Source: Rubrobacter taiwanensis (GTDB lineage Bacteria; Actinomycetota; Rubrobacteria; Rubrobacterales; Rubrobacteraceae). From it: a stretch of 64,000 bases of DNA. Under the pieces are notes generated by a model. It made no database searches, was not told the DNA's origin, and saw nothing but the letters and a program-made list of their open reading frames with translations. The DNA is taken from positions 174,676-238,675 of the forward strand of contig NZ_SKBU01000015.1 in the NCBI RefSeq assembly GCF_004337705.1, read 5' to 3'. Positions within the stretch are counted from its first letter, which is position 1. Each line of letters begins with the position of its first letter. The position numbers and the translations under genes were made by a program. Shown one piece after another: positions 1-64,000 of the stretch.

Positions 1-493
1 CCTGCACCACGAGCACGGTCCCGGCCGAGAGCATCACGCCCCACCCCAGAACCGCTGCGAAGGAGAGGGAGGCCACGAAGTCCAGCGAGCTCTTGAGAGC
101 CAGCAGGCCGTAGTCCCCGGTGAGGCCGTCCTGCAGCGAGCCGAGCACGGTAAGCGGCCCGACGCAGAAGAGGAGGCTCGTGGTCACGAACGCCCGGCTG
201 ACCGGGCTCTTGCCGCCGGAGAACCGCCGCTCCAGCGAGTCTCCGAAGGCCCGGAGGCGGTCCTCGATCCCGACCGCCTCCCCGATCACGAGACCCGCGA
301 CGACGCTCACCAGCGGCACCAGGGGATTGCTGAAATCCAGGAAGTAGGAGACCCCGATCAGCACGGTCACCAGCCCGATGGCGTGCATGGCCGTCCGGCG
401 CATCCGCTCCGGGAGCCGCCTCCCGACGAAGACCCCGAGGCCGCCCCCGACCAACACGGCGACGATATTGATGAGCGTTCCGAGCCCTACCAA
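1..493 (-). CDS. DUF554 family membrane protein, C-terminus outside window
   Basis: The reverse-strand frame opens at a TTG (493-491) inside the last codons of birA and stays open to the window edge, giving the first 164 residues. It begins with the Gly-rich N-terminal stretch VGLGTLINIVAVLVGGGLG, which is typical of DUF554 (YqgA/YdfK-like) multi-pass membrane proteins of unknown function. Hydrophobic segments recur along the visible part. The 7-base overlap with birA implies co-transcription and coupled translation. The family assignment comes from the signature and topology; no function can be given. Confidence 0.82.
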   Translation of the reverse strand, partial: MVGLGTLINIVAVLVGGGLGVFVGRRLPERMRRTAMHAIGLVTVLIGVSYFLDFSNPLVPLVSVVAGLVIGEAVGIEDRLRAFGDSLERRFSGGKSPVSRAFVTTSLLFCVGPLTVLGSLQDGLTGDYGLLALKSSLDFVASLSFAAVLGWGVMLSAGTVLVVQ

Positions 494-1191
494 TGCTCCA
501 CCCGCACCTCGCCGGCGTGGACGCGCTCGAAACCCCCTTCATCCCGCCGCACGACGAGCGCCCCGGACGCGTCTATTCCGGCGGCCTCGCCGGAGACCTC
601 GCCCACCCGCACCCGCCGGCCGCGCAGGTAGTCCCGGGCGGCGTACGCTGCGGGATCGAACCCCAACTCCGGGAGAGCGCTCAGCAGGTCACCGGCCAGC
701 TGCAGGCGGTCGGCGTCCGGAGCGTGCTCCCGCAGGCACGTGCCGAAGGGCGCCCGGTCCACGTTCAGCCCCATGCCGGCCACGGCCACCCGCAAACCGC
801 CGGAGAACACGGTCTCCACCAGGATGCCGCAGATCTTCTCCCCGCCGACGAGGATGTCGTTCGGCCACTTTATCCGCACCCCCTTCACACCGAGCCCCTC
901 CAGCTCCCGCGCCACGGCGAGCCCGACGGCGAGCGGCAAAAGCTCCGGGCGGAACGGCAGGCCGCTCAGGTTCAGGGCGGCGCTCAGGATGAGCGAAGCC
1001 CCCGGCTCGTCGTACCAGGGGCTGCCGCGGCGGCCCCGGCCTGCGGTCTGGTGGTCGGCCAGAACCGCGAAGGGCGGGGGGATTTCGGCGAGGCGCGCCT
1101 TCACCCAGTCCTGCGTCGAGCCCACAGCCCCGACGTGGAAGACGGGAAAACCGGCGGCGGCGCTCAGGGATGAGAGCTCCCGGGCATTCAC
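487..1191 (-). CDS. birA: Biotin--[acetyl-CoA-carboxylase] ligase
   Basis: This enzyme activates biotin with ATP and attaches it to the carrier lysine of biotin carboxylases. The 234-residue protein has only the catalytic domain and lacks the N-terminal DNA-binding domain of E. coli BirA, so it is a class I, non-repressor ligase. Visible motifs are GRGRRG (about 51-56, biotinyl-AMP loop), KWPNDI (108-113) and a Lys in GGEKICGILVE (119). I chose the GTG at 1191 rather than an upstream start at 1221 because a -10 hexamer TATACT lies 7 bases before it, which fits a leaderless transcript. It is divergent from sucC and overlaps the DUF554 gene. Confidence 0.9.
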   Translation of the reverse strand: MNARELSSLSAAAGFPVFHVGAVGSTQDWVKARLAEIPPPFAVLADHQTAGRGRRGSPWYDEPGASLILSAALNLSGLPFRPELLPLAVGLAVARELEGLGVKGVRIKWPNDILVGGEKICGILVETVFSGGLRVAVAGMGLNVDRAPFGTCLREHAPDADRLQLAGDLLSALPELGFDPAAYAARDYLRGRRVRVGEVSGEAAGIDASGALVVRRDEGGFERVHAGEVRVEHW

Positions 1192-1198
1192 GGGTAGA

Positions 1199-1204
1199 AG
1201 TATA
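1199..1204 (-). promoter_or_regulatory. -10 hexamer of birA (leaderless)
   Basis: TATACT reads on the reverse strand 7 bases before the GTG at 1191, so transcription should begin at or next to the start codon. No Shine-Dalgarno sequence and no clear -35 are visible. Confidence 0.45.
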
Positions 1205-1232
1205 GCGGGAAGCGGAAGCACACACTCTTCCG

Positions 1233-1238
1233 TATAAT
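1233..1238 (+). promoter_or_regulatory. -10 hexamer of sucCD
   Basis: A consensus TATAAT lies 38 bases upstream of the sucC TTG start in the divergent birA-sucC gap. No good -35 is seen. A Shine-Dalgarno GGAGGG (1266-1271) precedes the start by 5 bases. Confidence 0.5.
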
Positions 1239-1276
1239 CCGGGACGGCAACCGGCGATCTTCAGCGGAGGGAAGGC

Positions 1277-2422
1277 TTGGATCTCTACGAATACCAAGGG
1301 AAGGAAGTGTTAAGAAGCTACGGCATCCCGACCCTGCGCGGCAGGGTCGTCGAGACCCCTGAGGAGGCCGCCCGGGTGGCCGGAGAGTTCGGCGGCACCG
1401 TGGCGATCAAGGCGCAGGTTCTGACCGGCGGGCGCGGTAAGGCCGGCGGTATCCGGGTGGTCGGCGGTCCCGAGGAGGCCGCCCGGGCGGCGCGCGAGAT
1501 CCTGGGCATGGATATCCGGGGCCACCGGGTGCGCCGGGTACTCGTGGAGTCCGGGGCGGAGATAGCGCGGGAGCTGTACCTCTCGATCACGGTGGACCGC
1601 CGGGAGAAGAAGCCCCTGATCCTCTTCTCCACCGAAGGCGGCGTGGATATCGAGGAGGTTGCCGAGCGGAACCCGGAGGCCATAGTCCGGCTGCACGTCA
1701 ACCCGTTGCTGGGCTTGCTGCCGTATCAGGTCCGGCGCATCACCTTCGCCTCCGGCCTGGAGGGCGGGACGGCCAAGGGGCTGGGCCGGGTGCTGAACGG
1801 ACTCTACGAAGCTTTCTGCGGCAGCGACGCGAGCCTCGTGGAGATCAACCCCCTGGCCGTCACCGAAGAGGGAGAGGTGATCGCGCTCGACGCCAAGGTG
1901 ACCATAGACGACTCCAGCCTGTACCGGCACGAGGATCTCGCCGGCCTTCGAGACGTAGAGGCCGAGGACCCGCAGGAGCGGCGCGCCAAAGAGGTCGGGC
2001 TCCAGTACGTGAAGCTGGACGGTGACGTAGGCATCCTGGGCAACGGCGCGGGCCTGGTTATGAGCACGCTGGACGTGGTGGCCCAGGCCGGAGGCTCCCC
2101 CGCCAACTTCTGCGACGTGGGCGGCGGCGCGGATGCTGAGAAGATCGCGACCGCGCTCGAGATCGTGGTCTCCAACGAGCGGGTCAGGAGCGTGTTTTTC
2201 AACATCTTCGGCGGCATCACGCGCGGCGACGAGGTCGCCAAGGGCCTGCTCGCCGCCTTGGACCGGGTGGACGTGGAGCTGCCGATCGTGGTGCGCCTGG
2301 ACGGCACGAACGCCGAGGAGGGCCGGGAGCTTCTGGCGCAGAACGCACCGGAGAACGTGCACACCGAGGAGACGATGCTGGATGCGGCCCGGCGCACCGT
2401 GGAGCTGGCCCAGGGGAGGTAG
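1277..2422 (+). CDS. sucC: Succinate--CoA ligase, beta subunit
   Basis: Beta subunit of the TCA-cycle succinyl-CoA synthetase, which makes ATP or GTP from succinyl-CoA. The 381 residues match the usual length of about 390. The N-terminus MDLYEYQGKEVLRSYGIP is the standard ATP-grasp opening. EINPLAV (near 190) and the glycine-rich GNGAGLVMSTLD (near 257) are family motifs, the latter in the ligase domain that pairs with SucD. The start is TTG at 1277 with a well-spaced GGAGGG. The stop is 3 bases before sucD, giving a two-gene operon, with a small membrane-protein gene just behind. Confidence 0.96.
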   Translation: MDLYEYQGKEVLRSYGIPTLRGRVVETPEEAARVAGEFGGTVAIKAQVLTGGRGKAGGIRVVGGPEEAARAAREILGMDIRGHRVRRVLVESGAEIARELYLSITVDRREKKPLILFSTEGGVDIEEVAERNPEAIVRLHVNPLLGLLPYQVRRITFASGLEGGTAKGLGRVLNGLYEAFCGSDASLVEINPLAVTEEGEVIALDAKVTIDDSSLYRHEDLAGLRDVEAEDPQERRAKEVGLQYVKLDGDVGILGNGAGLVMSTLDVVAQAGGSPANFCDVGGGADAEKIATALEIVVSNERVRSVFFNIFGGITRGDEVAKGLLAALDRVDVELPIVVRLDGTNAEEGRELLAQNAPENVHTEETMLDAARRTVELAQGR

Positions 2423-2425
2423 AGA

Positions 2426-3304
2426 GTGGCGATCATCGTAGACGAGAGCAGCAAGGTACTGGTCCAGGGCATAACCGGCCGCGAGGGCGGCTTTCACGCC
2501 GGAAGGATGCTGGAGAGCGGCACCCGGGTCGTGGCCGGCGTCACGCCCGGCAAAGGCGGGCAGAAGTTCCGGGATGAGGTCCCGGTCTTCAACACCGTCG
2601 CAGCAGCGGTGGAGGAGACCGGAGCGAACACGAGCGTGATCTTCGTCCCCGCGCCCTTTGCGGCCGATGCCATCTTCGAGGCGCTGGACGCCGGTATCAG
2701 GACCATCTGCTGCATCACCGAGGGCCTGCCGGTGCACGACATGATGCGGGTGGCGAACTACATATCGGAGAACGAGGCGACCCTGATCGGGCCGAACTGC
2801 CCCGGCGTGCTCTCGCCGGAGAAGGCTAACGTCTCCATCATGCCGCGCGAGATCTTCACCCCCGGCAACGTGGGGATCGTCTCCCGCAGCGGGACGCTGA
2901 CCTACCAGATCGTAAACGAGCTGACCCAGCGCGGGATCGGCCAGACGACGGCGGTGGGGATCGGCGGCGACCCCATCATCGGCAGCGACTTCATTCAGAT
3001 CCTCAAGAAGTTCGAGGCCGACCCCGAGACCGAGTGCGTGGTCATGGTCGGCGAGATCGGGGGCGACGCGGAGCAGCGCGCCGCAGAGTACATCCGGCGC
3101 GAGATGCAGACGCCCGTAGTGGCGTACATAGCGGGCTTCACCGCCCCGGAGGGCAAAACGATGGGTCACGCGGGCGCCATAGTCTCCGGTGGTGAGTCTA
3201 CCGCCCAGGCCAAGAGCGAGGCCCTGCGGCGGGTGGGCATCCCGGCCGCCGAGAACCCGAGCCAGGTCGCCGAGCTTGTCGCCGACGCGCTGAGCAGGGG
3301 TTAA
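2426..3304 (+). CDS. sucD: Succinate--CoA ligase, alpha subunit
   Basis: Alpha subunit of succinyl-CoA synthetase. It holds the CoA-binding Rossmann domain and the histidine phosphorylated during catalysis. The 292 residues begin at a GTG (2426) behind an AGAG ribosome site. [14 protein letters not shown] (about 13-26) is the nucleotide/CoA loop, and the active-site His is H248 in [10 protein letters not shown]. It immediately follows sucC and forms the alpha/beta complex with it. Confidence 0.96.
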
Positions 3305-3314
3305 GGAGCGCCGC

Positions 3315-3524
3315 GTGCCCGAAGACCCGGAGCGCAGAGAGAGGATCTTCCGGCGCCTGAGCCTGGCTTCGTCCACGATCACCATCCTGCTCGGGGTGGG
3401 CCTGCTGCTCTTCGCAGCCTCCGGCATCGGGCTCTCCCCGGCGCTCAATCTGGTCTTCGGCGTCGTCCTGATCGCCTACGGCTTCTGGCGGATGAGCTGG
3501 GCGCTGCGGCGCGGCAGGGACTAA
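3315..3524 (+). CDS. Small two-helix membrane protein
   Basis: A 69-residue protein starting at GTG, 11 bases after sucD and probably in the same transcript. A charged N-terminus (PEDPERRERIFRR) precedes two hydrophobic segments at about 20-38 and 44-58, and the end is arginine-rich. I do not recognise a family. Its stop overlaps the end of the convergent glycosyltransferase gene by 4 bases. Confidence 0.6.
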   Translation: MPEDPERRERIFRRLSLASSTITILLGVGLLLFAASGIGLSPALNLVFGVVLIAYGFWRMSWALRRGRD

Positions 3525-5089
3525 CCGGGCTTGCCGGGCGAGCCCCGCTCCCCGGCGAGATCGCCGGGGAGCCTCTCGCTCCGGAAGATCCACACCTCAA
3601 CCCCCTTGAACTTCTTGCGGTGGACCCGTTCTAGCTCAAACTCCTTCGCCAGGCTCCCGATGACCCGCCAGTTGGGCCGCATGTGCGCCCTGACGTACCA
3701 GACGCACCGGGGGTTCCTCTCGGAGATCGCCTCCATGGCCCCCGGCAGATGCTCCCCGCTGCACGCCCGGTGCGCGAACTTCAGCGGCAGACCTTCTCGC
3801 CGAAAGTAGTACTCTAGATAGTCCAGCCGGTAGCCGCACCCTACAACGACCGTCTCTTCGGGAACGGGGGTATTCCCGGCCATGTAGGCGACTGCTTCCC
3901 GGTACTGGTGCTTGTCGGGCTCGGAGTAGTAGTCCATGGAGAACACCAGGTGCAAAACGAGCAGCGCCGCCGCGGCAGCCGTAGCGGCGGCCTGCGCTCC
4001 GGCCGGGAGCGGCAGGCGCGCCAGCGCCCGGGCCGTGAGCAGGTACGCCGCCGGGGCCGAGATGAGCAGGGTGCGGAAGAGGAGCACCGGGTCTCCGAGC
4101 AGGGAGAGCACGTAGGCCCCGGCGAAAGGCACGGCCAGCCAGAGCGCCAGCAGCACGCCCGGCGAGGCAAGGAAGCCGCGAACGTCTGCCCCTTCCCCGC
4201 CGGCAAACCCGCGAGCGCCGTCGTAGAGGGCCCGCAGGAGCAGAAACCCGAGCAGCGCCAGCACGGCGGTGGCGATCATCTCGGACCTGCCGAACAGGAA
4301 CTCTAGAAACTCGAGCGGCCGGCCGGCATCCGGCCGGTCCAGCCAGGCTATCGGTTGGTTGCTGCCGAACAGCAGGCGTTCGGCAGTCTGGCGCGCCCAT
4401 GGCAGGTACAGGAGCACCACCGAGCCATAGAGGGCAAACACCCGGAGCAGCGCCCGACCCCGGAAGGCGAAGAGCAGGAGCATCCAGATCCCCTGCATCG
4501 CCACCAGATAGAGCCCGAAGTAGTGCAGATAAGCCGCCACCGCGGCGCTCAGCGCGTACCCGGCAGCGGCCCCCCGCGGGAAGCGACCCTCCTCCAGCCC
4601 GCGCCGGACCTCGAGCCAGAACAGCGCCGTCAGGACCGCAAAGAGGATGAGCGGGGAGTACATCCGGGCCTCCTGACTGTAGTAGACCGGGGCCCACATA
4701 ACGGCCGTCAGGGCAGCCGCGATCAGACCCTCACGGTCCGAATACAGGCGCCGCCCCAGCAGGAAGACGGCCGGTATCGTCAGCACGCCCGCCAGCGCCG
4801 CCGGGAAGCGTAAAACCCACTCAGAGTCTCCGAAGAGCTGCTGCCAGAAATGCATGAAGACGTAGTAGCCGGGCGGGTGGGAGCCCTCTCCGCCGTCGTA
4901 GACCACCGAGAGCACCTCCGAGACGCTCTCACGGCTCCCGGTGTGCCAGGTGGCCAGCTCGTCGGTCCAGAGCGATTCGCGATCGAGACCGTAGAACCGG
5001 AGCGCGGAACCCAGAATGACTATCAGGCAGAGAAGAACCAGAACCCGGAGGTTCGGGCCGGAGCCGCGGATGTCCGTGATCACTCGCAT
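3521..5089 (-). CDS. GT39-type membrane glycosyltransferase (paralogue A)
   Basis: A 522-residue polytopic protein with the GT-C fold layout of dolichyl-phosphate-mannose/ArnT-like transferases. It has one N-terminal helix, then an Asp-Glu pair in the first external loop (D43-E44 in ESLWTDELATW), a HPPGYY motif at H71, about ten further hydrophobic segments and a soluble C-terminal tail. Such enzymes move a sugar from a polyprenyl-phosphate donor to protein or envelope glycan outside the membrane. The 5873-7363 gene is a clear paralogue with the same opening, VALLCLIVILGS versus VLVLLCLIVILGS. Substrate unknown. A palindrome overlaps its likely -10. Confidence 0.82.
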   Translation of the reverse strand: MRVITDIRGSGPNLRVLVLLCLIVILGSALRFYGLDRESLWTDELATWHTGSRESVSEVLSVVYDGGEGSHPPGYYVFMHFWQQLFGDSEWVLRFPAALAGVLTIPAVFLLGRRLYSDREGLIAAALTAVMWAPVYYSQEARMYSPLILFAVLTALFWLEVRRGLEEGRFPRGAAAGYALSAAVAAYLHYFGLYLVAMQGIWMLLLFAFRGRALLRVFALYGSVVLLYLPWARQTAERLLFGSNQPIAWLDRPDAGRPLEFLEFLFGRSEMIATAVLALLGFLLLRALYDGARGFAGGEGADVRGFLASPGVLLALWLAVPFAGAYVLSLLGDPVLLFRTLLISAPAAYLLTARALARLPLPAGAQAAATAAAAALLVLHLVFSMDYYSEPDKHQYREAVAYMAGNTPVPEETVVVGCGYRLDYLEYYFRREGLPLKFAHRACSGEHLPGAMEAISERNPRCVWYVRAHMRPNWRVIGSLAKEFELERVHRKKFKGVEVWIFRSERLPGDLAGERGSPGKPG

Positions 5090-5099
5090 GAGCTGAAGC

Positions 5100-5116
5100 C
5101 CGGATATTGTATCCGG
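5100..5116. promoter_or_regulatory. Palindromic operator-like site over the -10 of the 5089 gene
   Basis: A perfect 7-bp inverted repeat CCGGATA-TTG-TATCCGG covers a reverse-strand -10 hexamer TACAAT (5111-5106). The glycosyltransferase ATG at 5089 is 16 bases downstream. The placement suits repressor control; the regulator is unknown. Confidence 0.4.
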
Positions 5117-5156
5117 CCGGAGGCTGAAAGGAACCCATGCCGGTACCGGGCTCTGG

Positions 5157-5162
5157 TAGAAT
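5157..5162 (+). promoter_or_regulatory. -10 hexamer of the secreted-protein gene
   Basis: TAGAAT lies 31 bases before the TTG start at 5194. A GGGAGGG ribosome site (5181-5187) sits between them. No convincing -35 is seen. Confidence 0.35.
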
Positions 5163-5193
5163 GGATATACATGCCACAGAGGGAGGGTGAGTC

Positions 5194-5865
5194 TTGAACC
5201 GCGAACATCTGGCGCTGAAGGCGGCCATCCTGACTCTGGTGCTCCTGAGCGCGGTCACCGGCCGCGTGGCCTGGGAGGTGGAGCGCGGGAACCCCGTCTC
5301 ATTCAACCTGCCGGGGCTGTTCGCATCGGCCCAGGCCCAACAGCAGTGCACGCCTGTGCAGACGTTCACGGGCACGGGCAACCAGACGACGCCGGTCTTC
5401 AACATAACCGGAGACTCGTTCCGGATCTCCTACACCACCACGGCCGGCACCGTCACCGGAGACGGGAGTCAGGGCGTGGTTTTCGACGTAACCGTGTATG
5501 ACGAGAATGACGAGTTCATCACCTCGGCCTCTCAGGAGAGAGCGGGCTCGGACTCCACCTTCGTGAACGAGGGCCCGGGACGCTTCTACCTTGAGATCTT
5601 CTCCGCGAACGCGGAGTGGTCCGTGGAGGTCGAGGACTGCACCGGCCGCGGGAGGGGATCCGAAAGCCTCTCTCCGGCCTCGCCCCAGTACGACCAGTAC
5701 ACCACCGTCACCCCCGTCCAGACGCCCGAGCGGCACCAGTACCGCCAGCCTGACCGGCTGCTGGAGGCCGGAGGCCCCGGGGATGGCCCGGTACCCGCGA
5801 TGCCGGGCGGTGGATGCCCGGCGGAGTTTCCGCTGGAGCGGGGCGGCCTGTGCTACGCCGGATAG
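5194..5865 (+). CDS. Secreted protein of unknown function
   Basis: A 223-residue protein starting at TTG behind GGGAGGG. A charged N-terminus, a hydrophobic core (about 8-22) and an Ala-rich cleavage region ending ASAQAQ (about 43-48) form an unusually long signal peptide or anchor. The mature part has a beta-rich domain with Thr/Gly repeats (TGTGNQTTPVFNITGD), a Cys pair (QQCTP and VEDCTG) that may form a disulfide, a Tyr/Gln/Pro/Thr-rich linker, and a Cys-containing end (GCPAEFPLERGGLCYAG). It sits between two paralogous glycosyltransferase genes, so it could be their substrate; that is inference. Confidence 0.7.
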   Translation: MNREHLALKAAILTLVLLSAVTGRVAWEVERGNPVSFNLPGLFASAQAQQQCTPVQTFTGTGNQTTPVFNITGDSFRISYTTTAGTVTGDGSQGVVFDVTVYDENDEFITSASQERAGSDSTFVNEGPGRFYLEIFSANAEWSVEVEDCTGRGRGSESLSPASPQYDQYTTVTPVQTPERHQYRQPDRLLEAGGPGDGPVPAMPGGGCPAEFPLERGGLCYAG

Positions 5866-5872
5866 CCCCGGC

Positions 5873-7363
5873 TCAGCCGCCTTCCTTGAAGAGCCACACC
5901 TCCGCACCTTCGAACTCTCTGTGACCGGCCGGCTCCAGCTCGCGCCTCAGGGCGCGCACAACCCCCTCCTCCGGGAGCCGGTCGGCGCGGATGTACCAGA
6001 TCTGCCGCGGTTCCCGGTCCTCAAGCGTCCTGAAGAGTCCCCTCAGCTGCTCCTCCCGACAGCCCCACAACCGAACCCGCAGCGGGGAGCCGCCACGCTC
6101 GAAGTAGTAGTTGAAGTACTCAAGACGGTGAGCACACCCCACGACGACCGCTTCGCCCGGCATGCCGTTTGCGGCTATGTAGGCCGCAGCCTCGCGGAAC
6201 TGCGTCTTCTGCGGCTCGGAGTAGTAGTCTAAAGAGAAGATCAGGTGCGCCAAAAACACGCCCGCCAGCCCGAGTGCGGCCGCGCTCTGTCCCATCGCGC
6301 CCCCCGGCAGCCGGGTTACGGAGCGCGCGAGCAGCAGACAGGCGGCCGGGAGCGAGATGATGAGGTTGCGCTCGGTCAGGATCGGGGAGAACAGGACGGA
6401 GGCCGCATACGCGATGACGAACGGTCCTGAGAGCCAGAGCGCCAGGAGCAGGCCCGGGGAGCGCGGCAGATCGGCGACCCTCCCTTCTTTAGCGGCCGAA
6501 AGGAGGCTGCGCGCCAGCAAAAACCCGAACAGCGCCAGCGCGACGGCCAGCAACCACGCCGAACCGTTGAACAGGAACCGTGCGAAGTCCGGTGCGGCGG
6601 CGGGTTCGGGCGCGGGTATCCACCCTCCCCGCTCGGACGAGACCTCCAGCTGGTAGAGCATCCCCGGCAGCCAGGGGAGGTAGGTTAGAGCCACAGCACC
6701 GTAGATGGCCAGAGCGAGAGCGAGCCCCCTGAGGTTCCGGAGCGCCGGCAGAGCGGCCACCGCCCCCTGCAGCGCCACGAAGAGCAGCCCGAAGTAGTGC
6801 AGGTAGCAGGCCGCGGCGGCACACAAGATGTACCCGAAGACCGTGGTGAGCTCCGGAATCCGCCCCTCGATCAGGCTCCGGGCCAGCGGGACCCAGAAGT
6901 AAGCTGCGGCCAGGACGGCGAGCAGCAGGAGCGAGTAGGCGCGGGCCTCCTGGCTGTAGTAAATCGGGGCCCACATGACGGCCATCATGGCGCAGGAGAT
7001 CAGGCCCTCGCGGCCCGAGTAGATCCTGCGGCCCAGCAGGTAGGTGAGCGGGACCGCAACCGCACCGGCCAGGGCCGAAGGGAGCCGCAGCAGGAACTCT
7101 GTCTCCCCGAGATGCTGCTGGACGTAGTACAGCAGTATCTGGTAGCCGGGGGGGTGGATGTCCGCGGCGACCTCGTCCAGCACCCCGCTCAGGGTGGGTT
7201 GGTTGCCGATCAGCCAGCTTGCGAGCTCATCGTTCCAGAGCGATTCGCGGCCGAGGCCGCAGAACCGGAGCACAGAACCCAGGATGACTATCAGGCAGAG
7301 AAGCGCTACGTGCAGCCCGCTCCCCCTCAGGACGTGAGGGTGCCTGTAGAGGCGCCGGAGCAA
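5873..7363 (-). CDS. GT39-type membrane glycosyltransferase (paralogue B)
   Basis: A 496-residue GT-C type protein, collinear with the 3521-5089 gene throughout. It has the Asp-Glu pair at D45-E46 (ESLWNDELASW), HPPGYQ at H70, LLGRRIYSGREGLI, YYSQEARAYS, repeated transmembrane segments, and the C-terminal tail ending FEGAEVWLFKEGG. Predicted to transfer a sugar from a lipid-linked donor on the outer face of the membrane. It begins 6 bases after the arginase stop and is likely co-transcribed with it. Acceptor unknown. Confidence 0.82.
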   Translation of the reverse strand: MLRRLYRHPHVLRGSGLHVALLCLIVILGSVLRFCGLGRESLWNDELASWLIGNQPTLSGVLDEVAADIHPPGYQILLYYVQQHLGETEFLLRLPSALAGAVAVPLTYLLGRRIYSGREGLISCAMMAVMWAPIYYSQEARAYSLLLLAVLAAAYFWVPLARSLIEGRIPELTTVFGYILCAAAACYLHYFGLLFVALQGAVAALPALRNLRGLALALAIYGAVALTYLPWLPGMLYQLEVSSERGGWIPAPEPAAAPDFARFLFNGSAWLLAVALALFGFLLARSLLSAAKEGRVADLPRSPGLLLALWLSGPFVIAYAASVLFSPILTERNLIISLPAACLLLARSVTRLPGGAMGQSAAALGLAGVFLAHLIFSLDYYSEPQKTQFREAAAYIAANGMPGEAVVVGCAHRLEYFNYYFERGGSPLRVRLWGCREEQLRGLFRTLEDREPRQIWYIRADRLPEEGVVRALRRELEPAGHREFEGAEVWLFKEGG

Positions 7364-7369
7364 AGCCGT

Positions 7370-8278
7370 CTAGCGCGGGACGCTTATTATATGGCGGCCC
7401 ATGAGGCTGGCGGCAAACTCGACCGCAAGAGCGGCCGTTCCGTTCCTGACGTCCAGTATGGGGTTCACCTCCACGATGTCTAGCGAGGTGACGATTCCCG
7501 CCTCGTTCAGCAGCTCCATCAGCAGGTGCGCCTCGCGGTAGGTGAGGCCACCTCGCACCGGGGTCCCAACACCCGGCGCTATCTCCGGGTCTATGACGTC
7601 CAGGTCGAACGAGAGGTGGACGCGCTCCAGGTGCGCGAGGTCCGAGATCGCCTGCCGCACCACCCGCGCCGCCCCGTAGGCGTCTATCTCCTTCATGGTG
7701 TATACGCGGACTCCGGACCCCAGAAGGAGATCGCGCTCCTCACGGTCTATGGAGCGCACGCCCAGCAGAACCACGTCTTCGGGCCTCACGCTGCCGCCCT
7801 CACCCCCGATGCTCACCAGCTCGGGGTGTCCCCGGCCCGTCAGGACCGCCAGCGGCATGCCGTGGATGTTGCCGGAGGGCGAGGTCTCCGGCGTGTTGAA
7901 GTCCGCGTGAGCGTCCACCCACAGCACGCCGGTCCGCCCGGCCTCCGCAGCGCCGGAGACGGTCCCGATGGAGATGGAGTGGTCCCCGCCGAGAAAGACC
8001 GGGAATGCCCCGCGGGAGACGGTCTCCGCCGCCCGTTTCGCGACCCGCTCGCACACCTCCAGAATGGCGCTCAGGTGCCGCGCCCGCTCGTCCTCCTCGA
8101 CCACTTCCGGGATGGGCACCTCTACGTTGCCCAGGTCCGTCACCCGGTGCCCCAGCTCCCGCAGCGCACCCCGCAGGCGCGCGTAGCGGATCGCGCTCGG
8201 TCCCATGTCCACCCCGCGGCGATCCTGGCCGAGGTCCATCGGCACGCCCAGTATCTCCACATCCCTCATCTCACGCAC
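7370..8278 (-). CDS. rocF: Arginase
   Basis: Hydrolyses arginine to ornithine and urea with a binuclear manganese centre. All metal-ligand motifs are present: GGDHS (H100), DAHAD (D122, H124, D126) and SFDLDVIDP further on. Length is about 302 residues, normal for bacterial arginases. I chose GTG 8278 because GAGG lies at a proper distance, whereas the alternative GTG at 8284 directly abuts it. It is followed at once by a glycosyltransferase gene. An agmatinase is possible in this superfamily, but the sequence style favours arginase. Confidence 0.92.
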   Translation of the reverse strand: MREMRDVEILGVPMDLGQDRRGVDMGPSAIRYARLRGALRELGHRVTDLGNVEVPIPEVVEEDERARHLSAILEVCERVAKRAAETVSRGAFPVFLGGDHSISIGTVSGAAEAGRTGVLWVDAHADFNTPETSPSGNIHGMPLAVLTGRGHPELVSIGGEGGSVRPEDVVLLGVRSIDREERDLLLGSGVRVYTMKEIDAYGAARVVRQAISDLAHLERVHLSFDLDVIDPEIAPGVGTPVRGGLTYREAHLLMELLNEAGIVTSLDIVEVNPILDVRNGTAALAVEFAASLMGRHIISVPR

Positions 8279-8348
8279 GGTCACACCTCACAAGCTCTCC
8301 GGAAGGCACGAATGCCGCTGCGCAGGATAGCAGAATCCCTCTTTCGCC

Positions 8349-9890
8349 CTACCCGAAGTCCACACCGCCAGAGCGGCGGGAGTCGGCGGCGGCCTCGAAG
8401 GTGCCCTGCGGGGTGCGGCGCACGGCGTTGACGCCCCCGAAGTACATGGAGGGCTCCTCGTAGGCCAGGTACTCGATCCCTCCCTCCGGCTCCAGGCGGG
8501 GCGCTCCGGCTTCGTAGGCAAACAGGCGGCCCTCGGCGTGGAAGCGCGGGGCCTCGACGGCGGCTTTGAGCGCCATACCCCGGTCGAAGACGTTGATGAG
8601 CACCTGCAGGATGGCGGTTGGGATGCGGGATGCACCGGGCGAGCCGAGCGCGACCATATCTCCCTCTTCGGTGATCAGGATGGTCGGGGACATGCTGGAG
8701 ACGAGCCGCTGGCCCGGCTTGAGGGCGTGGAAGCCCTTGGGGTTCAGCTCCGGCTCCCCCAGCGTGTTGCCCATCCAGATCCCGGTCCCCGGAATCGTTA
8801 TCCCCGACCCGTAGCCCATGCTCTGGGTTATGGAGACCGCCAGCCCCCCGGCGTCCATGCAGGAGAGGTGTGTGGTCTGGGCGGGGCCGAAGATCCGCTG
8901 CCGCTGAACGCGGGCGTACTCGTCGCTGGTGAGGCGCTCGGCGACCTCGGCGATCTCGTCCGCTTCCACGTAGGCCGAGGCCCGGTCGTGCAGCGCGAGG
9001 CGCATCGCGCCGGAGAGGATGCGCACGAATTCCTCCTGCGAGAGCCGCGGGATATCGTAGGCGGAGATGACGTTCAGCATCTGCACCAGCGTGGCGCCGC
9101 CCGCCGAGGGAGGCCCGTTGGTGTAGACGGTGCGGCCCCGGTACCTGAAGGTGAGCGGCTCGCGCACGACGGCCTCGTACTCGGCCAGGTCCCGGGCGGT
9201 GATGATCCCGCCCCGCGCCAGGATATACTCGGAGATGAGCTGCGCGAGCTCGCCCCGGTAGAAGAGGTCCGCGCCGAGCTCCCGCACGGCGTCGAAGGTA
9301 TCCGCAAGGTCGGGGAAGCGCACGAACTCGCCCTCCAGGTAGGGCCGGTCGCCGTTGTAGAAGTTCTTGCGGGTCTCCCCGGTGAGCTTGAGCAGCTCGG
9401 CCGCGACCTCCAGCCACATGCCGCTCGTCTTGCAGAGCCGGAAGCCCTCCCGCGCCAGCCGCGCGGCAGGAGCCAGAGCCTCCCGGAGCGTCAGCCTCCC
9501 GTGGCGGTGCTGCAGCAGCTCCCACCCCCGCAGCGCGCCCGGCACGGCGCAGGAGGCCGCCCCGACGGTGGAGTCTATCCCGTGACCGTACTTGAGCCGG
9601 ATCGTCTCCGGCTTTCCCCCGGCCCCGAACGCGGAGGGGTCCAGCCCCTTCCCCGGCATGCAGTCGTAGAAGTCTATGACCTCGCACGAGCCCCCGGGCG
9701 CGCGGACGGTGGCGAAACCGCCCCCGCCGATGGAGCTCATCAAAGGCTCGGTGACGCTCACCGCCGCCGCGGCGGCCACGGCGGCGTCCGCGGCGTTCCC
9801 GCCGGCCCGGTAGACCTCCGCCGCCGCCCGCGCCGCGTACGGAGTCCCGGCAGCCACCGCAAAGCTCGCCCGCACGCCCAGCTCGTCCAT
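8349..9890 (-). CDS. ggt: Gamma-glutamyltransferase family protein
   Basis: An N-terminal-nucleophile hydrolase of 513 residues that should self-cleave before the Thr of TTHLSCMD (339-346) into large and small subunits. It would transfer or hydrolyse gamma-glutamyl groups of glutathione-like compounds. GGGGFATV (near 56) and the conserved GNAADAA opening support the family. There is no signal peptide, so it may be cytoplasmic, as in GGT-like acylases. The -10 TATAAT (9905-9900) lies 9 bases before the ATG with no ribosome site, so the mRNA is probably leaderless. Confidence 0.88.
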   Translation of the reverse strand: MDELGVRASFAVAAGTPYAARAAAEVYRAGGNAADAAVAAAAAVSVTEPLMSSIGGGGFATVRAPGGSCEVIDFYDCMPGKGLDPSAFGAGGKPETIRLKYGHGIDSTVGAASCAVPGALRGWELLQHRHGRLTLREALAPAARLAREGFRLCKTSGMWLEVAAELLKLTGETRKNFYNGDRPYLEGEFVRFPDLADTFDAVRELGADLFYRGELAQLISEYILARGGIITARDLAEYEAVVREPLTFRYRGRTVYTNGPPSAGGATLVQMLNVISAYDIPRLSQEEFVRILSGAMRLALHDRASAYVEADEIAEVAERLTSDEYARVQRQRIFGPAQTTHLSCMDAGGLAVSITQSMGYGSGITIPGTGIWMGNTLGEPELNPKGFHALKPGQRLVSSMSPTILITEEGDMVALGSPGASRIPTAILQVLINVFDRGMALKAAVEAPRFHAEGRLFAYEAGAPRLEPEGGIEYLAYEEPSMYFGGVNAVRRTPQGTFEAAADSRRSGGVDFG

Positions 9891-9899
9891 AGCCGGCTA

Positions 9900-9905
9900 A
9901 TTATA
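9900..9905 (-). promoter_or_regulatory. -10 hexamer of ggt (leaderless)
   Basis: A consensus TATAAT on the reverse strand 9 bases before the ATG at 9890. No Shine-Dalgarno lies between them. Confidence 0.5.
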
Positions 9906-9958
9906 CGCAGTTTCACCCCTGCCGGATTCGCCGACCCCGAAAGCCGGGGGGTCAGGAG

Positions 9959-11188
9959 TTACGGCCCCTCTTTCTCGCGCGAGCGGCCGTAGAGCCGGGT
10001 CAAAGGAGCTGCGGTAACGCCGTGAACGAGGATCGAGGCGCAGATGATCAGGCTCCCCGCTGCCCAGACCGCCTCCAGCCCCGTCTCGCGCAGCGAGAGG
10101 TTCGCGTAGTAGAGGGCCGCGACGCCTATGGGACCGAACCAGCCCAGGAAGAGCGCATCCCGCCAGCCCCGGATCTGGCCGGCCAGAGGCCACAGCGCCA
10201 GCACTGCCGGCAGCCGGCGGAGCAGTAGCACCGCGACCGCCAGCGCGACGCCGCTCCATCCCAACCGCAGCCAGCTCTCCCAGGGGAGGCTCATTCCGAG
10301 CAGCACGAAGATCGGCAGGATGAAGAAGCGCGTCCCCACCTCCTGCACCCGCTCCTGCGGCTCGCGGTCCCCCTTCACTACCAGGTCGAACGCCACCCCG
10401 GCGACAAAAACTGCAAGGATGCCGTCGCTGCCGATGAGCTTCGCGCTTCCGAGCACGACGAGGGAGAGCGCCAGGGTGTAGGCCAGGAAGAAGGTCTGCT
10501 CCACGGTATGCTCGGCCTTGCCCCACTCCACAAGCCGGCCGGCCGCATACCCGAGAGCGGCTCCGAAGAGGACGGCCACACCCACCTCCCAGAGCAGGGT
10601 GTGAACGAGCCAGTGCGTGAGGGCCTCCTCCGGCGGGTGGGCCAGAAGCAGGATGGGCAGGAAGACGAAGGGGTAGGCCAGCCCGTCGTTGGCGCCCGAC
10701 TCGCCGGAGAGCAGGTGCCGCAGGCGATCCGGCAGGTTCCGCTCCGCGACCTCGCCGGTGACGATGGTGCTTGAGACGACCGGGTCGGTCGGGGTGAGTA
10801 CGGCCCCTAGGAGCAGCGCAGCCAGCAGCGGCAGCCCCAGGATGAGGTAAGCCAGAAGGCCGCTCGCGAGCCACATGAGCGGCATCACGAGCCCGAGCAT
10901 AACCGCCAGGGAGCGCCAGCTGTGGAAGGGGAACTTCTCGGGCAGCCGCAGGGCCACGCCCATGAGTGAGATCGCCAGCGTCACGCGGGTGGCCTGCTCC
11001 AGGATGGTTGTCTGATCCCCCCACCGGGACACCTCCAGCAGGTCGAAGGCCAGGGGGCCGATGAGCACTCCCGCCAGCAGGGCTATCAGGGGGGTCGAGA
11101 GGAAGGAGCGCCGGATCGGGTTTGAGAGCAACCCGATCACCATCACCACCCCGCCGATGGCGACCAGGGCTATATTGAGCTGGTCCAC
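9959..11188 (-). CDS. Cation/proton antiporter, CPA1 (NhaP-like) family
   Basis: A 409-residue membrane protein with about 12 hydrophobic segments. TPTDPV (near 134) is the unwound helix motif, and ESGANDGLAYP holds the Asn-Asp pair that binds the cation and proton in electroneutral NhaP-type exchangers. It should exchange Na+ or K+ for H+ to keep cytoplasmic pH and ion balance. GTG start with a strong GGGAGGGGAG site. No C-terminal regulatory domain is present. Confidence 0.85.
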   Translation of the reverse strand: MDQLNIALVAIGGVVMVIGLLSNPIRRSFLSTPLIALLAGVLIGPLAFDLLEVSRWGDQTTILEQATRVTLAISLMGVALRLPEKFPFHSWRSLAVMLGLVMPLMWLASGLLAYLILGLPLLAALLLGAVLTPTDPVVSSTIVTGEVAERNLPDRLRHLLSGESGANDGLAYPFVFLPILLLAHPPEEALTHWLVHTLLWEVGVAVLFGAALGYAAGRLVEWGKAEHTVEQTFFLAYTLALSLVVLGSAKLIGSDGILAVFVAGVAFDLVVKGDREPQERVQEVGTRFFILPIFVLLGMSLPWESWLRLGWSGVALAVAVLLLRRLPAVLALWPLAGQIRGWRDALFLGWFGPIGVAALYYANLSLRETGLEAVWAAGSLIICASILVHGVTAAPLTRLYGRSREKEGP

Positions 11189-11239
11189 GGTCGCTCCCCT
11201 CCCAGCCTTGGGGCGGCCTGTGGCAAAGCCACTCTCATC

Positions 11240-11534
11240 TCATCGCAGAACTTCGCAGACCGCGGCCGTCACGAGCCCGTAGGCCGCATCCACACCCAAT
11301 CCGGTGGCTATCCCGAAGAGCGTCTCGAGCCCGCTCTGGCGGTTTTGAGCAGCCTCCCCTCCCTGCTCCCCGGAGAGGTCCACGCCGATCCCGGCGGCCG
11401 GCCGGGCCGCCACCTCCGCCGGGACGCTGCTCGCCGGGCGACTCCCGGACGAGCATATCCGCGTAGGTCGTGGCGTTCAGGGTCACCGTGCCGGCGGCTC
11501 CGGCCACCGTTCCCAGGAGAATCCCCTGCAGCAC
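11240..11534 (-). pseudogene. Frameshifted small membrane-protein gene
   Basis: The frame from GTG 11534 (GGAGG at 8 bases) encodes VLQGILLGTVAGAAGTVTLN then TTYADMLVRESPG. Near 11430-11437 the sensible coding frame moves by one base: the next frame reads SSVPAEVAARPAAGIGVDLS and later QSGLETLFGIATGLGVDAAY, ending at a TGA (11242-11240). Together they give a plausible 97-residue Gly/Ala-rich membrane protein, while each frame alone gives a low-complexity tail. Either a real frameshift or a sequencing error. Confidence 0.6.
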
Positions 11535-11630
11535 GGCTATCACCTCCGTTTTCGGATCTCTTCCGGTGCGCCATCCTTACCCGATCTTCCCGGCCCGGAA
11601 TCCGGGCGCCCCTCCGGGTCCGCTATCGGC

Positions 11631-11636
11631 TATTAT
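11631..11636 (+). promoter_or_regulatory. -10 hexamer of the nicotinate phosphoribosyltransferase gene
   Basis: TATTAT lies 34 bases before the TTG start. It rules out the ATG-like start at 11637, which would fall before the transcription start. GGAGAGG (11661-11667) is the ribosome site. Confidence 0.4.
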
Positions 11637-11669
11637 GTGCGCGGCGAAAGCGAGAAGGACGGAGAGGTT

Positions 11670-12824
11670 TTGAGCGCAGATCTCAGATTCCACATAGCCG
11701 GCGAAGAAGAGATAAAGACCGCTCAGGTCGCGGACGTCTACTTCCACCGCACGATGCAGATCCTGAAGGCCCGCAACATGGACCGCACGCACGTCCACGC
11801 CGAGGTAACCCTCAAGTCCGCAGATCCGGACGAGTGGTTTGTGGTCGCCGGTCTGGACGAGGTGGCGCACCTGCTGGACGGCCTGGAGCTGGAGGCCCGG
11901 GCGGTCCCGGAGGGCACTATCTGCCGCCCGCACGAGCCCGTTCTCACGCTAAACGGCCCGTACGGGGAGTTTGCCGAGCACGAGACGGCGATCCTGGGCT
12001 TCCTCTGTCAGGCCTCCGGGGTGGCGACCGCGGCGGCCCGCTGCCGGCTAGCGGCCGGGGAGCGGCGCCTCATCTCCTTCGGAGCCCGCCGGATGCACCC
12101 GGCCATAAGCCTCATGATAGAGCGCGCCGCCTATCTCGGGGGCTGCGACGGGGTGGCGGTCGAGCTGGCAGCGAAGGAGCTCGGCATCCCGGCCACGGGC
12201 ACCACCCCGCACGCGCTGGCACTGATACTGGGCTCGACGGCGGAGATGGCCCGGGCCTTCGATGAGATCGTGGACGAGTCCGTACCCCGCACCATTCTCA
12301 TCGACACCTTCGACGATGAAAAGTTCGGGGCGGTTCTTGCGGCCGAGGCCATCCCGGAGAGCATCTTCGCCGTCCGGCTGGACACGCCCGGCAACCGCCG
12401 GGGCAACTTCGCGGATCTGATGCGCGAGGTGCGCTGGGAGCTGGACAGCCGGGGGTTCGAGCACGTCAAGCTCTTCGCTTCGGGGGGGATCGGGGTGGAG
12501 GAGATCTTGGAGCTGAACCCCGTCTGCGACGCCTACGGTATCGGCGGCCCCATCGCCGCCGCGCCGATGGTGGACTACTCGCTAGACATCGTGGAGGTCG
12601 AGGGCCGCCCCCGCGCCAAGCGCGGCAAGATGAGCGGCCGCAAGACGCTCGCAGAGCTGCCGGACGGCACGCGCCGGGTGGTGCCTGCCGGAGCCGGGCT
12701 CCCCGAAGGCGCACGCGACGCTCTCCGCCCGCTGGATGAGCTCTATGCCGGAGGCGCCGACGTCTCTGCGGCGCGCCGGCGGGTCCTGGACCAGCTCGCC
12801 ACGGGCCGTTACACGCTCGACTAG
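11670..12824 (+). CDS. pncB: Nicotinate phosphoribosyltransferase
   Basis: Converts nicotinate and PRPP to nicotinate mononucleotide in the Preiss-Handler route of NAD synthesis. The 384-residue protein resembles the compact archaeal/actinobacterial type: TAQVADVYFHRTMQILK at the start, SFGARRMHPAIS (phosphoribosyl site), GTTPHALAL, FDDEKFGA, VRLDTPGNRRG and FASGGIGVEEI. TTG 11670 is preferred because of GGAGAGG and the upstream -10. The C-terminal stop overlaps the end of the convergent TerC gene by 4 bases. Confidence 0.9.
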   Translation: MSADLRFHIAGEEEIKTAQVADVYFHRTMQILKARNMDRTHVHAEVTLKSADPDEWFVVAGLDEVAHLLDGLELEARAVPEGTICRPHEPVLTLNGPYGEFAEHETAILGFLCQASGVATAAARCRLAAGERRLISFGARRMHPAISLMIERAAYLGGCDGVAVELAAKELGIPATGTTPHALALILGSTAEMARAFDEIVDESVPRTILIDTFDDEKFGAVLAAEAIPESIFAVRLDTPGNRRGNFADLMREVRWELDSRGFEHVKLFASGGIGVEEILELNPVCDAYGIGGPIAAAPMVDYSLDIVEVEGRPRAKRGKMSGRKTLAELPDGTRRVVPAGAGLPEGARDALRPLDELYAGGADVSAARRRVLDQLATGRYTLD

Positions 12825-13738
12825 CGCCTCCGGGTCCTGTAGAGGGAGAAGAGGATCGAAGCGGCTATCACGGTGGTTATGAACGGCAGGGAGATCCAGA
12901 TCGGGAACTTCCCGACGATATCCGAGAGCATGAACTTCACGCCGACGAAGACCAGCACGATGGAGAGCCCGACCTTCAGGTAGATGAAGCGCTCCATCAT
13001 GCCGGCCAGCATGAAGTACAGCGCTCTTAAGCCCAGGATGGCGAACGCGTTGGAGGTCCAGACCACGAACGGATCCCGGGTTATGGCGAAGATCGCGGGT
13101 ATGGAGTCCACGGCGAAGACGAGATCCGTGCTCTCGACGGCCACGAGCACCGCGAACAGCGGCGTGGCGAGCAGCTTGCCGCGCTCGCGCACGAAGAAGC
13201 GCTGGCCACGGTACTCGCCGGTCATCGGCAGCAGCCGGCGCACCAGCCTCAGAACCGGGTTGCGCTCGGGATGCACCTCCCCGCTGCGGTGCCGGGCCAT
13301 CTTTATCCCGGTGTAGATCAGGAAGGCTCCGAAGACGTAGACGATCCAGTCGTAACGCTCCAGAAGCTCCGCGCCGATGAGGATGAAGATGCCCCGCATC
13401 ACCAGCGCCCCGACCACGCCCCAGAAGAGCACGCGATACTGGTAGGCCGGCGGAACGGCGAAGTAGGCGAAGATCAGGGCGAAGACGAAGACGTTGTCCA
13501 CCGAGAGCGCCTTCTCCAGCACGTAGCCCGTGAAGTACTCGCCGGCCGTGACCGGACCGGCCCACCACCACACGAAGCCGCCGAAGATCACCGCCAGCGC
13601 CACCCAGAACCCGCTGAGCAGCGTCGCCTCGCGGAAAGAAACCTTCTTCGCATCCCGGTGGAAGACGAAGAGATCCAGCGCCAGCATCAGCAGGACGAAG
13701 GCTCCGAACGCCACCCAGGCCCAGACCGGGAACGTCAC
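12821..13738 (-). CDS. TerC/Alx family membrane protein, probable Mn2+ exporter
   Basis: A 305-residue protein with about nine hydrophobic segments. It has the paired acidic family motifs EKALSVDNVFVFALIF (near 80) and VAVESTDLVFAVDSIPAI (near 205). TerC/Alx proteins (YkoY, Alx) export manganese or load it into exoenzymes. A Mn2+-sensing yybP-ykoY riboswitch upstream matches this role. The GTG start (13738) overlaps the stop of a 15-residue leader ORF as GTGA and has no clear ribosome site of its own, so its translation is probably coupled. Confidence 0.92.
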   Translation of the reverse strand: MTFPVWAWVAFGAFVLLMLALDLFVFHRDAKKVSFREATLLSGFWVALAVIFGGFVWWWAGPVTAGEYFTGYVLEKALSVDNVFVFALIFAYFAVPPAYQYRVLFWGVVGALVMRGIFILIGAELLERYDWIVYVFGAFLIYTGIKMARHRSGEVHPERNPVLRLVRRLLPMTGEYRGQRFFVRERGKLLATPLFAVLVAVESTDLVFAVDSIPAIFAITRDPFVVWTSNAFAILGLRALYFMLAGMMERFIYLKVGLSIVLVFVGVKFMLSDIVGKFPIWISLPFITTVIAASILFSLYRTRRR

Positions 13739-13782
13739 CGCTCCCTCACCCCCGGCCCAGCAGGTGCAACTTCAATCGACAT
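13735..13782 (-). CDS. Short leader ORF coupled to the TerC gene
   Basis: ATG at 13782 follows a strong GGAGAGGAG (13798-13790) and encodes 15 residues, MSIEVAPAGPGVRER. Its TGA overlaps the GTG of the TerC gene in GTGA. The best ribosome site in the region belongs to this small ORF, so it may feed ribosomes to the transporter gene. No homologue is recognised; the peptide itself may be unimportant. Confidence 0.55.
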   Translation of the reverse strand: MSIEVAPAGPGVRER

Positions 13783-13822
13783 AGCCCATCTCCTCTCCGG
13801 TGACGGGCCGCGGCGTCGCACG

Positions 13823-13867
13823 AAAAAGCGAGGCCACCGCGGCCGGTTTTGCCTGCGGTGGTCTCGC
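13823..13867 (-). terminator. Riboswitch-controlled intrinsic terminator
   Basis: On the reverse strand GCGAGACCACCGC (13867-13855) pairs with GCGGTGGCCTCGC (13840-13828) with one mismatch, followed directly by five T (13827-13823). The 5' arm contains the conserved 3' end of the Mn aptamer (GCGAGACC plus the P1 strand CACCG), so aptamer and terminator cannot form together. Confidence 0.85.
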
Positions 13868-13964
13868 CGCTGTAACTCCCGGTTACAGGTGCCGGCCGGG
13901 AGCCGGAGGCTCCGTACTGACGACCGGTCACCTCCGCCGTAGCGGAGGGCTACTCCCCAACACC
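13851..13964 (-). ncRNA. yybP-ykoY (Mn2+) riboswitch
   Basis: The reverse strand carries the conserved blocks of the Mn2+-sensing aptamer: GGGGAGTAGCC (13958-13948), then GTCGTCAGTACG in the middle, and GGCGAGACC (13868-13860). P1 can form between GGTG near 13964-13961 and CACC near 13859. In this class Mn2+ docks two loops and stabilises the aptamer. Here that would prevent the overlapping terminator and switch on the TerC/Alx gene, the usual target. Confidence 0.92.
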
Positions 13965-13968
13965 GGGA

Positions 13969-13997
13969 TTTATACCCCGCGAACGGCCCTCCGTCAA
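13969..13997 (-). promoter_or_regulatory. Promoter of the riboswitch-TerC transcript
   Basis: -35 TTGACG (13997-13992), 17-base spacer, -10 TATAAA (13974-13969) on the reverse strand. The predicted start falls at about 13962-13964, the first base pair of the riboswitch P1 stem. Confidence 0.8.
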
Positions 13998-14044
13998 GGA
14001 GGGGCCTCCCCGCTACCGGCATCCCTAATGTACCCTTTCCGGTT

Positions 14045-15475
14045 GTGCCGTCCATACAGGAGATAGCGGGATATGTCGCGGCGGGGGCTCCGTTCCTGAT
14101 CGCCGCTCTGGCGCTGCTGGTGCTGCGGTGGCCGGCGACGCGAGCGGGAGGGGCGGCGCTGGCGGCGGCGTTGGGAGGCGCGCTTCTGTGTCCGGCGCTG
14201 ACGGCTGCGGGGCTGGGGGAGGCCGCGTGGTCCGGCCTGGGGACCGCGGCAAACGTGCTGTACGTGCTCTTCGGCGGGCTGCTGCTCTTCAACGTCCTCT
14301 CGCGGACCGGAGCGGTGGACCGGGTCTCGGAGTTTCTGGGACGGCTGGAGCCGGACCGGGGGGCGCTGGCGCTCGTGGTCGTGGTCGGGGCGGCCCCGTT
14401 CTTCGAATCGGTAACGGGCTTCGGGGTGGCGGTCGTGATCTCAGCCCCGGTACTGCTCGCCGCAGGGTTCTCCCGGGTGCGCACGGCGGCACTGGCGAGC
14501 TGGGGCCAGTGCGCCGTGCCGTGGGGAGCTCTGGGCGTGGGCACGGTGGTCGGGGCGGATCTGGCGGGGCTGCAGTTCGGGGAGCTCTCGGACGCCAGCG
14601 CCCTGCTGAACCTGCCGCTCTTTCCCGTATACGGACTGGCGGCGGTCATGATGGCCGGGGGCTTCTCCGGTCTCCGGCGAAACGGAGCTGAGGCGGCGGG
14701 GCTCGGGCTTGCGGCGGGCGCCGGAACGCTGCTGACGAGCCTGTACCTGGTCCCCGAGCTCGCCGGGGCGGCGGGAGGACTGGTGGCGGTGGCCGCCTTC
14801 CTCCTGCCGCGCCGGAGCCGGTTGCGGGAGCTGCCCCTCCCCCGGCGCTCGCTGGCTCCGTACGGGCTGCTGCTGGCGCTCCTGGTCTCCGCCAGCGGCG
14901 TTCCTCCGGTGGAACGAGCGCTGGAGGGGCTTGGTCCCGCCTTCTCGGGGCCTGCGATCTGGCTCTTCGTCTCCGCCGCTTTCGCGGCTCTCCTGCTCGG
15001 CCTCAAGCGCGCCGAAGCGACCTCCGCGCTCGGTGATACGCTCCGGCAGTGGCTGCCGGTCGCCGGAGCCGTGCTGGCGTTCGTGCTGGCCGGCCAGATC
15101 ATGGCCGCCTCGGGTGCGGCGGCGCTGCTGGCCGGTGGAGCGGCGGCGGCGCTGGGCGGCCTGTACCCGGCCTTCGGACCGGCCGTGGGCGCTCTCGGCG
15201 GGGCGCTCACGGGCTCCAACGCGGCCTCGAACGCACTCTTCATGCCCTTCCAGGCAGAGGCGGCCCGGGCGGGGGATGCCTCCCTTCTCACGCTCGCGGC
15301 GCTGCAGAACGTGGCGGGAAGCCACGCGAGCATGCTGGCGCCCCAGAGGGTGGTGCTCGCAGCTGCGGCCGTGGGTATGGCCGGACGGGAAGCCGAGATA
15401 GTGCGGTCGATCGCGCCTCCGGTCCTCGTCTCGCTGGCGGTCCTGACCGTGGTCGGCGCAGCGTCTCTCGTCTAG
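14045..15475 (+). CDS. lctP: L-lactate permease (LctP/LldP family)
   Basis: A 476-residue protein with about 13 hydrophobic segments, predicted to import lactate or glycolate with protons. FESVTGFGVAVVISAPVLLA (near 121) and GALTGSNAASNALFMPFQ (near 385) are signature stretches of the family. It is somewhat shorter than E. coli LldP (551). The GTG start lacks a ribosome site; TAATGT 13 bases upstream could be the -10. It is divergent from the riboswitch. Confidence 0.87.
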   Translation: MPSIQEIAGYVAAGAPFLIAALALLVLRWPATRAGGAALAAALGGALLCPALTAAGLGEAAWSGLGTAANVLYVLFGGLLLFNVLSRTGAVDRVSEFLGRLEPDRGALALVVVVGAAPFFESVTGFGVAVVISAPVLLAAGFSRVRTAALASWGQCAVPWGALGVGTVVGADLAGLQFGELSDASALLNLPLFPVYGLAAVMMAGGFSGLRRNGAEAAGLGLAAGAGTLLTSLYLVPELAGAAGGLVAVAAFLLPRRSRLRELPLPRRSLAPYGLLLALLVSASGVPPVERALEGLGPAFSGPAIWLFVSAAFAALLLGLKRAEATSALGDTLRQWLPVAGAVLAFVLAGQIMAASGAAALLAGGAAAALGGLYPAFGPAVGALGGALTGSNAASNALFMPFQAEAARAGDASLLTLAALQNVAGSHASMLAPQRVVLAAAAVGMAGREAEIVRSIAPPVLVSLAVLTVVGAASLV

Positions 15476-15486
15476 ACTGAGGAGGT

Positions 15487-15522
15487 ATGCAAGGCCCCGT
15501 CTTCCGCCCCGAATATCCGTAA
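15487..15522 (+). CDS. Upstream ORF of azlC
   Basis: ATG at 15487 sits right behind GAGGAGGT and encodes 11 residues (MQGPVFRPEYP) before TAA at 15520-15522. It is in the same frame as azlC, whose GTG is 6 bases further on and has no ribosome site. Either a reinitiation leader or the remnant of a longer N-terminus cut by a stop codon. Confidence 0.35.
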   Translation: MQGPVFRPEYP

Positions 15523-15528
15523 CGCGGT

Positions 15529-16233
15529 GTGAGAGCGAAACCCGACACCAGAAGGGAAATCGCCGCCGGCATCCGGGCGGCGCTGCCCATCGTCGCCGGA
15601 TACCTGCCGGCGGCGGTCGCGTTCGGGGTGGCGGCGCGGGAGGCCGGACTGAGCGTGGTCGAGGCCGTGGGCATGTCCCTGATCATATTCTCCGGCGCCA
15701 GTCAGCTGGCGCTGGTGGGCCTGATCGCGGGCGGAGCCCCGGGCCCGACGGCGGCGGCGACCGCGCTCCTGCTCAGCCTGCGGCACGTACTCTACGGCCC
15801 GGTCCTCGCCCGCCGCCTGCGGGGCTTCGGGACGGGGCGGACCCTGATGGCGGCCTTCGGGCTCACGGACGAAGTCTTCGCCGTGGCCTCCGGGCGCTCC
15901 GGGGAGCCGGTGAGGTTCGGCTGGCTCCTGTGCCTGGAGGCGGGGGCGTACGTCTCCTGGGCGCTCGGGACCTGGGCCGGAGCCGCCGGGGGCGATACGG
16001 TGGTGCAGTTGATGCCTTCGCTGGCACCGGCGCTGGGCTTCGCCCTGCCGGCCATCTTCGCCGCCCTGCTGGTCCCGGTGCTCCTCCGGCCCGGCCGGGA
16101 GCTGGCCGCGGCCGCCGCCGGCGCGGCAACGGCTCTGGTCCTGCACCTCGCCGGGCTCGGCGGCTGGAGCGTGCTGGCCGCCGGCGTCCTGGGCCCGGCG
16201 GCGGCTTTGATCCTGGAGAGGAGCCACCGGTGA
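15529..16233 (+). CDS. azlC: AzlC family branched-chain amino acid exporter, large subunit
   Basis: A 234-residue membrane protein of the AzlC/YgaZ family, which with AzlD exports branched-chain amino acids. Family features include PIVAGYLPAAVAFGVAAREA near the start, FSGASQLALVGL, LSLRHVLYGP and GLTDEVFAV. The stop overlaps the azlD start in GTGA. Translation may depend on the short ORF just upstream. Confidence 0.9.
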   Translation: MRAKPDTRREIAAGIRAALPIVAGYLPAAVAFGVAAREAGLSVVEAVGMSLIIFSGASQLALVGLIAGGAPGPTAAATALLLSLRHVLYGPVLARRLRGFGTGRTLMAAFGLTDEVFAVASGRSGEPVRFGWLLCLEAGAYVSWALGTWAGAAGGDTVVQLMPSLAPALGFALPAIFAALLVPVLLRPGRELAAAAAGAATALVLHLAGLGGWSVLAAGVLGPAAALILERSHR

Positions 16234-16571
16234 ACGCGGAGCTGTGGCTGCTCTTCCTGGTGGTCGGGGCGGGGACCTACCTGGCCCGGCTGCTGCCGCT
16301 TTCGGCGGCGCTGCGCCGCCGGGACCCGGAGGGGAGCGATACCCCTTCGGGGCTCGACCGGACGCTGGGCCTGGTCGGGCCCGCCGTCATAGCGGCGCTG
16401 CTCGTGATCTCCGTGGTCCCGGACCCGGAGACCCCGAATCTCTGGCGGGAGCTGCTCCGGGGGCTGGTGGCCCTCGTCCCCACCTGCCTGGCGGCCGTCC
16501 GCTGGCAGAACCTGGGGATCACCGTGCTGGTGGGGGTGGCAGCCTACGGACTGGCCGCGATCTGGATCTGA
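16230..16571 (+). CDS. azlD: AzlD family branched-chain amino acid exporter, small subunit
   Basis: A 113-residue protein with four hydrophobic segments, partner of AzlC. TYLARLLPL near residue 16 and LVGPAVIAALLV near 50 are typical of AzlD/YgaH. The GTG start overlaps the azlC stop by 4 bases (GTGA), a common sign of coupled synthesis of a two-subunit transporter. Confidence 0.88.
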   Translation: MNAELWLLFLVVGAGTYLARLLPLSAALRRRDPEGSDTPSGLDRTLGLVGPAVIAALLVISVVPDPETPNLWRELLRGLVALVPTCLAAVRWQNLGITVLVGVAAYGLAAIWI

Positions 16572-16586
16572 CCCCGCCGGACCCGC

Positions 16587-16688
16587 TCAGGCCAGGACCC
16601 CGCCGAAGAAGATCATCATCAGCAGCACCACGGCGATGGCTATCAGGGCGGCGATCCCGATCCATCCTCCGATCCTAGACCAGTTCAC
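16587..16688 (-). CDS. 33-residue single-span membrane peptide
   Basis: GTG 16688 opens a frame MNWSRIGGWIGIAALIAIAV, then a Val/Leu/Met/Phe-rich stretch, ending GGVLA and TGA (16589-16587). It is almost wholly one transmembrane helix. AAGGGGGAAGAGGA directly precedes it. It begins 12 bases after the stop of the amidohydrolase gene on the same strand. No family recognised. The good context and hydrophobic profile suggest it is translated. Confidence 0.5.
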   Translation of the reverse strand: MNWSRIGGWIGIAALIAIAVVLLMMIFFGGVLA

Positions 16689-16700
16689 TCCTCTTCCCCC

Positions 16701-17531
16701 TTACTCCCAGGCGTAGGTCTCCGGACGGCGGTTGGCGAGTGCCGGGAACTCGCGCCGGAAGCGCTCCAGATACTCAAAATCCAGGGTGGCCAGCGCGTAG
16801 CCGTCCCGGTCCGGGCAGGTGGAGAGCACCGTGCCCCAGGGATCCACGATCATGGAGCGCCCGTACGTCCAGCGCCCGTCCTGCTTCCGGCCCCACTGCG
16901 CCGGGGCTACCACGTAAGCCTGGTTCTCCACCGCCCGGGCGCGCAGCAGGAGCTCCCAGTGATCCTTTCCGGTCTGAAGCGTGAAGGCAGCAGGGACGAG
17001 CAGCACCTCGGCCCCGCGCAGGGCCAGGATGCGGTAGAGCTCCGGGAAGCGCAGGTCGTAGCAGACCGTGAGCCCGAGTACCGTACCTGCGGCCTTGGCG
17101 GCGACGATCTCGCGCCCCGGAGCCATGCCAGCGCTCTCCAGGTACTCCCGGTCTCCCACCTTCACGTCGAAGAGGTGGATCTTGCGGTATATAGCCACGA
17201 GCTCCCCGGACGGGGCAAAGAGCGTTGAGGTATTGTGCAGGCGCTCCGCACCGGGCTCGCCCTCCAGGATCGAGCCCCCGAGCAGGTAGATCCTAAGCCC
17301 GCGCGCCAGCCGGCTCAGAAACTCCGTCGTGGGTCCGGGTACGGGCTCGGCGTTCTCCCGGTAGACGCTCTCCAGCCCGTGACAGCTCCAGAGCTCAGGT
17401 AGCGCCACGAGCTCGGCCCCGCCCTCCAGCACGGCCGCCCGGATGAGCCGCTCGGCGGTCCGCAGGTTCTCCTGCTTGTCCACCGTCGAGGACATCTGGA
17501 CGGCCGCGGCGACCACCCTGCGCTCGCTCAC
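16701..17531 (-). CDS. Carbon-nitrogen hydrolase (Nit2/omega-amidase-like)
   Basis: A nitrilase-superfamily amidohydrolase of 276 residues with the full triad: Glu46 (LPELWS), Lys117 (YRKIHLFD) and Cys157 (GLTVCYDLRFPELYR). The motif pattern is closest to the Nit1/Nit2 branch, which hydrolyses alpha-ketoglutaramate or deaminated glutathione. Substrate is inferred from the subfamily only. GTG start with GGGAG at 7 bases. A 33-residue peptide gene follows it. Confidence 0.88.
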   Translation of the reverse strand: MSERRVVAAAVQMSSTVDKQENLRTAERLIRAAVLEGGAELVALPELWSCHGLESVYRENAEPVPGPTTEFLSRLARGLRIYLLGGSILEGEPGAERLHNTSTLFAPSGELVAIYRKIHLFDVKVGDREYLESAGMAPGREIVAAKAAGTVLGLTVCYDLRFPELYRILALRGAEVLLVPAAFTLQTGKDHWELLLRARAVENQAYVVAPAQWGRKQDGRWTYGRSMIVDPWGTVLSTCPDRDGYALATLDFEYLERFRREFPALANRRPETYAWE

Positions 17532-17610
17532 GTCATTGCTCCCGTATCCTATTCTTCAGATACCACCGTCTGCCGCTTTAAGCCTAGCAGGTCGGCGCCG
17601 AAGAGGCGAC

Positions 17611-18723
17611 CTAGAAGCGCCGCAAGCCCGCGAGCCCGCCAAACTCCCCGCGCAGAACCTCCTCCGCGGCCTCGCCGCGCACGAACTCCACACGGGCCCC
17701 CCGCTTCTCCGCCAGCTCCAGAAGCACATCGGCGAGCGGCCGGACCCGGGTCGGCCCTCCGCTGTAGGGCGACCTCTCCCGGGAGAGGTCGGTCACGGCC
17801 ATCCCGGTGGCATCATCCCAGCGCACCTCGCCCTCGACGGGCCACGGCATGAGCAGGACGTAGAGCTGCCCCTCCTGCAGCGCGCTCAGGGTGGCGTCCA
17901 ACCCCCGCACACCCTTCTCCCGGGCCTCGTCCAGCATCCTCTCCTCGTGCTCGCGCTCGATCTGCTCCCGCAGCTGGCTCAGCCGCTCCAGCACCTCGCT
18001 CTCGGAGGCGTCGGTCGGGATAGAGGCGTCGGCCACCACCCGCTTCTCCACGTCCTGCGGGAGCGTCCGGCGGAACCCGGCCGTCCGCTCCCGGGGACCG
18101 GCCAGTATCAGGCGGCGGATGTTGTGCTGGCCGATGAGCTTCCGGGTCGTCTCGCCCATCTCGTTGTAGAAGCGGTGCACGTGCTCCTCGACCCGGTCGT
18201 CGAAGGAGTCCCGGTCGGCCCCTCCCCGCGGCGTCTGGGAGGAGGGTGAGATGGTGAGCTCCCGCCAGTCGGAAGTCACCACGGGGTTGGACGCGTCCAG
18301 CGGCTCCTCTATGTCGCCGAGCGAGGCTACGAAGAAGCGGAACTTCTCGCCGTCCAGCAGCACGACCCCGTACCGCTCGTATTCGTCCAGCGCCATGAAC
18401 AGCGGGGCTACGAAGGGGTCGCCCCACCGGATGCTCTCGGGGAGGTCGATCTGCAACCGGTAGGCCTCAAAGAGATCGTCCTCGTCCGCGAAGAGGATCA
18501 TCGTCCGGGCCTTCGGACGCTCGCCCTCCACGGCCTCCAGCACCCGCCGCGCCAGCGCCTTCGGAACTCCGCTGTTCTTCAGCCCCTCCTTGAGCCGCAG
18601 CAGGTAGCCGCCCTTCTGGTTCTCCGGGATGGCGTTGTTGGTGCTGAGATACACGGAGAGCACCGGTCCCGGATGCCGCGTGAGGCGGTCTCTGAGCAGC
18701 TGGATGGTGTCTGCCTCGGTCAT
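17611..18723 (-). CDS. Bacterial eRF1/Vms1-like (baeRF/VLRF1-type) protein
   Basis: A 370-residue soluble protein whose N-terminus (PVLSVYLSTNNAIPENQKGG) and later KLIGQHNIRRLILAGPRE match the bacterial archaeo-eukaryotic release-factor (baeRF) group, relatives of eRF1, Pelota and Vms1. The last third resembles the Pelota/eRF1 C-terminal fold (ADVLLELAEKRGARVEFV). Members are predicted to act on stalled peptidyl-tRNA or the ribosome, but most are untested. The exact subfamily cannot be fixed here. ATG start with GAGG at 8 bases; likely upstream member of the nitrilase transcript. Confidence 0.72.
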   Translation of the reverse strand: MTEADTIQLLRDRLTRHPGPVLSVYLSTNNAIPENQKGGYLLRLKEGLKNSGVPKALARRVLEAVEGERPKARTMILFADEDDLFEAYRLQIDLPESIRWGDPFVAPLFMALDEYERYGVVLLDGEKFRFFVASLGDIEEPLDASNPVVTSDWRELTISPSSQTPRGGADRDSFDDRVEEHVHRFYNEMGETTRKLIGQHNIRRLILAGPRERTAGFRRTLPQDVEKRVVADASIPTDASESEVLERLSQLREQIEREHEERMLDEAREKGVRGLDATLSALQEGQLYVLLMPWPVEGEVRWDDATGMAVTDLSRERSPYSGGPTRVRPLADVLLELAEKRGARVEFVRGEAAEEVLRGEFGGLAGLRRF

Positions 18724-18742
18724 CTCTCACACCTCTATCCTG

Positions 18743-19681
18743 TCATGAAGCGTTGCCCTCATCTTCTCTGACGTACCCCGGGCCAGAGGCACCAAAACCC
18801 GCCTCTTCCCAGAGCCGCACCTCCAGGATGCTCCCCCGCTCCAGACGCCGCAGCCCCAGATAGTGCCGGGCCGCGGCCACCACCGCGTCTAAGGGTGCGA
18901 GCCCGACGAGCTCGGTGGAGTGCACGCCCACGCCCAGATCCCGGGCGGCCAGCCGCACGGCCTCCAGTGCCTGGTGCAGCCCGGTCTGCTCTATGTCGGT
19001 GAGGTTCATGGAGACCTGCGCTCTGCCCTCCACGAGCAGCCCGAGCGCCTTGAGGGCGGGCAGCCCGCCGTCCCGCTCCCGGATGCGGCGGGCAATCTCG
19101 CGCGCCACCTCTACGTCATCAGACTCCAGGTAGGCATTGAACGCCACAAGAAACGGCCGCGCCCCCACCGCCGTCGCTCCCCAGCGCGGCACCTCCTGAG
19201 GCCCGAAGTCCGGCCGCCAGCGGGGATCGCGCATGCGCTTCCGGAGCCCTTCGTAGCCGCCGCGCCGCACGTCGGCCAGGTTGCGCCGGTGCGGAGCCGT
19301 GGCGGCGTGCTCGTAGAGGTAGACCGGGATTCCGATCCTGCCCAGGCACTCTCCGGCGGCGCGCGCGAGACGGGCGGCATCTTCCAGGGAAGCCCCCTCC
19401 AGCGGCACGAAGGGCAGCACGTCCAGCGCGCCCATGCGGGGATGGACACCGGTCTGGGATTCGAGGTCTATCTCGGAGATGCATCCCCGGGCGAGCGCCG
19501 CGGACGCTTCCAGGAGCGCCTCGAACCCGCCGGCCAGGGTGAGGACGCTGCGATTGTGGTCCGGGTCGGAAGAGAGGTCCAGCACCCGGACGCCCGGCAC
19601 GGCCCGCACGGCCTCGACGATGCGGGCCACCTTCGCGGCGTCGCGGCCTTCGGAGAAGTTGGGCACCGCCTCGAAGAGCAT
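18743..19681 (-). CDS. ftcD: Glutamate formiminotransferase
   Basis: Transfers the formimino group of formiminoglutamate to tetrahydrofolate at the end of histidine breakdown. The 312-residue protein has only the transferase domain, without cyclodeaminase. Signatures: FEAVPNFSEGRD at the start, SDPDHNRSVLTL, TGVHPRMGALDVLPFVPL and VSMNLTDIEQT. The ATG at 19681 is 1 base past the stop of the GH15 gene, and no ribosome site is evident. No other histidine-degradation genes lie nearby, so it may serve one-carbon metabolism. Confidence 0.9.
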   Translation of the reverse strand: MLFEAVPNFSEGRDAAKVARIVEAVRAVPGVRVLDLSSDPDHNRSVLTLAGGFEALLEASAALARGCISEIDLESQTGVHPRMGALDVLPFVPLEGASLEDAARLARAAGECLGRIGIPVYLYEHAATAPHRRNLADVRRGGYEGLRKRMRDPRWRPDFGPQEVPRWGATAVGARPFLVAFNAYLESDDVEVAREIARRIRERDGGLPALKALGLLVEGRAQVSMNLTDIEQTGLHQALEAVRLAARDLGVGVHSTELVGLAPLDAVVAAARHYLGLRRLERGSILEVRLWEEAGFGASGPGYVREDEGNAS

Positions 19682-19682
19682 C

Positions 19683-21469
19683 TTAACCGAGGGCGCGGTC
19701 GAGGTGCACGGCGGCGGAGATGAGGGCCAGATGGGTGAACGCCTGCGGGAAGTTGCCCAGGGCCTCACCGGAGCGCCCGATCTCCTCGGCGTAGAGCCCG
19801 AGGTGATTGGCGTAGGAGAACATCTTCTCCAACGCGAGGCGGGCCTCATCCAGCCGGCCGGCGCGGGTCAGGCACTCGACCATCCAGAACGAGCAGATGG
19901 AGAAGCTGCCCTCCTCGCCGCGCAGGCCGTCATCGGCGGCATTCCTTGGATCGTAGCGGTAGACGAGCGTATCGTAGGAGAGCTCTTCCTGGATGCGCTT
20001 CAGAGTGGAGAGCCAGCGCGGGTCGGTCGGCCCCACAAACTTCATGAGCGGCATCAAAAGCAGCGACGCGTCCATGGCCTTGCTGCCGTAGTACTGAACG
20101 AAGCTCTGCAGTTCTTCATCCCACCCCTCATCCATGACCTCCTCGTAGATCACGTCGCGCTCCCGCAGCCAGCGGCCTTCGCCCGCGGGCAGCCCGCGCT
20201 GGCGCGAGATGCGGATCGCGCGCTCCAGCGCCACCCAGCTCATCACGCGGGAGGAGACGAACGGCCGGCGTACCCGCGCACTTCCCACATCCCCTCGTCA
20301 TTCCGCCGCCAGTTGTCGCAGAGCCAGTTCAGGATGCGCTGGAGGTTCTGCCACAGGTCGTGATCCAGCGGCGCGCCGTACTTGTTGTGCAGGTATGCGG
20401 CATCCAGGACCGCCCCGTAGAGGTCGAGCTGGAGCTGCCGGTACGCCCCGTTGCCGAGTCTCACGGGCCGGGAGCCCCGGTAGCCGGAGAGGTGATCCAG
20501 CTCCACCTCCGGAACCTCGGCGGTACCGTCTATGCAATAGAGCGGCTGGAGATGACCCTCCGTGCCCTCGCAACGCTTTCGCAACCAGTCCATGAAGTTG
20601 TGTGCTTCTTCCTCGAAGCCGACGCGTATGAGGGCGTACAGGGTGAAGGCCGCGTCCCTGAGCCAGGTGTAGCGGTAGTCCCAGTTGCGCTCGCCGCCGA
20701 TGGTCTCCGGCAGGCTCATGGTCGGGGCGGCGACCAGGGCTCCGGTCGGGTCGTAGACCATGAGCTTGAGGGCGAGCGCGGAGCGGTAGACCATCTCGCG
20801 CCATCGCCCCCGGTAGGTGCACCGGGAGATCCAGCGCCGCCAGTACTCCAGTGTCCCGTGCAAGAGCCGGCGGAACTCCTCGTCGGAGAGCACCTCCCCC
20901 GGCCCGGTCGCTCCGTCGAGCTGCTGCAGCACGAAGGTGGCGCTCTGGCCTTCCTTCAGGGCAAACCGCGCTCGGGCGCACCCGCGCGGCCCCGCTTGCA
21001 GCGGCGTGCCGGCAGCGAGACCTAAAGAGATGTCCCGGCTCTTGAAGACGGCTCCCTTCTTGCCGACATATACCTTGTGGCTCCGGCGGGCGTAGTCGAA
21101 GGCGGGCCGGCACTCCACCTCGAAGGTCAGCTCGCCCCGGATGACCCGCACGTTGCGGATGAGGTCGTGGAGCTTCTGCGGGCCGCGCTCTACCGGCATG
21201 AAGTCCAGCAGCTCGGCCACCCCCCGCGGCGAGAGGAAGCGGGTAAGGAGCACGTTGGTATCCGGCAGGTAGAGCTGCTGGCTGCGGGCGTACTCCGGCG
21301 GCCGCAGCCGGAAGTGCCCGCCCTTCTCGTCATCCAGTATCGCGCCGAAGACGCTCGGCATATCGAACCGGGGCAGGCAGAGCCAGTCTATCGTGCCGTC
21401 CACCCCGACGAGCGCCGCCGTGTGCAGGTCCCCTATTACGCCGTGATCCTCTATCGGCAGGTATCCCAC
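19683..21469 (-). pseudogene. GH15 glucoamylase-type gene, split by a one-base frameshift
   Basis: From GTG 21469 the protein reads GYLPIEDHGVIGDLHTAAL, WLCLPRFDMPSVFG and NWDYRYTWLRDAAFT, all typical of bacterial glucoamylase/trehalase-like GH15 proteins. It then runs to DEGMWEVRG and into a stop near 20243. The neighbouring frame continues the family exactly (RRPFVSSRVMSWVALERAI, then DDGLRGEEGSFSICSFWMVE with the catalytic Glu region) to 19683. Adding one G to the GGG at about 20272 would restore a normal 595-residue protein. Recent inactivation or a homopolymer sequencing error. Confidence 0.85.
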
Positions 21470-21536
21470 GCAACCCCCGGACTCATCGCTGCTGCCCGTA
21501 ATTCTGCACCTCCTGAGGGCGATGCGCAAAAAGGCG

Positions 21537-21565
21537 TTGTGCGGAGCGCCGGCCGCCGCTATAGT
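21537..21565 (+). promoter_or_regulatory. Promoter of the SpoIIE-type phosphatase gene
   Basis: -35 TTGTGC (21537-21542), 17-base spacer, -10 TATAGT (21560-21565). GGGAGGAG follows and GTG 21594 is the start. Confidence 0.65.
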
Positions 21566-21593
21566 TAACAACTACGGGAAAGGGAGGAGCACG

Positions 21594-22376
21594 GTGCGAA
21601 GCCTTGCCTGGCAGGACGACTCTGACGACTGGGAGCCTCAAGAGAGGCCCCTTACCATCTCCGAGATCCTTCAGAAGTTCATAGTCCCCTCCCGGCTGCC
21701 CGAGGTAGAGGGCCTCTCGCTCTCCACACACCACAGCTCGGCCGCCGCGGGATCGGAAGTCGGGGGCGATTTCTACGACTTCATCCGGCTCTCTGAAGAG
21801 AGCCTCGCGTTCACGATCGGGGACGTCTCCGGTCACGGTGTGGAAGCCATCCACCACTCCTCCTTCGTACGGCACACGATGCGGGCCTTCGCCCGTGAGG
21901 AACCGCGGCCGGAGAGCGTTCTCTCCCGTACCAATGGCGTCTGCGTGGCCGAGTTTCACCGCAACCGCTTCGTGACGGCGCTCTACGGGATCTACGAGCG
22001 GAGCACTGGACGGCTGGAGTACGCGCTGGCCGGTCACCCCCCGCCGGTGCTCGTCGCCGGCCGGGCCGTGGCTCCTCTGGAGGCCACGGCGCTAAACCCG
22101 GCGCTCGGCATCTTCGACGAGGCCCGCTGGGAGACGGAGGTGCTGAACCTGGCGCCCGGCGACACGTTCCTGTGCTACACGGACGGACTGCTGGAGGCCC
22201 GTCCGTGCCGCCGCTCTGAGACCTTCGGACAGCGGCGGCTGCTCCGCGAGCTCGAAGGGTCCGGGCATTCCACAGCGCGCAGGCTGGTGGACGCGAGCGT
22301 GACGGCGGCGACCTCCTACGCCCGGGGCAAGCTGGAGGACGACCTCGCCATAGTCGCCCTCCAGCGCGTCGTCTAG
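21594..22376 (+). CDS. PPM/SpoIIE-type serine phosphatase
   Basis: A 260-residue protein that is essentially one SpoIIE (PP2C-like) domain. Metal-binding motifs are VGGDFYDF, GDVSGHG near residue 80, YTDGLLEA and the final DDLAIVALQ. Such phosphatases act in partner-switching pathways that release sigma or anti-sigma antagonists (RsbU/RsbP-like). It lacks a visible sensor domain, having only about 40 extra N-terminal residues. GTG 21594 is chosen for its ribosome site and the promoter. It overlaps the convergent DUF606 gene by 4 bases. Confidence 0.87.
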   Translation: MRSLAWQDDSDDWEPQERPLTISEILQKFIVPSRLPEVEGLSLSTHHSSAAAGSEVGGDFYDFIRLSEESLAFTIGDVSGHGVEAIHHSSFVRHTMRAFAREEPRPESVLSRTNGVCVAEFHRNRFVTALYGIYERSTGRLEYALAGHPPPVLVAGRAVAPLEATALNPALGIFDEARWETEVLNLAPGDTFLCYTDGLLEARPCRRSETFGQRRLLRELEGSGHSTARRLVDASVTAATSYARGKLEDDLAIVALQRVV

Positions 22377-22801
22377 TCCCGGACCAGCAGAAGCCCGCCG
22401 GCCACGATCAGGGCTATCCCCAGCAGCCGGACGTACCCGAACTCCTGCAGCTCCAGCCCGAAGAGCCCGAGCCGGTCGGCCACAACACCCACCAGAAGCT
22501 GCGAGCCGATCACGAGCGCCAGCGTACGCGCCACCCCGCCCTGAGCGGCGGCGAACGCGATCGATCCCACGATGAACGCCCCCAGCACACCCGAGACCAC
22601 GGCGTAGCCCGCCGCCCGGCCCGGAAGCTCCGCCGGAGCGGAGGTGAGGAGGGCGACCAGCAGCCCGACGACCCCGGTCGTCGCACCGGAGATGGCAACG
22701 AGCACCGGGAGCCCGAGCGCCTTCTGGGCCACCGCGTTCACACTCGTCTGCAGGGCGATGGCCACTCCTGCCAGAACGGCCAGTACCAGGACCGGGTTCA
22801 T
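22373..22801 (-). CDS. DMT-family (YdcZ/DUF606) transporter
   Basis: A 142-residue protein with five hydrophobic segments, half the size of a typical drug/metabolite transporter. It matches the YdcZ (DUF606) type that works as a dimer: VAIALQTSVNAVAQKALG near the start and VIGSQLLVGVVADRLGLFG near residue 100. Substrate unknown. The ATG overlaps the last base of gabT, so the two are co-transcribed. Confidence 0.8.
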   Translation of the reverse strand: MNPVLVLAVLAGVAIALQTSVNAVAQKALGLPVLVAISGATTGVVGLLVALLTSAPAELPGRAAGYAVVSGVLGAFIVGSIAFAAAQGGVARTLALVIGSQLLVGVVADRLGLFGLELQEFGYVRLLGIALIVAGGLLLVRD

Positions 22802-24183
22802 CAGATCGGATTAGCCAACGAGTCCGCAGCGGACCGCTCTTCTGGACTCGCTCCCGCGGCCACCTCCCGGACGCAGCCCTCCAGCACCTCCAGCGCCTCG
22901 TGGAGCTGTTCGTCGGTGATCACGAGCGGTGAGAGGAAGCGGATACAGTTGCCCTTCAGGCCCGCCGGAAGCGCCAGCACACCCCGTTCTGCGGCCAGCC
23001 GGAGCATCCGGGACACCTCCTCTCCCGCCGGCTCCTTGGTCTCCCGGTCGCGTACGAACTCCACGGCGCTCATCGCGCCCAGACCCCGCACGTCCCCGAT
23101 CATCTCCACCTCCCCGGCGAGTTCGCCGAAGCGCCTGCGGACCGTCTCGCCGATCCTCTCCGAGCGCTCCAGCAGCTCACCACTCTCGAACCTCTCCAGC
23201 ACCGCGAGCGCACCGGCCAGCGCGACCGGGTTGCCCGGATACGTGCCGCCCATCGCGCCCTCCACCGGCGCGTCCATGATCTCCGCCTTCCCGAGCACAC
23301 CCGAGAGCGGGAAACCGGCAGCGATGGACTTGGCCACCACTACCAGATCCGGCTCCACCCCCGAGTGCTCCACGGCGAACATCCGGCCCGTGCGCCCGAA
23401 GCCGGTCTGCACCTCATCCGCGATGAACACGATCCCGTGCTCCTCACACCGGCGCTTGAGCGCGGGCAGGTAGTCCTCCGGCGGCACCACGAACCCGCCC
23501 TCGCCCTGCACCGGCTCGACGATGAGCGCCGCAACGTCCTCGGCTGCCACATGCTCGGCGAAGATCCCGTCCAGCAGCGCAGCACACGCCTCGCCGAAGC
23601 TCCGTCCGGACCGCCACACCACCGGCGGGCGGTAGGGATTGGCGTACGGGACGCGGTACACCTCCCCCGCCAGCGGCAGGAAGCCCTGCTTGTACGGGCG
23701 CGTCTTGCTCGTGAGGGCGAGCGCCATCCAGGTGCGGCCGTGGAAGGCTCCCTCGAAGGCTATGACGGCCTTGCGCCCCGTGTAGGAGCGGGCGATCTTG
23801 ACCGCGTTCTCCACCGCTTCGGCTCCGGTGTTGAAGAACGCCGCCTTCTCCGCGCCCGGGACCAGTTCGACCAGCCGTCCGGCCAGCTCGCTGTAGGCCG
23901 CATAGGGAGCGACGGTGTAGTCCGTGTGCACGAAACACTCCAGCTGCTTCCGGGCGGCGGCGAGTACGTCCGGGTCGGAGTGACCGACGTTCATCACCCC
24001 CACGCCTCCGGCGAGATCTATGAACGTGTTGCCGTCTACATCCTCAAGCAGCGCGCCCCGGGCCGCGCGGATAACGGCCGGGAAGCCGGGTGCCAGCGCC
24101 CGGGCCACGTAGCGCTCGTGCCGCTGCAAGATCTCGCGGCTCTTCGGACCCGGGACTTCCGTGACGAGCCGGATAGCTCCCAT
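22801..24183 (-). CDS. gabT: 4-aminobutyrate aminotransferase-type class III aminotransferase
   Basis: A PLP enzyme of 460 residues with the class III hallmarks: NTGAEAVENAVKIAR (PLP phosphate loop, near 118), GAFHGRTWMALALTSK, ADEVQTGFGRTG (Asp256) and the Schiff-base lysine K285 in VVAKSIAAGFPLSG. The pattern is closest to GABA/5-aminovalerate transaminases. ATG 24183 has an ideal GGAGGT 6 bases upstream and is preferred to the longer frame from 24237. A promoter with a palindrome over the -10 precedes it. Confidence 0.88.
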   Translation of the reverse strand: MGAIRLVTEVPGPKSREILQRHERYVARALAPGFPAVIRAARGALLEDVDGNTFIDLAGGVGVMNVGHSDPDVLAAARKQLECFVHTDYTVAPYAAYSELAGRLVELVPGAEKAAFFNTGAEAVENAVKIARSYTGRKAVIAFEGAFHGRTWMALALTSKTRPYKQGFLPLAGEVYRVPYANPYRPPVVWRSGRSFGEACAALLDGIFAEHVAAEDVAALIVEPVQGEGGFVVPPEDYLPALKRRCEEHGIVFIADEVQTGFGRTGRMFAVEHSGVEPDLVVVAKSIAAGFPLSGVLGKAEIMDAPVEGAMGGTYPGNPVALAGALAVLERFESGELLERSERIGETVRRRFGELAGEVEMIGDVRGLGAMSAVEFVRDRETKEPAGEEVSRMLRLAAERGVLALPAGLKGNCIRFLSPLVITDEQLHEALEVLEGCVREVAAGASPEERSAADSLANPI

Positions 24184-24310
24184 TCCGCTACCTCCTGTGC
24201 CGTAGACATGTTTCACCGGGTCCTGCGGCGCAGGCAACCCGGCATCCCTCTCGCCTGTGCTTGTCTCTTCAGCGGGGGCGCATACAGGCTATGCCCCGGC
24301 CCGAGGCCGC

Positions 24311-24344
24311 GGAGATTATATCTCCCGTCCGGCCGCCACCTCAA
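24311..24344 (-). promoter_or_regulatory. gabT promoter with palindromic operator
   Basis: -35 TTGAGG (24344-24339), 18-base spacer, -10 TATAAT (24320-24315) on the reverse strand. The -10 is embedded in the palindrome GGAGAT-TAT-ATCTCC (24311-24325), which suits a repressor. The roughly 130-base leader that follows contains a strong hairpin (24216-24242, CCGGGT pairing with ACCCGG) just before the ribosome site. Confidence 0.55.
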
Positions 24345-24422
24345 CAGCGACCGGGTTTCCCGAAGACCGTAGCGCGGGTATGCTTATACACGCTGGCAGG
24401 CTACGTCCAGGAGGTTAGAGGA

Positions 24423-25154
24423 GTGGAACTGGGTGGAGTAAGGATCGTCTATGTGGGGCACGCGACGTTTCAGATCACCACCCCCGGCGGGAAGAACATC
24501 ATCATAGACCCGTGGCTGCAGGAGAACCCGGCCTGCCCGGAGGAGTTTAAGGACGTGCAGGACGTGGACTTCCTCCTCATAACGCACGGGCACTTCGATC
24601 ACCTCGGCGACGCCGTCCCGCTGGCACAGCGTACCGGGGCCACGACGGTCTCGAACTTCGAGATCTACTCTTACATCACCGGCAAGGGCGTGGAGAACGC
24701 GGTCCCGGTGCAAAAGGGCGGCACGGCCGACCTCGGGGATTTCAAGGTCACGGCAGTCAACGCCTTCCACTCCTCCAGCATCGCCGGAGAGGACGGTAGC
24801 ATCATCTACGGCGGCGAGCCGCTCGGGTACGTGCTCGAGTTCGAGAGCGGCTTCAAGCTCTACCACGCCGGTGACACCGGCATCTTCGGCGACATGCGCC
24901 TGATCGGGGAGCTGTACGCGCCGGATCTCGCCCTGCTGCCGATCGGCAACCAGGTCGTTATGAGCCCTTACGAAGCGGCCCACGCCACGCGTCTTCTGGG
25001 GGTGAAGAACGTGGTGCCGATGCACTACGGCACCTTCCCGTTCCTGCCCGGCACGCCGGAGGAGTACAGGCAGGCCGCCTCGGATATCTCCGGTCTGAAC
25101 GTCTACGTGCTGGAGCCGGGCCAGGGTCTCGATCCCACCGTTAAGACCCCGTAG
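24423..25154 (+). CDS. UPF0173 metal-dependent hydrolase (MBL fold)
   Basis: A 243-residue metallo-beta-lactamase-fold protein with the metal site HGHFDHLGD (about 59-67) and later HAGDTGIFGD and PMHYGTFP. It matches the UPF0173 (YtkL) family, whose substrate is not established. GTG 24423 has GGAGG 8 bases upstream. A possible -10 TTATAC lies near 24384. It overlaps the convergent membrane-protein gene by 14 bases. Confidence 0.88.
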   Translation: MELGGVRIVYVGHATFQITTPGGKNIIIDPWLQENPACPEEFKDVQDVDFLLITHGHFDHLGDAVPLAQRTGATTVSNFEIYSYITGKGVENAVPVQKGGTADLGDFKVTAVNAFHSSSIAGEDGSIIYGGEPLGYVLEFESGFKLYHAGDTGIFGDMRLIGELYAPDLALLPIGNQVVMSPYEAAHATRLLGVKNVVPMHYGTFPFLPGTPEEYRQAASDISGLNVYVLEPGQGLDPTVKTP

Positions 25155-25767
25155 GAGGGGGTGTCCCTCGTCCCGGCCGCTCCGGCGGCCGGGCTTTCTC
25201 ACTCTCCGGCCGGCCGCGCAGGGTCCCGACGACACCGCCGACGATCCCCAGCACGGCGGCGAGCAAGACGGTGGTGAAGATCCCCCGGCCCAGATCGCGC
25301 AGCTGCGGCGGGTTCAGACTCCGCTCCACCTGCTCCACGGTGGTGGGCGGCGGCGGCTCGCTCACCCCGGAGCGCACCTCCTCCACGTAGGCTGCTATCC
25401 TGGGCGCGGCCTCGGCGGCGAAGCTCCGCATGCTCTCGGCGAGGACCGTGGCCTGCAGGAGCGTGGAGAAGAGCGCCGCGAGCCCGACCAGCACCCCGAT
25501 CATGACCCCGACCAGGGCCCCGGAACGCAGGAGCTGCGACCGGCGGGTGGTCCCCGGCTCCTGCCGGTCGGGTTGCACCCGCAGAGCGCCCAGGATCGTC
25601 AGGAAGAGGTAGGCAGAGAGCGCGACAACCGGCATGAAAGAGGCCAGGGCGGCCAGCACCCAGTCCCGCGTCTGTGCGGGATCGAAAAACAGGAAGTAGA
25701 AGTTGGCCGCAAGCGCGACCAAGACCGCGAACGTCCCGTAGTAGAATCCAGCTCTGAACGGTGTCAA
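25141..25767 (-). CDS. Membrane protein of unknown function
   Basis: A 208-residue protein with hydrophobic segments near 8-28, 38-60, 85-108 and 162-182 and a Pro/Arg-rich tail. The periplasmic-type loop (SFAAEAAPRIAAYVEEVRSG) is charged. It starts at TTG 25767. No family recognised; probably lineage-specific. It lies behind the eamA operon on the same strand. Confidence 0.6.
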   Translation of the reverse strand: MTPFRAGFYYGTFAVLVALAANFYFLFFDPAQTRDWVLAALASFMPVVALSAYLFLTILGALRVQPDRQEPGTTRRSQLLRSGALVGVMIGVLVGLAALFSTLLQATVLAESMRSFAAEAAPRIAAYVEEVRSGVSEPPPPTTVEQVERSLNPPQLRDLGRGIFTTVLLAAVLGIVGGVVGTLRGRPESEKARPPERPGRGTPPPTGS

Positions 25768-25841
25768 GCCGGTCGATCTCCCTCGCTAGCTCGCTACCGC
25801 TATGAGGATACCCCATCTTTCGTAGGCGGGCTGTGATGCCC

Positions 25842-26720
25842 TCACCCGGGCGGTTTGGCGGACACCCGCCGCCCGCTCAGGAGCACGGCGAGTCCGGCGA
25901 GCACGACCGTCCCACCCGCCAGCGTCCGGAGGCCCGGAACCTCGCCCAGGATCAGCCAGGCCAGCAACGTGGAGCCGATCGGCTCGGCCAGGATCGTACC
26001 GGAGACTATGGAGGCCTCTACGTATCTGAGAGCCCAGTTGAAGACGGTGTGTCCCAGGATCTGCGGGCCGAAGGCTATGGCCCAGATCCAGAACCACGTC
26101 TCACCGGAGTATCCCCAGAGCGGCGCGCCGGAGAGCAGAACCACCGGCAGCAGGGAGAGCGCGGCCGCAGCATACACCACCACCGCGTAGGGGAGTATCC
26201 CCATCCCGCCCGTCCTGAGCGCCCGCCCGATGAGCACGTACACCGCAACGGCGACGGCTCCGAGCAGGGCGAGCAGGTTGCCGAAAGGCGCAGCCTCCCC
26301 GAAAGAGGTGTCGCCCGCGATGACGGCCGTGCCCGCCAGCGCGATTACTATCCCGGCCAGCGTGGTGCGGGAGGTGCGCTCCCCCAGAAATAGGTAGGCC
26401 AGAAGCGCCACGAAGACCGGCTGCGTCGAGACGAGCACGACGCTCGCGGCTACGCTGGTGTAGTCGAGGGAGGAGATCCAGAACCCGAAGTGAGCGCCCA
26501 GCGCCACCCCGGAGGCTATGCAGACCCGGAGATCCCGGCCGCGCGGCAGGCGTTCGCGGCGGTACAGAAGGAAGGGCAGCAGGATCGCGACGCCCAGAGC
26601 GTTGCGCCAGAACGCTATGGCGAGCGCCGGAGCGTCGGCGAGCCGGATGAAGACGGCCGCCGCGGAGACCGCCAGAACCCCGGCGCCTACGGCCGGTAGC
26701 GCGACCTTATCCCGTACCAA
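25842..26720 (-). CDS. EamA/DMT family transporter
   Basis: A drug/metabolite transporter of about 292 residues with ten hydrophobic segments and two EamA repeats (FWRNALGVAILLPFLL and the C-terminal ILAEPIGSTLLAWLILGE). Substrate unknown. I place the start at TTG 26720 (SLVRDKVALPAVGAG), overlapping the end of the YdcF-like gene by 34 bases; starts inside 26720-26777 are possible. Last member of the prsW-mobA-ydcF-eamA operon. Confidence 0.82.
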   Translation of the reverse strand: MVRDKVALPAVGAGVLAVSAAAVFIRLADAPALAIAFWRNALGVAILLPFLLYRRERLPRGRDLRVCIASGVALGAHFGFWISSLDYTSVAASVVLVSTQPVFVALLAYLFLGERTSRTTLAGIVIALAGTAVIAGDTSFGEAAPFGNLLALLGAVAVAVYVLIGRALRTGGMGILPYAVVVYAAAALSLLPVVLLSGAPLWGYSGETWFWIWAIAFGPQILGHTVFNWALRYVEASIVSGTILAEPIGSTLLAWLILGEVPGLRTLAGGTVVLAGLAVLLSGRRVSAKPPG

Positions 26721-27259
26721 ACTATCCCCACAGCCTCCCGGACAAACTGCTCCCGGCGCCGCCCCTCCCTGCGCCACATCGGGCTCTCGTACACCGGAGC
26801 GGCGGACGCCTTCATACCGTATACCTTAAAGACGGAGACGGTCCTGACGCAATGCAGCGGGTCGGTGACCACCAGCACGCTCTCCAACCCCGCCCGGCGG
26901 GCGATCTCCGCTACGAGCCGGGCCGACTCGCGGGTGTTGCGGGCGCGCTCCTCCGGCAGGATCTTCTCCCCCGGCACCCCCTCGGAGCGCAGGAGTTCTG
27001 CCGCGACCGCCGCCTCGCTCGGCGGGTTCTCACCCACGCCCCCCGTGGGGATGACGGCCCGTACCGTCCCGGAGCGCCAGAGCTCCGCAGCCCGCAGGGC
27101 GCGAGCCCGCAGCGTCCCGCTGGCGACCCCGCCGGAACAGACCTCGGCCCCGAGCACCACCGCCGCGTCGGCCGCCGGCGGGCTGCCGAAGACGTCGTCG
27201 CCCCTCCAGACCCGGAAGAGGAGCCACAGCTCGCGCAGGATGCCGCCCGGCAACCTCAA
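26687..27259 (-). CDS. YdcF/SanA/ElyC-like DUF218 protein
   Basis: A 190-residue protein with the DUF218 pattern: AAVVLGAEV, SGTLRARALRAAELW, PTGGVGENPPSEA, PEERARNTRESARL and VVTDPLHCVRT. Relatives (SanA, ElyC, YdcF) are linked to envelope integrity, but the activity is not settled. The TTG start overlaps the mobA stop as TTGA with GGAGG 8 bases upstream. No clear membrane anchor remains apart from LRELWLLFRVW. Confidence 0.82.
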   Translation of the reverse strand: MRLPGGILRELWLLFRVWRGDDVFGSPPAADAAVVLGAEVCSGGVASGTLRARALRAAELWRSGTVRAVIPTGGVGENPPSEAAVAAELLRSEGVPGEKILPEERARNTRESARLVAEIARRAGLESVLVVTDPLHCVRTVSVFKVYGMKASAAPVYESPMWRREGRRREQFVREAVGIVWYGIRSRYRP

Positions 27260-27831
27260 CCGGCGAGCCTCCGGGCCGTTTCCAGATCGGCGGGGGTATT
27301 CACGTTCATCAAGAGTACGCCGGGATCTCCGAAGCCCCTCAACACCTCCTCCTCAACGTACTCTACATCCTCCACGCTCTCCAGGAACCGGCGCATGCTC
27401 CGCTCCCCGCGGTCCAGAGCCTCCCTCACGAGCGGCAGCAGGCCCCGGTCGTACGCCGCGCAGAGCGGTTGCAACCTCCCCCCGGGGAGCGGGACCGCCG
27501 CGGCAGCCGGACGCTCCAGCAGGTAGCGCAGGAGCTCCGGCGAGAGGAACGGCATGTCCCCGGCTACGACCAGCACGCGCGGGTGCCGGGCGGCGGCAAG
27601 GCCCGACTCGACGCCCGCCAGAGGCCCCTCCCGGCCGGGCCGGAGATCTCCGACCGCCCGCGCTCCGGGCACCTCAGCAGCACGCCCCGCCACGATCAGC
27701 TCCCCGCAGACCGCCCCGGCGGCGCGGCAGGCCCGCAAGAGCAGCGGTTCCCCGCCCACCTCCAGCCGCAGCTTGTCGCGGCCCATCCGGCGGCTCGCTC
27801 CGCCGGCGAGCACGACGCCTGAAGCCCTCAG
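27256..27831 (-). CDS. mobA: Molybdenum cofactor guanylyltransferase, apparent CTG start
   Basis: Adds GMP to molybdopterin to make the bis-MGD cofactor. The 191-residue protein has the nucleotidyltransferase loop VVLAGGASRRMGRDK at the very start, then GPLAGVESGL, VVAGDMPFLSPELL and LLMNVNTPADL. In frame there is no ATG/GTG/TTG before this loop except one inside it. A CTG (27831-27829) sits 4 bases behind GGGGGAGG and overlaps the prsW stop as CTGA, so CTG is the likely start. Other molybdopterin genes are not in the window. Confidence 0.85.
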   Translation of the reverse strand: MRASGVVLAGGASRRMGRDKLRLEVGGEPLLLRACRAAGAVCGELIVAGRAAEVPGARAVGDLRPGREGPLAGVESGLAAARHPRVLVVAGDMPFLSPELLRYLLERPAAAAVPLPGGRLQPLCAAYDRGLLPLVREALDRGERSMRRFLESVEDVEYVEEEVLRGFGDPGVLLMNVNTPADLETARRLAG

Positions 27832-28790
27832 ACCGCCTCCCCCCGGAGCTCGCCGATGCGCTGCCGCAGGTGCCGCACGGAGGACTCCCCCGGAGCGGCG
27901 CGCGAGGAGCGGGACAACCGCTTGGTGAAGGCCAGATCCACGGCCGCGCCGTGCACCCGGCGCGCCCGGGACCAGGTCCCGAGCTCGCCGGTCAGGATGA
28001 GCCGCAGGTAGTAGAGGGTGCGGCGGAAGTAGGTCGGCAAGATCCCGTACTCGGCGGCCGTTATGGTGCCCAGGTCCACCTCCTCCCGCAGCTCCTCCCG
28101 GATGGTGCGCCGCTCGACCGCCAGCCACACGGTGATGAGGACCACGTAGAGCAGGATCACGACCGCCTGCAACACGTAGGCCAGCGGGCCGAAGAAGAAG
28201 GCCGTGAAGTTGAACGCGGCGTGCAGCGCTACGGCTCCGGCCAGCCCCGCGAGCGGCAGAGCCAGCTTCAGGGAGAGGGGCCTCACCCAGGGCACGAGCC
28301 CGAACCCGATCCCGATCAGGGAGGTGAACGCGGCGTGGGCGAAGCCTCCGAAGAGGCGCCGGATGACGAAGACCTCCTCGCCAAACTGCAGCAGGTAGAG
28401 GTAGTCCTCGGCCAGCGAGAACCCGAATCCCACCGCCGATCCGTAGACTATCCCGTCCATCACGCCCGAGAACTGCAGCCTCCCGCGCCGGCGGGCGAAC
28501 AGGTAAGAGACGGCGAACACGATCAGGAGCGCCAGCCCCTTAGCACACTCCTCGATCACGGGCGCTGCGACCACCGTGGTCAGGAAGTCCACCCCCTCGG
28601 CCCCGACTACCACGCTGACCGCAACGGCGAAGATGGCCTCGAAGAAGATCGAGATCACCACGGCCACCGTAAACCCCCAGACGAAGACCGGGATTATATA
28701 CCGCAGCGGCTCCCGCTCGTAGAGATCTATCGCCCGGATGAAGAGCAGGTAGATGATAGCCTGGACGAGGGCTATCCCGGCGAGCGTCAT
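27828..28790 (-). CDS. PrsW-family intramembrane metalloprotease
   Basis: A 320-residue polytopic protein with the PrsW/CAAX-type site PVIEECAKGL (E80, E81, K84) and two later His motifs, FAHAAFTS and LHAAFNF. PrsW cleaves membrane anti-sigma factors in Bacillus; the substrate here is unknown. The C-terminal 90 residues are basic and soluble (RRVHGAAVDLAFTKRLSRSS). It starts at ATG 28790, overlapping the stop of a 9-residue ORF in ATGA, and heads a four-gene operon. Confidence 0.85.
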   Translation of the reverse strand: MTLAGIALVQAIIYLLFIRAIDLYEREPLRYIIPVFVWGFTVAVVISIFFEAIFAVAVSVVVGAEGVDFLTTVVAAPVIEECAKGLALLIVFAVSYLFARRRGRLQFSGVMDGIVYGSAVGFGFSLAEDYLYLLQFGEEVFVIRRLFGGFAHAAFTSLIGIGFGLVPWVRPLSLKLALPLAGLAGAVALHAAFNFTAFFFGPLAYVLQAVVILLYVVLITVWLAVERRTIREELREEVDLGTITAAEYGILPTYFRRTLYYLRLILTGELGTWSRARRVHGAAVDLAFTKRLSRSSRAAPGESSVRHLRQRIGELRGEAV

Positions 28791-28816
28791 GGCGACCTGG
28801 TCTCAGCGGCCAGCAT
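28787..28816 (-). CDS. Leaderless 9-residue ORF coupled to prsW
   Basis: ATG 28816 lies 8 bases after a consensus -10 TATAAT (28830-28825), so the transcript should begin at or just before it. It encodes MLAAETRSP and ends with TGA overlapping the prsW ATG as ATGA. prsW itself has only a weak AGG before its start, so ribosomes probably reach it by terminating on this ORF. Confidence 0.5.
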   Translation of the reverse strand: MLAAETRSP

Positions 28817-28824
28817 GGACCCGC

Positions 28825-28830
28825 ATTATA
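28825..28830 (-). promoter_or_regulatory. -10 hexamer of the prsW operon
   Basis: TATAAT on the reverse strand. No recognisable -35 at 16-18 bases. A forward TAAAAT (28842-28847) in the same gap may serve the divergent flavin reductase gene. Confidence 0.5.
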
Positions 28831-28883
28831 CCCGCACTTGTTAAAATAGCCCCGTCGTTTCCGAGATCGAAAGCAGGGAGGCC

Positions 28884-29369
28884 GTGTCCAACGACGTAGC
28901 GGATCTCAGCACCATATCCAGCGCCCTCTCGCGCCTGCTGCACGGCGTCTACGTCCTCAGCACGCGCCGGGGCCGCCAGCTCTCGGCGATGACGGCCGCC
29001 TGGGTGATGCAGGCCTCCGAGCACCCACCGGCCGTGGCGGTCGCCGTAAACCGGGACAACTACACGCACGACGCGATCCTGGAGAGCGAGACCTTCGCCC
29101 TGAGCATCCTGCGCGAAGACCAGGTGAACGTCGCTGCGCACTTCGGGACCACGAGCAGCGAGTACGACGAGAAGTTCGCCGGCATCCCCTACCAGCGGAC
29201 GCCCAACGGCTCCCCGGTGCTGCTGGACTGCCTCGCCTACCTGGACTGCCGCCTGCGGAACACCGCACACATAGGGAGCTACACCGTCTTCGTCGGCGAA
29301 GTCACCGCGGCCGAGATCATGGACGAGACGGGATCGCCCCTGATCTACGAGGCCAGCGAGTACGAGTAA
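28884..29369 (+). CDS. Flavin reductase-like, FMN-binding protein
   Basis: A 161-residue protein of the split-barrel flavin reductase family. Typical stretches: LLHGVYVLSTRRGRQLSAMTA near the start, PPAVAVAVNRDNYTHD and FALSILREDQ. Such proteins bind FMN or FAD and reduce it with NAD(P)H, often for a partner monooxygenase. GTG start behind GGGAGG. The ridA-like gene follows after 13 bases. Confidence 0.85.
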   Translation: MSNDVADLSTISSALSRLLHGVYVLSTRRGRQLSAMTAAWVMQASEHPPAVAVAVNRDNYTHDAILESETFALSILREDQVNVAAHFGTTSSEYDEKFAGIPYQRTPNGSPVLLDCLAYLDCRLRNTAHIGSYTVFVGEVTAAEIMDETGSPLIYEASEYE

Positions 29370-29382
29370 CGGGAGGTACAGG

Positions 29383-29844
29383 GTGGGAGAGATAGAGGCG
29401 AAGCTGGAGACGCTCGGGCACCGGCTCCCGGCTGTCCCGGAGCCTGCCGGAGCCTACATACCCGCGGTCCGCACCGGTAACCACGTCTATACCTCCGGAC
29501 AGGTGCCCTTCGAGGACGGCGAGCTGGCATCCTCCGGCAAGGTGGGTGCAGAGGTCTCTCTCGAAGAGGCCCGGGCCGCGGCGCGAACCTGCGTCCTGAA
29601 CGCTCTGGCCGCGATCCGGGCCGAGCTCGGTTCGCTGGACCGTGTGGCGCGCATAGTGAAGCTGACGGTCTTCGTGGCCTCCGCAGAGGGCTTCAACGAT
29701 CAGGCCCGGGTGGCCAACGGGGCCTCCGAACTGCTGGGAGAGATCTTCGGCGAGCGGGGAGCGCACGCCCGATCCGCCGTGGGGGTCTTCGAGCTGCCGC
29801 TCGGCGCGCCGGTCGAGGTAGAGGTGATAGCCGAGATCGGTTAA
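29383..29844 (+). CDS. ridA: RidA/YjgF family protein
   Basis: A 153-residue protein with the YjgF-fold motifs VYTSGQVPFEDGEL, CVLNALAAIRAELGSL, FNDQARVANGASELLGEIFG and HARSAVGVFELPLGAPVEVE, including the Arg needed for imine deamination. RidA proteins hydrolyse reactive 2-aminoacrylate, protecting PLP enzymes. This longer version resembles the YoaB/RidA-related subgroup. GTG start with GGGAGG. The operon with the flavin reductase is inferred from spacing. Confidence 0.87.
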   Translation: MGEIEAKLETLGHRLPAVPEPAGAYIPAVRTGNHVYTSGQVPFEDGELASSGKVGAEVSLEEARAAARTCVLNALAAIRAELGSLDRVARIVKLTVFVASAEGFNDQARVANGASELLGEIFGERGAHARSAVGVFELPLGAPVEVEVIAEIG

Positions 29845-29852
29845 GACCTCCT

Positions 29853-31601
29853 TCAGGTGGCCGGCCGGTTAGTCTCGGCGGGCTTGAGATACCTGTAGGT
29901 GTCCTCATGCAGCACGCCGTCGAAGACGACCTCTCCGCCGCGCTCGATCCGCTGGTAGGTCACCCACCGGGTCATGGGATTGCCCTCGGCGTCGGTGCCG
30001 TCGAAGACCTTCTCGGAGCGCATCTCCACCTCAAGCCCGGTAGGCCGGCCGTAGATCCTGGAGATGACGTCCCCCGTGCTCTCGTCGACCTGCTGCTTGA
30101 TGAGTATGTAGCCGTCGGTGGTGTTCTGGAACTTCATGTCCAGCGCCCCGAACCACACGGTGGCATCGAAGCCGGGCCGGATGTAGGGCAGCTCGGCATA
30201 GTGGGGGTGGCGCTCGATAACGTCCAGACCGGCGTAGTTGGCCGCCATGTACAGCGTGGACGAGACCTGGCAGAGCCCGCCGCCGTCGGCCGTCTCGACG
30301 CGTCCGTCGACGATCACCTTCGCCTCCTCGTAGCTCAACGGCGCCGCCAAGGCGTTGAACGAGAAGACCTCACCCGGGGCCAGCAGCGTGTCGTTGATGG
30401 CGTTAGAGGCGATCTGCAGGTTCTTAACCCGGCCCGGGTCGTCGTCGTAGCTCAGGTAGTTGGTCCTGTACTGGCCGATGAGCGTGGTCGGCTTCAGCCG
30501 CTCGGCCCGGGCCGTGGTGAGCTCGGGTTCGGCGACGACGACCGGCAGCTCGTAGCGGTGCTGCCCCTGAAAGAGCCCCTCGCTCAGCGCGGTGAAGAAG
30601 CGCTCCTCCTGCAGCCTCAGACCGGTCTGACTCGGGATCACCTCCACCGAGTTCCCCACGACCTCGAACTCCGCGTCCCGCGCCGGAACGTTGAGCGTCG
30701 CGTACATATCTGCAGCAAGGCTCCTGAAAGCTTCCTGACTGAGGGAGACCTCTATCTCGGAGCCCCGGGGCTGGATCTGGATCGCCTGAGCCACCTGGGC
30801 GGGAGCGAAGGTCCACTCCTCATCTTGCTCGCTGGCGCGGAGCACCAGCGGCCGCTGCAGCGCCAGCGAGAGCTCCGCCTCGGCCTCCCGGGCCGCCGAT
30901 GTGGGAACGGCGGGCCGGAGCACCTCGCCCACGATCTCAACCTCGCCGGAGATCTCATCGACGGCCTGCCGTACGTTGGCCAGCGTGGCCTCCCGGTCCA
31001 TCCGGTACCCCGACTCGGCGCGCCGTACCTCTACCGTGCCCCCGTCGAGGGAGACGGCGGCGTCGCGCGGCGGGCGGTCGAGCCTCCCGGCCAGCTCCTG
31101 CACCGCTGCCTCCGCCGCTGCTTCGTCGTAGGTGACGGCGAGATCCACCCTCACACCGCCCGTGGCGGCTTCGAAGCGGTCGCCGAGCCGCTCCAGGATG
31201 GAGCCGCTCCTTCCGACCGAATAGGCCTCGCTCACGGTGCGTCCCACGTCCACCTGAATCCCGAGCCGTTCGGCCGTGAGGGTCACATCATCCCCGGGGC
31301 CGCGGAACGTAATCTCATCCAGCCGGCTGGCGCTCCGCTCCCGCACCAGCCGCTCAGCCTCAGAGGGGCTCAGCCCACCCACGTCTATGCTGCCGACGTA
31401 GATGCCGCGGTAGATCCTGTCCTGATTGAGCCTGTAGTCCGCCGCGACGGCGACGGCGATCAGGGCGCAGGCGAAGATCAGAAGCCCGACCGCGCCGAAA
31501 CCCGACCGCCGGCCCTCGCGTCCCTCCCGGCCCCAACCCTCAAGCGACGCCCTCCGGTCGCGCCGCCTCGTGTATCGCGGTGTGCTGCTCCTTCTGCCCA
31601 T
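29853..31601 (-). CDS. VanW family protein with peptidoglycan-binding repeats
   Basis: About 582 residues: a basic N-terminus, one transmembrane helix (GAVGLLIFACALIAVAVAA), two PG-binding (PG_binding_4-type) domains such as IYVGSIDVGGLSPSEAERLV, and the VanW domain near the C-terminus with LAPGEVFSFNALAAPLS, GGGLCQVSSTLYMAA and HYAELPYIRPGFDATVW. VanW proteins sit with vancomycin resistance clusters in some bacteria but are widespread envelope proteins of unclear activity. ATG 31601 is my choice; ATG 31634 is an alternative. Confidence 0.88.
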   Translation of the reverse strand: MGRRSSTPRYTRRRDRRASLEGWGREGREGRRSGFGAVGLLIFACALIAVAVAADYRLNQDRIYRGIYVGSIDVGGLSPSEAERLVRERSASRLDEITFRGPGDDVTLTAERLGIQVDVGRTVSEAYSVGRSGSILERLGDRFEAATGGVRVDLAVTYDEAAAEAAVQELAGRLDRPPRDAAVSLDGGTVEVRRAESGYRMDREATLANVRQAVDEISGEVEIVGEVLRPAVPTSAAREAEAELSLALQRPLVLRASEQDEEWTFAPAQVAQAIQIQPRGSEIEVSLSQEAFRSLAADMYATLNVPARDAEFEVVGNSVEVIPSQTGLRLQEERFFTALSEGLFQGQHRYELPVVVAEPELTTARAERLKPTTLIGQYRTNYLSYDDDPGRVKNLQIASNAINDTLLAPGEVFSFNALAAPLSYEEAKVIVDGRVETADGGGLCQVSSTLYMAANYAGLDVIERHPHYAELPYIRPGFDATVWFGALDMKFQNTTDGYILIKQQVDESTGDVISRIYGRPTGLEVEMRSEKVFDGTDAEGNPMTRWVTYQRIERGGEVVFDGVLHEDTYRYLKPAETNRPAT

Positions 31602-31611
31602 CTCGGAAAAT

Positions 31612-31665
31612 TCACTCCTTGGAGGGGTCGCCATACCCCCCAGCGCGTCGTCCCGCCTCCTGCAT
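31612..31665 (-). CDS. Upstream ORF of vanW-like gene
   Basis: ATG 31665 to TGA 31612 encodes 17 residues (MQEAGRRAGGYGDPSKE) downstream of a good promoter. Its last codons AAG GAG supply the only ribosome-binding sequence before the VanW ATG 10 bases after the stop. A leader ORF with coupled reinitiation is plausible. Confidence 0.35.
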   Translation of the reverse strand: MQEAGRRAGGYGDPSKE

Positions 31666-31694
31666 TGCAGAAAAGAGAATCTCTCCCGTCCGAC

Positions 31695-31723
31695 AATATA
31701 GCAATCCCGCAGCCCGATTCCAA
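31695..31723 (-). promoter_or_regulatory. Promoter of the VanW gene
   Basis: -35 TTGGAA (31723-31718), exactly 17 bases, -10 TATATT (31700-31695) on the reverse strand. Confidence 0.7.
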
Positions 31724-31741
31724 CTTCCCGCTCCGGGGCGT

Positions 31742-31770
31742 TTGAGAGTCCCCTCCTTGCGGTATATATG
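31742..31770 (+). promoter_or_regulatory. Promoter of the tandem glutaredoxin genes
   Basis: -35 TTGAGA (31742-31747) and -10 TATATG (31765-31770) with 17 bases between; TATATA two bases earlier is an alternative. It is divergent from the VanW promoter. Confidence 0.55.
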
Positions 31771-31827
31771 TGTTGCGTCTTACAAAGCAGCCGGTCATCT
31801 GGTACAAAAGAGTCGGGCAAGGGAGAG

Positions 31828-31878
31828 GCCGGACGCCGGACATCTTACGTGATAGGGTAAGGTCCGGCGCAAGCCGGA
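31828..31878 (+). ncRNA. Structured 5' leader of the glutaredoxin operon
   Basis: GCCGGAC-AT-CTTAC (31835-31848) pairs with GTAAG-GTCCGGC (31857-31868), a 12-bp stem with a two-base bulge and an 8-base loop. The same GTCCGGC can instead pair with an upstream second copy of GCCGGAC (31828-31834), and TCCGG (31863-31867) can pair with CCGGA (31874-31878) near the ribosome site. These are mutually exclusive folds. I match it to no known riboswitch class. Confidence 0.5.
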
Positions 31879-31895
31879 AAGTAGCTGGAGGAAGA

Positions 31896-32150
31896 ATGGA
31901 AAGGGTAGTCAAGAGAGTGGTGCTCTTTCTGGTGAGGGAGTGTGCCGTATGCGCCCGGGTAGCGCAGTACCTGCGCGAGCGGGGCGTGGAGTTCGAGGAG
32001 CGGGACGTGCGCAGCGACCCGCAGGCCCTGGCGGAGCTGCAGCGCAAAACGCACCAGAACCAGGTACCGGTGCTGCGCGTGGACGAGGAGTACGTAGTGG
32101 GCTACGATCCCGCGGAGATAGACCGCGCGTTGGAGAGTAAGGCCGGTTAA
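31896..32150 (+). CDS. Thioredoxin/glutaredoxin-like protein (CAVC)
   Basis: An 84-residue thioredoxin-fold protein with the redox motif CAVC (ECAVCARVAQYLRERG, Cys at about 16 and 19), then EERDVRSDPQ, the cis-proline QVPVLRVDEEYVVGYD and an end helix. ATG 31896 follows GGAGG. It resembles the DUF836/glutaredoxin-like group and probably reduces disulfides. A second glutaredoxin gene follows after 16 bases. Confidence 0.82.
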   Translation: MERVVKRVVLFLVRECAVCARVAQYLRERGVEFEERDVRSDPQALAELQRKTHQNQVPVLRVDEEYVVGYDPAEIDRALESKAG

Positions 32151-32166
32151 GAGCGAAAGGAGGCGG

Positions 32167-32424
32167 ATGACGCAACCGGTTCGCAACGGCTCGGAGAAGA
32201 TAACGCTCTACTCCGGCAACTACTGCCCCTACTGCATCAGGGTCAAACGCGAGCTCGAGCGCCTAGAGCTGGACTATGAAGAGGTCAACGCCGACGAAGA
32301 CGGCCGCGAGACCGTGATCCGGCTCTCCGGCCAGCGGGCCATCCCGATCCTCACCATCGGGGATGAGGTGCTCGTGGACTCCGGCAACATAATCCGCGAG
32401 CTGCGCGCCCGCTACGCCGCTTGA
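32167..32424 (+). CDS. grxC: Glutaredoxin (CPYC)
   Basis: An 85-residue glutaredoxin with the classical CPYC site (YSGNYCPYCIRVKRELE, Cys 20 and 23), the cis-Pro loop RAIPILTIGDEVLVDSG and a C-terminal helix. It should reduce protein disulfides or mixed thiols. As a high-GC actinobacterium may use a thiol other than glutathione, the true reductant is uncertain. ATG behind GGAGG. A strong palindromic terminator follows. Confidence 0.9.
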   Translation: MTQPVRNGSEKITLYSGNYCPYCIRVKRELERLELDYEEVNADEDGRETVIRLSGQRAIPILTIGDEVLVDSGNIIRELRARYAA

Positions 32425-32429
32425 AGTAC

Positions 32430-32457
32430 GCGAGAGGCCCCTGCAGGGGCCTCTCGC
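32430..32457. terminator. Bidirectional terminator hairpin
   Basis: A perfect 12-bp stem GCGAGAGGCCCC / GGGGCCTCTCGC with a TGCA loop lies between the glutaredoxin stop (32424) and the convergent gene end (32469). On the forward side it is followed by a T/C-rich run. It can serve both transcripts. Confidence 0.8.
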
Positions 32458-32468
32458 CCATTCTCTCT

Positions 32469-33278
32469 CTACTCTCCCTCCAGCTCTTCCAGCACGTACC
32501 GGCCGTAGAAGGCGATCGAATCCTCCGGCCCGGAGTCGAGGAACTGCCGGGCCTGGCCTATGGGGTCGGCCGTGAACCGCTCAAACGCCACCACGTGGCG
32601 GTCCCCCCATTCGGGGTCCGAGCTCCACTCACCCGGGGGTTCGGCACGAGTGCGGATCGTCTCTCCCACGTAGCAGCCGAGACAGAGGGGGAGAGCCTCG
32701 ATCGTCTGGAGGTCCGGCTCTTCCTCCAGCGCCGAGAGGAGGAGCTCCTCCACCAGCGGCAGGCTCTCCGGAGTATAGTCTAGCTCTATACCCCAGTAGC
32801 GCCCGGCGGTCTCCCTGAAGGCCTCGGCGCTGGAGCGCGGGTCGTCCGGATTATGGCGGCCCAGGAGCCCGAGCTGGAAGACGGCGGCCGGAGTCCGGCG
32901 GGTGAAGAAGCTCACGTCCCGGGGCACGGGGTGCGCGCTCAGCACCTGCATCTCGGCCTCCGAGAAGTCCGACTCCCGGAGGATGGACGCCGCCCGGATG
33001 GTCTGTTCACGGGTCTCCTCGTCCCACTCTCCGGTCACGACCTCGATCATGACGTCGCCGTCCTCCCGGCGCATGTGAATCGGGAAGACGAAGCTGCCGT
33101 GCGGGGAGTCCACGTCCTTGAAGAGCTCGACGATCTCCTCTCCGCGCTCCTCCAGCTCACCGGCGACGCGGAGTATGGTGGCCGGGCGCGGTGCACCGGG
33201 TTCTATGCGAATCCCCTCCGCAATCCCGGCGGCATCTGCGTCCTGCAAGGTCTCTCCCTCGGACTCTTCCCGGAACAC
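32469..33278 (-). CDS. Conserved-looking acidic protein of unknown function
   Basis: A 269-residue soluble acidic protein from GTG 33278 with GGAGGGAGG. It has no transmembrane segment and no motif I recognise. Stretches such as GSFVFPIHMRREDGDVMIEVVTG and LGCYVGETIRTRAEPPGEW look structured, the latter reminiscent of DUF3806-like small-domain proteins, but I would not assign it. It converges on the glutaredoxin operon. Confidence 0.6.
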   Translation of the reverse strand: MFREESEGETLQDADAAGIAEGIRIEPGAPRPATILRVAGELEERGEEIVELFKDVDSPHGSFVFPIHMRREDGDVMIEVVTGEWDEETREQTIRAASILRESDFSEAEMQVLSAHPVPRDVSFFTRRTPAAVFQLGLLGRHNPDDPRSSAEAFRETAGRYWGIELDYTPESLPLVEELLLSALEEEPDLQTIEALPLCLGCYVGETIRTRAEPPGEWSSDPEWGDRHVVAFERFTADPIGQARQFLDSGPEDSIAFYGRYVLEELEGE

Positions 33279-33331
33279 TCAGCCTCCCTCCTCTTCTCGA
33301 CCGCTGCGAGAATTCTATCACTCCGGGGCAT

Positions 33332-33359
33332 TTGCCGGAATCGTATCCTCTGCTAACCT
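33332..33359 (+). promoter_or_regulatory. Promoter of the histidine phosphatase gene (leaderless)
   Basis: -35 TTGCCG (33332-33337), 16 bases, -10 TAACCT (33354-33359), then 7 bases to ATG 33367. No ribosome site is present. Confidence 0.55.
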
Positions 33360-33366
33360 GTATCGC

Positions 33367-34020
33367 ATGCCTGATGGAACGGAGATAGTGCTGGTGCGCC
33401 ACGGCGAGTCCGAGGCGAACGTGGCCGAGATCTGGCAAGGTCACATGGAGTCGCCGCTCTCCGGGCTCGGCCGGCGGCAGGCGGCGAGCGCCGGCAGGGC
33501 GCTGCGCTCGTTCCCGGTTGCGGCCATCTACTCCAGTCCGCTGGGGCGCGCCGTGGAGACGGCCGAGATCATCGCCCGCGAGACCGGGTACGCGGGAGAG
33601 ATAGTGAAGCTCCCCGGCCTAATAGAGCGCCACGGCGGCATCCTCCAGGGGCATCACTGGCCGGACTACGCCGCCGCGAACCCGGAGCTGGCCGAGCGCT
33701 TCCTCTCGGCCCCGGACAGCGAGCGCTGGGCTCTGGTGGGCGCGGAGGACACCCCCTCGGTCCTGCGCCGCGCCCGCGGCGCGATAGAGGAGATCCTGCG
33801 CCGCCACGACGCCGGAGAGGTGGTCGTCGTCACTACCCACGGCGGGCTGCTTAAGGCCTTCCTCTCCGATACGTTCGGGCGGGAGATCTTCGAGAACGGC
33901 GAGCCCCGGGTGCCCAACACCTCCATCACCCGTATCCTCTACAACGCCTCGGGGCCGAAGCTGCTGGAGCTGGCCTCCACCGGCCACCTGGAGCGGGTGA
34001 CCACGCAGCCGACCGATTGA
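33367..34020 (+). CDS. Histidine phosphatase (phosphoglycerate mutase-like)
   Basis: A 217-residue member of the histidine phosphatase superfamily. LVRHGESEAN (catalytic His near 12) is followed by YSSPLGRAVETAEIIA, a Glu-containing LIERHGGILQG and the second His in VVTTHGGLLKAFL. It may be a broad-specificity phosphatase rather than a glycolytic mutase, because the mutase substrate loop is not evident. It appears to be translated from a leaderless mRNA. Confidence 0.87.
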   Translation: MPDGTEIVLVRHGESEANVAEIWQGHMESPLSGLGRRQAASAGRALRSFPVAAIYSSPLGRAVETAEIIARETGYAGEIVKLPGLIERHGGILQGHHWPDYAAANPELAERFLSAPDSERWALVGAEDTPSVLRRARGAIEEILRRHDAGEVVVVTTHGGLLKAFLSDTFGREIFENGEPRVPNTSITRILYNASGPKLLELASTGHLERVTTQPTD

Positions 34021-34027
34021 GCGGGGC

Positions 34028-35509
34028 TCACCCGTCCCCCCGGGGAACCATGCGGATGAGATCCTCTCCGTAGCGGGGCTTGGCGTAGGCCTCGGCGGCC
34101 CGGATATATGCCTGCGTGTAGCGCGGGCTGGCGACGATGTAGACCGGCCGGCCGCTCTCGACGTCGCGCGGCATGTAGCGCCGCTGGGTGTCCAGGTCCA
34201 GCCACCTGAGCGTTACGTCGGGCCTCTCGCCCTCCACGTTCTTCAGATAGGCCGCCGGTATGACGGGCAGCTTGCCGTAGACGACGGCATCCGGCGGCAG
34301 CTCCGCCAGCAATGCCTCGGCCTTCCGCCGGTAGGTGTACTCGTCGCTCTGGTCGACCTCCTCGTAGTTGGCGGCGAACAGGAGCCCGGCGAAGAGCAGC
34401 GGGGCCAGCACGACCGCGGCGTGGGGCATCCCCGGGGGCACGCGTTCGGCCAGCCGGCTCACCGCCACCGCCAGCCCGAGAGCGAGTATGGCATAGGTCG
34501 GGATGTAGTAGACGGCGATGTCGTCTATGCGGTAGTTGAGCGCGTAGAGGAGCTGGAGGGTGTAGGCTAGGACCAGATAACCTCCTACCACCCGGTCGCG
34601 CAGCAGCACCGACCGCATACCGAGCACCCCGCCCGCCAGCAGCAGAGCGGCGAGCAGGAGACCCAGCGGGCGGGAGGCGGCCTGCAGGGAGAGCTCCTGT
34701 AGGTAGCCGCCGAAGCTTGCGAGCGTCTCCAGCGGCGGGCGTCCCATCTGGTCGTGGAAACGGGCCCCGGTGATGAGCCGCCACACCTCCTCCCAGTTCC
34801 GGACCGGATCTCCGTAGTTGTGCCAGGCCCCGGCGAACCCCCGGATGGGGATGTACAGATAGACCGAGAAGCCCAGCAGGCTCAGAGCCCCGGCCCCCAG
34901 AAAGCGCCGCCGGCTCATCTCCTCCATCCGGCCGCAGAGCGCGAGCACGAGCATCAGCGGGGCCAGCAGGGCCATGCTGGCGTTGTTCCCGAGCGAGAGG
35001 CCGTACAGGAGCGCCGCGGCGAACAGGAAGCCGGATCTCCGCCTGCGCCGCCAGAGCAGCAGCAGATACGTAACCCCCAGCAGGAAGGCGGCGTTCATGG
35101 TGTACACCTCGGCGAAGGTGGCCTCGCTCCAGTAGGTGGCCGAGAAGCCCAGCACCAGGGCGGCCCCGGCGGCGGGCCAGGCCTTGCTCCCGAGCTCGCG
35201 CGCCACGAGATAGAAGAGGGCCACCGCCACCCCGCCGAAGACGGCCGCCATCAGGTTTACGCGGTATGCCACGTCCCCGACCGGGATGAGGGTGAAGAGC
35301 TTGCCGGTGAGGATGAACGTCGGGTACCCGGTCGGATGCCCCGTACCCAAAAGCGGCGCGGCGATCTGGAACCGCCCCGCATCATGCGACATGACGGTCG
35401 GGGCGAGGGTGTTCAGGTAGGCCAGGAAGGCCACCAGCCCCGCCCCGAGGGCCGGGGCGGTGTCAGCCCTCGAAGAGCCGGACTTTGCGCGCAAAGAGCC
35501 CCCGGTCAT
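34028..35509 (-). CDS. DUF2723/TMEM260-type membrane glycosyltransferase
   Basis: A 493-residue GT-C like protein. After one N-terminal helix comes TVMSHDAGRFQIAAPLLGTG and HPTGYPTF, then YRVNLMAAVFGG, the DUF2723 signature shared with the TMEM260 O-mannosyltransferase family. About ten membrane segments and a soluble tail follow. It may transfer a lipid-linked sugar to envelope proteins. The ATG (35509) lies 47 bases inside the upstream cold-shock gene, so translation is overlapping. Third GT-C enzyme in the window. Confidence 0.82.
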   Translation of the reverse strand: MTGGSLRAKSGSSRADTAPALGAGLVAFLAYLNTLAPTVMSHDAGRFQIAAPLLGTGHPTGYPTFILTGKLFTLIPVGDVAYRVNLMAAVFGGVAVALFYLVARELGSKAWPAAGAALVLGFSATYWSEATFAEVYTMNAAFLLGVTYLLLLWRRRRRSGFLFAAALLYGLSLGNNASMALLAPLMLVLALCGRMEEMSRRRFLGAGALSLLGFSVYLYIPIRGFAGAWHNYGDPVRNWEEVWRLITGARFHDQMGRPPLETLASFGGYLQELSLQAASRPLGLLLAALLLAGGVLGMRSVLLRDRVVGGYLVLAYTLQLLYALNYRIDDIAVYYIPTYAILALGLAVAVSRLAERVPPGMPHAAVVLAPLLFAGLLFAANYEEVDQSDEYTYRRKAEALLAELPPDAVVYGKLPVIPAAYLKNVEGERPDVTLRWLDLDTQRRYMPRDVESGRPVYIVASPRYTQAYIRAAEAYAKPRYGEDLIRMVPRGDG

Positions 35510-36077
35510 TCCTGGAGATCTCGTACTCGACTATCCGGTTGGCCTGAAGCTCTGCGGTATCCCCCTCGACCTCGGACTGATGCACGAAGAGATCCTCCCC
35601 GCTGGAGCGCACCAGAAAGCCGTAGCCCTTCTCCCGGTCGAACCACTTGACCCGCCCCCGCTCCCTCAGCGGGATGCCCGGAAGCTTCCCCTCCTCGCCG
35701 GCCTCGGCCCCGCCGTTGGTCTCGCCCTCCTCTCCGGCCGGCTCCAGCACGATGGAGTCCCGGGCGACCTTCACCACCACCGAGCTGACCGTCGCCCAGT
35801 GCTCCTTCCAGATGGGATCGTCGGCCACCGAGGGGTCGAACCACATACCCCACCCCTCCTGCTCCCCGTGATCGAGCACACCCTCAAAGACGCTGGTGGC
35901 CTCGCGGGCGGCCGGTTCCCGCCGGTAGATGTTGTTGCGGGAGCGGAAGGACTGCACGGAAGAGGCGCTCGTCCCCAGAGCGTCGGCGATCCACTCGTCG
36001 CTCCGGCCCTCGTCCACCCACTGCCGGATCTTGTCTATGTGAGGTTTGAGCGCTATGCGCCGCTTCGCCTGTGCCAC
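35463..36077 (-). CDS. HTH and cold-shock-domain fusion protein
   Basis: A 204-residue protein. Residues about 10-50 look like a helix-turn-helix (IDKIRQWVDEGRSDEWIADALG, then TSASSVQSFRSRNN). A linker rich in acidic residues follows. The last 65 residues are a cold-shock domain with GRVKWFDREKGYGFLVR and EDLFVHQSEV, the RNP1/RNP2 motifs. It likely binds single-stranded nucleic acid with its C-terminus and DNA or RNA with its N-terminus. GTG start with GGAGAAGGAG. A long structured leader precedes it. Confidence 0.85.
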   Translation of the reverse strand: MAQAKRRIALKPHIDKIRQWVDEGRSDEWIADALGTSASSVQSFRSRNNIYRREPAAREATSVFEGVLDHGEQEGWGMWFDPSVADDPIWKEHWATVSSVVVKVARDSIVLEPAGEEGETNGGAEAGEEGKLPGIPLRERGRVKWFDREKGYGFLVRSSGEDLFVHQSEVEGDTAELQANRIVEYEISRNDRGLFARKVRLFEG

Positions 36078-36119
36078 GGTCTTAAACTCCTTCTCCGCGA
36101 TGTATCCGGAACTCTACCT

Positions 36120-36150
36120 GCGGCCCGCAAGGCCCGTTCATGCGGGCCGC
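36120..36150 (-). promoter_or_regulatory. Hairpin in the leader of the cold-shock-domain gene
   Basis: A perfect 9-bp inverted repeat (GCGGCCCGC / GCGGGCCGC) with a 13-base loop lies about 45 bases before the GTG. Farther upstream GAGTA (36215 region) pairs with TACTC. Reverse-strand TATAAT near 36256-36251 could be the -10, which implies a leader of about 170 bases. Confidence 0.4.
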
Positions 36151-36308
36151 CCGATCAGGATGCCGACAATTTAAACGCGTAGAGTACCTTGCGTCCCTAC
36201 TCCTCTGTAAACAAGCACCTAGCTTATCCTACCATCTTGTCTGGCTCGTGATTATATGATATGGCTCCGGAGGTCTCCACTCTCCTCCGGCCGGGTCACC
36301 CCCTTCTT

Positions 36309-37058
36309 TCAGGACCGCTCTGCTGTCTTCCCTGCTTCGGGTGGCTCTGGGAAATCGGTCCGGCCTTCGCGCGCGATCTCCTCCAGCAGCTCGGCCACAA
36401 CGGGGGCGGGCAGGTCCATCCCGAGCGCCAGCCTCTCGGCGGCGGCGAGCAGGGCCTCCTCACCGCCGGAGCCGTCCAGGCCCAGGGCTTCCAGCGCCCG
36501 GGCGAGCTCGGGGGTCGGCACGACGGTGTTCCCGCCCGCGATCAGCCGCAGGTACTGCATCAGGCGCAGGTCGAACCCGGCGATGACGCCCACCACGGGT
36601 TCGGTGTCGTAGATCCCGCGCCGGATGAAGAGCCGGGTATCGTAACCGTCGGCCCAGCGCCGCAAGACTTCGCGCTCGTCTATGTAGTTGTACTGGGCGA
36701 CCCGGTGCTGGAACTGCCCCAGCAGCCTGCCGGTGAGCGTCCGGATCTCGGGATCGTCGAAGAACCACTCGTCGCCCTCGACGCTCAGTATCGCGCTCAC
36801 CCGCGGGATGGAGAGCGGCTCGTCCTCGTCCTCCCACATCTCCCGGAAGCGCCGGACCATCTCCCGCACCTCTTCCACCGGGCGGCCGCTCTTCATTAGG
36901 GCCGCTTCGTAGATGATCAGGGCGGCGTGCTCGTGCTCCTGGTTCATCGCGTCCACGCGCCGAGCGGCCCGCTCCAGCCGCCGGTCGTAGTCGGGCAGGT
37001 TCTCTATCTTCCAGGCCGCGATCTCAAAGTCCCTGTCCGTCGCCTTCAGATCAACCAT
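36309..37058 (-). CDS. Hypothetical acidic helical protein
   Basis: A 249-residue soluble protein that starts at ATG 37058 behind GGGGGCTGG. The N-terminal half is strongly helical (YDRRLERAARRVDAMNQEH), the centre has SVEGDEWFFDDPEIRTLTGRL, and the end is acidic with Pro. I recognise no family. It lies alone between the HARE-HTH gene and the leader of the cold-shock gene, on the same strand as both. Confidence 0.6.
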   Translation of the reverse strand: MVDLKATDRDFEIAAWKIENLPDYDRRLERAARRVDAMNQEHEHAALIIYEAALMKSGRPVEEVREMVRRFREMWEDEDEPLSIPRVSAILSVEGDEWFFDDPEIRTLTGRLLGQFQHRVAQYNYIDEREVLRRWADGYDTRLFIRRGIYDTEPVVGVIAGFDLRLMQYLRLIAGGNTVVPTPELARALEALGLDGSGGEEALLAAAERLALGMDLPAPVVAELLEEIAREGRTDFPEPPEAGKTAERS

Positions 37059-37119
37059 TCCAGCCCCCGAGGTTCGTCATATCCGGTCTCAGCATGCAAC
37101 AGCTCCGTAACAATATACA

Positions 37120-37347
37120 TCATCTCTTCCAGCTCTTGAGCCCGAAGACGCCGGGAGCCACTCTCTCGAACGGCGAGGCGGGGTTGTCGCGGACATCCAC
37201 GGAGAGGCGGGCGCGCATGGTATTGTGCGGTGTTTCTCCCTCGCTTCTGAGGTACCCGCTCTTCATGGCCAGCTCGACTATATCCGTGTAGTGGAGGGGA
37301 TGGCCCACCTCCTCCAGCACGACCCGGGCCGCGGCTTTGAAGTCCAG
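37120..37347 (-). CDS. Stand-alone HARE-HTH domain protein, apparent CTG start
   Basis: A 75-residue winged-helix HARE-HTH protein: DFKAAARVVLEEVGHPLHYT, then VELAMKSGYL, TPHNTMRARLSVDVRD and GVFGLKSWKR. The domain is known from RpoE delta subunits and DNA-modification proteins, and from bacterial chromatin contexts. The conserved N-terminus needs a start at CTG 37347, 9 bases behind a GGAGG inside pheA. The first GTG (37320) would remove the first helix. It starts 1 base after the pheA stop. Confidence 0.75.
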   Translation of the reverse strand: MDFKAAARVVLEEVGHPLHYTDIVELAMKSGYLRSEGETPHNTMRARLSVDVRDNPASPFERVAPGVFGLKSWKR

Positions 37348-37348
37348 G

Positions 37349-38449
37349 CTAGATCGCCTCCGGCGCCGATTCCGGATATGCTCCGAGCACGGTCACATAC
37401 GGGCAGTACTCCTCCAGGCTCTCCAGCGCCCGCTGCACGCGCTCCTCGCTCGGATGCCCCTGCAGATCGGCGAAGAAGACGTAGGTCCAGGCCCGGCGGC
37501 GGCTCGGACGGCTCTCGATCCGGGTGAGGTTTATCCCCTCCTCCGCGAAGGCTGAGAGGGCATCCCGCAGCACACCGGGACGGTCCTTGACGGAGAAGAC
37601 CACGCTCGTCTTGTCCCGGCCTGTGGGCTCCGACCACTGGCGTCCCAGCACGATGAAGCGTGTGGTGTTGGCCCGGGACTCCTGGATGTGCCCGGCCAGC
37701 GTGACCAGCCCGTAGGTTTCGGCTGCGAGGTTGCTGCCCACCGCCGCAACCCCCGGCTCCGCGGACGCCCGGCGGGCGGCCTCCGCGGTGGACTCGGCCT
37801 CCTCCACCTTCGCGTTCGGCAGGTGCCGCCGCAGCCAGCCCGCCACCTGAGCCAGCGCCATCGGGTGCGAGCAGACGGTGTGTATCCTCTCCAGCGAGAG
37901 CTCGCGGGAGATTAGGTTTTGGGATATGGGGAGGTAGATCTCACCGCAGATCTTGAGCGTGCTCGCCATCAGCTCGTCCAGCGTGTGGGTGACGGCCCCC
38001 TCCATCGAGTTTTCGACCGGGACGACCCCGTGCTGCGCCTCCCCGCGCTCCACCTTGGTGAAGACCTCCCGCACGCTCGGCAGCGGTTCCAGATCCACGC
38101 TGGAGCCGAAGGCCCTCAGCGCGGCCTCGTGTGTGAAGGTGGTCTCCGGCCCCAGGTAGGCGATCTTCAACCTCGCCTCCAGAGAGATGGAGGCGGAGAT
38201 GATCTCGCGGAAGACGGCCTCCAGACCCCTGCGCGGGAAGTCTCCCTCGCTCAGCCCGGCGACCCGGTCGAAGACGGCCCGTTCGCGCGCCGGGGCGTAG
38301 GCCTCAAGCCCCCGCTCGCGTTTGATCTCCCCTATCTTGCGGGCGAGGCGGGCCCGGCGGTCCAGCAGGCGCACGATCTCCGCGTCCACCTCGTCTATGC
38401 CGCGGCGCAAATGTTCGACTTCGTCGGGCGTGTTCTCTTTCGTCAGCAA
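37349..38449 (-). CDS. pheA: Bifunctional chorismate mutase/prephenate dehydratase
   Basis: The first 90 residues are an AroQ-type chorismate mutase (LRRGIDEVDAEIVRLLDRRA), followed by a prephenate dehydratase domain (AYLGPETTFTHEAA, GVVPVENSMEGAV, and the catalytic region ANTTRFIVLG) and a C-terminal ACT regulatory domain (KDRPGVLRDALSAFAEEGINL, ESRPSRRRAWTYVFF) for Phe feedback. The 366 residues fit the P-protein. TTG start behind GGGAGG. The leader carries a short ORF and its own promoter. Confidence 0.95.
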   Translation of the reverse strand: MLTKENTPDEVEHLRRGIDEVDAEIVRLLDRRARLARKIGEIKRERGLEAYAPARERAVFDRVAGLSEGDFPRRGLEAVFREIISASISLEARLKIAYLGPETTFTHEAALRAFGSSVDLEPLPSVREVFTKVERGEAQHGVVPVENSMEGAVTHTLDELMASTLKICGEIYLPISQNLISRELSLERIHTVCSHPMALAQVAGWLRRHLPNAKVEEAESTAEAARRASAEPGVAAVGSNLAAETYGLVTLAGHIQESRANTTRFIVLGRQWSEPTGRDKTSVVFSVKDRPGVLRDALSAFAEEGINLTRIESRPSRRRAWTYVFFADLQGHPSEERVQRALESLEEYCPYVTVLGAYPESAPEAI

Positions 38450-38541
38450 GGCTGCCTCCCGTCTTCTGCGTGAAACGGCCGAAGGGGTCGGGGTTCTGGA
38501 GGAGCGTGCCAGAGAGCGTGGTGGAGGGTGGCCCGCCCCTC

Positions 38542-38613
38542 CTAGGTAAATCGCACGCCCGGGGTTAGACGGGAAGTGGAACGGTACCTGCTCTGTGACT
38601 CCGCAGCGCTCAT
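38542..38613 (-). CDS. Leaderless 23-residue leader ORF of pheA
   Basis: ATG 38613 lies 10 bases from the -10, giving a 5' end of only 3-4 bases. It encodes MSAAESQSRYRSTSRLTPGV, then RFT and TAG at 38544-38542. It contains one Tyr and one Phe next to the stop. A GGAGGG...CCCTCC hairpin (38541-38522) follows immediately. Position and Phe codon suggest an attenuator or reinitiation leader; proof is lacking. Confidence 0.5.
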   Translation of the reverse strand: MSAAESQSRYRSTSRLTPGVRFT

Positions 38614-38623
38614 CTGGGGCTTC

Positions 38624-38653
38624 ACTCTACCAGTCCCGGCGGCGGCGTGTCAA
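38624..38653 (-). promoter_or_regulatory. pheA promoter
   Basis: Consensus -35 TTGACA (38653-38648), 18-base spacer, -10 TAGAGT (38629-38624) on the reverse strand. It lies at the 3' end of uppP and in the gap behind it. Confidence 0.75.
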
Positions 38654-39465
38654 AAGCCCGTAAGGAGCAGCACCGCGGCGACCACCGCCGCGAGCCCGAA
38701 TCGGTAATAGGCGAAGGCCCGCAGGCTGTGCCGGGCGAGGTAGACGAGGAAGTACTTGATCGTGAAGTAACCCACCACGGCCGAGGTGAGGAACCCGACG
38801 CCGAAGGTCGGTACGTCCATACCCTCCCGCAGCACCCCGGCCATCTCCAGCGAACCGGCCCCGGTGATGATCGGGACGCTCATCAGAAACGAGAACCGGG
38901 CCGCCTCCCGGCGCGTGAGGCCGAGGAAGAGCCCAAGGGTTATCGTGGCCCCCGAGCGCGAGACGCCGGGTATAAGCGCCGCTGCCTGCGCGCACCCGAC
39001 CCCTACCGCTCCGAGGAAGCTCATCTTGGAGGCCTGCCGGTCCATCCTCCCCACCTTCTCCCCCACGATGAGCAGGATTCCGACGACCACCAGCATGGCC
39101 ACCACCACCCACGGCGAGCGCGCGGAGCTCGAGAAGAAGTCCTCGAAGAGGAAGCCGATAACGGCGGCCGGGAAGGTGGCCGCGAGGATCAGGTACGCCA
39201 GCCGCTGGTCCGGGTCGGAGAAGCTGGGCGCGCGCAGCGAGCGCAGAAACCCGAGCGCCAGGCGCAGCAGCTCGCGCCGGAAGAAAGAGACGACGGCCAC
39301 GAGCGTCCCCAGGTGCAGTGCCACGTCGAACGAGAGGCCGAACTTCTCCTGGTCCATGCCCAGGAAGTACTGTCCGAGCAGCAGGTGCCCGGAGCTGGAG
39401 ATGGGCAGAAACTCCGTAAGCCCCTGCACCACGCCCAGCAACACCGCCTGAATCAGCTCAATCAA
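38650..39465 (-). CDS. uppP: Undecaprenyl-diphosphatase
   Basis: Membrane enzyme that dephosphorylates undecaprenyl pyrophosphate to recycle the lipid carrier for peptidoglycan. The 271 residues contain VVQGLTEFLPISSSGHLLLG (about 10-29) and the PGVSRSGAT motif near 165-173, the two catalytic regions of the BacA family. Starts at TTG 39465; a longer open frame upstream lacks support. Divergent from khtT. Confidence 0.95.
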   Translation of the reverse strand: MIELIQAVLLGVVQGLTEFLPISSSGHLLLGQYFLGMDQEKFGLSFDVALHLGTLVAVVSFFRRELLRLALGFLRSLRAPSFSDPDQRLAYLILAATFPAAVIGFLFEDFFSSSARSPWVVVAMLVVVGILLIVGEKVGRMDRQASKMSFLGAVGVGCAQAAALIPGVSRSGATITLGLFLGLTRREAARFSFLMSVPIITGAGSLEMAGVLREGMDVPTFGVGFLTSAVVGYFTIKYFLVYLARHSLRAFAYYRFGLAAVVAAVLLLTGF

Positions 39466-39511
39466 GGTCTCTCGAGCTCTCCTCTCCGGCCCCCGCTCTC
39501 TCCGGGGGGCG

Positions 39512-39517
39512 TACAAT
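39512..39517 (+). promoter_or_regulatory. -10 hexamer of khtTU
   Basis: TACAAT lies 39 bases before the ATG of khtT. GGAGG precedes the start. Confidence 0.4.
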
Positions 39518-39556
39518 TCACAACATATCTCAACCGGACGGACGGAGGAAGCTTCC

Positions 39557-40045
39557 ATGCGCGAGATAACCGAATCCAAGCTCCCGGGGATCGGCAAGAA
39601 GTACGATCTGGAGTGCAGCTCCGGAGAGTCGCTGAGCATCGTGGTCCACAACTCCGGCACGCGCGAGATACACCACTTCGACCCGGAGAACCGGGAGGGA
39701 CCCAAAGCGGTAACGACCCTCACGGACGCCGAGGCCCGCAAGGTGGGCGCGATCCTCAGCGGCGCATACTTCAAGCCCCGCGTGATCCAGGACGTCGAGC
39801 TGGCCGTGGAAGGGCTCCTGATCGAGTGGATCGAACTCCGGCCCGAATCCCGGCTCGCCGGAAAAACCATCGGAGAGCTCCAGATCCGGCAGCGCACCGG
39901 TGTCACCATCGTCGCCATCGTGCGCGCCGGCAGGCCGATCATCAACCCGAGGCCGGATGAAACTCTGCGCGCGGGCGACACGCTGGTCGTGATCGGGGAC
40001 GAGGAGGGCTTCGCGCGGTTCCGGCGCTTCGCCTCCGAGAGTTAG
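39557..40045 (+). CDS. khtT: K+/H+ antiporter regulatory subunit (KhtT/YhaT-like)
   Basis: A 162-residue soluble protein with an N-terminal domain starting REITESKLPGIGKKYDL and a C-terminal TrkA-C (RCK_C) domain (GKTIGELQIRQRTGVTIVAI, PDETLRAGDTLVVIGDEEG). In the B. subtilis KhtTU system this subunit gates potassium efflux and binds nucleotide or proton signals. ATG with GGAGG. khtU follows 3 bases later. Confidence 0.92.
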   Translation: MREITESKLPGIGKKYDLECSSGESLSIVVHNSGTREIHHFDPENREGPKAVTTLTDAEARKVGAILSGAYFKPRVIQDVELAVEGLLIEWIELRPESRLAGKTIGELQIRQRTGVTIVAIVRAGRPIINPRPDETLRAGDTLVVIGDEEGFARFRRFASES

Positions 40046-40048
40046 CCG

Positions 40049-41233
40049 GTGCCGGAGACTTTCTTAGAGGTCGGGATCGCGTTCGCCGGGATAGCGCTCG
40101 CCTCGCTGGTGGCCGCCCAGCTGCGGTTCCCCTCCATCCCCCTCCTCATCGTGGCCGGCATCCTGCTCGGCCCAGCGGTCATGAGCGCCGTAGACGAGCT
40201 GCGGTTGATGCAGGTCTTCGCCGGCTTCGGGATCGTGCTGATCCTCTTCTTCCTGGGACTGGAGTTCTCGGTCGGGGACCTGCTCTCCGGTGCCCGCCGA
40301 AAGGTTTTAAACGGCCTGCTGGACTTCGCCATCAACTTCTCCCTGGGACTGGCGGTCGGGCTCCTGCTGCTGGACCTGAGTCCTCTGGGAGCGCTGTTCG
40401 TGGCCGGGATCGTGTACATCTCCTCCTCGGGGCTCATAGCGCGTCTGATCTTCGAGCTGCAGCGCGCCGCCCGTGTGGAGACCGGGCTGATACTCTCCAT
40501 CCTGGTCTTCGAGGATCTGGTCATAGCCGGATATCTGGCCGTGCTCTCATCCGTCTCCGGCGGCACCGAGGAAGCCGCCTCTTTCTTGCAGCCGGCTCTG
40601 GCGCTGGGAATCGTGGCCGCCACGATCGGGACGGCCCGCTTCATCTCCCGCGGCGCGCAGCGCCTGCTGGAGCGCATCGTCTCCGACGAGCTGTTCGTCG
40701 TGGCGATCTTCGCCGCGCTCGTTCTGGTGGCCGGGCTGGCGGAGATGGTTCACATCTCAAGCGCGATCGGAGCGCTGCTCCTGGGCCTGATCCTGGCCGA
40801 GACCGGCCACGTGGAGCGCATTGAGCAGCGCCTGAGACCCGTCCACGATATCTTCGCCGGCGTCTTCTTCCTCCACTTCGGCCTCACCATCCGGCTGGAG
40901 AACATCCAGGCGGTACTCGCCGCCGCCGCGGTTGCGGCCATAATCTCCATCCTGGGCAAGACGGCCACCGGCCTGCTGGCGGGCAGAATAGCCGGCCTCT
41001 CCTTCCCGGCCTCGCTGACCGCCGGCCTCACGCTCATCCCGCGTGGCGAGTTCAGCATCGTTCTGGCAGCCCTGGCGGTGAGCGCGGGGCTCAGCCCGCT
41101 CATAGGGTCTTTCACGGCCGTCTACATCCTGATCCTGGCCGTGGCGGGCTCGCTGCTGGCGCGGGAATCGCTCCGCATCGCAGCCTGGGTGGAGAGCCTG
41201 CGGCGGCCGAAGGGGAATACTACGAGCGGCTGA
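40049..41233 (+). CDS. khtU: K+/H+ antiporter membrane subunit (CPA2 family)
   Basis: A 394-residue protein with about 12 hydrophobic segments. It begins FLEVGIAFAGIALASLVAAQ and has GLEFSVGDL, YISSSGLIARLIFE, FEDLVIAGYLAV and LIPRGEFSIVLAA, which are CPA2/KefB-like signatures. It exports K+ in exchange for H+, gated by KhtT. GTG start. Its stop overlaps the end of the convergent Crp-type gene. Confidence 0.92.
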   Translation: MPETFLEVGIAFAGIALASLVAAQLRFPSIPLLIVAGILLGPAVMSAVDELRLMQVFAGFGIVLILFFLGLEFSVGDLLSGARRKVLNGLLDFAINFSLGLAVGLLLLDLSPLGALFVAGIVYISSSGLIARLIFELQRAARVETGLILSILVFEDLVIAGYLAVLSSVSGGTEEAASFLQPALALGIVAATIGTARFISRGAQRLLERIVSDELFVVAIFAALVLVAGLAEMVHISSAIGALLLGLILAETGHVERIEQRLRPVHDIFAGVFFLHFGLTIRLENIQAVLAAAAVAAIISILGKTATGLLAGRIAGLSFPASLTAGLTLIPRGEFSIVLAALAVSAGLSPLIGSFTAVYILILAVAGSLLARESLRIAAWVESLRRPKGNTTSG

Positions 41234-41915
41234 TTCGCTCCAGCTCCGCCCGGTCCCGCAGCCTCAGCCGCCCGCCCTCCATGTCCACGATGCCGCGGTT
41301 CCGTAGCTCGTTGAGCACCTTGGTCACCGACTCCCGGGTAGAGGCCACCATAGCCGCGATGTCCTGGTGGGTGAGCCGGAGGTCTATCATCACCTCCCCA
41401 TCCTCAACCGCGCCGAACTTCTCGGCCAGTAGCGGCAGCAAGCTCGCCAGGCGAACCTCGGTCTCCCGCGGCAGCAGGCACCTGACCAGCTCCTCGTACT
41501 GCACGAGCCGCAGCTCGGAGAGGGTGAGCAGCTTCAGCGCCACCTCCGGCTCGCGCCGGATGGCCCTCTCCACGAATACCTTCGGGACCTTGATCACCTT
41601 GCAGGCCGTCACGGCCTCGGCGTAGGCCCGCTGAACGGCCTCCCCGGTGAAGGCCAGATGCCCGAAGATGTCCCACTCCCGCAGCATCCGCAACGTCGCT
41701 TCCTTGCTGCCGGAGTAGGTCTTGAAGAGCTTCACGATGCCGGATTCTACGATGTAGAGGGCGTCGCCGTATTCCCCCTCGCGGTAGATCACGTCACCGG
41801 GAGCATACGCGCGGTCGGCCGTGACGATGCCCATGCCGCGCAGGATCCGCAGAAGCTCCCGGCACTCCTGCTCCTGAAGCTTTATATGTTCGGCCGGCGG
41901 GAACGAAGTCTTCAT
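41220..41915 (-). CDS. Crp/Fnr family transcriptional regulator
   Basis: Cyclic-nucleotide-binding fold (YREGEYGDALYIVESGIVKL, IFGHLAFTGE) followed by a dimer helix and a C-terminal winged HTH (LTHQDIAAMVASTRESVTKV, LNELRNRGIVDMEGGRL). There is no Cys cluster like Fnr. Effector and targets unknown. Start is uncertain: ATG 41915 or GTG 41948; a reverse-strand TACAAT near 41982 would be the -10, which excludes a start at 41990. Confidence 0.86.
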   Translation of the reverse strand: MKTSFPPAEHIKLQEQECRELLRILRGMGIVTADRAYAPGDVIYREGEYGDALYIVESGIVKLFKTYSGSKEATLRMLREWDIFGHLAFTGEAVQRAYAEAVTACKVIKVPKVFVERAIRREPEVALKLLTLSELRLVQYEELVRCLLPRETEVRLASLLPLLAEKFGAVEDGEVMIDLRLTHQDIAAMVASTRESVTKVLNELRNRGIVDMEGGRLRLRDRAELERISRS

Positions 41916-42057
41916 CTCCTCGGGGCTCGGTTTCTCTCTCGGATACACAGCAGAGGGCGAACGGCCCCGCCCGAGATTATTGTACCCCATCCTCGTGTCC
42001 TATCCGGCCCGGCACATTGTCCGGGAGAGCGAACACCTGTAGAGTAGTGGCCTGCGG

Positions 42058-42063
42058 TAGAAT
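42058..42063 (+). promoter_or_regulatory. -10 hexamer of the 42099 small gene
   Basis: TAGAAT, 35 bases before the ATG. No clear -35. Confidence 0.3.
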
Positions 42064-42098
42064 GTACCGGGAGTAGTAGACCGGAAGGGCGGTCCTCA

Positions 42099-42284
42099 AT
42101 GAGAGAGCGTATAGCCTACGTGATACTGGTCGGAGTGATGTTCCTGCTCTTCGCCCTGACGTTCGCCATACTCGGCCGGGGCGAGTACGAACCGCCGGGC
42201 GGCGAGCACGGCGCGGTGGTCTCCTACGAAGTGGCGGTCAGCGGCGCTGCCGGCCACCCCCCTTCTCTCCCGGCTCACGCCTGA
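42099..42284 (+). CDS. Small single-span membrane protein
   Basis: A 61-residue protein from ATG 42099: MRERIAYVILVGVMFLLFAL, then a Gly/Glu/Pro-rich exposed tail. One transmembrane helix, N-terminal basic residues inside. The ribosome site is weak (GGAAGGG 9 bases away). Its end overlaps the convergent ABM gene by 47 bases, so the last residues may not be conserved. No family recognised. Confidence 0.5.
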   Translation: MRERIAYVILVGVMFLLFALTFAILGRGEYEPPGGEHGAVVSYEVAVSGAAGHPPSLPAHA

Positions 42285-42567
42285 CCTCTACCGCATAGGT
42301 GGTCATCTGCGGGTGGCCGGTGAGAAGGTGTGCACCGCTCCGGCCGTGAGCCCGCCGGAAGGATTCGCTCTCAACCCACTTCTCGAACGCCTCTCTGCTC
42401 TCCCACCAGGTTATGACCACCACCTCGCGCTCATCCTCAGAGCGCATGACCTCCATCGAGACGAAGCCGGGAAAGTCCTGTACCGCCCCCCGGCTGGTGG
42501 CGAACATGTCCACCAGCTCTCCCGCAGCCCCCTCCCGGACCGGAAGCCGGTTCATGACCGCTATCAT
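42238..42567 (-). CDS. Antibiotic biosynthesis monooxygenase (ABM) domain protein
   Basis: A 109-residue dimeric alpha/beta barrel protein: AVMNRLPVREGAAGELVDMF, FPGFVSMEVMRSEDEREVVV and ITWWESREAFEKWVESESFR. The family includes heme-degrading IsdG/HmoA enzymes and quinol monooxygenases. The WWES and HxxxxG-type residues point to the HmoA-like side, but heme use is not proven. Upstream GGDEF gene on the same strand, 24 bases away. Confidence 0.82.
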   Translation of the reverse strand: MIAVMNRLPVREGAAGELVDMFATSRGAVQDFPGFVSMEVMRSEDEREVVVITWWESREAFEKWVESESFRRAHGRSGAHLLTGHPQMTTYAVEVRREPGEKGGGRQRR

Positions 42568-42591
42568 CTTCCCTCCCTTATAGAGCGCCGC

Positions 42592-43548
42592 CTAGCGGGC
42601 GATCATGATGCCACTGCCGCCCACACGCTTGGCCAGCCGCATCGCCCGCGTCACCTCGTAGAGCAGCTGGTTGACGTCCCGGCCGTGCACCGGATACTCG
42701 GCTATCCCCGCGTGCACGTTTAACTCCCAGGGCTTCTCCCGCTCGGGCAGCGACGCGATGTTCTCGAGCACCTCCTCCGCCACCCCGTAGGCTTGCTCGC
42801 TGTCCATGCCGGGCAGGATGACACAGATCTCATCGTCCCCGAAGCGCGCACAAAGAGCCCCTTCCGGCGCGCTTTTGCGCACCGTCTCCGCCAAGAGTAC
42901 CAGAGCCGCCCGGGCCTGACCCACCCCGGCGAGCGCCACGGTCTCCGAGAAGCGGTCCAGATCGAAGACGGCCAGCGAGAGCCGCCGGTGCTCCCGCATC
43001 GCCCGCGGTAGCAGCTTGCGGTTGAGGCTGTCCCGATCCGGCAACCCAGTGATGAGATCGGTGGCCCGGGCCTGCCCCAGCTCGTCCTCGAACGCCGCCA
43101 GCTGAATGGCGTTGAAGGCCTCAGCCCCCGCCCCTATGGCCCAGTCCATGGCCGCCATGGTCTTGCCGAAGAACCGCGCCACCTCCTCCCCGCTCCGGCC
43201 ACCGAGCTCCAGTTCCCGCCCGACCACCTCCCAGACGGCCCGGCGCAACAGCATGTAGTCGCTGACGACCTGCACCGCGTCCCGGCCGAGCTCCCCCTGA
43301 TGCCGGGCGACCCGCTCCACCAGCGCCCGCGTGCGCCCTTCCCGGCTGAAGGTCTCCACCGTCTCAGGACTGCGCAGAAACTCCACGAAGACGTCCAGAA
43401 GCTCCCCGAAGTACCCCCGCAGCCTCCCCTCGGGCGGCCCCGCCCAGCCCGTGGCCGAAACCGTCTCCCGCAGCTTGGCCTCCCAGAGATCCAGGATCTC
43501 CTCCCGCCTCCGCGTGATGATCTCTGCAGCCTCGGAGTTTAAAGCCAT
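42592..43548 (-). CDS. Degenerate GGDEF protein with RsbR-type N-terminal domain
   Basis: 318 residues. The N-terminal half (MALNSEAAEIITRRREEILD, LWEAKLRETV) looks like the all-helical RsbRD_N/globin-like stressosome sensor domain. The C-terminal half is a GGDEF-fold (DLITGLPDRDSLNRKLLPRA, AVFDLDRFSETV), but the active loop reads RFGDDEICVIL instead of GG(D/E)EF: the second Gly is Asp and the Phe is Ile. Cyclase activity is doubtful; it may bind GTP or c-di-GMP or only signal by contact. Confidence 0.75.
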   Translation of the reverse strand: MALNSEAAEIITRRREEILDLWEAKLRETVSATGWAGPPEGRLRGYFGELLDVFVEFLRSPETVETFSREGRTRALVERVARHQGELGRDAVQVVSDYMLLRRAVWEVVGRELELGGRSGEEVARFFGKTMAAMDWAIGAGAEAFNAIQLAAFEDELGQARATDLITGLPDRDSLNRKLLPRAMREHRRLSLAVFDLDRFSETVALAGVGQARAALVLLAETVRKSAPEGALCARFGDDEICVILPGMDSEQAYGVAEEVLENIASLPEREKPWELNVHAGIAEYPVHGRDVNQLLYEVTRAMRLAKRVGGSGIMIAR

Positions 43549-43667
43549 GCCCCCAGTATAACGGTTATTCTCCGCACCCGAGTTCCCGAAAAATCCGCCC
43601 GCCGGGCAACTTTCCGGCCGCCGGCTGCGTATAGAAGAGTGAGAGGCAATCGCCAGAGAGCAGGCTG

Positions 43668-43696
43668 TTTTGAAATGAGGGCCGGAAGGGTAAAAT
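43668..43696 (+). promoter_or_regulatory. Promoter of the sigma factor gene
   Basis: -35 TTTTGA (43668-43673) and -10 TAAAAT (43691-43696) with 17 bases between; TTGAAA (43670-43675) with 15 bases is an alternative. A leader of about 65 bases with short inverted repeats (AGTTC/GAAC and GAACC/GGTTC) follows. Confidence 0.4.
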
Positions 43697-43763
43697 TAGT
43701 AGTAGTTCTTAAAACTGATTTCAGAACCGCATATCCGGGTTCAGATTCGGAAGGGACCTGTAG

Positions 43764-44648
<885 letters not shown>

Positions 44649-44690
44649 AGCGCCTCGCGGGACGGTCCGGCCACCTCCGCGAAGATCTAG

Positions 44691-44696
44691 TAACCT
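44691..44696 (+). promoter_or_regulatory. -10 hexamer of the PAP2 gene (leaderless)
   Basis: TAACCT, 8 bases before ATG 44705, no ribosome site. The same hexamer precedes the histidine phosphatase start at 33367. Confidence 0.35.
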
Positions 44697-44704
44697 TACC
44701 GGCC

Positions 44705-45316
44705 ATGAGCCTCGATCGCGCAGCCGGAGCATCCGCGGCGGGCTTCATCCTGCTCTCCGTGGCCGTCGCCGCCGGGATTCCGGAGCGCTTCGACCTCTGG
44801 GCTCTGCACGCCGTCCAGAGCGCGGGCACCGGGGTTTTGGATTGGCTCGGCTGGTTCTTCTCGGTGCTCGGGAGCATAGAGGTGACGGGAGCCCTGCTCG
44901 CCGGCGTCCTGGCCGCTCTCTGGCTGCGGAACCGCCGGACGCTCGCGGTCCGCGGGCTCGCGGCGTTCGCGGTCGTGAGCCTCGTGGGGATCGTGTGCAA
45001 GCTCCTCCTGCCGTACATGCAGCTGCCGGAGGATGCCGCACGCGTCCCGGCGAGCTCGGGCCTCCTCAGCCTCCCCTTCCCCTACCCGTATCCGAGCGGG
45101 CACATGGCGCGGGCCGTGCTCGTTCTGGGGCTCATCGCCGCGCTCGGCGGAGGCCGGACGATGAGGCTGGCCGTGGCGCTGCTTCTGGCGGGCATGGCGC
45201 TCACCCGCGTGTATCTCGGCGTACACTGGGCAACGGATGTCGCGGGCGGGCTCCTGCTGGGACTCGCCGGGCTGCTCTGGGCGTTATCCGGGAGAGGAGG
45301 CAAGACTTGGAGATAA
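44705..45316 (+). CDS. PAP2 family membrane phosphatase
   Basis: A 203-residue polytopic protein with the PAP2 motifs KLLLPYMQLP, YPSGHMARAV (near 133) and TRVYLGVHWATDVAGG (near 162). Such enzymes remove phosphate from undecaprenyl pyrophosphate or phosphatidate on the outer face of the membrane. With uppP 6 kb away it may share carrier recycling. The first motif is shortened (K plus P, no Arg), so the substrate is open. Probably leaderless. Overlaps the MBL gene by 10 bases. Confidence 0.85.
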   Translation: MSLDRAAGASAAGFILLSVAVAAGIPERFDLWALHAVQSAGTGVLDWLGWFFSVLGSIEVTGALLAGVLAALWLRNRRTLAVRGLAAFAVVSLVGIVCKLLLPYMQLPEDAARVPASSGLLSLPFPYPYPSGHMARAVLVLGLIAALGGGRTMRLAVALLLAGMALTRVYLGVHWATDVAGGLLLGLAGLLWALSGRGGKTWR

Positions 45317-46065
45317 CGGTGGTGGGTTCGGGCACGGTCCTGCCGGAGCTGGAGCGCCGGCAATCTTGCGTGGTGGTCGAGACCGCTTCCGAGACGCTGG
45401 TCTTCGACCTCGGCTCCGGAGCGGTGCGCGGGATGCTGCGGGCGGGCATAGACCCGTTCTCGGTGGACAGGATCTTCTTCACCCACTTCCACCCAGATCA
45501 CACGGTCGACGTCGTTCCCCTGCTCTTCGCCATCAAGTACGCTGCACGGGAGCCGCGCGACAGGAAGCTGGTTATCAGCGGACCGGAGCCCTTCCACAGG
45601 TTCTGGGCGGCGCTCACCAACGTCTGGGGCGAATGGATGGTGGGAGACTACCCCATGCCGACCGTTCAGCTCCCTCTCGCGTGCCGGGTGCCGGTAGAGA
45701 CGCCGGACTGCCAAATCTTCTGGGCCAAGACCGAGCACCGCCCGGAGAGCATCGGGTACCGTCTGGAGGCCGCCGGGAAGACCTTCGTGTACACCGGAGA
45801 CACCGCCTACGGAGAGTCCGTCGTCGCGCTGGCCCGCAACGCAGATACGCTGCTCATAGAGTGCGGAGCCCCGGCCGGAGGGGAGGTCCCGGGACACCTC
45901 ACCCCCGAAGGCGTCGCACGAATAGCGTCCGAGTCCGGAGCCCGCCGCGTGGTCATCACACACTTTCCGGCCTTCCTGCAGACCGACCTCGCCGCGGAGG
46001 TACGCGCGGCAGGCTACGAGGGAGAGATCCTCACGGCCGAAGACGGCACGAAGTTCAGCCCGTAG
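45307..46065 (+). CDS. Metallo-beta-lactamase-fold hydrolase (RNase Z-like)
   Basis: A 252-residue protein from TTG 45307 behind GGAGG. The metal motif THFHPDHTVD (near 59), GDTAYGESV, HLTPEGVARI and VITHFPAFL fit the ribonuclease Z/ElaC-type branch. It lacks the long exosite arm of tRNase Z, so it may be a phosphodiesterase of another kind. The start lies inside the PAP2 gene, pointing to coupling. It overlaps the next convergent gene by 11 bases. Confidence 0.86.
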   Translation: MEITVVGSGTVLPELERRQSCVVVETASETLVFDLGSGAVRGMLRAGIDPFSVDRIFFTHFHPDHTVDVVPLLFAIKYAAREPRDRKLVISGPEPFHRFWAALTNVWGEWMVGDYPMPTVQLPLACRVPVETPDCQIFWAKTEHRPESIGYRLEAAGKTFVYTGDTAYGESVVALARNADTLLIECGAPAGGEVPGHLTPEGVARIASESGARRVVITHFPAFLQTDLAAEVRAAGYEGEILTAEDGTKFSP

Positions 46066-46726
46066 CCCGGTGCGGGTAGACCTTCCGGTCCTCCAGCTCC
46101 AGGAAGTATCTCCACTCCCGCAGATCGCCGAGCAGGCGCGATATCCCGCGCGCGATCCTCAGGCTCGCCAACAGCCCGCCGGTGACCAGCCCAGAGAGCA
46201 GCAGCGCCGCCGTCCAGCCGCCCAGGAACCCGAACAGCACCCCCAGCAGCCCGAGCCCGAACACGAGCCCGGTGACCGAGATAACGGCAGCAAGCAGCCA
46301 GCGCAGCATTCGCAACGCCCGCCGGTAGGGAAGGTCGTTCGGCACCCCCTCCAGGATCCGGTCCGGGAAATCCTCCGGGATAAACCCTCCCTCACGTACC
46401 ACGAACGGCAACCGGCCCCGGTTGTCCCGCCACCAAACCCAGCGCACCAGTACGACAGGGTTGAGCCCTAAGACTATGCCCGCCAGACACCTCTCGCATA
46501 CCTCCCCCCCGTGCCGCAGACGGCCGATGCCCCGGCTCGCGGCCAGAACCTCCGCGGCATCCACCTCCACCCCCGTTATCTCCCCGGTCTCGGCTATCTT
46601 GACCTTGACCGCCTCCCGAACCTCGCGGCGGTGCGTCGAGACGGGATAGCGCACGGCGCGCGAACCACACCGGGGGCAGACCCGCGGCGTGGCCGCGAGA
46701 GCGACGAACCTGTCCCGAACGGCCAT
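46055..46726 (-). CDS. Zinc-ribbon membrane protein of unknown function
   Basis: A 223-residue protein. Two CxxC pairs, VCPRCGSRAVRYP (near 17) and EVCERCLAGIVLG (near 76), form a zinc ribbon. Two hydrophobic segments follow (LLAAVISVTGLVFGLGLLG and TAALLLSGLVTGGLLASL) and the C-terminus is soluble. A reverse-strand -10 TATATT lies 9 bases before the ATG. No named family recognised. Confidence 0.65.
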   Translation of the reverse strand: MAVRDRFVALAATPRVCPRCGSRAVRYPVSTHRREVREAVKVKIAETGEITGVEVDAAEVLAASRGIGRLRHGGEVCERCLAGIVLGLNPVVLVRWVWWRDNRGRLPFVVREGGFIPEDFPDRILEGVPNDLPYRRALRMLRWLLAAVISVTGLVFGLGLLGVLFGFLGGWTAALLLSGLVTGGLLASLRIARGISRLLGDLREWRYFLELEDRKVYPHRATG

Positions 46727-46752
46727 ACCGCCCAGAATATATCATCTATTTC

Positions 46753-47181
46753 TTAGAGGTCCCCCCGTTCCGCACAGCGGGCGCACCGCCCGTAGAGCAT
46801 GAGCTCGTGCCAGTCGGTCACGAACCCGGTCTCCCGCTCCACCTGCAGCGCCAGATACTCAACCAGCTCCTCGTTGAACTCGATCACGGTCCCACAGCTC
46901 CGGCAGCGGGCGTGGTGATGAGGCTTCTCGGTCATCAGCTCGTAACGGGCGTAGCCGTCGCCGAAGTCCTCCTTGCGCACGACCCCCAGCTCGTGCAGAA
47001 GATCCAGCGTACGGTAGACGGTGGAGAGCCCCATCTCCGGATGCTCCTCCTTGACCCGGTCGTAGATCTCCTCCGCCGAGAGATGCCGGGCCTCCTCCAG
47101 CTCGCGCGCGATGATGCGCCGCTGGTTGGTCATCCGGTAGCCCCGGCTCTTGAGTATCCGCTCGAAATCGCCTAGCGTCAT
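46753..47181 (-). CDS. Fur family metal regulator (leaderless)
   Basis: A 142-residue repressor with winged HTH (RMTNQRRIIARELEEARHLS, SAEEIYDRVKEEHPEMGLST, VYRTLDLLHELGVV) and the metal-binding C-terminal half with EKPHHHARCRSCGTVIEFNE and RCARCAERGDL. Two CxxC pairs give a structural zinc site. The His triplet suggests a Fur- or Zur-type sensor. ATG 47181 is exactly 7 bases from a strong -10, so the mRNA is leaderless; longer in-frame starts are upstream of the promoter. Confidence 0.93.
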   Translation of the reverse strand: MTLGDFERILKSRGYRMTNQRRIIARELEEARHLSAEEIYDRVKEEHPEMGLSTVYRTLDLLHELGVVRKEDFGDGYARYELMTEKPHHHARCRSCGTVIEFNEELVEYLALQVERETGFVTDWHELMLYGRCARCAERGDL

Positions 47182-47188
47182 CGGGATA

Positions 47189-47217
47189 AGTGTATCCGCG
47201 CCTCGTCTCAAGATCAA
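47189..47217 (-). promoter_or_regulatory. Promoter of the Fur gene
   Basis: -35 TTGATC (47217-47212), 17-base spacer, -10 TACACT (47194-47189) on the reverse strand; the ATG (47181) follows after 7 bases. Confidence 0.75.
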
Positions 47218-47240
47218 GAATTGCTCTCGATAGCGGGCTT

Positions 47241-49679
47241 TCAGGGCCTCCGACGTCCTCCCAGGAAGACGCCCTTGCGGCCGCCGGGCCACCAGTTCCA
47301 GTCGCCCAGGATACGCATGGTCGCCGGGACGAGCAGCACCCGGATGATGGTGGCGTCCACGAAGACGGCGACTGCCAGCCCCAGTCCGACGGCCTTAGTT
47401 AGGATGATGCCGGTAAAGGCGAACGCACCGGTCACCACGACGATGATCGCGGCCGCGGAGGTGATGATCCCGGCCGTGGCCGAGAGTCCTTTGGCGACGC
47501 TCTCGGTGTTGCTCTCGCCGTACTCGTACGCTTCCCGGATGCGGGAGAGCAGGAAGACCTCGTAATCCATCGAGACGCCGAAGACCGTGCAGAACATGAG
47601 TATGGGCACCGTGGCGTCTACGAACCCCAGGGGCGTGAAGTCCAGGAGACCCGAGAGATGACCGTCCTGAAAGACCCAGACCATCGCGCCGAAGCTGGCG
47701 GTGAGGCTGAGCATGTTCACGATGACGGCCTTGATCGGGAGGAAGAACGAGCGGAAGGTCACGGCCAGCACGGCGTAGGTTACGCCGAGCACGAAGGCCA
47801 CGGCGTAGGGGGCCATGCCGTAGAGCTCGGAGATGAAATCCTTCTGCCCGGCCGAGAGCCCTCCGACGAGGATGCTCATCCCCTCCGGCGGCTCTATTGC
47901 GCGCACCCGCTCTACGATCGCGCGCGCCTCTTCGGTGTAGGGGTTCTCCTCCTGCACGGCCCGCACCAGCGTGAGGTCTCCGGCCACCAGAGAATCCAGC
48001 GCCGCCTGTAGCTCTTCCGACTGGCGTGCCTCCGGGCTCCTCAGGAAGTTCGCCACGCCCTCCGGCGAGATCTCCCCCTCCGCGGAGACGCCTTCCGGCA
48101 GGTCCGGCAGTTCGGCCTCCAGCTCCCGCTGCACCCGAAGCTCCACCTCCGCTCGCACCCGTTCCTCGGCCCCCGGCGGCACGGTCCCGAGCTGTGCGAG
48201 CTGCTGCCGGGTGAGATCGTCCACCCTCTCCGCCGCCGCGGCCCCGGCCCGCGCCCGGGCCTCCCCGACCCGTTCGGCGTAAGCGCGAGCGGCCTCCTCC
48301 CCCACGGTGTAGACGCTCTCCACTTCGCCCACGCCGGGGGTGGTGGCGATCTCGTCCGTCAGGGTCCGCAGGTGCCGCAGATTCTCCGCACTCAGGGGAT
48401 CTCCCGAGGTGTTCACCAGGATCTGCATCGGGTTCAAAGCCGGGTAGTTGAAATCCTCCTTGAGGATGTCATCCCCGATACGCGACTCGTACTCGGCCGG
48501 CAGGACGCTCGCCTCCGGCACCCCGATCCTCATGTGCGTCACCGGCCAGAGGAGCGCCAGCAGCACCGCCACAACCGTCAGGATAATGACGACCGGCCGC
48601 CGCATCACCAGCCGTGCGCTCCGGCGCCAGAAGGGGCCGCCGCCCGTGCGCTGGCGCATGACGGAGAGCCGGTTCACCCGGTCTCCCATCACACCGAGGG
48701 CGGCCGGGAGCAGCGTGAGGGCGGCCGAAACCGCGACGAAGACGACGAAAACGCCCCCGACCCCGATCGAGCGGATGAACATGAACGGGAAGAAGAGCAG
48801 CCCGCTGAGCCCGATCAGCACCGTCAGGCCAGAGAAGAAGATGGCTCTTCCCGCCGTGGCCACGGAGCGCGGTACCGCCTCGGAGACGGGATGGATCTCC
48901 AGTTCCTCCCGGAACCGGCTCACGAAGAAGAGAGCGTAGTCTATCCCCAACGCCAGACCGAGCATCGTGGCGATGGTCAGGACGAAGATGGACATGTCGT
49001 AGACGCCGGAGACGAAGTACAGGATGGCCAGCGTGGTCGCCACGCTGACGAGACCCATCATGATCGGGACCCCGGCCGCGACCACCGATCCGAAGGCGAT
49101 AAGCAGGATCAGGAGCGCGAACGGTGCGGCGTACTTCTCCGCCTGCCGGATGTCCTCGTTGGTGGCCTCCTCGATGTCCAGATAGACCGCGGGCGGGCCG
49201 GTCACGTAGGTCTCCAGCTCACCGGCGCCGACCTTCTCCCGTACCCTGTCCACGAGCCCCTGCGTCTCGTCCAGCGAGACCCGGAAGCCGACCACCGCGT
49301 AGCTCTTCCGGCCATCCTCGGAGATGAAGTTGGGGTCCTGCGTATCCCGGTAGGTGGTCACGCTCCGGACCTCCGGCATCTCGCGCAGAGCCTCCAGTAT
49401 CCGGTCCTCCTCCCGCTGGAACTCCTCGCTTGTGGCCGGAAGTTCGTCGCTCGTGAAGACCACGGTGAGCGCCGCCGGGGAGATGCCGAACTCTTCGACC
49501 ATCATCTCTTGCACCCGTTCGGCCTCGGAATCCGCCCCTTCGAAGCCCCCACCCCGGAGCTGTCCGGAGAGCTGCGGCGCGAAGAACGCCGCCACGACCA
49601 GCGCGCAGGCCCAGACGGCTATCACGAGCCGGCGGTGGCGGTAGTCGAAGCTGCCGAGCCTGTAGAAGAGGTTCCGCAT
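47241..49679 (-). CDS. MMPL/RND family transporter
   Basis: An 812-residue export protein with two MMPL halves. Each has one N-terminal helix, a large external loop and six helices. GIDYALFFVSRFREEL and SMDYEVFLLSRIREAY are the paired helix-4/10 motifs carrying the proton-relay Asp-Tyr. In actinobacteria MMPL proteins move lipids or drugs. An unusually hydrophilic Arg/Glu/Leu/Pro-rich loop occurs at about 470-560. A -10 TAAGAT lies 9 bases before the ATG, so it may be leaderless. Confidence 0.9.
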   Translation of the reverse strand: MRNLFYRLGSFDYRHRRLVIAVWACALVVAAFFAPQLSGQLRGGGFEGADSEAERVQEMMVEEFGISPAALTVVFTSDELPATSEEFQREEDRILEALREMPEVRSVTTYRDTQDPNFISEDGRKSYAVVGFRVSLDETQGLVDRVREKVGAGELETYVTGPPAVYLDIEEATNEDIRQAEKYAAPFALLILLIAFGSVVAAGVPIMMGLVSVATTLAILYFVSGVYDMSIFVLTIATMLGLALGIDYALFFVSRFREELEIHPVSEAVPRSVATAGRAIFFSGLTVLIGLSGLLFFPFMFIRSIGVGGVFVVFVAVSAALTLLPAALGVMGDRVNRLSVMRQRTGGGPFWRRSARLVMRRPVVIILTVVAVLLALLWPVTHMRIGVPEASVLPAEYESRIGDDILKEDFNYPALNPMQILVNTSGDPLSAENLRHLRTLTDEIATTPGVGEVESVYTVGEEAARAYAERVGEARARAGAAAAERVDDLTRQQLAQLGTVPPGAEERVRAEVELRVQRELEAELPDLPEGVSAEGEISPEGVANFLRSPEARQSEELQAALDSLVAGDLTLVRAVQEENPYTEEARAIVERVRAIEPPEGMSILVGGLSAGQKDFISELYGMAPYAVAFVLGVTYAVLAVTFRSFFLPIKAVIVNMLSLTASFGAMVWVFQDGHLSGLLDFTPLGFVDATVPILMFCTVFGVSMDYEVFLLSRIREAYEYGESNTESVAKGLSATAGIITSAAAIIVVVTGAFAFTGIILTKAVGLGLAVAVFVDATIIRVLLVPATMRILGDWNWWPGGRKGVFLGGRRRP

Positions 49680-49740
49680 CCGCAGCGTATCTTACCCCCG
49701 CGCAGCCCTCCGCGAAGCGTGCGAGATTACACCGCGCCTC

Positions 49741-50922
49741 CTACGCAGCGGCCGGCACCTTCTTCGGGAGCGTGAGCGCGATAGCCAGCCCGACCAGCGG
49801 CAGCGCGGCCACGACCAGCATCGTGGAGAAGAGACCGAACCCATCCGCCACAGCCCCGAGCACCGGGGCCCCGAGCCCGCCGAGCCCGATGGAGAACCCG
49901 ATGGTAAACCCGCTGGCGATGCCGATCCGGCCCGGCAGATACTCCTGTCCCATCACCACCGTCACGCCGAAGGTGGCGATGGTGCACGCTCCGATGAGCG
50001 CGAGCAGCACCATCCCGGCGAGCTCGCCGGAGAGGCTCATGCCCAGGATGAGCGGGGGCAGCGCGAGCATCGAGGCGATCACCACCGTCCTGCGCCCGAA
50101 GCGGTCGGCGAGCGGCCCTCCGATCATGGTCCCCACCGCCCCGGCGAAGAGCATAACCGAGAGCGCTGCGTTCGCCCGCCCCTCCGAGGCCCCGAAGACC
50201 TGCACATAGTAGAGCGGGACGAAGGTCACCAGCCCGAAGTACACCAGCGAGCGGGCGGTTATGAGGGCGATAAGACGCGCGAATGGCCCCCAGTAGGCCG
50301 GGAGCCGGTCCCGGCCGTCCCGCTCCCCGCCCGCCGGACGCCCAGAACGCGGCCGGAAGCCCGCGAGCCTCGGTATCGAGAGCGCCAGAAGCGCGCTCAT
50401 CACCGCCGCCGGCAGAATCAGGAAGAGCGTCCCCGGCAGCCCGAAGATCAGTACCAGCGGGGTCGTGATCACCGGCCCGAGCGCGAAGCCGACGTTGCCG
50501 CCCACGGAGAAGAGGCTCATGCCCGTAGCCCGGCGCGATCCGGAGACGTAGTTGGCGAAGCGCGACCCCTCCGGGTGGAAGGCGGCCACCCCGATGCCGC
50601 TCAACACGACGCAGAGGAAGATGAGCGGGTAGCTCGGAGCTACCCCCACGAGGGCTATCCCGGCACCGGCCAGCAGCAGCCCCCCAGGCATGAGCGCCGG
50701 CAGCGACCGCCGATCCGAGAAGTGCCCGAAGACGGGCTGCACGATCGAGGAGCTCACCGTGGCGGCCAGTATGAGCCCGGCAACGGCCGTGTAGGAGAGC
50801 CCCCTCTCCACGACCAGAAACGGGAGCAGGGCGGCCACGGCTCCCTGGTTCACGTCCGTGAACAGATGTCCCCCGGAGAGCGCGGCCATCGACCGCGCAT
50901 CCACCTCTTTCCAGAATCTCAC
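49741..50922 (-). CDS. MFS transporter, fosmidomycin-resistance (Fsr) type
   Basis: A 393-residue major facilitator with 12 segments. GGHLFTDVNQGAVAALLPFL at the start and VAAFHPEGSRFANYVSG (near 110) are characteristic of the Fsr/YfnC-like group of exporters. The central loop is Arg/Gly-rich. Substrate unknown. GTG start with GAGAGG. It follows the MMPL gene in the upstream direction, on the same strand. Confidence 0.86.
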   Translation of the reverse strand: MRFWKEVDARSMAALSGGHLFTDVNQGAVAALLPFLVVERGLSYTAVAGLILAATVSSSIVQPVFGHFSDRRSLPALMPGGLLLAGAGIALVGVAPSYPLIFLCVVLSGIGVAAFHPEGSRFANYVSGSRRATGMSLFSVGGNVGFALGPVITTPLVLIFGLPGTLFLILPAAVMSALLALSIPRLAGFRPRSGRPAGGERDGRDRLPAYWGPFARLIALITARSLVYFGLVTFVPLYYVQVFGASEGRANAALSVMLFAGAVGTMIGGPLADRFGRRTVVIASMLALPPLILGMSLSGELAGMVLLALIGACTIATFGVTVVMGQEYLPGRIGIASGFTIGFSIGLGGLGAPVLGAVADGFGLFSTMLVVAALPLVGLAIALTLPKKVPAAA

Positions 50923-50999
50923 GTCTAAAACCTCTCAGCTCTGAAAATATGTGCCGGGAGCAATCATACTCCCCTGCCCCGGCAGAGGAAGTTACGGAT

Positions 51000-52655
51000 T
51001 CACTCCCCGAGCTCGTACGGCGCAAGGAGCCAGACTCGCGGCTCCCTCAGCACCTCCCCCGCAGCCTCCAGCAGCCCCTCTACCGGTCCGGGCTCAGGGT
51101 GCCCCTTCTTCTGCGGCGGGACGTGCAACAGGTTGCGCTCCGCAGCCTCCGGGGGAATCCCCGCCAGCTCCGCGACCCGGCGCACGGCCGCCCGGAAGCC
51201 GCCGGTCTCGTCTACCAGCCCCCTCTCCCGCGCCTCCTCTCCGGTCCAGACCCGCCCCCCGGCGAGCGGCTCCAGCTCCCCCTCCTCTATCTCCCGCCCC
51301 CGCCGCACCCGGTCCTTGAACTCCGAGTAGATGGCATACATGCTCCCCTCCAGCGCCGCCAGCTCGTCCGGACCCGGCCTGCGGGCGGGGTCCATGATCC
51401 CGGAGCGCGCACCCCGCTCCAGCGCCACCGGGTTCACCCCGAGCCTCCCGTAGAGCCCAACCGCGGTGGGACGGAAGATGAGCACCCCGATGGACCCGGT
51501 CACCGTGCTCCGCCGCGCCACGATGCCGCTGGCCCCCGCTGAGACGTAGTAACCGCCCGAGGCCGCCGTCTCTCCCATCAGCACCACCACGGGCTTCCTG
51601 CGCCGGATGCGCTCCACCTCCCGCCAGATGAGATCCGAGGCCAGAGCGTCCCCGCCCCGCGAATCCACATGCAGGAGCACGCCCCGCACGCTCCCGCTCT
51701 GCTCCGCCCGCCGCAGCGCCCCGATAACCGACTCGCTCCCGGCCTGCTCATCTCCGAGCAGCGGCAACGGGAACGGCAACCGCCGGCTCCTCCCCCGGAC
51801 GATCACACCGGTCACCCCGACGACCGCCACCCGGCCCCGGATCAACGGCAGGTAGGGCAGACGCAGCGCCTTCCCGGCCCGCTCCCACTCCCCGATCGAC
51901 ACCCCCCCGCCCAGCCTCCGCGGCAACTCGTCCTCGTAGGCCAGACCGTCCAGCAACCCCTCCCGAAGCGCCCGGCGCGCCGGGTAGGGCGCGCCGTCTA
52001 TCTTCTGACGCACCTCCTCGGGACTCATGCCGCGCCCCTCGACCACGGCCTCCTCCAGCTCCGCGTAGCGCCGGTCCAGCAGGCGTTCGGCCTGCTCCCG
52101 AGCCTCGGGCGAGAAATCCGTCCGCGTGAATACCTCCCCGGCAGACTTGTACGGCGAGACCGCAAGCACCTCGCCCTCCACCCCGAACCGCGCCAGAGCA
52201 TCCTTCAGGAAGTTCACCCGGGTCCGCACCCCGGTCACGCTCACGGTGGCCGCCGGCGGAGCCAGAATCTCATCCGCCGCACACGCCAGATAGTAGTCCC
52301 TGGTGCCGGCATCCACTAGATAGGCGATCACCCGCCCACCCCGCTCCCGGAACCGGACTATCTCCCCCCGCAGCTCCTCCAGCGCCGCCCAACCCGCCTG
52401 CAGACCCCGCACCCGGAGTACCACCCCGCGAACCCTCCCGTCGGCCGCGATCCTCTCCAGCCGCTCCCGCAGCTCCTCCAGCGTCACCCCCGCACGCGGC
52501 CGCGCCACCAGCCGCCGGAAGAACGGCTCCCGCAGACGGAACTCCGGAAGCCGCCCGGAGACCTCCAGCAATACGTACTCCGGCGGCCTCCTCAGCAGCC
52601 GCCGGGAGAGGTTGCGCACCACCAACAGGACGTTTTTGAGAATCGCTATCAACAA
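51000..52655 (-). CDS. sppA: Signal peptide peptidase SppA (S49), double-domain
   Basis: A 551-residue serine protease with a tandem ClpP-like layout as in E. coli SppA: an N-terminal half with the general-base Lys K170 (PYKSAGEVFTRTD) and a C-terminal half with the nucleophile S366 (TAASGGYYVSAG). It degrades signal peptides left in the membrane. The N-terminal helix is short (ILKNVLLVVRNL). Starts at TTG 52655 with only a weak ribosome site. Divergent from a Fur-type gene. Confidence 0.88.
   Translation of the reverse strand: MLIAILKNVLLVVRNLSRRLLRRPPEYVLLEVSGRLPEFRLREPFFRRLVARPRAGVTLEELRERLERIAADGRVRGVVLRVRGLQAGWAALEELRGEIVRFRERGGRVIAYLVDAGTRDYYLACAADEILAPPAATVSVTGVRTRVNFLKDALARFGVEGEVLAVSPYKSAGEVFTRTDFSPEAREQAERLLDRRYAELEEAVVEGRGMSPEEVRQKIDGAPYPARRALREGLLDGLAYEDELPRRLGGGVSIGEWERAGKALRLPYLPLIRGRVAVVGVTGVIVRGRSRRLPFPLPLLGDEQAGSESVIGALRRAEQSGSVRGVLLHVDSRGGDALASDLIWREVERIRRRKPVVVLMGETAASGGYYVSAGASGIVARRSTVTGSIGVLIFRPTAVGLYGRLGVNPVALERGARSGIMDPARRPGPDELAALEGSMYAIYSEFKDRVRRGREIEEGELEPLAGGRVWTGEEARERGLVDETGGFRAAVRRVAELAGIPPEAAERNLLHVPPQKKGHPEPGPVEGLLEAAGEVLREPRVWLLAPYELGE
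52640..52653. promoter_or_regulatory. First AATCG-type repeat at the sppA start
   Basis: GAATCGCTATCAAC (52640-52653) overlaps the sppA start codons and is followed by the inverted CGATTC (52658-52663). A related block GAATCGTTATTAG (52734-52746) precedes the Fur-type gene. Candidate operator half-sites. Confidence 0.3.
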
Positions 52656-52717
52656 TTCGATTCCGGTTCCTCTTTTGCGCCGTTCTACATACTATCAACC
52701 GCCCTTTCCCGGTATGA

Positions 52718-52723
52718 TAGAAT
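52718..52723 (+). promoter_or_regulatory. -10 hexamer of the second Fur gene
   Basis: TAGAAT, 34 bases before GTG 52757, overlapping TATGAT (52713-52718). The related block GAATCGTTATTAG lies just downstream. Confidence 0.35.
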
Positions 52724-52756
52724 GCCAAAACAGGAATCGTTATTAGTTGAACGGCG

Positions 52757-53179
52757 GTGAGCAGGGTAGAGCAGGACATCAGGGACAAGTTCAGGCGCTC
52801 GGGCTACACGCTGACCTCGCAGCGCCGGGCGGTTCTGGACGCGCTCAGGGACTCTGACGGCCATCCGTCGGCTGAGGAGATCTACCTGGCCGTCAAGAAG
52901 AAGAACCCGCGGGTGGCGCTGGGGACCGTCTATCAGGCGCTCTCGGTGCTGGAGGAGATCGGTGTCATAGACACCAAGCACTGGTCCGATTCGCCCACCC
53001 GCTACGATCTGAACACCGAGCCTCACTGCGACATCCGGTGCGTGCGCTGTGGCCGGGTAGATGAGATACCGGACGTGGACCTTGGCGATCTGCACTCCCG
53101 CCTGCAGCCGAACACACCGTACGAGATCACGGAGGCCGCGCTCGTCGTGGAGGGCATCTGCCCCGCCTGCCGGACCTGA
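52757..53179 (+). CDS. Fur family regulator (PerR/Zur-like)
   Basis: A 140-residue Fur protein: winged HTH (YTLTSQRRAVLDALRDSDG, HPSAEEIYLAVKKKNPRVAL, GTVYQALSVLEEIGV), then a metal-binding region with EPHCDIRCVRCGRVDEIPD and GICPACRT. The two CxxC pairs give the structural zinc site. The extra Cys in HCDIRC is unusual. It may regulate peroxide response or zinc uptake. GTG start. It is probably autoregulated from the shared gap with sppA. Confidence 0.92.
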   Translation: MSRVEQDIRDKFRRSGYTLTSQRRAVLDALRDSDGHPSAEEIYLAVKKKNPRVALGTVYQALSVLEEIGVIDTKHWSDSPTRYDLNTEPHCDIRCVRCGRVDEIPDVDLGDLHSRLQPNTPYEITEAALVVEGICPACRT

Positions 53180-53234
53180 TCCCTCTCCTCCGGGCCTTTA
53201 CCGGGGAGACCGGAGGGTTTACCCTGATCCCGAT

Positions 53235-54884
53235 ATGATCGTCGGAGCGGGGGATGAGTCGGGCGTGCCGCACGAGGGCCCTGGAGGGGAGCGGGAGGCA
53301 CGTTGCCCGATAACGGGTCGGCTGCGGCTCACCGGGGAGAAGTGGCCAAGATTCATGGACCCGGACTCGGGCCGGGTCCATGACGTCTCTCCTCAGGGGG
53401 CCGATGAGGCCCGGCGGCGGGGCTGGAAGCAGGTCGTCTCCGAGAGCGATCCCGCTCATCTGCGGGAGTACATCTCCGAGCTGGAGGGTCAGCTCGAGGC
53501 TGCCGGAACGCTAGTGGACTCGCTGGAGGGTGAGGTCGCCAGCCTGCGGCAGGACCTGGAGCGGGCCCGTGTCGCCCTGCAGGCCGCGCGGCAAGAGGTG
53601 AGCGCACGCGAGCGGGCCATCGAGAGCCGCGACGCCGCTCTGGAGGAGTTGAGGAGCCGCGCCGGAGAGCTGGAGTCAGAGCTGAGCGAGCTCAGGGCCG
53701 CGAGGGCGGCCGAGCGCGCCCGAATGCAGGAGGGGCACCGCAGGGAGCTGGAGGAGCTGCGGGAGGAGCTGGAGGAGCGCCGCCGGGATGCGGTGGAGGT
53801 CGTCCGGGCCGAGGGCCAGCGGAGGCTCGAAGAGCTGCGGGAGCTGCACCGGCAGGAGCTCGAAGCCTTGCGGCGGGAGTACGAGGCCCGCCGGCGGGAG
53901 ACCGCAGAGGCCCACGAGCGGCTCATGCGGGAGACGCGGCTGGAGGCTTCCCGGAGGCTTGGGGCCCTGCAGGCCCAGCGGGAGGCGGACAACCGCTCCC
54001 TGCGCGAGGAGCACGCGCGCGAGCTGGAAAGCCGTCTCCGGGACCAGGAGGCCCGGCACCGCAGGGAGCTCGAAGAGCTGCGGGAGAGGCTGCGGGGCCT
54101 GCGGGTCAAGCTGGAGACCGAGGCCGGGGTCTTCCAGCGGCGGCTGGTCGAGCTGCAGGAATCCCGCCTTCGCGAGCAGGCTGCGATGGAGGAGGAGCTG
54201 CAGCGCGCGCAGCGGGAGCGGGCGGAGGAGCGGGAGGAGCTGGAGCGCCGGATCTCAGAGCTCCAGGAGTCGCTGGAGAGCCTCGAGGCCCGGCGGCGAG
54301 AGCTGGAGCAGGATCTGGAAGAGGAGCGCCGCCGCGCCGGGCGAATCCGGCAGGAGGAGCGGGAGACCCTCACCCGCGAGCATGAGCGGCAGCGGGAGCA
54401 CCTGGAGGAGCGCATCCGGGAGCTGGACGCCGGGCGAACGCTCGCCGAGGAGCGTTCGGAGGCGTTGCGGCGCGAGCTGGAGGGTGCGCGGCTGGAGAAC
54501 GACCGGCTCTCCGCCGAGCTGGAGGAGGTCTGGGAGCGGCTCGACCGGCTGGCGGAGCCCGAGCTCCGGCTGCGGGCCGGGTTGCGCCTCTTCAATCAGA
54601 GCGAGCACGCCCGGGTTGTGGCATCCATCTCCAAGGCTCTGGGACTGCCGCGGGTGCACGTGGGCCTCGACGGCAGCGACCCGGCGAAGGCCGAGCTCAC
54701 CTTCGTGTGGTCCGAGATAAGCTGGCGCCGCTACACCGCCGACCCGACCGAGGGCATCGAGGAGCCGCGCGTCTACCTCACCGGGACCGGAGACGACCCG
54801 GCTGTGCTCTCAAACCGCGAGCTGGAGCCCAACGCCCGCATGGATGCCCGCGGCTGCGTCTCTCTGGGCGTACAGGCTCGCTAG
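53235..54884 (+). CDS. Long coiled-coil protein with C-terminal globular domain
   Basis: 549 residues from ATG 53235 (GTG 53265 is an alternative). A short N-terminal part (CPITGRLRLTGEKWPRFMDP) is followed by about 380 residues of near-continuous heptad repeat rich in Glu, Arg and Leu, interrupted by Pro only at the ends. The last 110 residues form a separate domain (LRAGLRLFNQSEHARVVASI, GLPRVHVGLDGSDPAKAELT, FVWSEISWRRYTADP). I know no family. It may be structural or DNA-associated. Confidence 0.75.
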   Translation: MIVGAGDESGVPHEGPGGEREARCPITGRLRLTGEKWPRFMDPDSGRVHDVSPQGADEARRRGWKQVVSESDPAHLREYISELEGQLEAAGTLVDSLEGEVASLRQDLERARVALQAARQEVSARERAIESRDAALEELRSRAGELESELSELRAARAAERARMQEGHRRELEELREELEERRRDAVEVVRAEGQRRLEELRELHRQELEALRREYEARRRETAEAHERLMRETRLEASRRLGALQAQREADNRSLREEHARELESRLRDQEARHRRELEELRERLRGLRVKLETEAGVFQRRLVELQESRLREQAAMEEELQRAQRERAEEREELERRISELQESLESLEARRRELEQDLEEERRRAGRIRQEERETLTREHERQREHLEERIRELDAGRTLAEERSEALRRELEGARLENDRLSAELEEVWERLDRLAEPELRLRAGLRLFNQSEHARVVASISKALGLPRVHVGLDGSDPAKAELTFVWSEISWRRYTADPTEGIEEPRVYLTGTGDDPAVLSNRELEPNARMDARGCVSLGVQAR

Positions 54885-55327
54885 TGTCCCCGGCGAGCGA
54901 ACTGCCGGTTGTAGTGGTAGAGCTCCTCGCCCCGGCGCGCCCCGTAGAACGAAGCCCCGAACGAGACGAGCACCAGCAGCGCGGTGAAGGCCGCGATCCC
55001 GGCCGAGCGGAAGCCGGCGAGGGGGTCCTCGGCCGGAGAAGAGAAGGCCACCACCCCCAGGTTCACGACCAGCGAGACGCCGAACGAGGCTACGCTCACC
55101 AGCGTGCCGTGCAGCACGCGCCGGTGGGGGGCCCGGTAGCTGGCAAGCATGCCGCCGAAATAGAAGGCCACCCCGAAGATGAACAGCCCGGCCGGGAAGG
55201 AGAGCTGGCGGGCCGTGGCGGTCTCGAAGAAAGTCGCGAAGACCGGGCCGAAGATCCCGGAGATCAGGAGCACCCCGATAATCGCGGAGAGCAGCATACC
55301 CAGCAGTATGGCTCCGATGCTCTTCAT
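54881..55327 (-). CDS. Four-helix membrane protein
   Basis: A 148-residue protein with hydrophobic segments near 6-30, 46-62, 75-95 and 108-130 and a basic C-terminus. ATG 55327. It overlaps the end of the coiled-coil gene by 4 bases. Resembles TIGR04086/DUF-type small membrane proteins but is not assignable. Confidence 0.6.
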   Translation of the reverse strand: MKSIGAILLGMLLSAIIGVLLISGIFGPVFATFFETATARQLSFPAGLFIFGVAFYFGGMLASYRAPHRRVLHGTLVSVASFGVSLVVNLGVVAFSSPAEDPLAGFRSAGIAAFTALLVLVSFGASFYGARRGEELYHYNRQFARRGH

Positions 55328-55352
55328 CCCGTGCCTGAGTGTAACACGCCGG

Positions 55353-55871
55353 TCACCCGGCCAGGGCGGCGACCAGCTCGCGGCAAAAGTCCGGGATATC
55401 CGCCACCACCCGGCCCCAGACCAGGTTTCCCTCGCGGAAGGCGGGCTTGTCCACCCACTCGGCTCCGGCGTTTATCAGATCGTCCTTGATCCCGAGCGAG
55501 CCCGTGGCCCGGACGCCGTCCACGATGCCGGCCGAGATGCCCACCAGTCCGCCGTGGCAGATGATCCCGACGACCTTCCCCCGCTCGTGGACGGCCCTTA
55601 CGAGGCCCGTGATCTCCGGGTAGCGCCGCAACCTGTCCGGTGCCCAGCCGCCCGGGATCACGATCCCGTCCAGTTCCTCGGCGTTCACCCCGCCGGGGGT
55701 GGTATCGGCCCGCGCGGTTAGCGCGTTCTTGCCGGAGACGGGCTCGGTCGTGGGGCCGACGCTGACAACCTCGGCGCCTTCCTCCTGCAGACGCATCAGG
55801 GTGACCCAGTACTCCAGATCCTCGAAGCCCTCGGCGACCAGAACGGCCACCTTCTTGCCGGAGAGTCTCAT
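55353..55871 (-). CDS. DJ-1/PfpI family protein
   Basis: A 172-residue member of the DJ-1/PfpI superfamily with the nucleophile elbow GIICHGGLVG (Cys105, His106), EGFEDLEYW (Glu18) and DGIVIPGGWAPDRLR. It may be a deglycase, glyoxalase or protease; the PfpI-type spacing suggests an intracellular stress protein. It is followed, 25 bases downstream, by the membrane protein gene. Confidence 0.9.
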   Translation of the reverse strand: MRLSGKKVAVLVAEGFEDLEYWVTLMRLQEEGAEVVSVGPTTEPVSGKNALTARADTTPGGVNAEELDGIVIPGGWAPDRLRRYPEITGLVRAVHERGKVVGIICHGGLVGISAGIVDGVRATGSLGIKDDLINAGAEWVDKPAFREGNLVWGRVVADIPDFCRELVAALAG

Positions 55872-55893
55872 GGCTGCATCTTCTCCTTCCTCT

Positions 55894-56718
55894 CTAGGAT
55901 TCCGCCGAGCGGTCGCCGGGAGAGAAGCGCGGGATGGGGTTTGGCGCCCGGATCGGCCCCCGGTTCTCCCGCCGCTCTTCGCCCTCCTCCGGCGGCGGGC
56001 CCTCCTCGGCCGCGTCCAGCAGCGCGTCCAGCGCGCGGCGAATCTCGGTGCTCGCCCTGTGGTAGGCGAACCTGAACCCTACAGCCGGGGCCGCCAGCGC
56101 CGGCAGCACGCCCAGGAAGAAGAGCGCATCGGCAAAGCCCGCGATGGCGAAGAGCGAGGCGAAGGTAGCTCCCAGGATGCCCCCGGCCTGCAGGTTCTCC
56201 GAGCGGAGGTTGGAGACGTCGGCGGTCAGGCCGGCCCGGCAGCGTCCGTCCTCGACCTCCTCGATCCTGAGCTCCACCGAGTGCGCCTTCAGGAGCGGGC
56301 GGTGGCCGGAGAAGTCCAGCGCCCGGCGCACCATCCCGAGCAGATCCCCCGCGTCCCAGAAGGACCCGGCCGCGGTCTTGCGCCGCAGCTTGAGTCCCTG
56401 CTCCTGGCGCAGGAGCGCCTCCAGATGCTCCCGCACGGCGTCGGCGGGGCGCTCTATCTCGCGCACCGCCCGGAAGCGGGAGGGGCCGTACAGCCGCCCG
56501 GCCAGGCTCTCCGGCTCCTCGGCGCGGTCCGAGCGGAGCTCGGCCAGAGCCCGCCGGACGTCGCTCTCCCTGATCCCCGCAGCTGCGGCCACCTGCACCA
56601 GCACATCCGCCGAGACGGTGTACTCCTGGTCCTTGCGGCGGGCGCTCAGCTCGGCGGCCCGGCGCAGTACCAGATCCACCTCGGCCGAAGTCAGTCGCTC
56701 TCTGGACCTCTGCTCCAT
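55894..56718 (-). CDS. Hypothetical membrane-associated protein
   Basis: 274 residues: an N-terminal helical domain (LTSAEVDLVLRRAAELSARR), an alpha/beta centre, two hydrophobic segments (GGILGATFASLFAIAGFADA and LGVLPALAAPAVGFRFAY) and a Pro-rich acidic tail. I recognise no family. ATG 56718; a -10 TAAAAT lies near 56733. Two ttaacgct repeats lie 11 bases apart at 56747-56765. Confidence 0.6.
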   Translation of the reverse strand: MEQRSRERLTSAEVDLVLRRAAELSARRKDQEYTVSADVLVQVAAAAGIRESDVRRALAELRSDRAEEPESLAGRLYGPSRFRAVREIERPADAVREHLEALLRQEQGLKLRRKTAAGSFWDAGDLLGMVRRALDFSGHRPLLKAHSVELRIEEVEDGRCRAGLTADVSNLRSENLQAGGILGATFASLFAIAGFADALFFLGVLPALAAPAVGFRFAYHRASTEIRRALDALLDAAEEGPPPEEGEERRENRGPIRAPNPIPRFSPGDRSAES

Positions 56719-56757
56719 AGAAATCTGCAGAATTTTACTACTTTTCTTAACGCTCTT

Positions 56758-57291
56758 TTAACGCTGCCCGCCCGCCGCGGCGGAGAGGATACGCGGCGCG
56801 TCCTTCAGATACGACCAGCCGGAGATGAGCGTGAGCACGGTGGCCACCGCCATGGCCCACAGCCCGACCGTCTCCAGCTCCAGAAGCAGCAGCAGGATGG
56901 CGAGGCTCTGAGAGACCATCTTCGCCTTACCCCAGCGGTTGGCCGCGATCACGAGCCCGCTCTCCAGAGCCACCATCCTAAGGCCCGTCACGGCGAACTC
57001 GCGCACGACCATGATCGCCGCCATCCAGGACGGCATCAGCCCCATCCCGACCAGCGCGAAGAAGAGGCTTACTATGATGGCCTTATCCGCGATGGAGTCC
57101 ATCAGCTTGCCGAAGTTCGTGACCTTCCCGCTGCGGCGGGCGAGCACGCCGTCCAGGTAATCCGTCAGGATCGCGCCCACGTACAGCGTGACCGCCACCG
57201 TCCGGTTGTAGGGGAACTGTATGTACAGAGCCGCCATGACCGGCACCACGGCTACGAGGCGGGCTATGGTGAGCTGGTTCGCGAACGTCAT
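56758..57291 (-). CDS. pgsA: CDP-diacylglycerol--glycerol-3-phosphate phosphatidyltransferase
   Basis: A 177-residue CDP-alcohol phosphatidyltransferase with the motif DYLDGVLARRSGKVTNFGK, ending LMDSIADK, which holds the DG, AR, G and D metal-binding residues. It makes phosphatidylglycerol phosphate, the first step of acidic phospholipid synthesis. The ATG overlaps the plsY stop by 4 bases, joining the two lipid genes. Confidence 0.92.
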   Translation of the reverse strand: MTFANQLTIARLVAVVPVMAALYIQFPYNRTVAVTLYVGAILTDYLDGVLARRSGKVTNFGKLMDSIADKAIIVSLFFALVGMGLMPSWMAAIMVVREFAVTGLRMVALESGLVIAANRWGKAKMVSQSLAILLLLLELETVGLWAMAVATVLTLISGWSYLKDAPRILSAAAGGQR

Positions 57292-57893
57292 CTCAATCTC
57301 CTTCTCGGCGAGGCCCGGAACCGGACCTCCCGCCCGTTTATCAGCCGCCGGATGTTCTCCCGGTGCTCAAAGAACACCAGCAGGGCCCAGAACACGGCCC
57401 CCGCCAGCACGGTGCCTTCGTCCTCGTTCCCGGCATCGACCGCCGCCAGAGCGAGCGGCGTGACCGCCGCCGCCACCAGCGCCGCCAGCGAGGCGTAGCG
57501 CCAGGCGGAGAGCGCGGCGGTCCACACCATGGCAAGAATTATAACGACCAGCGGGTGAACTATCAGGAGCACCCCCACGACCGGGGAGACCCCCTTCCCT
57601 CCGCCCCCGCGCATGAAGATCGAGACCGCGTGACCGAAGACGGCCGCCGATCCGGCCCACACCGCTCCGGACATCCCCAGAGCGAGGTAGCCGGCGAGCG
57701 CCGGGACGCCTCCCTTGGCCACCTCCAGCAGGGCCGCCAGCGCGCCGGTCAGCCGGCCGGCGCGTTCGTAGAGCTCCAGCGGGGCCGGATTGCCCGGCGG
57801 AGGCCGGCGCAGGAGCCTGCGGGCCACCAGACCCCCGGTCGGAACGGAGCCGAGCAGGTACCCCGCCACTATCAGAGGGACCAGCAGCTCCAA
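57288..57893 (-). CDS. plsY: Glycerol-3-phosphate acyltransferase PlsY
   Basis: A 201-residue membrane acyltransferase that uses acyl-phosphate. Motifs GYLLGSVPTGGLVARRL (near 11), GHAVSIFMRGGGGKGVSP (near 107) and the final FEHRENIRRLINGRE match the three conserved PlsY regions. It catalyses the first acylation in phosphatidate synthesis. Starts at ATG 57893 and overlaps pgsA. Confidence 0.94.
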   Translation of the reverse strand: MELLVPLIVAGYLLGSVPTGGLVARRLLRRPPPGNPAPLELYERAGRLTGALAALLEVAKGGVPALAGYLALGMSGAVWAGSAAVFGHAVSIFMRGGGGKGVSPVVGVLLIVHPLVVIILAMVWTAALSAWRYASLAALVAAAVTPLALAAVDAGNEDEGTVLAGAVFWALLVFFEHRENIRRLINGREVRFRASPRRRLR

Positions 57894-57902
57894 CGCCCGC
57901 CG

Positions 57903-59276
57903 CTACCCGAGGCCCCGGATCTGGGTCGTCGCCGGGCGGTAGAAGGCGTGCAGCACCCAGTCCAGCACGACCCGCAGCCGGTTCTGCGGGCTCTTGAGCT
58001 TGGTCAGGTAGACGGCCCGCCAGAAGAGTGCGGCGAGCAGACCGCTGAACTTCACCCCCATCACCTCGTTGACGGCGAAATTGGCCCCGAGCTCTACGAG
58101 CTGCCCCAACGGCCGGTACTCGAACTCCTCCAGCTCGCCGGCACCGTCTATGGCCGCCAGGATATTGCGGGCCAGCACGTGCCCCTCCTGAGTCGCAGCC
58201 TGGGCCGTGGGCGGGACGTACTTCCCATCCCTCCCCGGGATGGCGGCGCAGTCGCCCAACGCCCACACGTTCTCCCGGTCCTGCACCCTGAGGTAGCGGT
58301 CCACGATCACGCCGTCCAGTTTGGTGAGCGGCAGGTCCAGATCCCGCAGCTTGGCGTTGGGCCGCCCGCCGGCCGTCCAGATCACGTTCTCCGAGCGGAT
58401 CACATCCCCGTTGTTCAGGATCACGCGGTCTCCGGTAACCTCCTGGGCGGCCGTCTTGGTCAGCACCTCTATCCGGCGCTCGACCAGCTTAGCCCGCGCC
58501 ACCCGCCGCAGCGCCGGGTCCAGCTCTTGCAGGATCTCGTCTGCGGCTTCGATGAGGATGATCCTGACCCGGTGCGGATTGATGTTCGGGTAGTCCGGAG
58601 CGAGGGCGTGGTGCACGAGCGAGTGGAGCTGCGCGGCGGTCTCCACGCCCGTCGCACCACCCCCGATGATGACGAACGTCAGCCGGGAGTCCGGGACGTC
58701 GCCGCGCGCGAGGGTGGCCTCCTCGAAACGCTCGATCATCCGGTTGCGGATGCGCATGGCATCCGAGAGCCCCTTCATCGTCAGGCTGTGCTCCTCGACG
58801 CCCGGGATGCCGAAGAAATTGGGCTGCCCGCCGAGAGCCAGCACCAGATGGTCGTACGGGAACTCCTGTCCCCCGGCCCTCACGCACCGCCGGTCGAAGT
58901 CCACGCTCTCCACCTCCGCCCGGCGGAAGCTGGCCCCCGCCCGGATAAGCGACCGGCGCAGGGGCTGGGCGATGTTCTGCGCGTCTATGTCGTTGGCTAT
59001 AACCTCCGGCACCATGGGCCAGAAGGTCAGGAAGTTCTCCCGGGAGATCACCATGACACCCACATCCTCCCGGTCGCGGGTGAGCTCGCAGAGATCCCTG
59101 GCCACGGTGTAGCCGGCGAAGCCTCCCCCCGCTATCAGGACCTTGTTCGGGAAGTCCCGGTACGGGGGCTTCTCCCACGGAGCGTACCGGGGTTCGCTCC
59201 TGAATGCCCTGCGCAGCAGTCTGGCAGCCGCCACCGTGCCGCCCGCGGCCAGCCCTGCCTTTAACAGCTTGCCCAT
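57903..59276 (-). CDS. ndh: Type II NADH dehydrogenase
   Basis: A 457-residue flavoprotein with two dinucleotide-binding motifs (VLIAGGGFAGYTVARDL for FAD, VIIGGGATGVETAAQL for NADH) and VWALGDCAAIPGRDG near the C-terminus, ending in a basic helix that can attach to the membrane. It transfers electrons from NADH to quinone without pumping. ATG 59276 has GGAG 6 bases upstream; a longer frame from 59318 is unlikely. A preceding hydrophobic segment (GLAAGGTVAAARLLRRAF) is unusual and may anchor it. Confidence 0.9.
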   Translation of the reverse strand: MGKLLKAGLAAGGTVAAARLLRRAFRSEPRYAPWEKPPYRDFPNKVLIAGGGFAGYTVARDLCELTRDREDVGVMVISRENFLTFWPMVPEVIANDIDAQNIAQPLRRSLIRAGASFRRAEVESVDFDRRCVRAGGQEFPYDHLVLALGGQPNFFGIPGVEEHSLTMKGLSDAMRIRNRMIERFEEATLARGDVPDSRLTFVIIGGGATGVETAAQLHSLVHHALAPDYPNINPHRVRIILIEAADEILQELDPALRRVARAKLVERRIEVLTKTAAQEVTGDRVILNNGDVIRSENVIWTAGGRPNAKLRDLDLPLTKLDGVIVDRYLRVQDRENVWALGDCAAIPGRDGKYVPPTAQAATQEGHVLARNILAAIDGAGELEEFEYRPLGQLVELGANFAVNEVMGVKFSGLLAALFWRAVYLTKLKSPQNRLRVVLDWVLHAFYRPATTQIRGLG

Positions 59277-59403
59277 AGCCTCCTCCAGTGTCTCCGGAAT
59301 AACCGTAGTAAGGAACAAATACCCCGGCGCGTCAACCCCGACACGTCGGCCGGCTCTTTAATCGGCTATGATCTTCTCCGTGCCGAGGACGGAGGGCAGA
59401 GGG

Positions 59404-60273
59404 ATGCGCCGGTTCCGCCGCCGCAGGCGCGCGGCGCCGCTCCTGATCTTTCTCGCCGCGCTCTGCACGGTCGCCGCCCTGCCCGTCTACCTGACGAGCC
59501 TGCCCGGAGACCCGCGCCCCCTCCCAGAGCTCGAGACCCCCGTGGTCACCGTCGGGATGCCGCAGGATGTCGAGGCCAGCCCGCTCCCGGCCCCCGGCGC
59601 TCCGGAACCGGTCTACGCCCTAACGCCGGGCGGCCGGAGCGCCGCTCCGGAGCGCTTCGAGCGGGCCGCGAATCTGCCGCACCACCCCCTGGAGGAGCTC
59701 GCCGTCGGGCGGGATCGGCAGCCGCCGGTCGCGGAGCTGCGCCGCCGACTGGAGGAGTGGAGCCCGGGAACGGTCCTGCTGCCCGTCCCGAGCACGACGG
59801 AGCGGACAGCGATCTACGTCTCCACCCTGCTGGCTCTCGCGGATCTGGAGCCCTCCCCCGATCTCTACCTGTACGGCCCCGAGGACGAGCTGGAAGCCTC
59901 GGCCGGCTCCCGGGAGCTGCTCTATACACTTGAGGCACCGCAGGGCGCAGAGCTCTACCTCGCGCCCGCAAACCGCGTCCGGCTGGGGCCGGGAGAAGAG
60001 GTCACGCTCCGGAGCACCGGGGAGGGGAGCGCGCCGGCCGCTCTTTGGGTGCGGCACTCCGGAAGGGCGCTGGAGTTCCGGCCTCAGAAGTACCCTCTCC
60101 GGCTCCACATCTGGGGAGCCGGAGAAAAGATCATCTACCGGAGCTACGCGATCTCCGGGGAGACGGGGGCCGTGATCTCCCTCGCGGACCTCGGAGATCC
60201 CGGCACCGTGGTCGCGGCCGTGTGCGAGGTGCAGGGCGAACGCTGCGGTGCAGCGTTCGCCCTGCAGCCGTAG
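59404..60273 (+). CDS. Membrane-anchored or secreted protein of unknown function
   Basis: A 289-residue protein. The basic N-terminus (MRRFRRRRRAAPLLIFLAAL) with CTVAALPVYLTS forms a signal anchor. A Pro-rich linker follows, then alpha/beta domains including LYLYGPEDELEASAGSRELL. A single Cys pair (AVCEVQGERCG) lies near the end. ATG 59404 behind GGAGGGCAGAGGG is preferred. No family recognised; it is near the alanine symporter but not in its operon. Confidence 0.65.
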   Translation: MRRFRRRRRAAPLLIFLAALCTVAALPVYLTSLPGDPRPLPELETPVVTVGMPQDVEASPLPAPGAPEPVYALTPGGRSAAPERFERAANLPHHPLEELAVGRDRQPPVAELRRRLEEWSPGTVLLPVPSTTERTAIYVSTLLALADLEPSPDLYLYGPEDELEASAGSRELLYTLEAPQGAELYLAPANRVRLGPGEEVTLRSTGEGSAPAALWVRHSGRALEFRPQKYPLRLHIWGAGEKIIYRSYAISGETGAVISLADLGDPGTVVAAVCEVQGERCGAAFALQP

Positions 60274-60278
60274 GCTGC

Positions 60279-61637
60279 CTACCGGATTCCGGCCCGCTCC
60301 ATTCCCTGCCGCTGGAAGTAGCTGCGGGTCTCCCTCAGGACCACACCCGAGAGCAGGAGCAGCCCGACCAGATTCGGGAAGGCCATCAGGCCGTTCATCA
60401 CGTCGGAGAAGGCGAAGACCGCATCCAGCGTCGCGAGCGAACCGATGAAGATCCCTGCGATAAACAGCAGCCGGTACGGGACGACGACCCGCCGTCCGAA
60501 GAGGTACTCCATGTTGCGCTCGCCGTAGTAGGCCCAGCCGAGCAGGGTGGAGAAGGCGAAGAGCGCCAGCCCGACCGCGACCACTATCGGCCCGATATTG
60601 CCCAGCGCCGTGGCGAAGGCGAGCTGGGTGAAGTTGCCGCCGTCGCCGCCCTCGGTCCAGACGCCGGTCACCACGATGGCGAGCCCGGTGAACGTGCAGA
60701 TGACCAGCGTGTCGATGAAGGTCTGGGTCATGGAGACCAGCGCCTGCCGCACCGGCTCCCGGGTCTGAGCCGCCGCCGCCGCGATGCCGCCGGTGCCGAG
60801 CCCGGACTCGTTGGAGAAGATGCCCCGGGCAACCCCCTGCCGGATGACCAGCATCAGCCCGGCCCCCAGGAAGCCTCCGGTAGCGGCCGTTCCGGTGAAG
60901 GCCGAGGAGACGATGGTGGCTATGGCGCCGGGGATGGCCGTCACGTTCACGAGCAGCACGACCGTGGCGCACGCGATGTAGAAGAGCGCCATGACCGGGA
61001 TGAGGACCGAGGTCACGAGCCCGATCGAGCGGATCCCGCCGAGGATAACCACTCCCGCCAGGACCGTGAGGATCGCGGCAGAGATGATGGTCGGAATCCC
61101 GAAGGCGAACTCCAGGTTGGTGGTCGTGGCGTTGGACTGGACCATGTTGCCGATGCCGAAGGCCGCTATCGCCGTGGCGATGGCGAAGAAGATGCCCAGC
61201 ACGCGCCCGAACGTGCCCCCCACGCCGTTGGTCAGGTAGAAGGCCGGCCCGCCGCTCTTCTCACCCGCCGCGTCCGTGTGGCGGTACTTCACGCCGAGCA
61301 CCGCCTCGGCATACTTGGTCGCCATGCCCACAAGGCCCGTCATCCACATCCAGAAGAGCGCCCCCGGACCGCCGACCGCGATCGCCGAGGCGACACCGAC
61401 TATGTTCCCCGTCCCGACGGTGGCGGCCAGTGCCGTCGTGAGCGCCTGATAGTGCGAGACGTCGCCGTCGCCTACGGGGTCTTTGCGCTGGATGAGGGCC
61501 AGATGCAGCGCGGGTCCGAGATGCCGGAACTGCAACCCCTTCAGGATGATGGTGAAGAAGAGCCCCGTGAGCAGGAGCAGCACGATCATGGGCACGCCCC
61601 ACACGTAGCCTGACAGGGTGGTAAAGAACTCCTCCAC
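60279..61637 (-). CDS. Sodium:alanine symporter (AgcS family)
   Basis: A 452-residue APC-type permease that takes up alanine or glycine with sodium. Signatures: YQALTTALAATVGTGNIVGV near 65, GGPGALFWMWMTGLVG, and KYAEAVLGVKYR. About 11 helices. Its end converges on the secreted-protein gene. The start region (61637) is close to the next gene start on the other strand. Confidence 0.92.
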   Translation of the reverse strand: MEEFFTTLSGYVWGVPMIVLLLLTGLFFTIILKGLQFRHLGPALHLALIQRKDPVGDGDVSHYQALTTALAATVGTGNIVGVASAIAVGGPGALFWMWMTGLVGMATKYAEAVLGVKYRHTDAAGEKSGGPAFYLTNGVGGTFGRVLGIFFAIATAIAAFGIGNMVQSNATTTNLEFAFGIPTIISAAILTVLAGVVILGGIRSIGLVTSVLIPVMALFYIACATVVLLVNVTAIPGAIATIVSSAFTGTAATGGFLGAGLMLVIRQGVARGIFSNESGLGTGGIAAAAAQTREPVRQALVSMTQTFIDTLVICTFTGLAIVVTGVWTEGGDGGNFTQLAFATALGNIGPIVVAVGLALFAFSTLLGWAYYGERNMEYLFGRRVVVPYRLLFIAGIFIGSLATLDAVFAFSDVMNGLMAFPNLVGLLLLSGVVLRETRSYFQRQGMERAGIR

Positions 61638-61783
61638 TCAGCTAACCTCCCTCCACACTCAGGTTCCCCACGCGCCTTCCGCCACAGGAGAGAGCGCGCC
61701 TGGCCTTATGCCGCGTAAAAGCATACGGAACCCGCCGCCCCGTGTCCATAGCGGGCTCCCCGGAGAGCGTCTATCATCGGCGC

Positions 61784-62389
61784 ATGGTAGACGAGGAGCT
61801 GCGGCGAGCGGCGAAGCCCCTGTACCGCCCCCTCGCCCGCGCGCTGGCGGACCGGGGCGTAACGGCCGACGCCCTGACCCTAGCGGGCCTGGGGATAGGA
61901 CTCCTCTGCCTCGGAGCCATCGCCGCCGGACACAACCTCCCCGCCCTCGTTCTCTGGCTCCTGAACCGTCTGCTGGACGGGCTCGACGGAGAGGTGGCCC
62001 GGCTGCGCAAGGAGAGCCGGGAGTTCGGGACGTTTATGGATATCGTGGCGGATTTCCTGATATACGGAGGATTTCTGGTCGCGCTCGCGATCCAGCACCC
62101 CGACGCCCGGCTGGCACTGCTCGTGCTCTTCCTGGCCTACTACCTGAACGGCTGCGTGTTCCTGGCACTCTCCAGCATCCTGGAGCGCCTGAGGGCCGAG
62201 CGGCGAACGGAGCGCGGCCTGCACTTCCGACGCTCGCTGACCGAGGGGTTCGAGACGATCGTGGCCGGCTCGCTCTTCCTCATCTTCCCGGCGCACGTCT
62301 CGCTCATAGCGTGGGTGTTCGCGACGATGGTCTTCGTCTCGGCCGCCCAGCGCGTGCTGGACGGCCGCCGCATGCTGGAGAGAGGCTAG
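61784..62389 (+). CDS. CDP-alcohol phosphatidyltransferase
   Basis: A 201-residue membrane enzyme with the complete motif DGLDGEVARLRKESREFG, then TFMDIVAD, which places the two DG..AR..G and D..D metal ligands. It joins a CDP-activated lipid or polyol to an alcohol. Because ino1 lies 1.5 kb away, an inositol phosphate acceptor, as in di-myo-inositol phosphate or phosphatidylinositol synthesis, is possible but not shown. ATG 61784 lies 6 bases after TATCAT (61772-61777), so it may be leaderless. Confidence 0.82.
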   Translation: MVDEELRRAAKPLYRPLARALADRGVTADALTLAGLGIGLLCLGAIAAGHNLPALVLWLLNRLLDGLDGEVARLRKESREFGTFMDIVADFLIYGGFLVALAIQHPDARLALLVLFLAYYLNGCVFLALSSILERLRAERRTERGLHFRRSLTEGFETIVAGSLFLIFPAHVSLIAWVFATMVFVSAAQRVLDGRRMLERG

Positions 62390-62784
62390 CCTCCGAACAC
62401 CGCCACCCGGACGGTGCGGGTGCGCGGACCGTCGAACTCGGCCAGGAAGATGCCCTGCCAGCGCCCGAGGTCGGGCCGGCCGTCCCGGATTATCAGGTAG
62501 TGCGACTGCCCGAAGAGGCTGGTGAGCAGATGCGAGTCGCTGTTCCCCTCCGCGTGTTGCCACTCTACCTCCGGCACGAGCGCCCTGCAGGCGGCTGCGA
62601 GATCCCTCCCCACGTCCGGGTCGTAGTCCTCGTTGACGGTGATGGCAGCGGTCGTGTGCGTAGAGGAGACGATACAGAAGCCTTCCTCAACCCCGGACTC
62701 GCGCACGGCCCGCCGCACCTCCTCCGTGATGGAGACGAACTGGTAACGCTCGCCGGTGCGGACCGGTATCTCCTGAACCTTCAT
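62386..62784 (-). CDS. yjbQ: YjbQ/UPF0047 family protein
   Basis: A 132-residue protein with SSTHTTAAITVNEDYDPDVG (near 40), HAEGNSDSHL and GRWQGIFLAEFDGPRTR, the signature of the YjbQ family, some of which have thiamine phosphate synthase activity. Three His residues are well placed for metal. ATG 62784. The stop overlaps the end of the CDP-alcohol gene by 4 bases, in convergent orientation. Confidence 0.92.
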   Translation of the reverse strand: MKVQEIPVRTGERYQFVSITEEVRRAVRESGVEEGFCIVSSTHTTAAITVNEDYDPDVGRDLAAACRALVPEVEWQHAEGNSDSHLLTSLFGQSHYLIIRDGRPDLGRWQGIFLAEFDGPRTRTVRVAVFGG

Positions 62785-62867
62785 AACTCCCTCCTGAGAT
62801 GGTGGTCGGGATCATGGTAGCGCAGGACCTTCCCCCACGTACCCCGCATGCACCGCAGTACATAACA

Positions 62868-62898
62868 CGGCCTCCCCGGTGTGACACCGGGGAGGCCG
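62868..62898 (-). terminator. Terminator behind the MIP18-like gene
   Basis: A 13-bp perfect stem (CGGCCTCCCCGGT / ACCGGGGAGGCCG, loop of 5) lies 16 bases after the MIP18 stop. On the reverse strand it is followed by a short T-rich stretch. Confidence 0.75.
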
Positions 62899-62914
62899 CA
62901 GGGGACCGGCCCCG

Positions 62915-63217
62915 CTACCGGCCGAAGAAGAGCTTGGCGGCCGGGCTCATCATGTCCGGGTTCCACATCGGATCGAAGGTCAGCTGGGCGTTCACCGTCT
63001 CGACGCCCTCTATGGAGAGCACCTCGGTCTCCACCTGCTCCTGAATCATGTCCCCGACCGGACACATCGGGCTGGTCAGGGAGAAGGTGACGTCCACGTG
63101 CCTCCCGCCGTCGTGTACCTCCACATCGTAGATGAGACCCAACTCCACGAGATCCATCCCGATCTCAGGGTCTATGACGTTTCTGAGCTGGTCCCGAACG
63201 CGCTCCTCGGTAACCAT
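62915..63217 (-). CDS. MIP18/DUF59 iron-sulfur assembly protein
   Basis: A 100-residue protein of the MIP18 (SufT/PaaD-like) family, which helps insert Fe-S clusters. Key stretch: VIDPEIGMDLVELGLIYDVE near 17, TFSLTSPMCPVGDMIQEQV with the conserved Cys, and FDPMWNPDMMSPAAKL. ATG 63217 has GAGG at 8 bases. A reverse-strand TACAAT near 63266-63261 may be the -10. Confidence 0.9.
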   Translation of the reverse strand: MVTEERVRDQLRNVIDPEIGMDLVELGLIYDVEVHDGGRHVDVTFSLTSPMCPVGDMIQEQVETEVLSIEGVETVNAQLTFDPMWNPDMMSPAAKLFFGR

Positions 63218-63300
63218 CCTTCTCACCTCTTCGCTAGCTTCTCCGGCATGGTAAAACCTTATTGTAGTTTACCCGGGGAGCTTTTCCAGAAACGGAAGGA

Positions 63301-63326
63301 GGGCGGAGCCTCCTCGGGCCCCGCCC
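63301..63326 (-). terminator. Terminator of the repeat-bearing secreted-protein gene
   Basis: On the reverse strand GGGCGGGGCC pairs with GGCTCCGCCC (one G-U pair) around a CGAGGA loop, followed by a T-rich TCCTTCCGTTTC. It lies 27 bases after the stop at 63354. Confidence 0.6.
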
Positions 63327-63353
63327 CCCTCTCGACCTCTCCCGGAGGGAGGT

Positions 63354-63707
63354 CTAGTAGTTCCAGATCGCCTGCTGCTGCAGCGCCGCCTGCCCCTGGA
63401 AGGCGGACTGCTGGCTGGCAACGGACAAGATTTGCACCTGCGCCAGGTTCTGATCGCCGAAGTACGCCCCGGCGGACTGGTAGTTCAGGGCACCCCAGCC
63501 GGCATTGTAGATGGCCTGAGACTGCCAGGCGATCTGTCCCTGGAAGGCTTCCTGCACGCAGCCGACACACGCAACCTGCGCCTGCACGGCCGTCTGGTCA
63601 CCGAAGACCGCCAGGCTGCTCTGCACGTTCGCGCTGTGCGCGAAGGCGGGAGAGGCCGCCAGCAGCAGCATGGCCGTCATCGCCCCCAGAATCATCAGCT
63701 TCCTCAT
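63354..63707 (-). CDS. Secreted Gln/Ala-rich protein with two repeats
   Basis: A 117-residue protein with a clear signal peptide (LMILGAMTAMLLLAASPAFA, cleavage after AFA) and a mature part of about 95 residues with two copies of a 35-40 residue unit: FGDQ...QEAFQGQIAWQSQAIYN and FGDQ...QSAFQGQAALQQQAIWN. Gln, Ala, Tyr and Trp dominate. The first copy has CVGC. No family recognised; a self-assembling surface protein is a possibility. ATG 63707 or 63719. Confidence 0.7.
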   Translation of the reverse strand: MRKLMILGAMTAMLLLAASPAFAHSANVQSSLAVFGDQTAVQAQVACVGCVQEAFQGQIAWQSQAIYNAGWGALNYQSAGAYFGDQNLAQVQILSVASQQSAFQGQAALQQQAIWNY

Positions 63708-63736
63708 CACTTTCCCCATACTCTCGAGGTTTCTAC

Positions 63737-63761
63737 GTCTTCCGCGGAAATGTCAGAAGAC
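63737..63761. repeat. Inverted repeat in the leader of the secreted-protein gene
   Basis: GTCTTC (63737-63742) and GAAGAC (63756-63761) with a 13-base spacer can form a hairpin on the reverse-strand leader. A GTG ORF of 14 codons also lies here behind GGAGG. No known regulatory class is recognised. Confidence 0.3.
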
Positions 63762-63854
63762 CGCCCGAACGACTCACCTCCTCATCCCTTAGACCGAATT
63801 CCTTAAGGGCCCTTGATCAACAGTTATCCCACTTTCAGCCTCATGTCAAACAGG

Positions 63855-64000
63855 TTATTCGTAATAATCGAGGCCAAGGTGCGTGATGAGTTCCTCCCCG
63901 CGCAGCTCCCTAAGGGTGTTCTTGAGCTTCATCAGCTGTATGAAGAGATCGTGCTCAGGATAGAGCCCAGGAGCAGTCATGGGGCTCTTGAAGTAGAACG
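63855..64000 (-). CDS. ino1: Myo-inositol-1-phosphate synthase, C-terminus (partial)
   Basis: The reverse-strand frame reads FYFKSPMTAPGLYPEHDLFI, then QLMKLKNTLRELRGEELITH and LGLDYYE with TAA at 63857-63855. This is the characteristic C-terminus of bacterial and archaeal inositol-3-phosphate synthases, ending in THLGLDYY. The enzyme converts glucose-6-phosphate to myo-inositol-1-phosphate with NAD. The rest lies past the right edge. In Rubrobacter it would feed di-myo-inositol phosphate osmolytes; that role is an inference. Confidence 0.85.
   Translation of the reverse strand, partial: FYFKSPMTAPGLYPEHDLFIQLMKLKNTLRELRGEELITHLGLDYYE

Follow-up and report, generated by a model that had tools for sequence, protein, structure and literature searches.

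A divergent Mn2+ riboswitch subgroup upstream of terC in Rubrobacter taiwanensis and its candidate two-stage expression platform

The terC gene of Rubrobacter taiwanensis is preceded by an RNA element that, judged by its sequence, is almost certainly a member of the yybP-ykoY Mn2+ riboswitch class despite missing the curated score, and we consider it fairly probable that this element acts through a two-stage expression platform, in which antitermination is followed by a relay to translation. Within a riboswitch class that is already known, it represents a subgroup that is new and divergent. The class and the first stage are ordinary, the second stage is what is new here, and the interest lies in this second stage and in the range of targets found in relatives. 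A literature search for an Mn2+ riboswitch in Rubrobacter returned no description, although its coverage was limited and such an absence is no proof. The window, that is, the whole stretch of 64,000 nucleotides that was analyzed, belongs to contig 6 of a genome of 3.04 Mb, and the TerC relatives of its gene come from Rubrobacter and uncultured Rubrobacteraceae. A lactate-permease gene (PF02652), divergent from the minus-strand terC, runs from position 14045; the features of the leader are collected in Table 1.

Table 1. Features of the terC leader, given in window coordinates and ordered along the minus strand
Feature	Position	Strand	Remark
-35 box TTGACG	13992..13997	-	most relatives have a TTGAC-type box equally far from the aptamer
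-10 box TATAAA	13969..13974	-	start position inferred from the consensus only
Mn2+ (yybP-ykoY) aptamer, P1.1 to P1.1	13859..13959	-	window-free model R2; below RF00080 cut-off; covariation
L1 GGGGAGUAG	13950..13958	-	GGGGAGUA invariant in aligned members
P2 hairpin UCCGC-UACG-GCGGA	13933..13946	-	covarying pairs
P3.1 CCGGUCG/CGGCCGG and P3.2 GGAGCC/GGCUCC, flanking L3	13892..13927	-	covarying pairs
L3 UCAGUAC, 7 nt	13914..13920	-	covariance-model alignment (cmscan); CA invariant in aligned members
P4 hairpin CUGUAAC-CGGGA-GUUACAG	13870..13888	-	sequence varies among relatives
Terminator 5' arm (T5) GCGAGACCACCGC	13855..13867	-	includes the P1.1 3' strand and, one base excepted, that of P1.2
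Terminator 3' arm (T3) GGCCGCGGUGGCCUCGC	13828..13844	-	first 8 bases also complementary to segment A
U-tract UUUUU	13823..13827	-	weak or absent in some members
Segment A CCGCGGCC	13806..13813	-	partner of T3 when the aptamer is closed
Hairpin B:B' GGCCCGUC/GAUGGGCU	13783..13809	-	Shine-Dalgarno lies inside; GGCC common to A and B
Shine-Dalgarno GGAGAGGAG	13790..13798	-	sequence
15-codon leader ORF MSIEVAPAGPGVRER	13735..13782	-	stop overlaps terC start (GTGA); arrangement kept in most terC-linked members
terC, TerC/Alx family membrane protein, 305 aa, GTG start	12821..13738	-	PF03741

Class membership and anatomy of the aptamer

The initial annotation had assigned the element to the yybP-ykoY class and had set an Rfam match above threshold as the test of this assignment. 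That test failed, as RF00080 scores the window at 19.5 bits (E 0.002) against a curated cut-off of 45 bits, which is an annotation threshold and not a structural or functional definition, and at the gathering thresholds no Rfam family was matched anywhere in the window. Further Rfam candidates for this region, Scr3202 and BSnc120 among them, all scored far under cut-off and were rejected. None of the 39 genomes of the family passes the RF00080 cut-off, whereas modeling within the lineage retrieves a true RF00080 member and also, when the window is left out of the training, the window itself; hence, the failure reflects the reach of the Rfam model, and annotation at this cut-off misses the riboswitch throughout the family. 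The lineage covariance model, R1, identifies 22 members in 20 of the 39 genomes, and R2, a model built without the window sequence, scores the window site at 75.7 bits with an E of 5e-15 and finds nothing else in the 3 Mb genome. R1 also reaches other actinobacterial families and recovers, at 49.2 bits (E 6.7e-9), the locus L079 of another family, which with 49.1 bits lies over the RF00080 cut-off and is a bona fide member of RF00080. A class-wide search yielded hits in the family of the window alone.

The architecture of the aptamer is supported by comparison among relatives. In alignment A1, which comprises 13 TerC relatives bearing the same blocks upstream, RNAalifold places P1.1, P1.2, P3.1 and P3.2 unaided. 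Across 19 members, window excluded, 96% of the 22 aptamer pairs are kept, with slid partners reaching at most 54%, and compensatory changes on both sides are found in 11 of the 22; these counts use a hand-made structure, RNAalifold having misplaced P1 on the 19-member alignment. P1.2, P2 and P3 of the four-way junction covary, and the P4 hairpin varies in sequence and is supported in part. The L1 loop and the 3' block GAGACC (13865-13860, minus strand) form P1.1 and the L1 internal loop, in which GG:CC is present in all members, and the third P1.1 pair is U-A in seven and C-G in six of the 13 sequences of A1. An alternative P1, UCCCGGU/ACCGGGA, is the minimum-free-energy favorite and was rejected, as the alignment backs UGG/CCA with GAGACC instead and its 5' strand would lie at or upstream of the likely transcript start. 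Compared with chance, folding of the leader gives a z of -3.07. The published L3 loops of L. lactis (UCAAUUC) and X. oryzae (ACAUACU) are 7 nt long, like that of the window (PMC6754395), and we infer that A 13918 in L3 is the counterpart of the Mn-binding A41/A48 and that A 13954 in L1 is the counterpart of X. oryzae A10. The conserved L1, L3 and GAGACC blocks are all located on the minus strand where they had first been read. Class membership, and with it the initial assignment, is accepted because of the R2 match in the window, the R1 match to L079, the aptamer covariation, and the length of L3 together with its Mn2+-contacting adenosine.

Promoter, terminator and the likely first stage

A consensus promoter had been proposed on the minus strand and is borne out, as the two boxes carry 10 of 12 consensus bases and are separated by a 17-base spacer. 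Most relatives possess TTGAC-type boxes at the matching distance 5' of GGGGAG. From the promoter consensus, the transcript should begin a few bases before P1.1. A simple promoter scan was empty at this site, TATAAA remaining unlisted because its strict rule demands T as the last base of the -10 box. Also, the gene directly 3' of the riboswitch is the TerC/Alx gene named at the outset, a Mn-homeostasis gene (PF03741, E 2.4e-56). No MntP exporter was found in the genome, and the R1 and R2 models detect no such leader at its second TerC-family gene (L002; G000 contig 32, 101281-101790).

The terminator is formed by pairing of T5 with GCGGUGGCCUCGC (13840-13828) at 12 of 13 positions. T5 includes the 3' strand of P1.1 (13861-13859) and, apart from its first base, the 3' strand of P1.2 (13868-13866), so that aptamer closure and terminator are mutually exclusive, in agreement with the earlier claim that the arm closing the aptamer also builds the terminator and that only one fold can exist at a time. 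Both folds are indeed predicted. Before T3 is made, the closed and open aptamer lie within 0.7 kcal/mol of each other, while once the U-tract has been reached, the terminator fold is favored by 11.3 kcal/mol. These are model energies that ignore tertiary contacts, and their pattern is what a kinetic ON switch working during transcription, like that of L. lactis, would be expected to show. Mn2+ would dock L1 on L3 and keep P1.1 closed, leaving T5 occupied; with T5 unavailable, no intrinsic terminator would form and read-through would follow, whereas without Mn2+ T5:T3 would form and transcription would stop. Homology to L. lactis yoaB makes such Mn2+-driven antitermination highly likely. Use of the class with this layout had been put forward as less described in the lineage; a strand shared by P1.1 and the terminator is standard for transcriptional members of the class and no special feature. 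The architecture had been called complete; the elements named are all present, but that reading ends at the U-tract and overlooks the probable second stage, the leader ORF and the fact that some relatives have lost the U-tract.

A probable relay beyond the terminator

In the alignment of the region past GAGACC, a second conserved block is located 3' of the U-tract, with GRCCGYGG in T3 set against CCRCGGYC. In the window, the part GGCCGCGG of the terminator 3' arm is complementary to segment A, 23 bases downstream. The two blocks were first spotted by eye and tested afterwards. T3:A pairing is present in 95.8% of cells, with slid controls at 50% or less, and changes on both sides affect four of the eight pairs. 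Nine double-change cells were observed against 1.9 expected from shuffles, a count that overstates the independent events because the members are related (by eye, about four or five for T3:A), and a permutation test with close relatives collapsed gave p 0.0004. Segment A lies beyond the stop point, so that the pairing of T3 with A must have a post-termination role. In eight of 21 members, no stretch of eight bases holds as many as five T, and the U-tract is weak or absent. An anti-aptamer hairpin is present without a proper U-tract in L007, L010, L024, L012, L045, L049 and L053, which suggests that intrinsic termination has been lost there. T3:A is complementary at all eight positions in five of these (L007, L010, L024, L045 and L049), and its retention where the U-tract is weak or absent suggests that such lineages rely on translation.

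The conserved ribosome site lies within hairpin B:B' downstream of T3. In 11 of 14 terC-linked members, this site opens a leader ORF of 15-26 codons whose stop overlaps the terC start, and in L004, L005 and L011 terC itself begins there. The leader peptide sequences are unconserved, so that the arrangement rather than the peptide seems to matter. When the aptamer is enforced in the window, the best fold utilizes T3:A and B:B' is cut to four closing pairs, and the predicted cost of opening the ribosome site falls from 12.7 to 7.9 kcal/mol. Of 21 members, 15 show this cost reduced by more than 1 kcal/mol upon closure of the aptamer (median -2.1 kcal/mol; p 5e-4), and no improvement is predicted for L010, L049, L053 and L054. 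Shuffling of the A/B segment abolishes the additional closure of the OFF state (mean 11.7 to 9.7 kcal/mol, p 6e-4) and leaves the ON state as it was. Isolated platform folds are mixed, that of the window showing T3:A only in part alongside an intact B:B', and whole-leader folds with a closed aptamer are clearer. Hence, we hypothesize that on the read-through RNA the T3 strand freed by the closed aptamer would pair with segment A, and that, A sharing GGCC with B:B', this hairpin would be shortened and translation of the leader ORF eased; if T5:T3 has formed, B:B' would stay whole and the ribosome site closed. Together with the covariation of T3:A, these folding models indicate that control is probably dual, with translation reached via T3:A and the ribosome site.

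Two other readings of the region beyond the terminator have to be weighed. The leader might be a plain transcriptional ON switch such as that of L. lactis yoaB, the downstream block being a hairpin that displays the Shine-Dalgarno constitutively and the complementarity of T3 and A having no regulatory role. The anatomy of the first stage is complete in itself, several of the predicted folds contain B:B' whichever state is adopted, and, although B:B' is 92% paired, a search for covariation found no compensatory change in it. However, segment A is situated downstream of the termination point and cannot take part in the termination decision, yet T3:A covaries, and it persists where the U-tract is gone; we therefore regard a plain switch as unlikely, at perhaps the strength of a serious minority view. 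Less likely still is a latch, in which T3:A stops the freed 3' arm from invading P1.1 and makes the ON state irreversible, any effect on the ribosome site being secondary. T3:A does compete directly with T5:T3, and free folds of the whole window leader favor the terminator by 9-10 kcal/mol, so that a finished transcript would otherwise revert. However, the predicted closure of the ribosome site depends on the A/B segment in the OFF state specifically, and a pure latch would have no need of this.

Targets in relatives and known systems

The main target among the members is terC, and a shorter-type TerC-family gene follows the switch at L049. At L039 and L040 the switch precedes sodium/calcium exchanger-type genes (PF01699 for L039, by similarity for L040), possibly encoding an Mn2+ exporter, and at L044 and L053 it precedes genes for two-domain universal stress proteins (Pfam Usp). 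L045, whose contig ends early, is provisionally grouped with the latter two. A second copy of the subgroup in G004 (L054; contig 3, 67312-67434) is located directly before a gene for a sigma-70/ECF-type sigma factor, an unusual target for an Mn2+ riboswitch. With these relatives, Usp genes and a sigma factor are added to the targets of the class. Upstream of terC in L009, L013, L017 and L029, a related but different subgroup of the same family is found (GGAGUAUCC...GGAGAGAC / GGAGUAUCC...GGAGAGACUUCC), in which, read by eye, an anti-P1 hairpin lies over the AAGGAG-like Shine-Dalgarno box of a leader ORF; by its sequence, this is apparently a translational version.

The RF00080 score far under threshold, together with Usp and sigma-factor targets, could point to a diverged relative that responds to a different signal or has lost the ability to bind metal, but the conservation of L1, of L3 with its Mn-contacting adenosine and of the P1.1 pairing, and terC as the main target, make this very improbable. 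Rubrobacter species are highly radiation resistant, and this resistance was found to correlate with the accumulation of trehalose along with manganese (PMC3505630). Extending the two-stage reading, we tentatively propose, at somewhat less than even confidence, that one aptamer governs both transcription and translation through a chain of strands (P1.1/T5 to T3, to A, to the ribosome-site hairpin), that the two levels are separable in evolution, some lineages dropping the U-tract yet keeping the relay, and that stress and sigma-factor genes are also governed in this way in a family known for radiation resistance. The subgroup, with and without U-tract and with and without leader ORF, offers a natural series for how one aptamer drives termination and translation.

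Among known systems, the trp leader of B. subtilis, controlled by TRAP, likewise combines an intrinsic terminator with a Shine-Dalgarno-blocking hairpin in the read-through RNA, but its sensor is a protein and the ligand turns it OFF. In L. lactis yoaB, the 3' segment of P1.1 is part of the terminator and Mn2+ turns the switch ON (PMC11087558). The Rubrobacter leader shares with it the L1 and L3 blocks, a weak P1.1 switch helix and a terminator on the P1.1 3' strand (PMC11087558, PMC6754395), whereas the available portions of these sources mention no second-stage pairing past the terminator, and the Rubrobacter aptamers, unlike yoaB, are GC-rich and below the RF00080 cut-off. The E. coli mntP and alx leaders belong to the same aptamer class, alx being a TerC-family gene, and control there also reaches translation. 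However, mntP is described as utilizing translational control and Rho-dependent termination (PMC11647493), in contrast to the intrinsic terminator and predicted relay of the window. The actinobacterial terC of C. glutamicum (cg2157) is a predicted RF00080 member with an observed 5' leader (PMC3890552) and, at 49 bits, lies over the present RF00080 cut-off, whereas the Rubrobacter subgroup lies under it.
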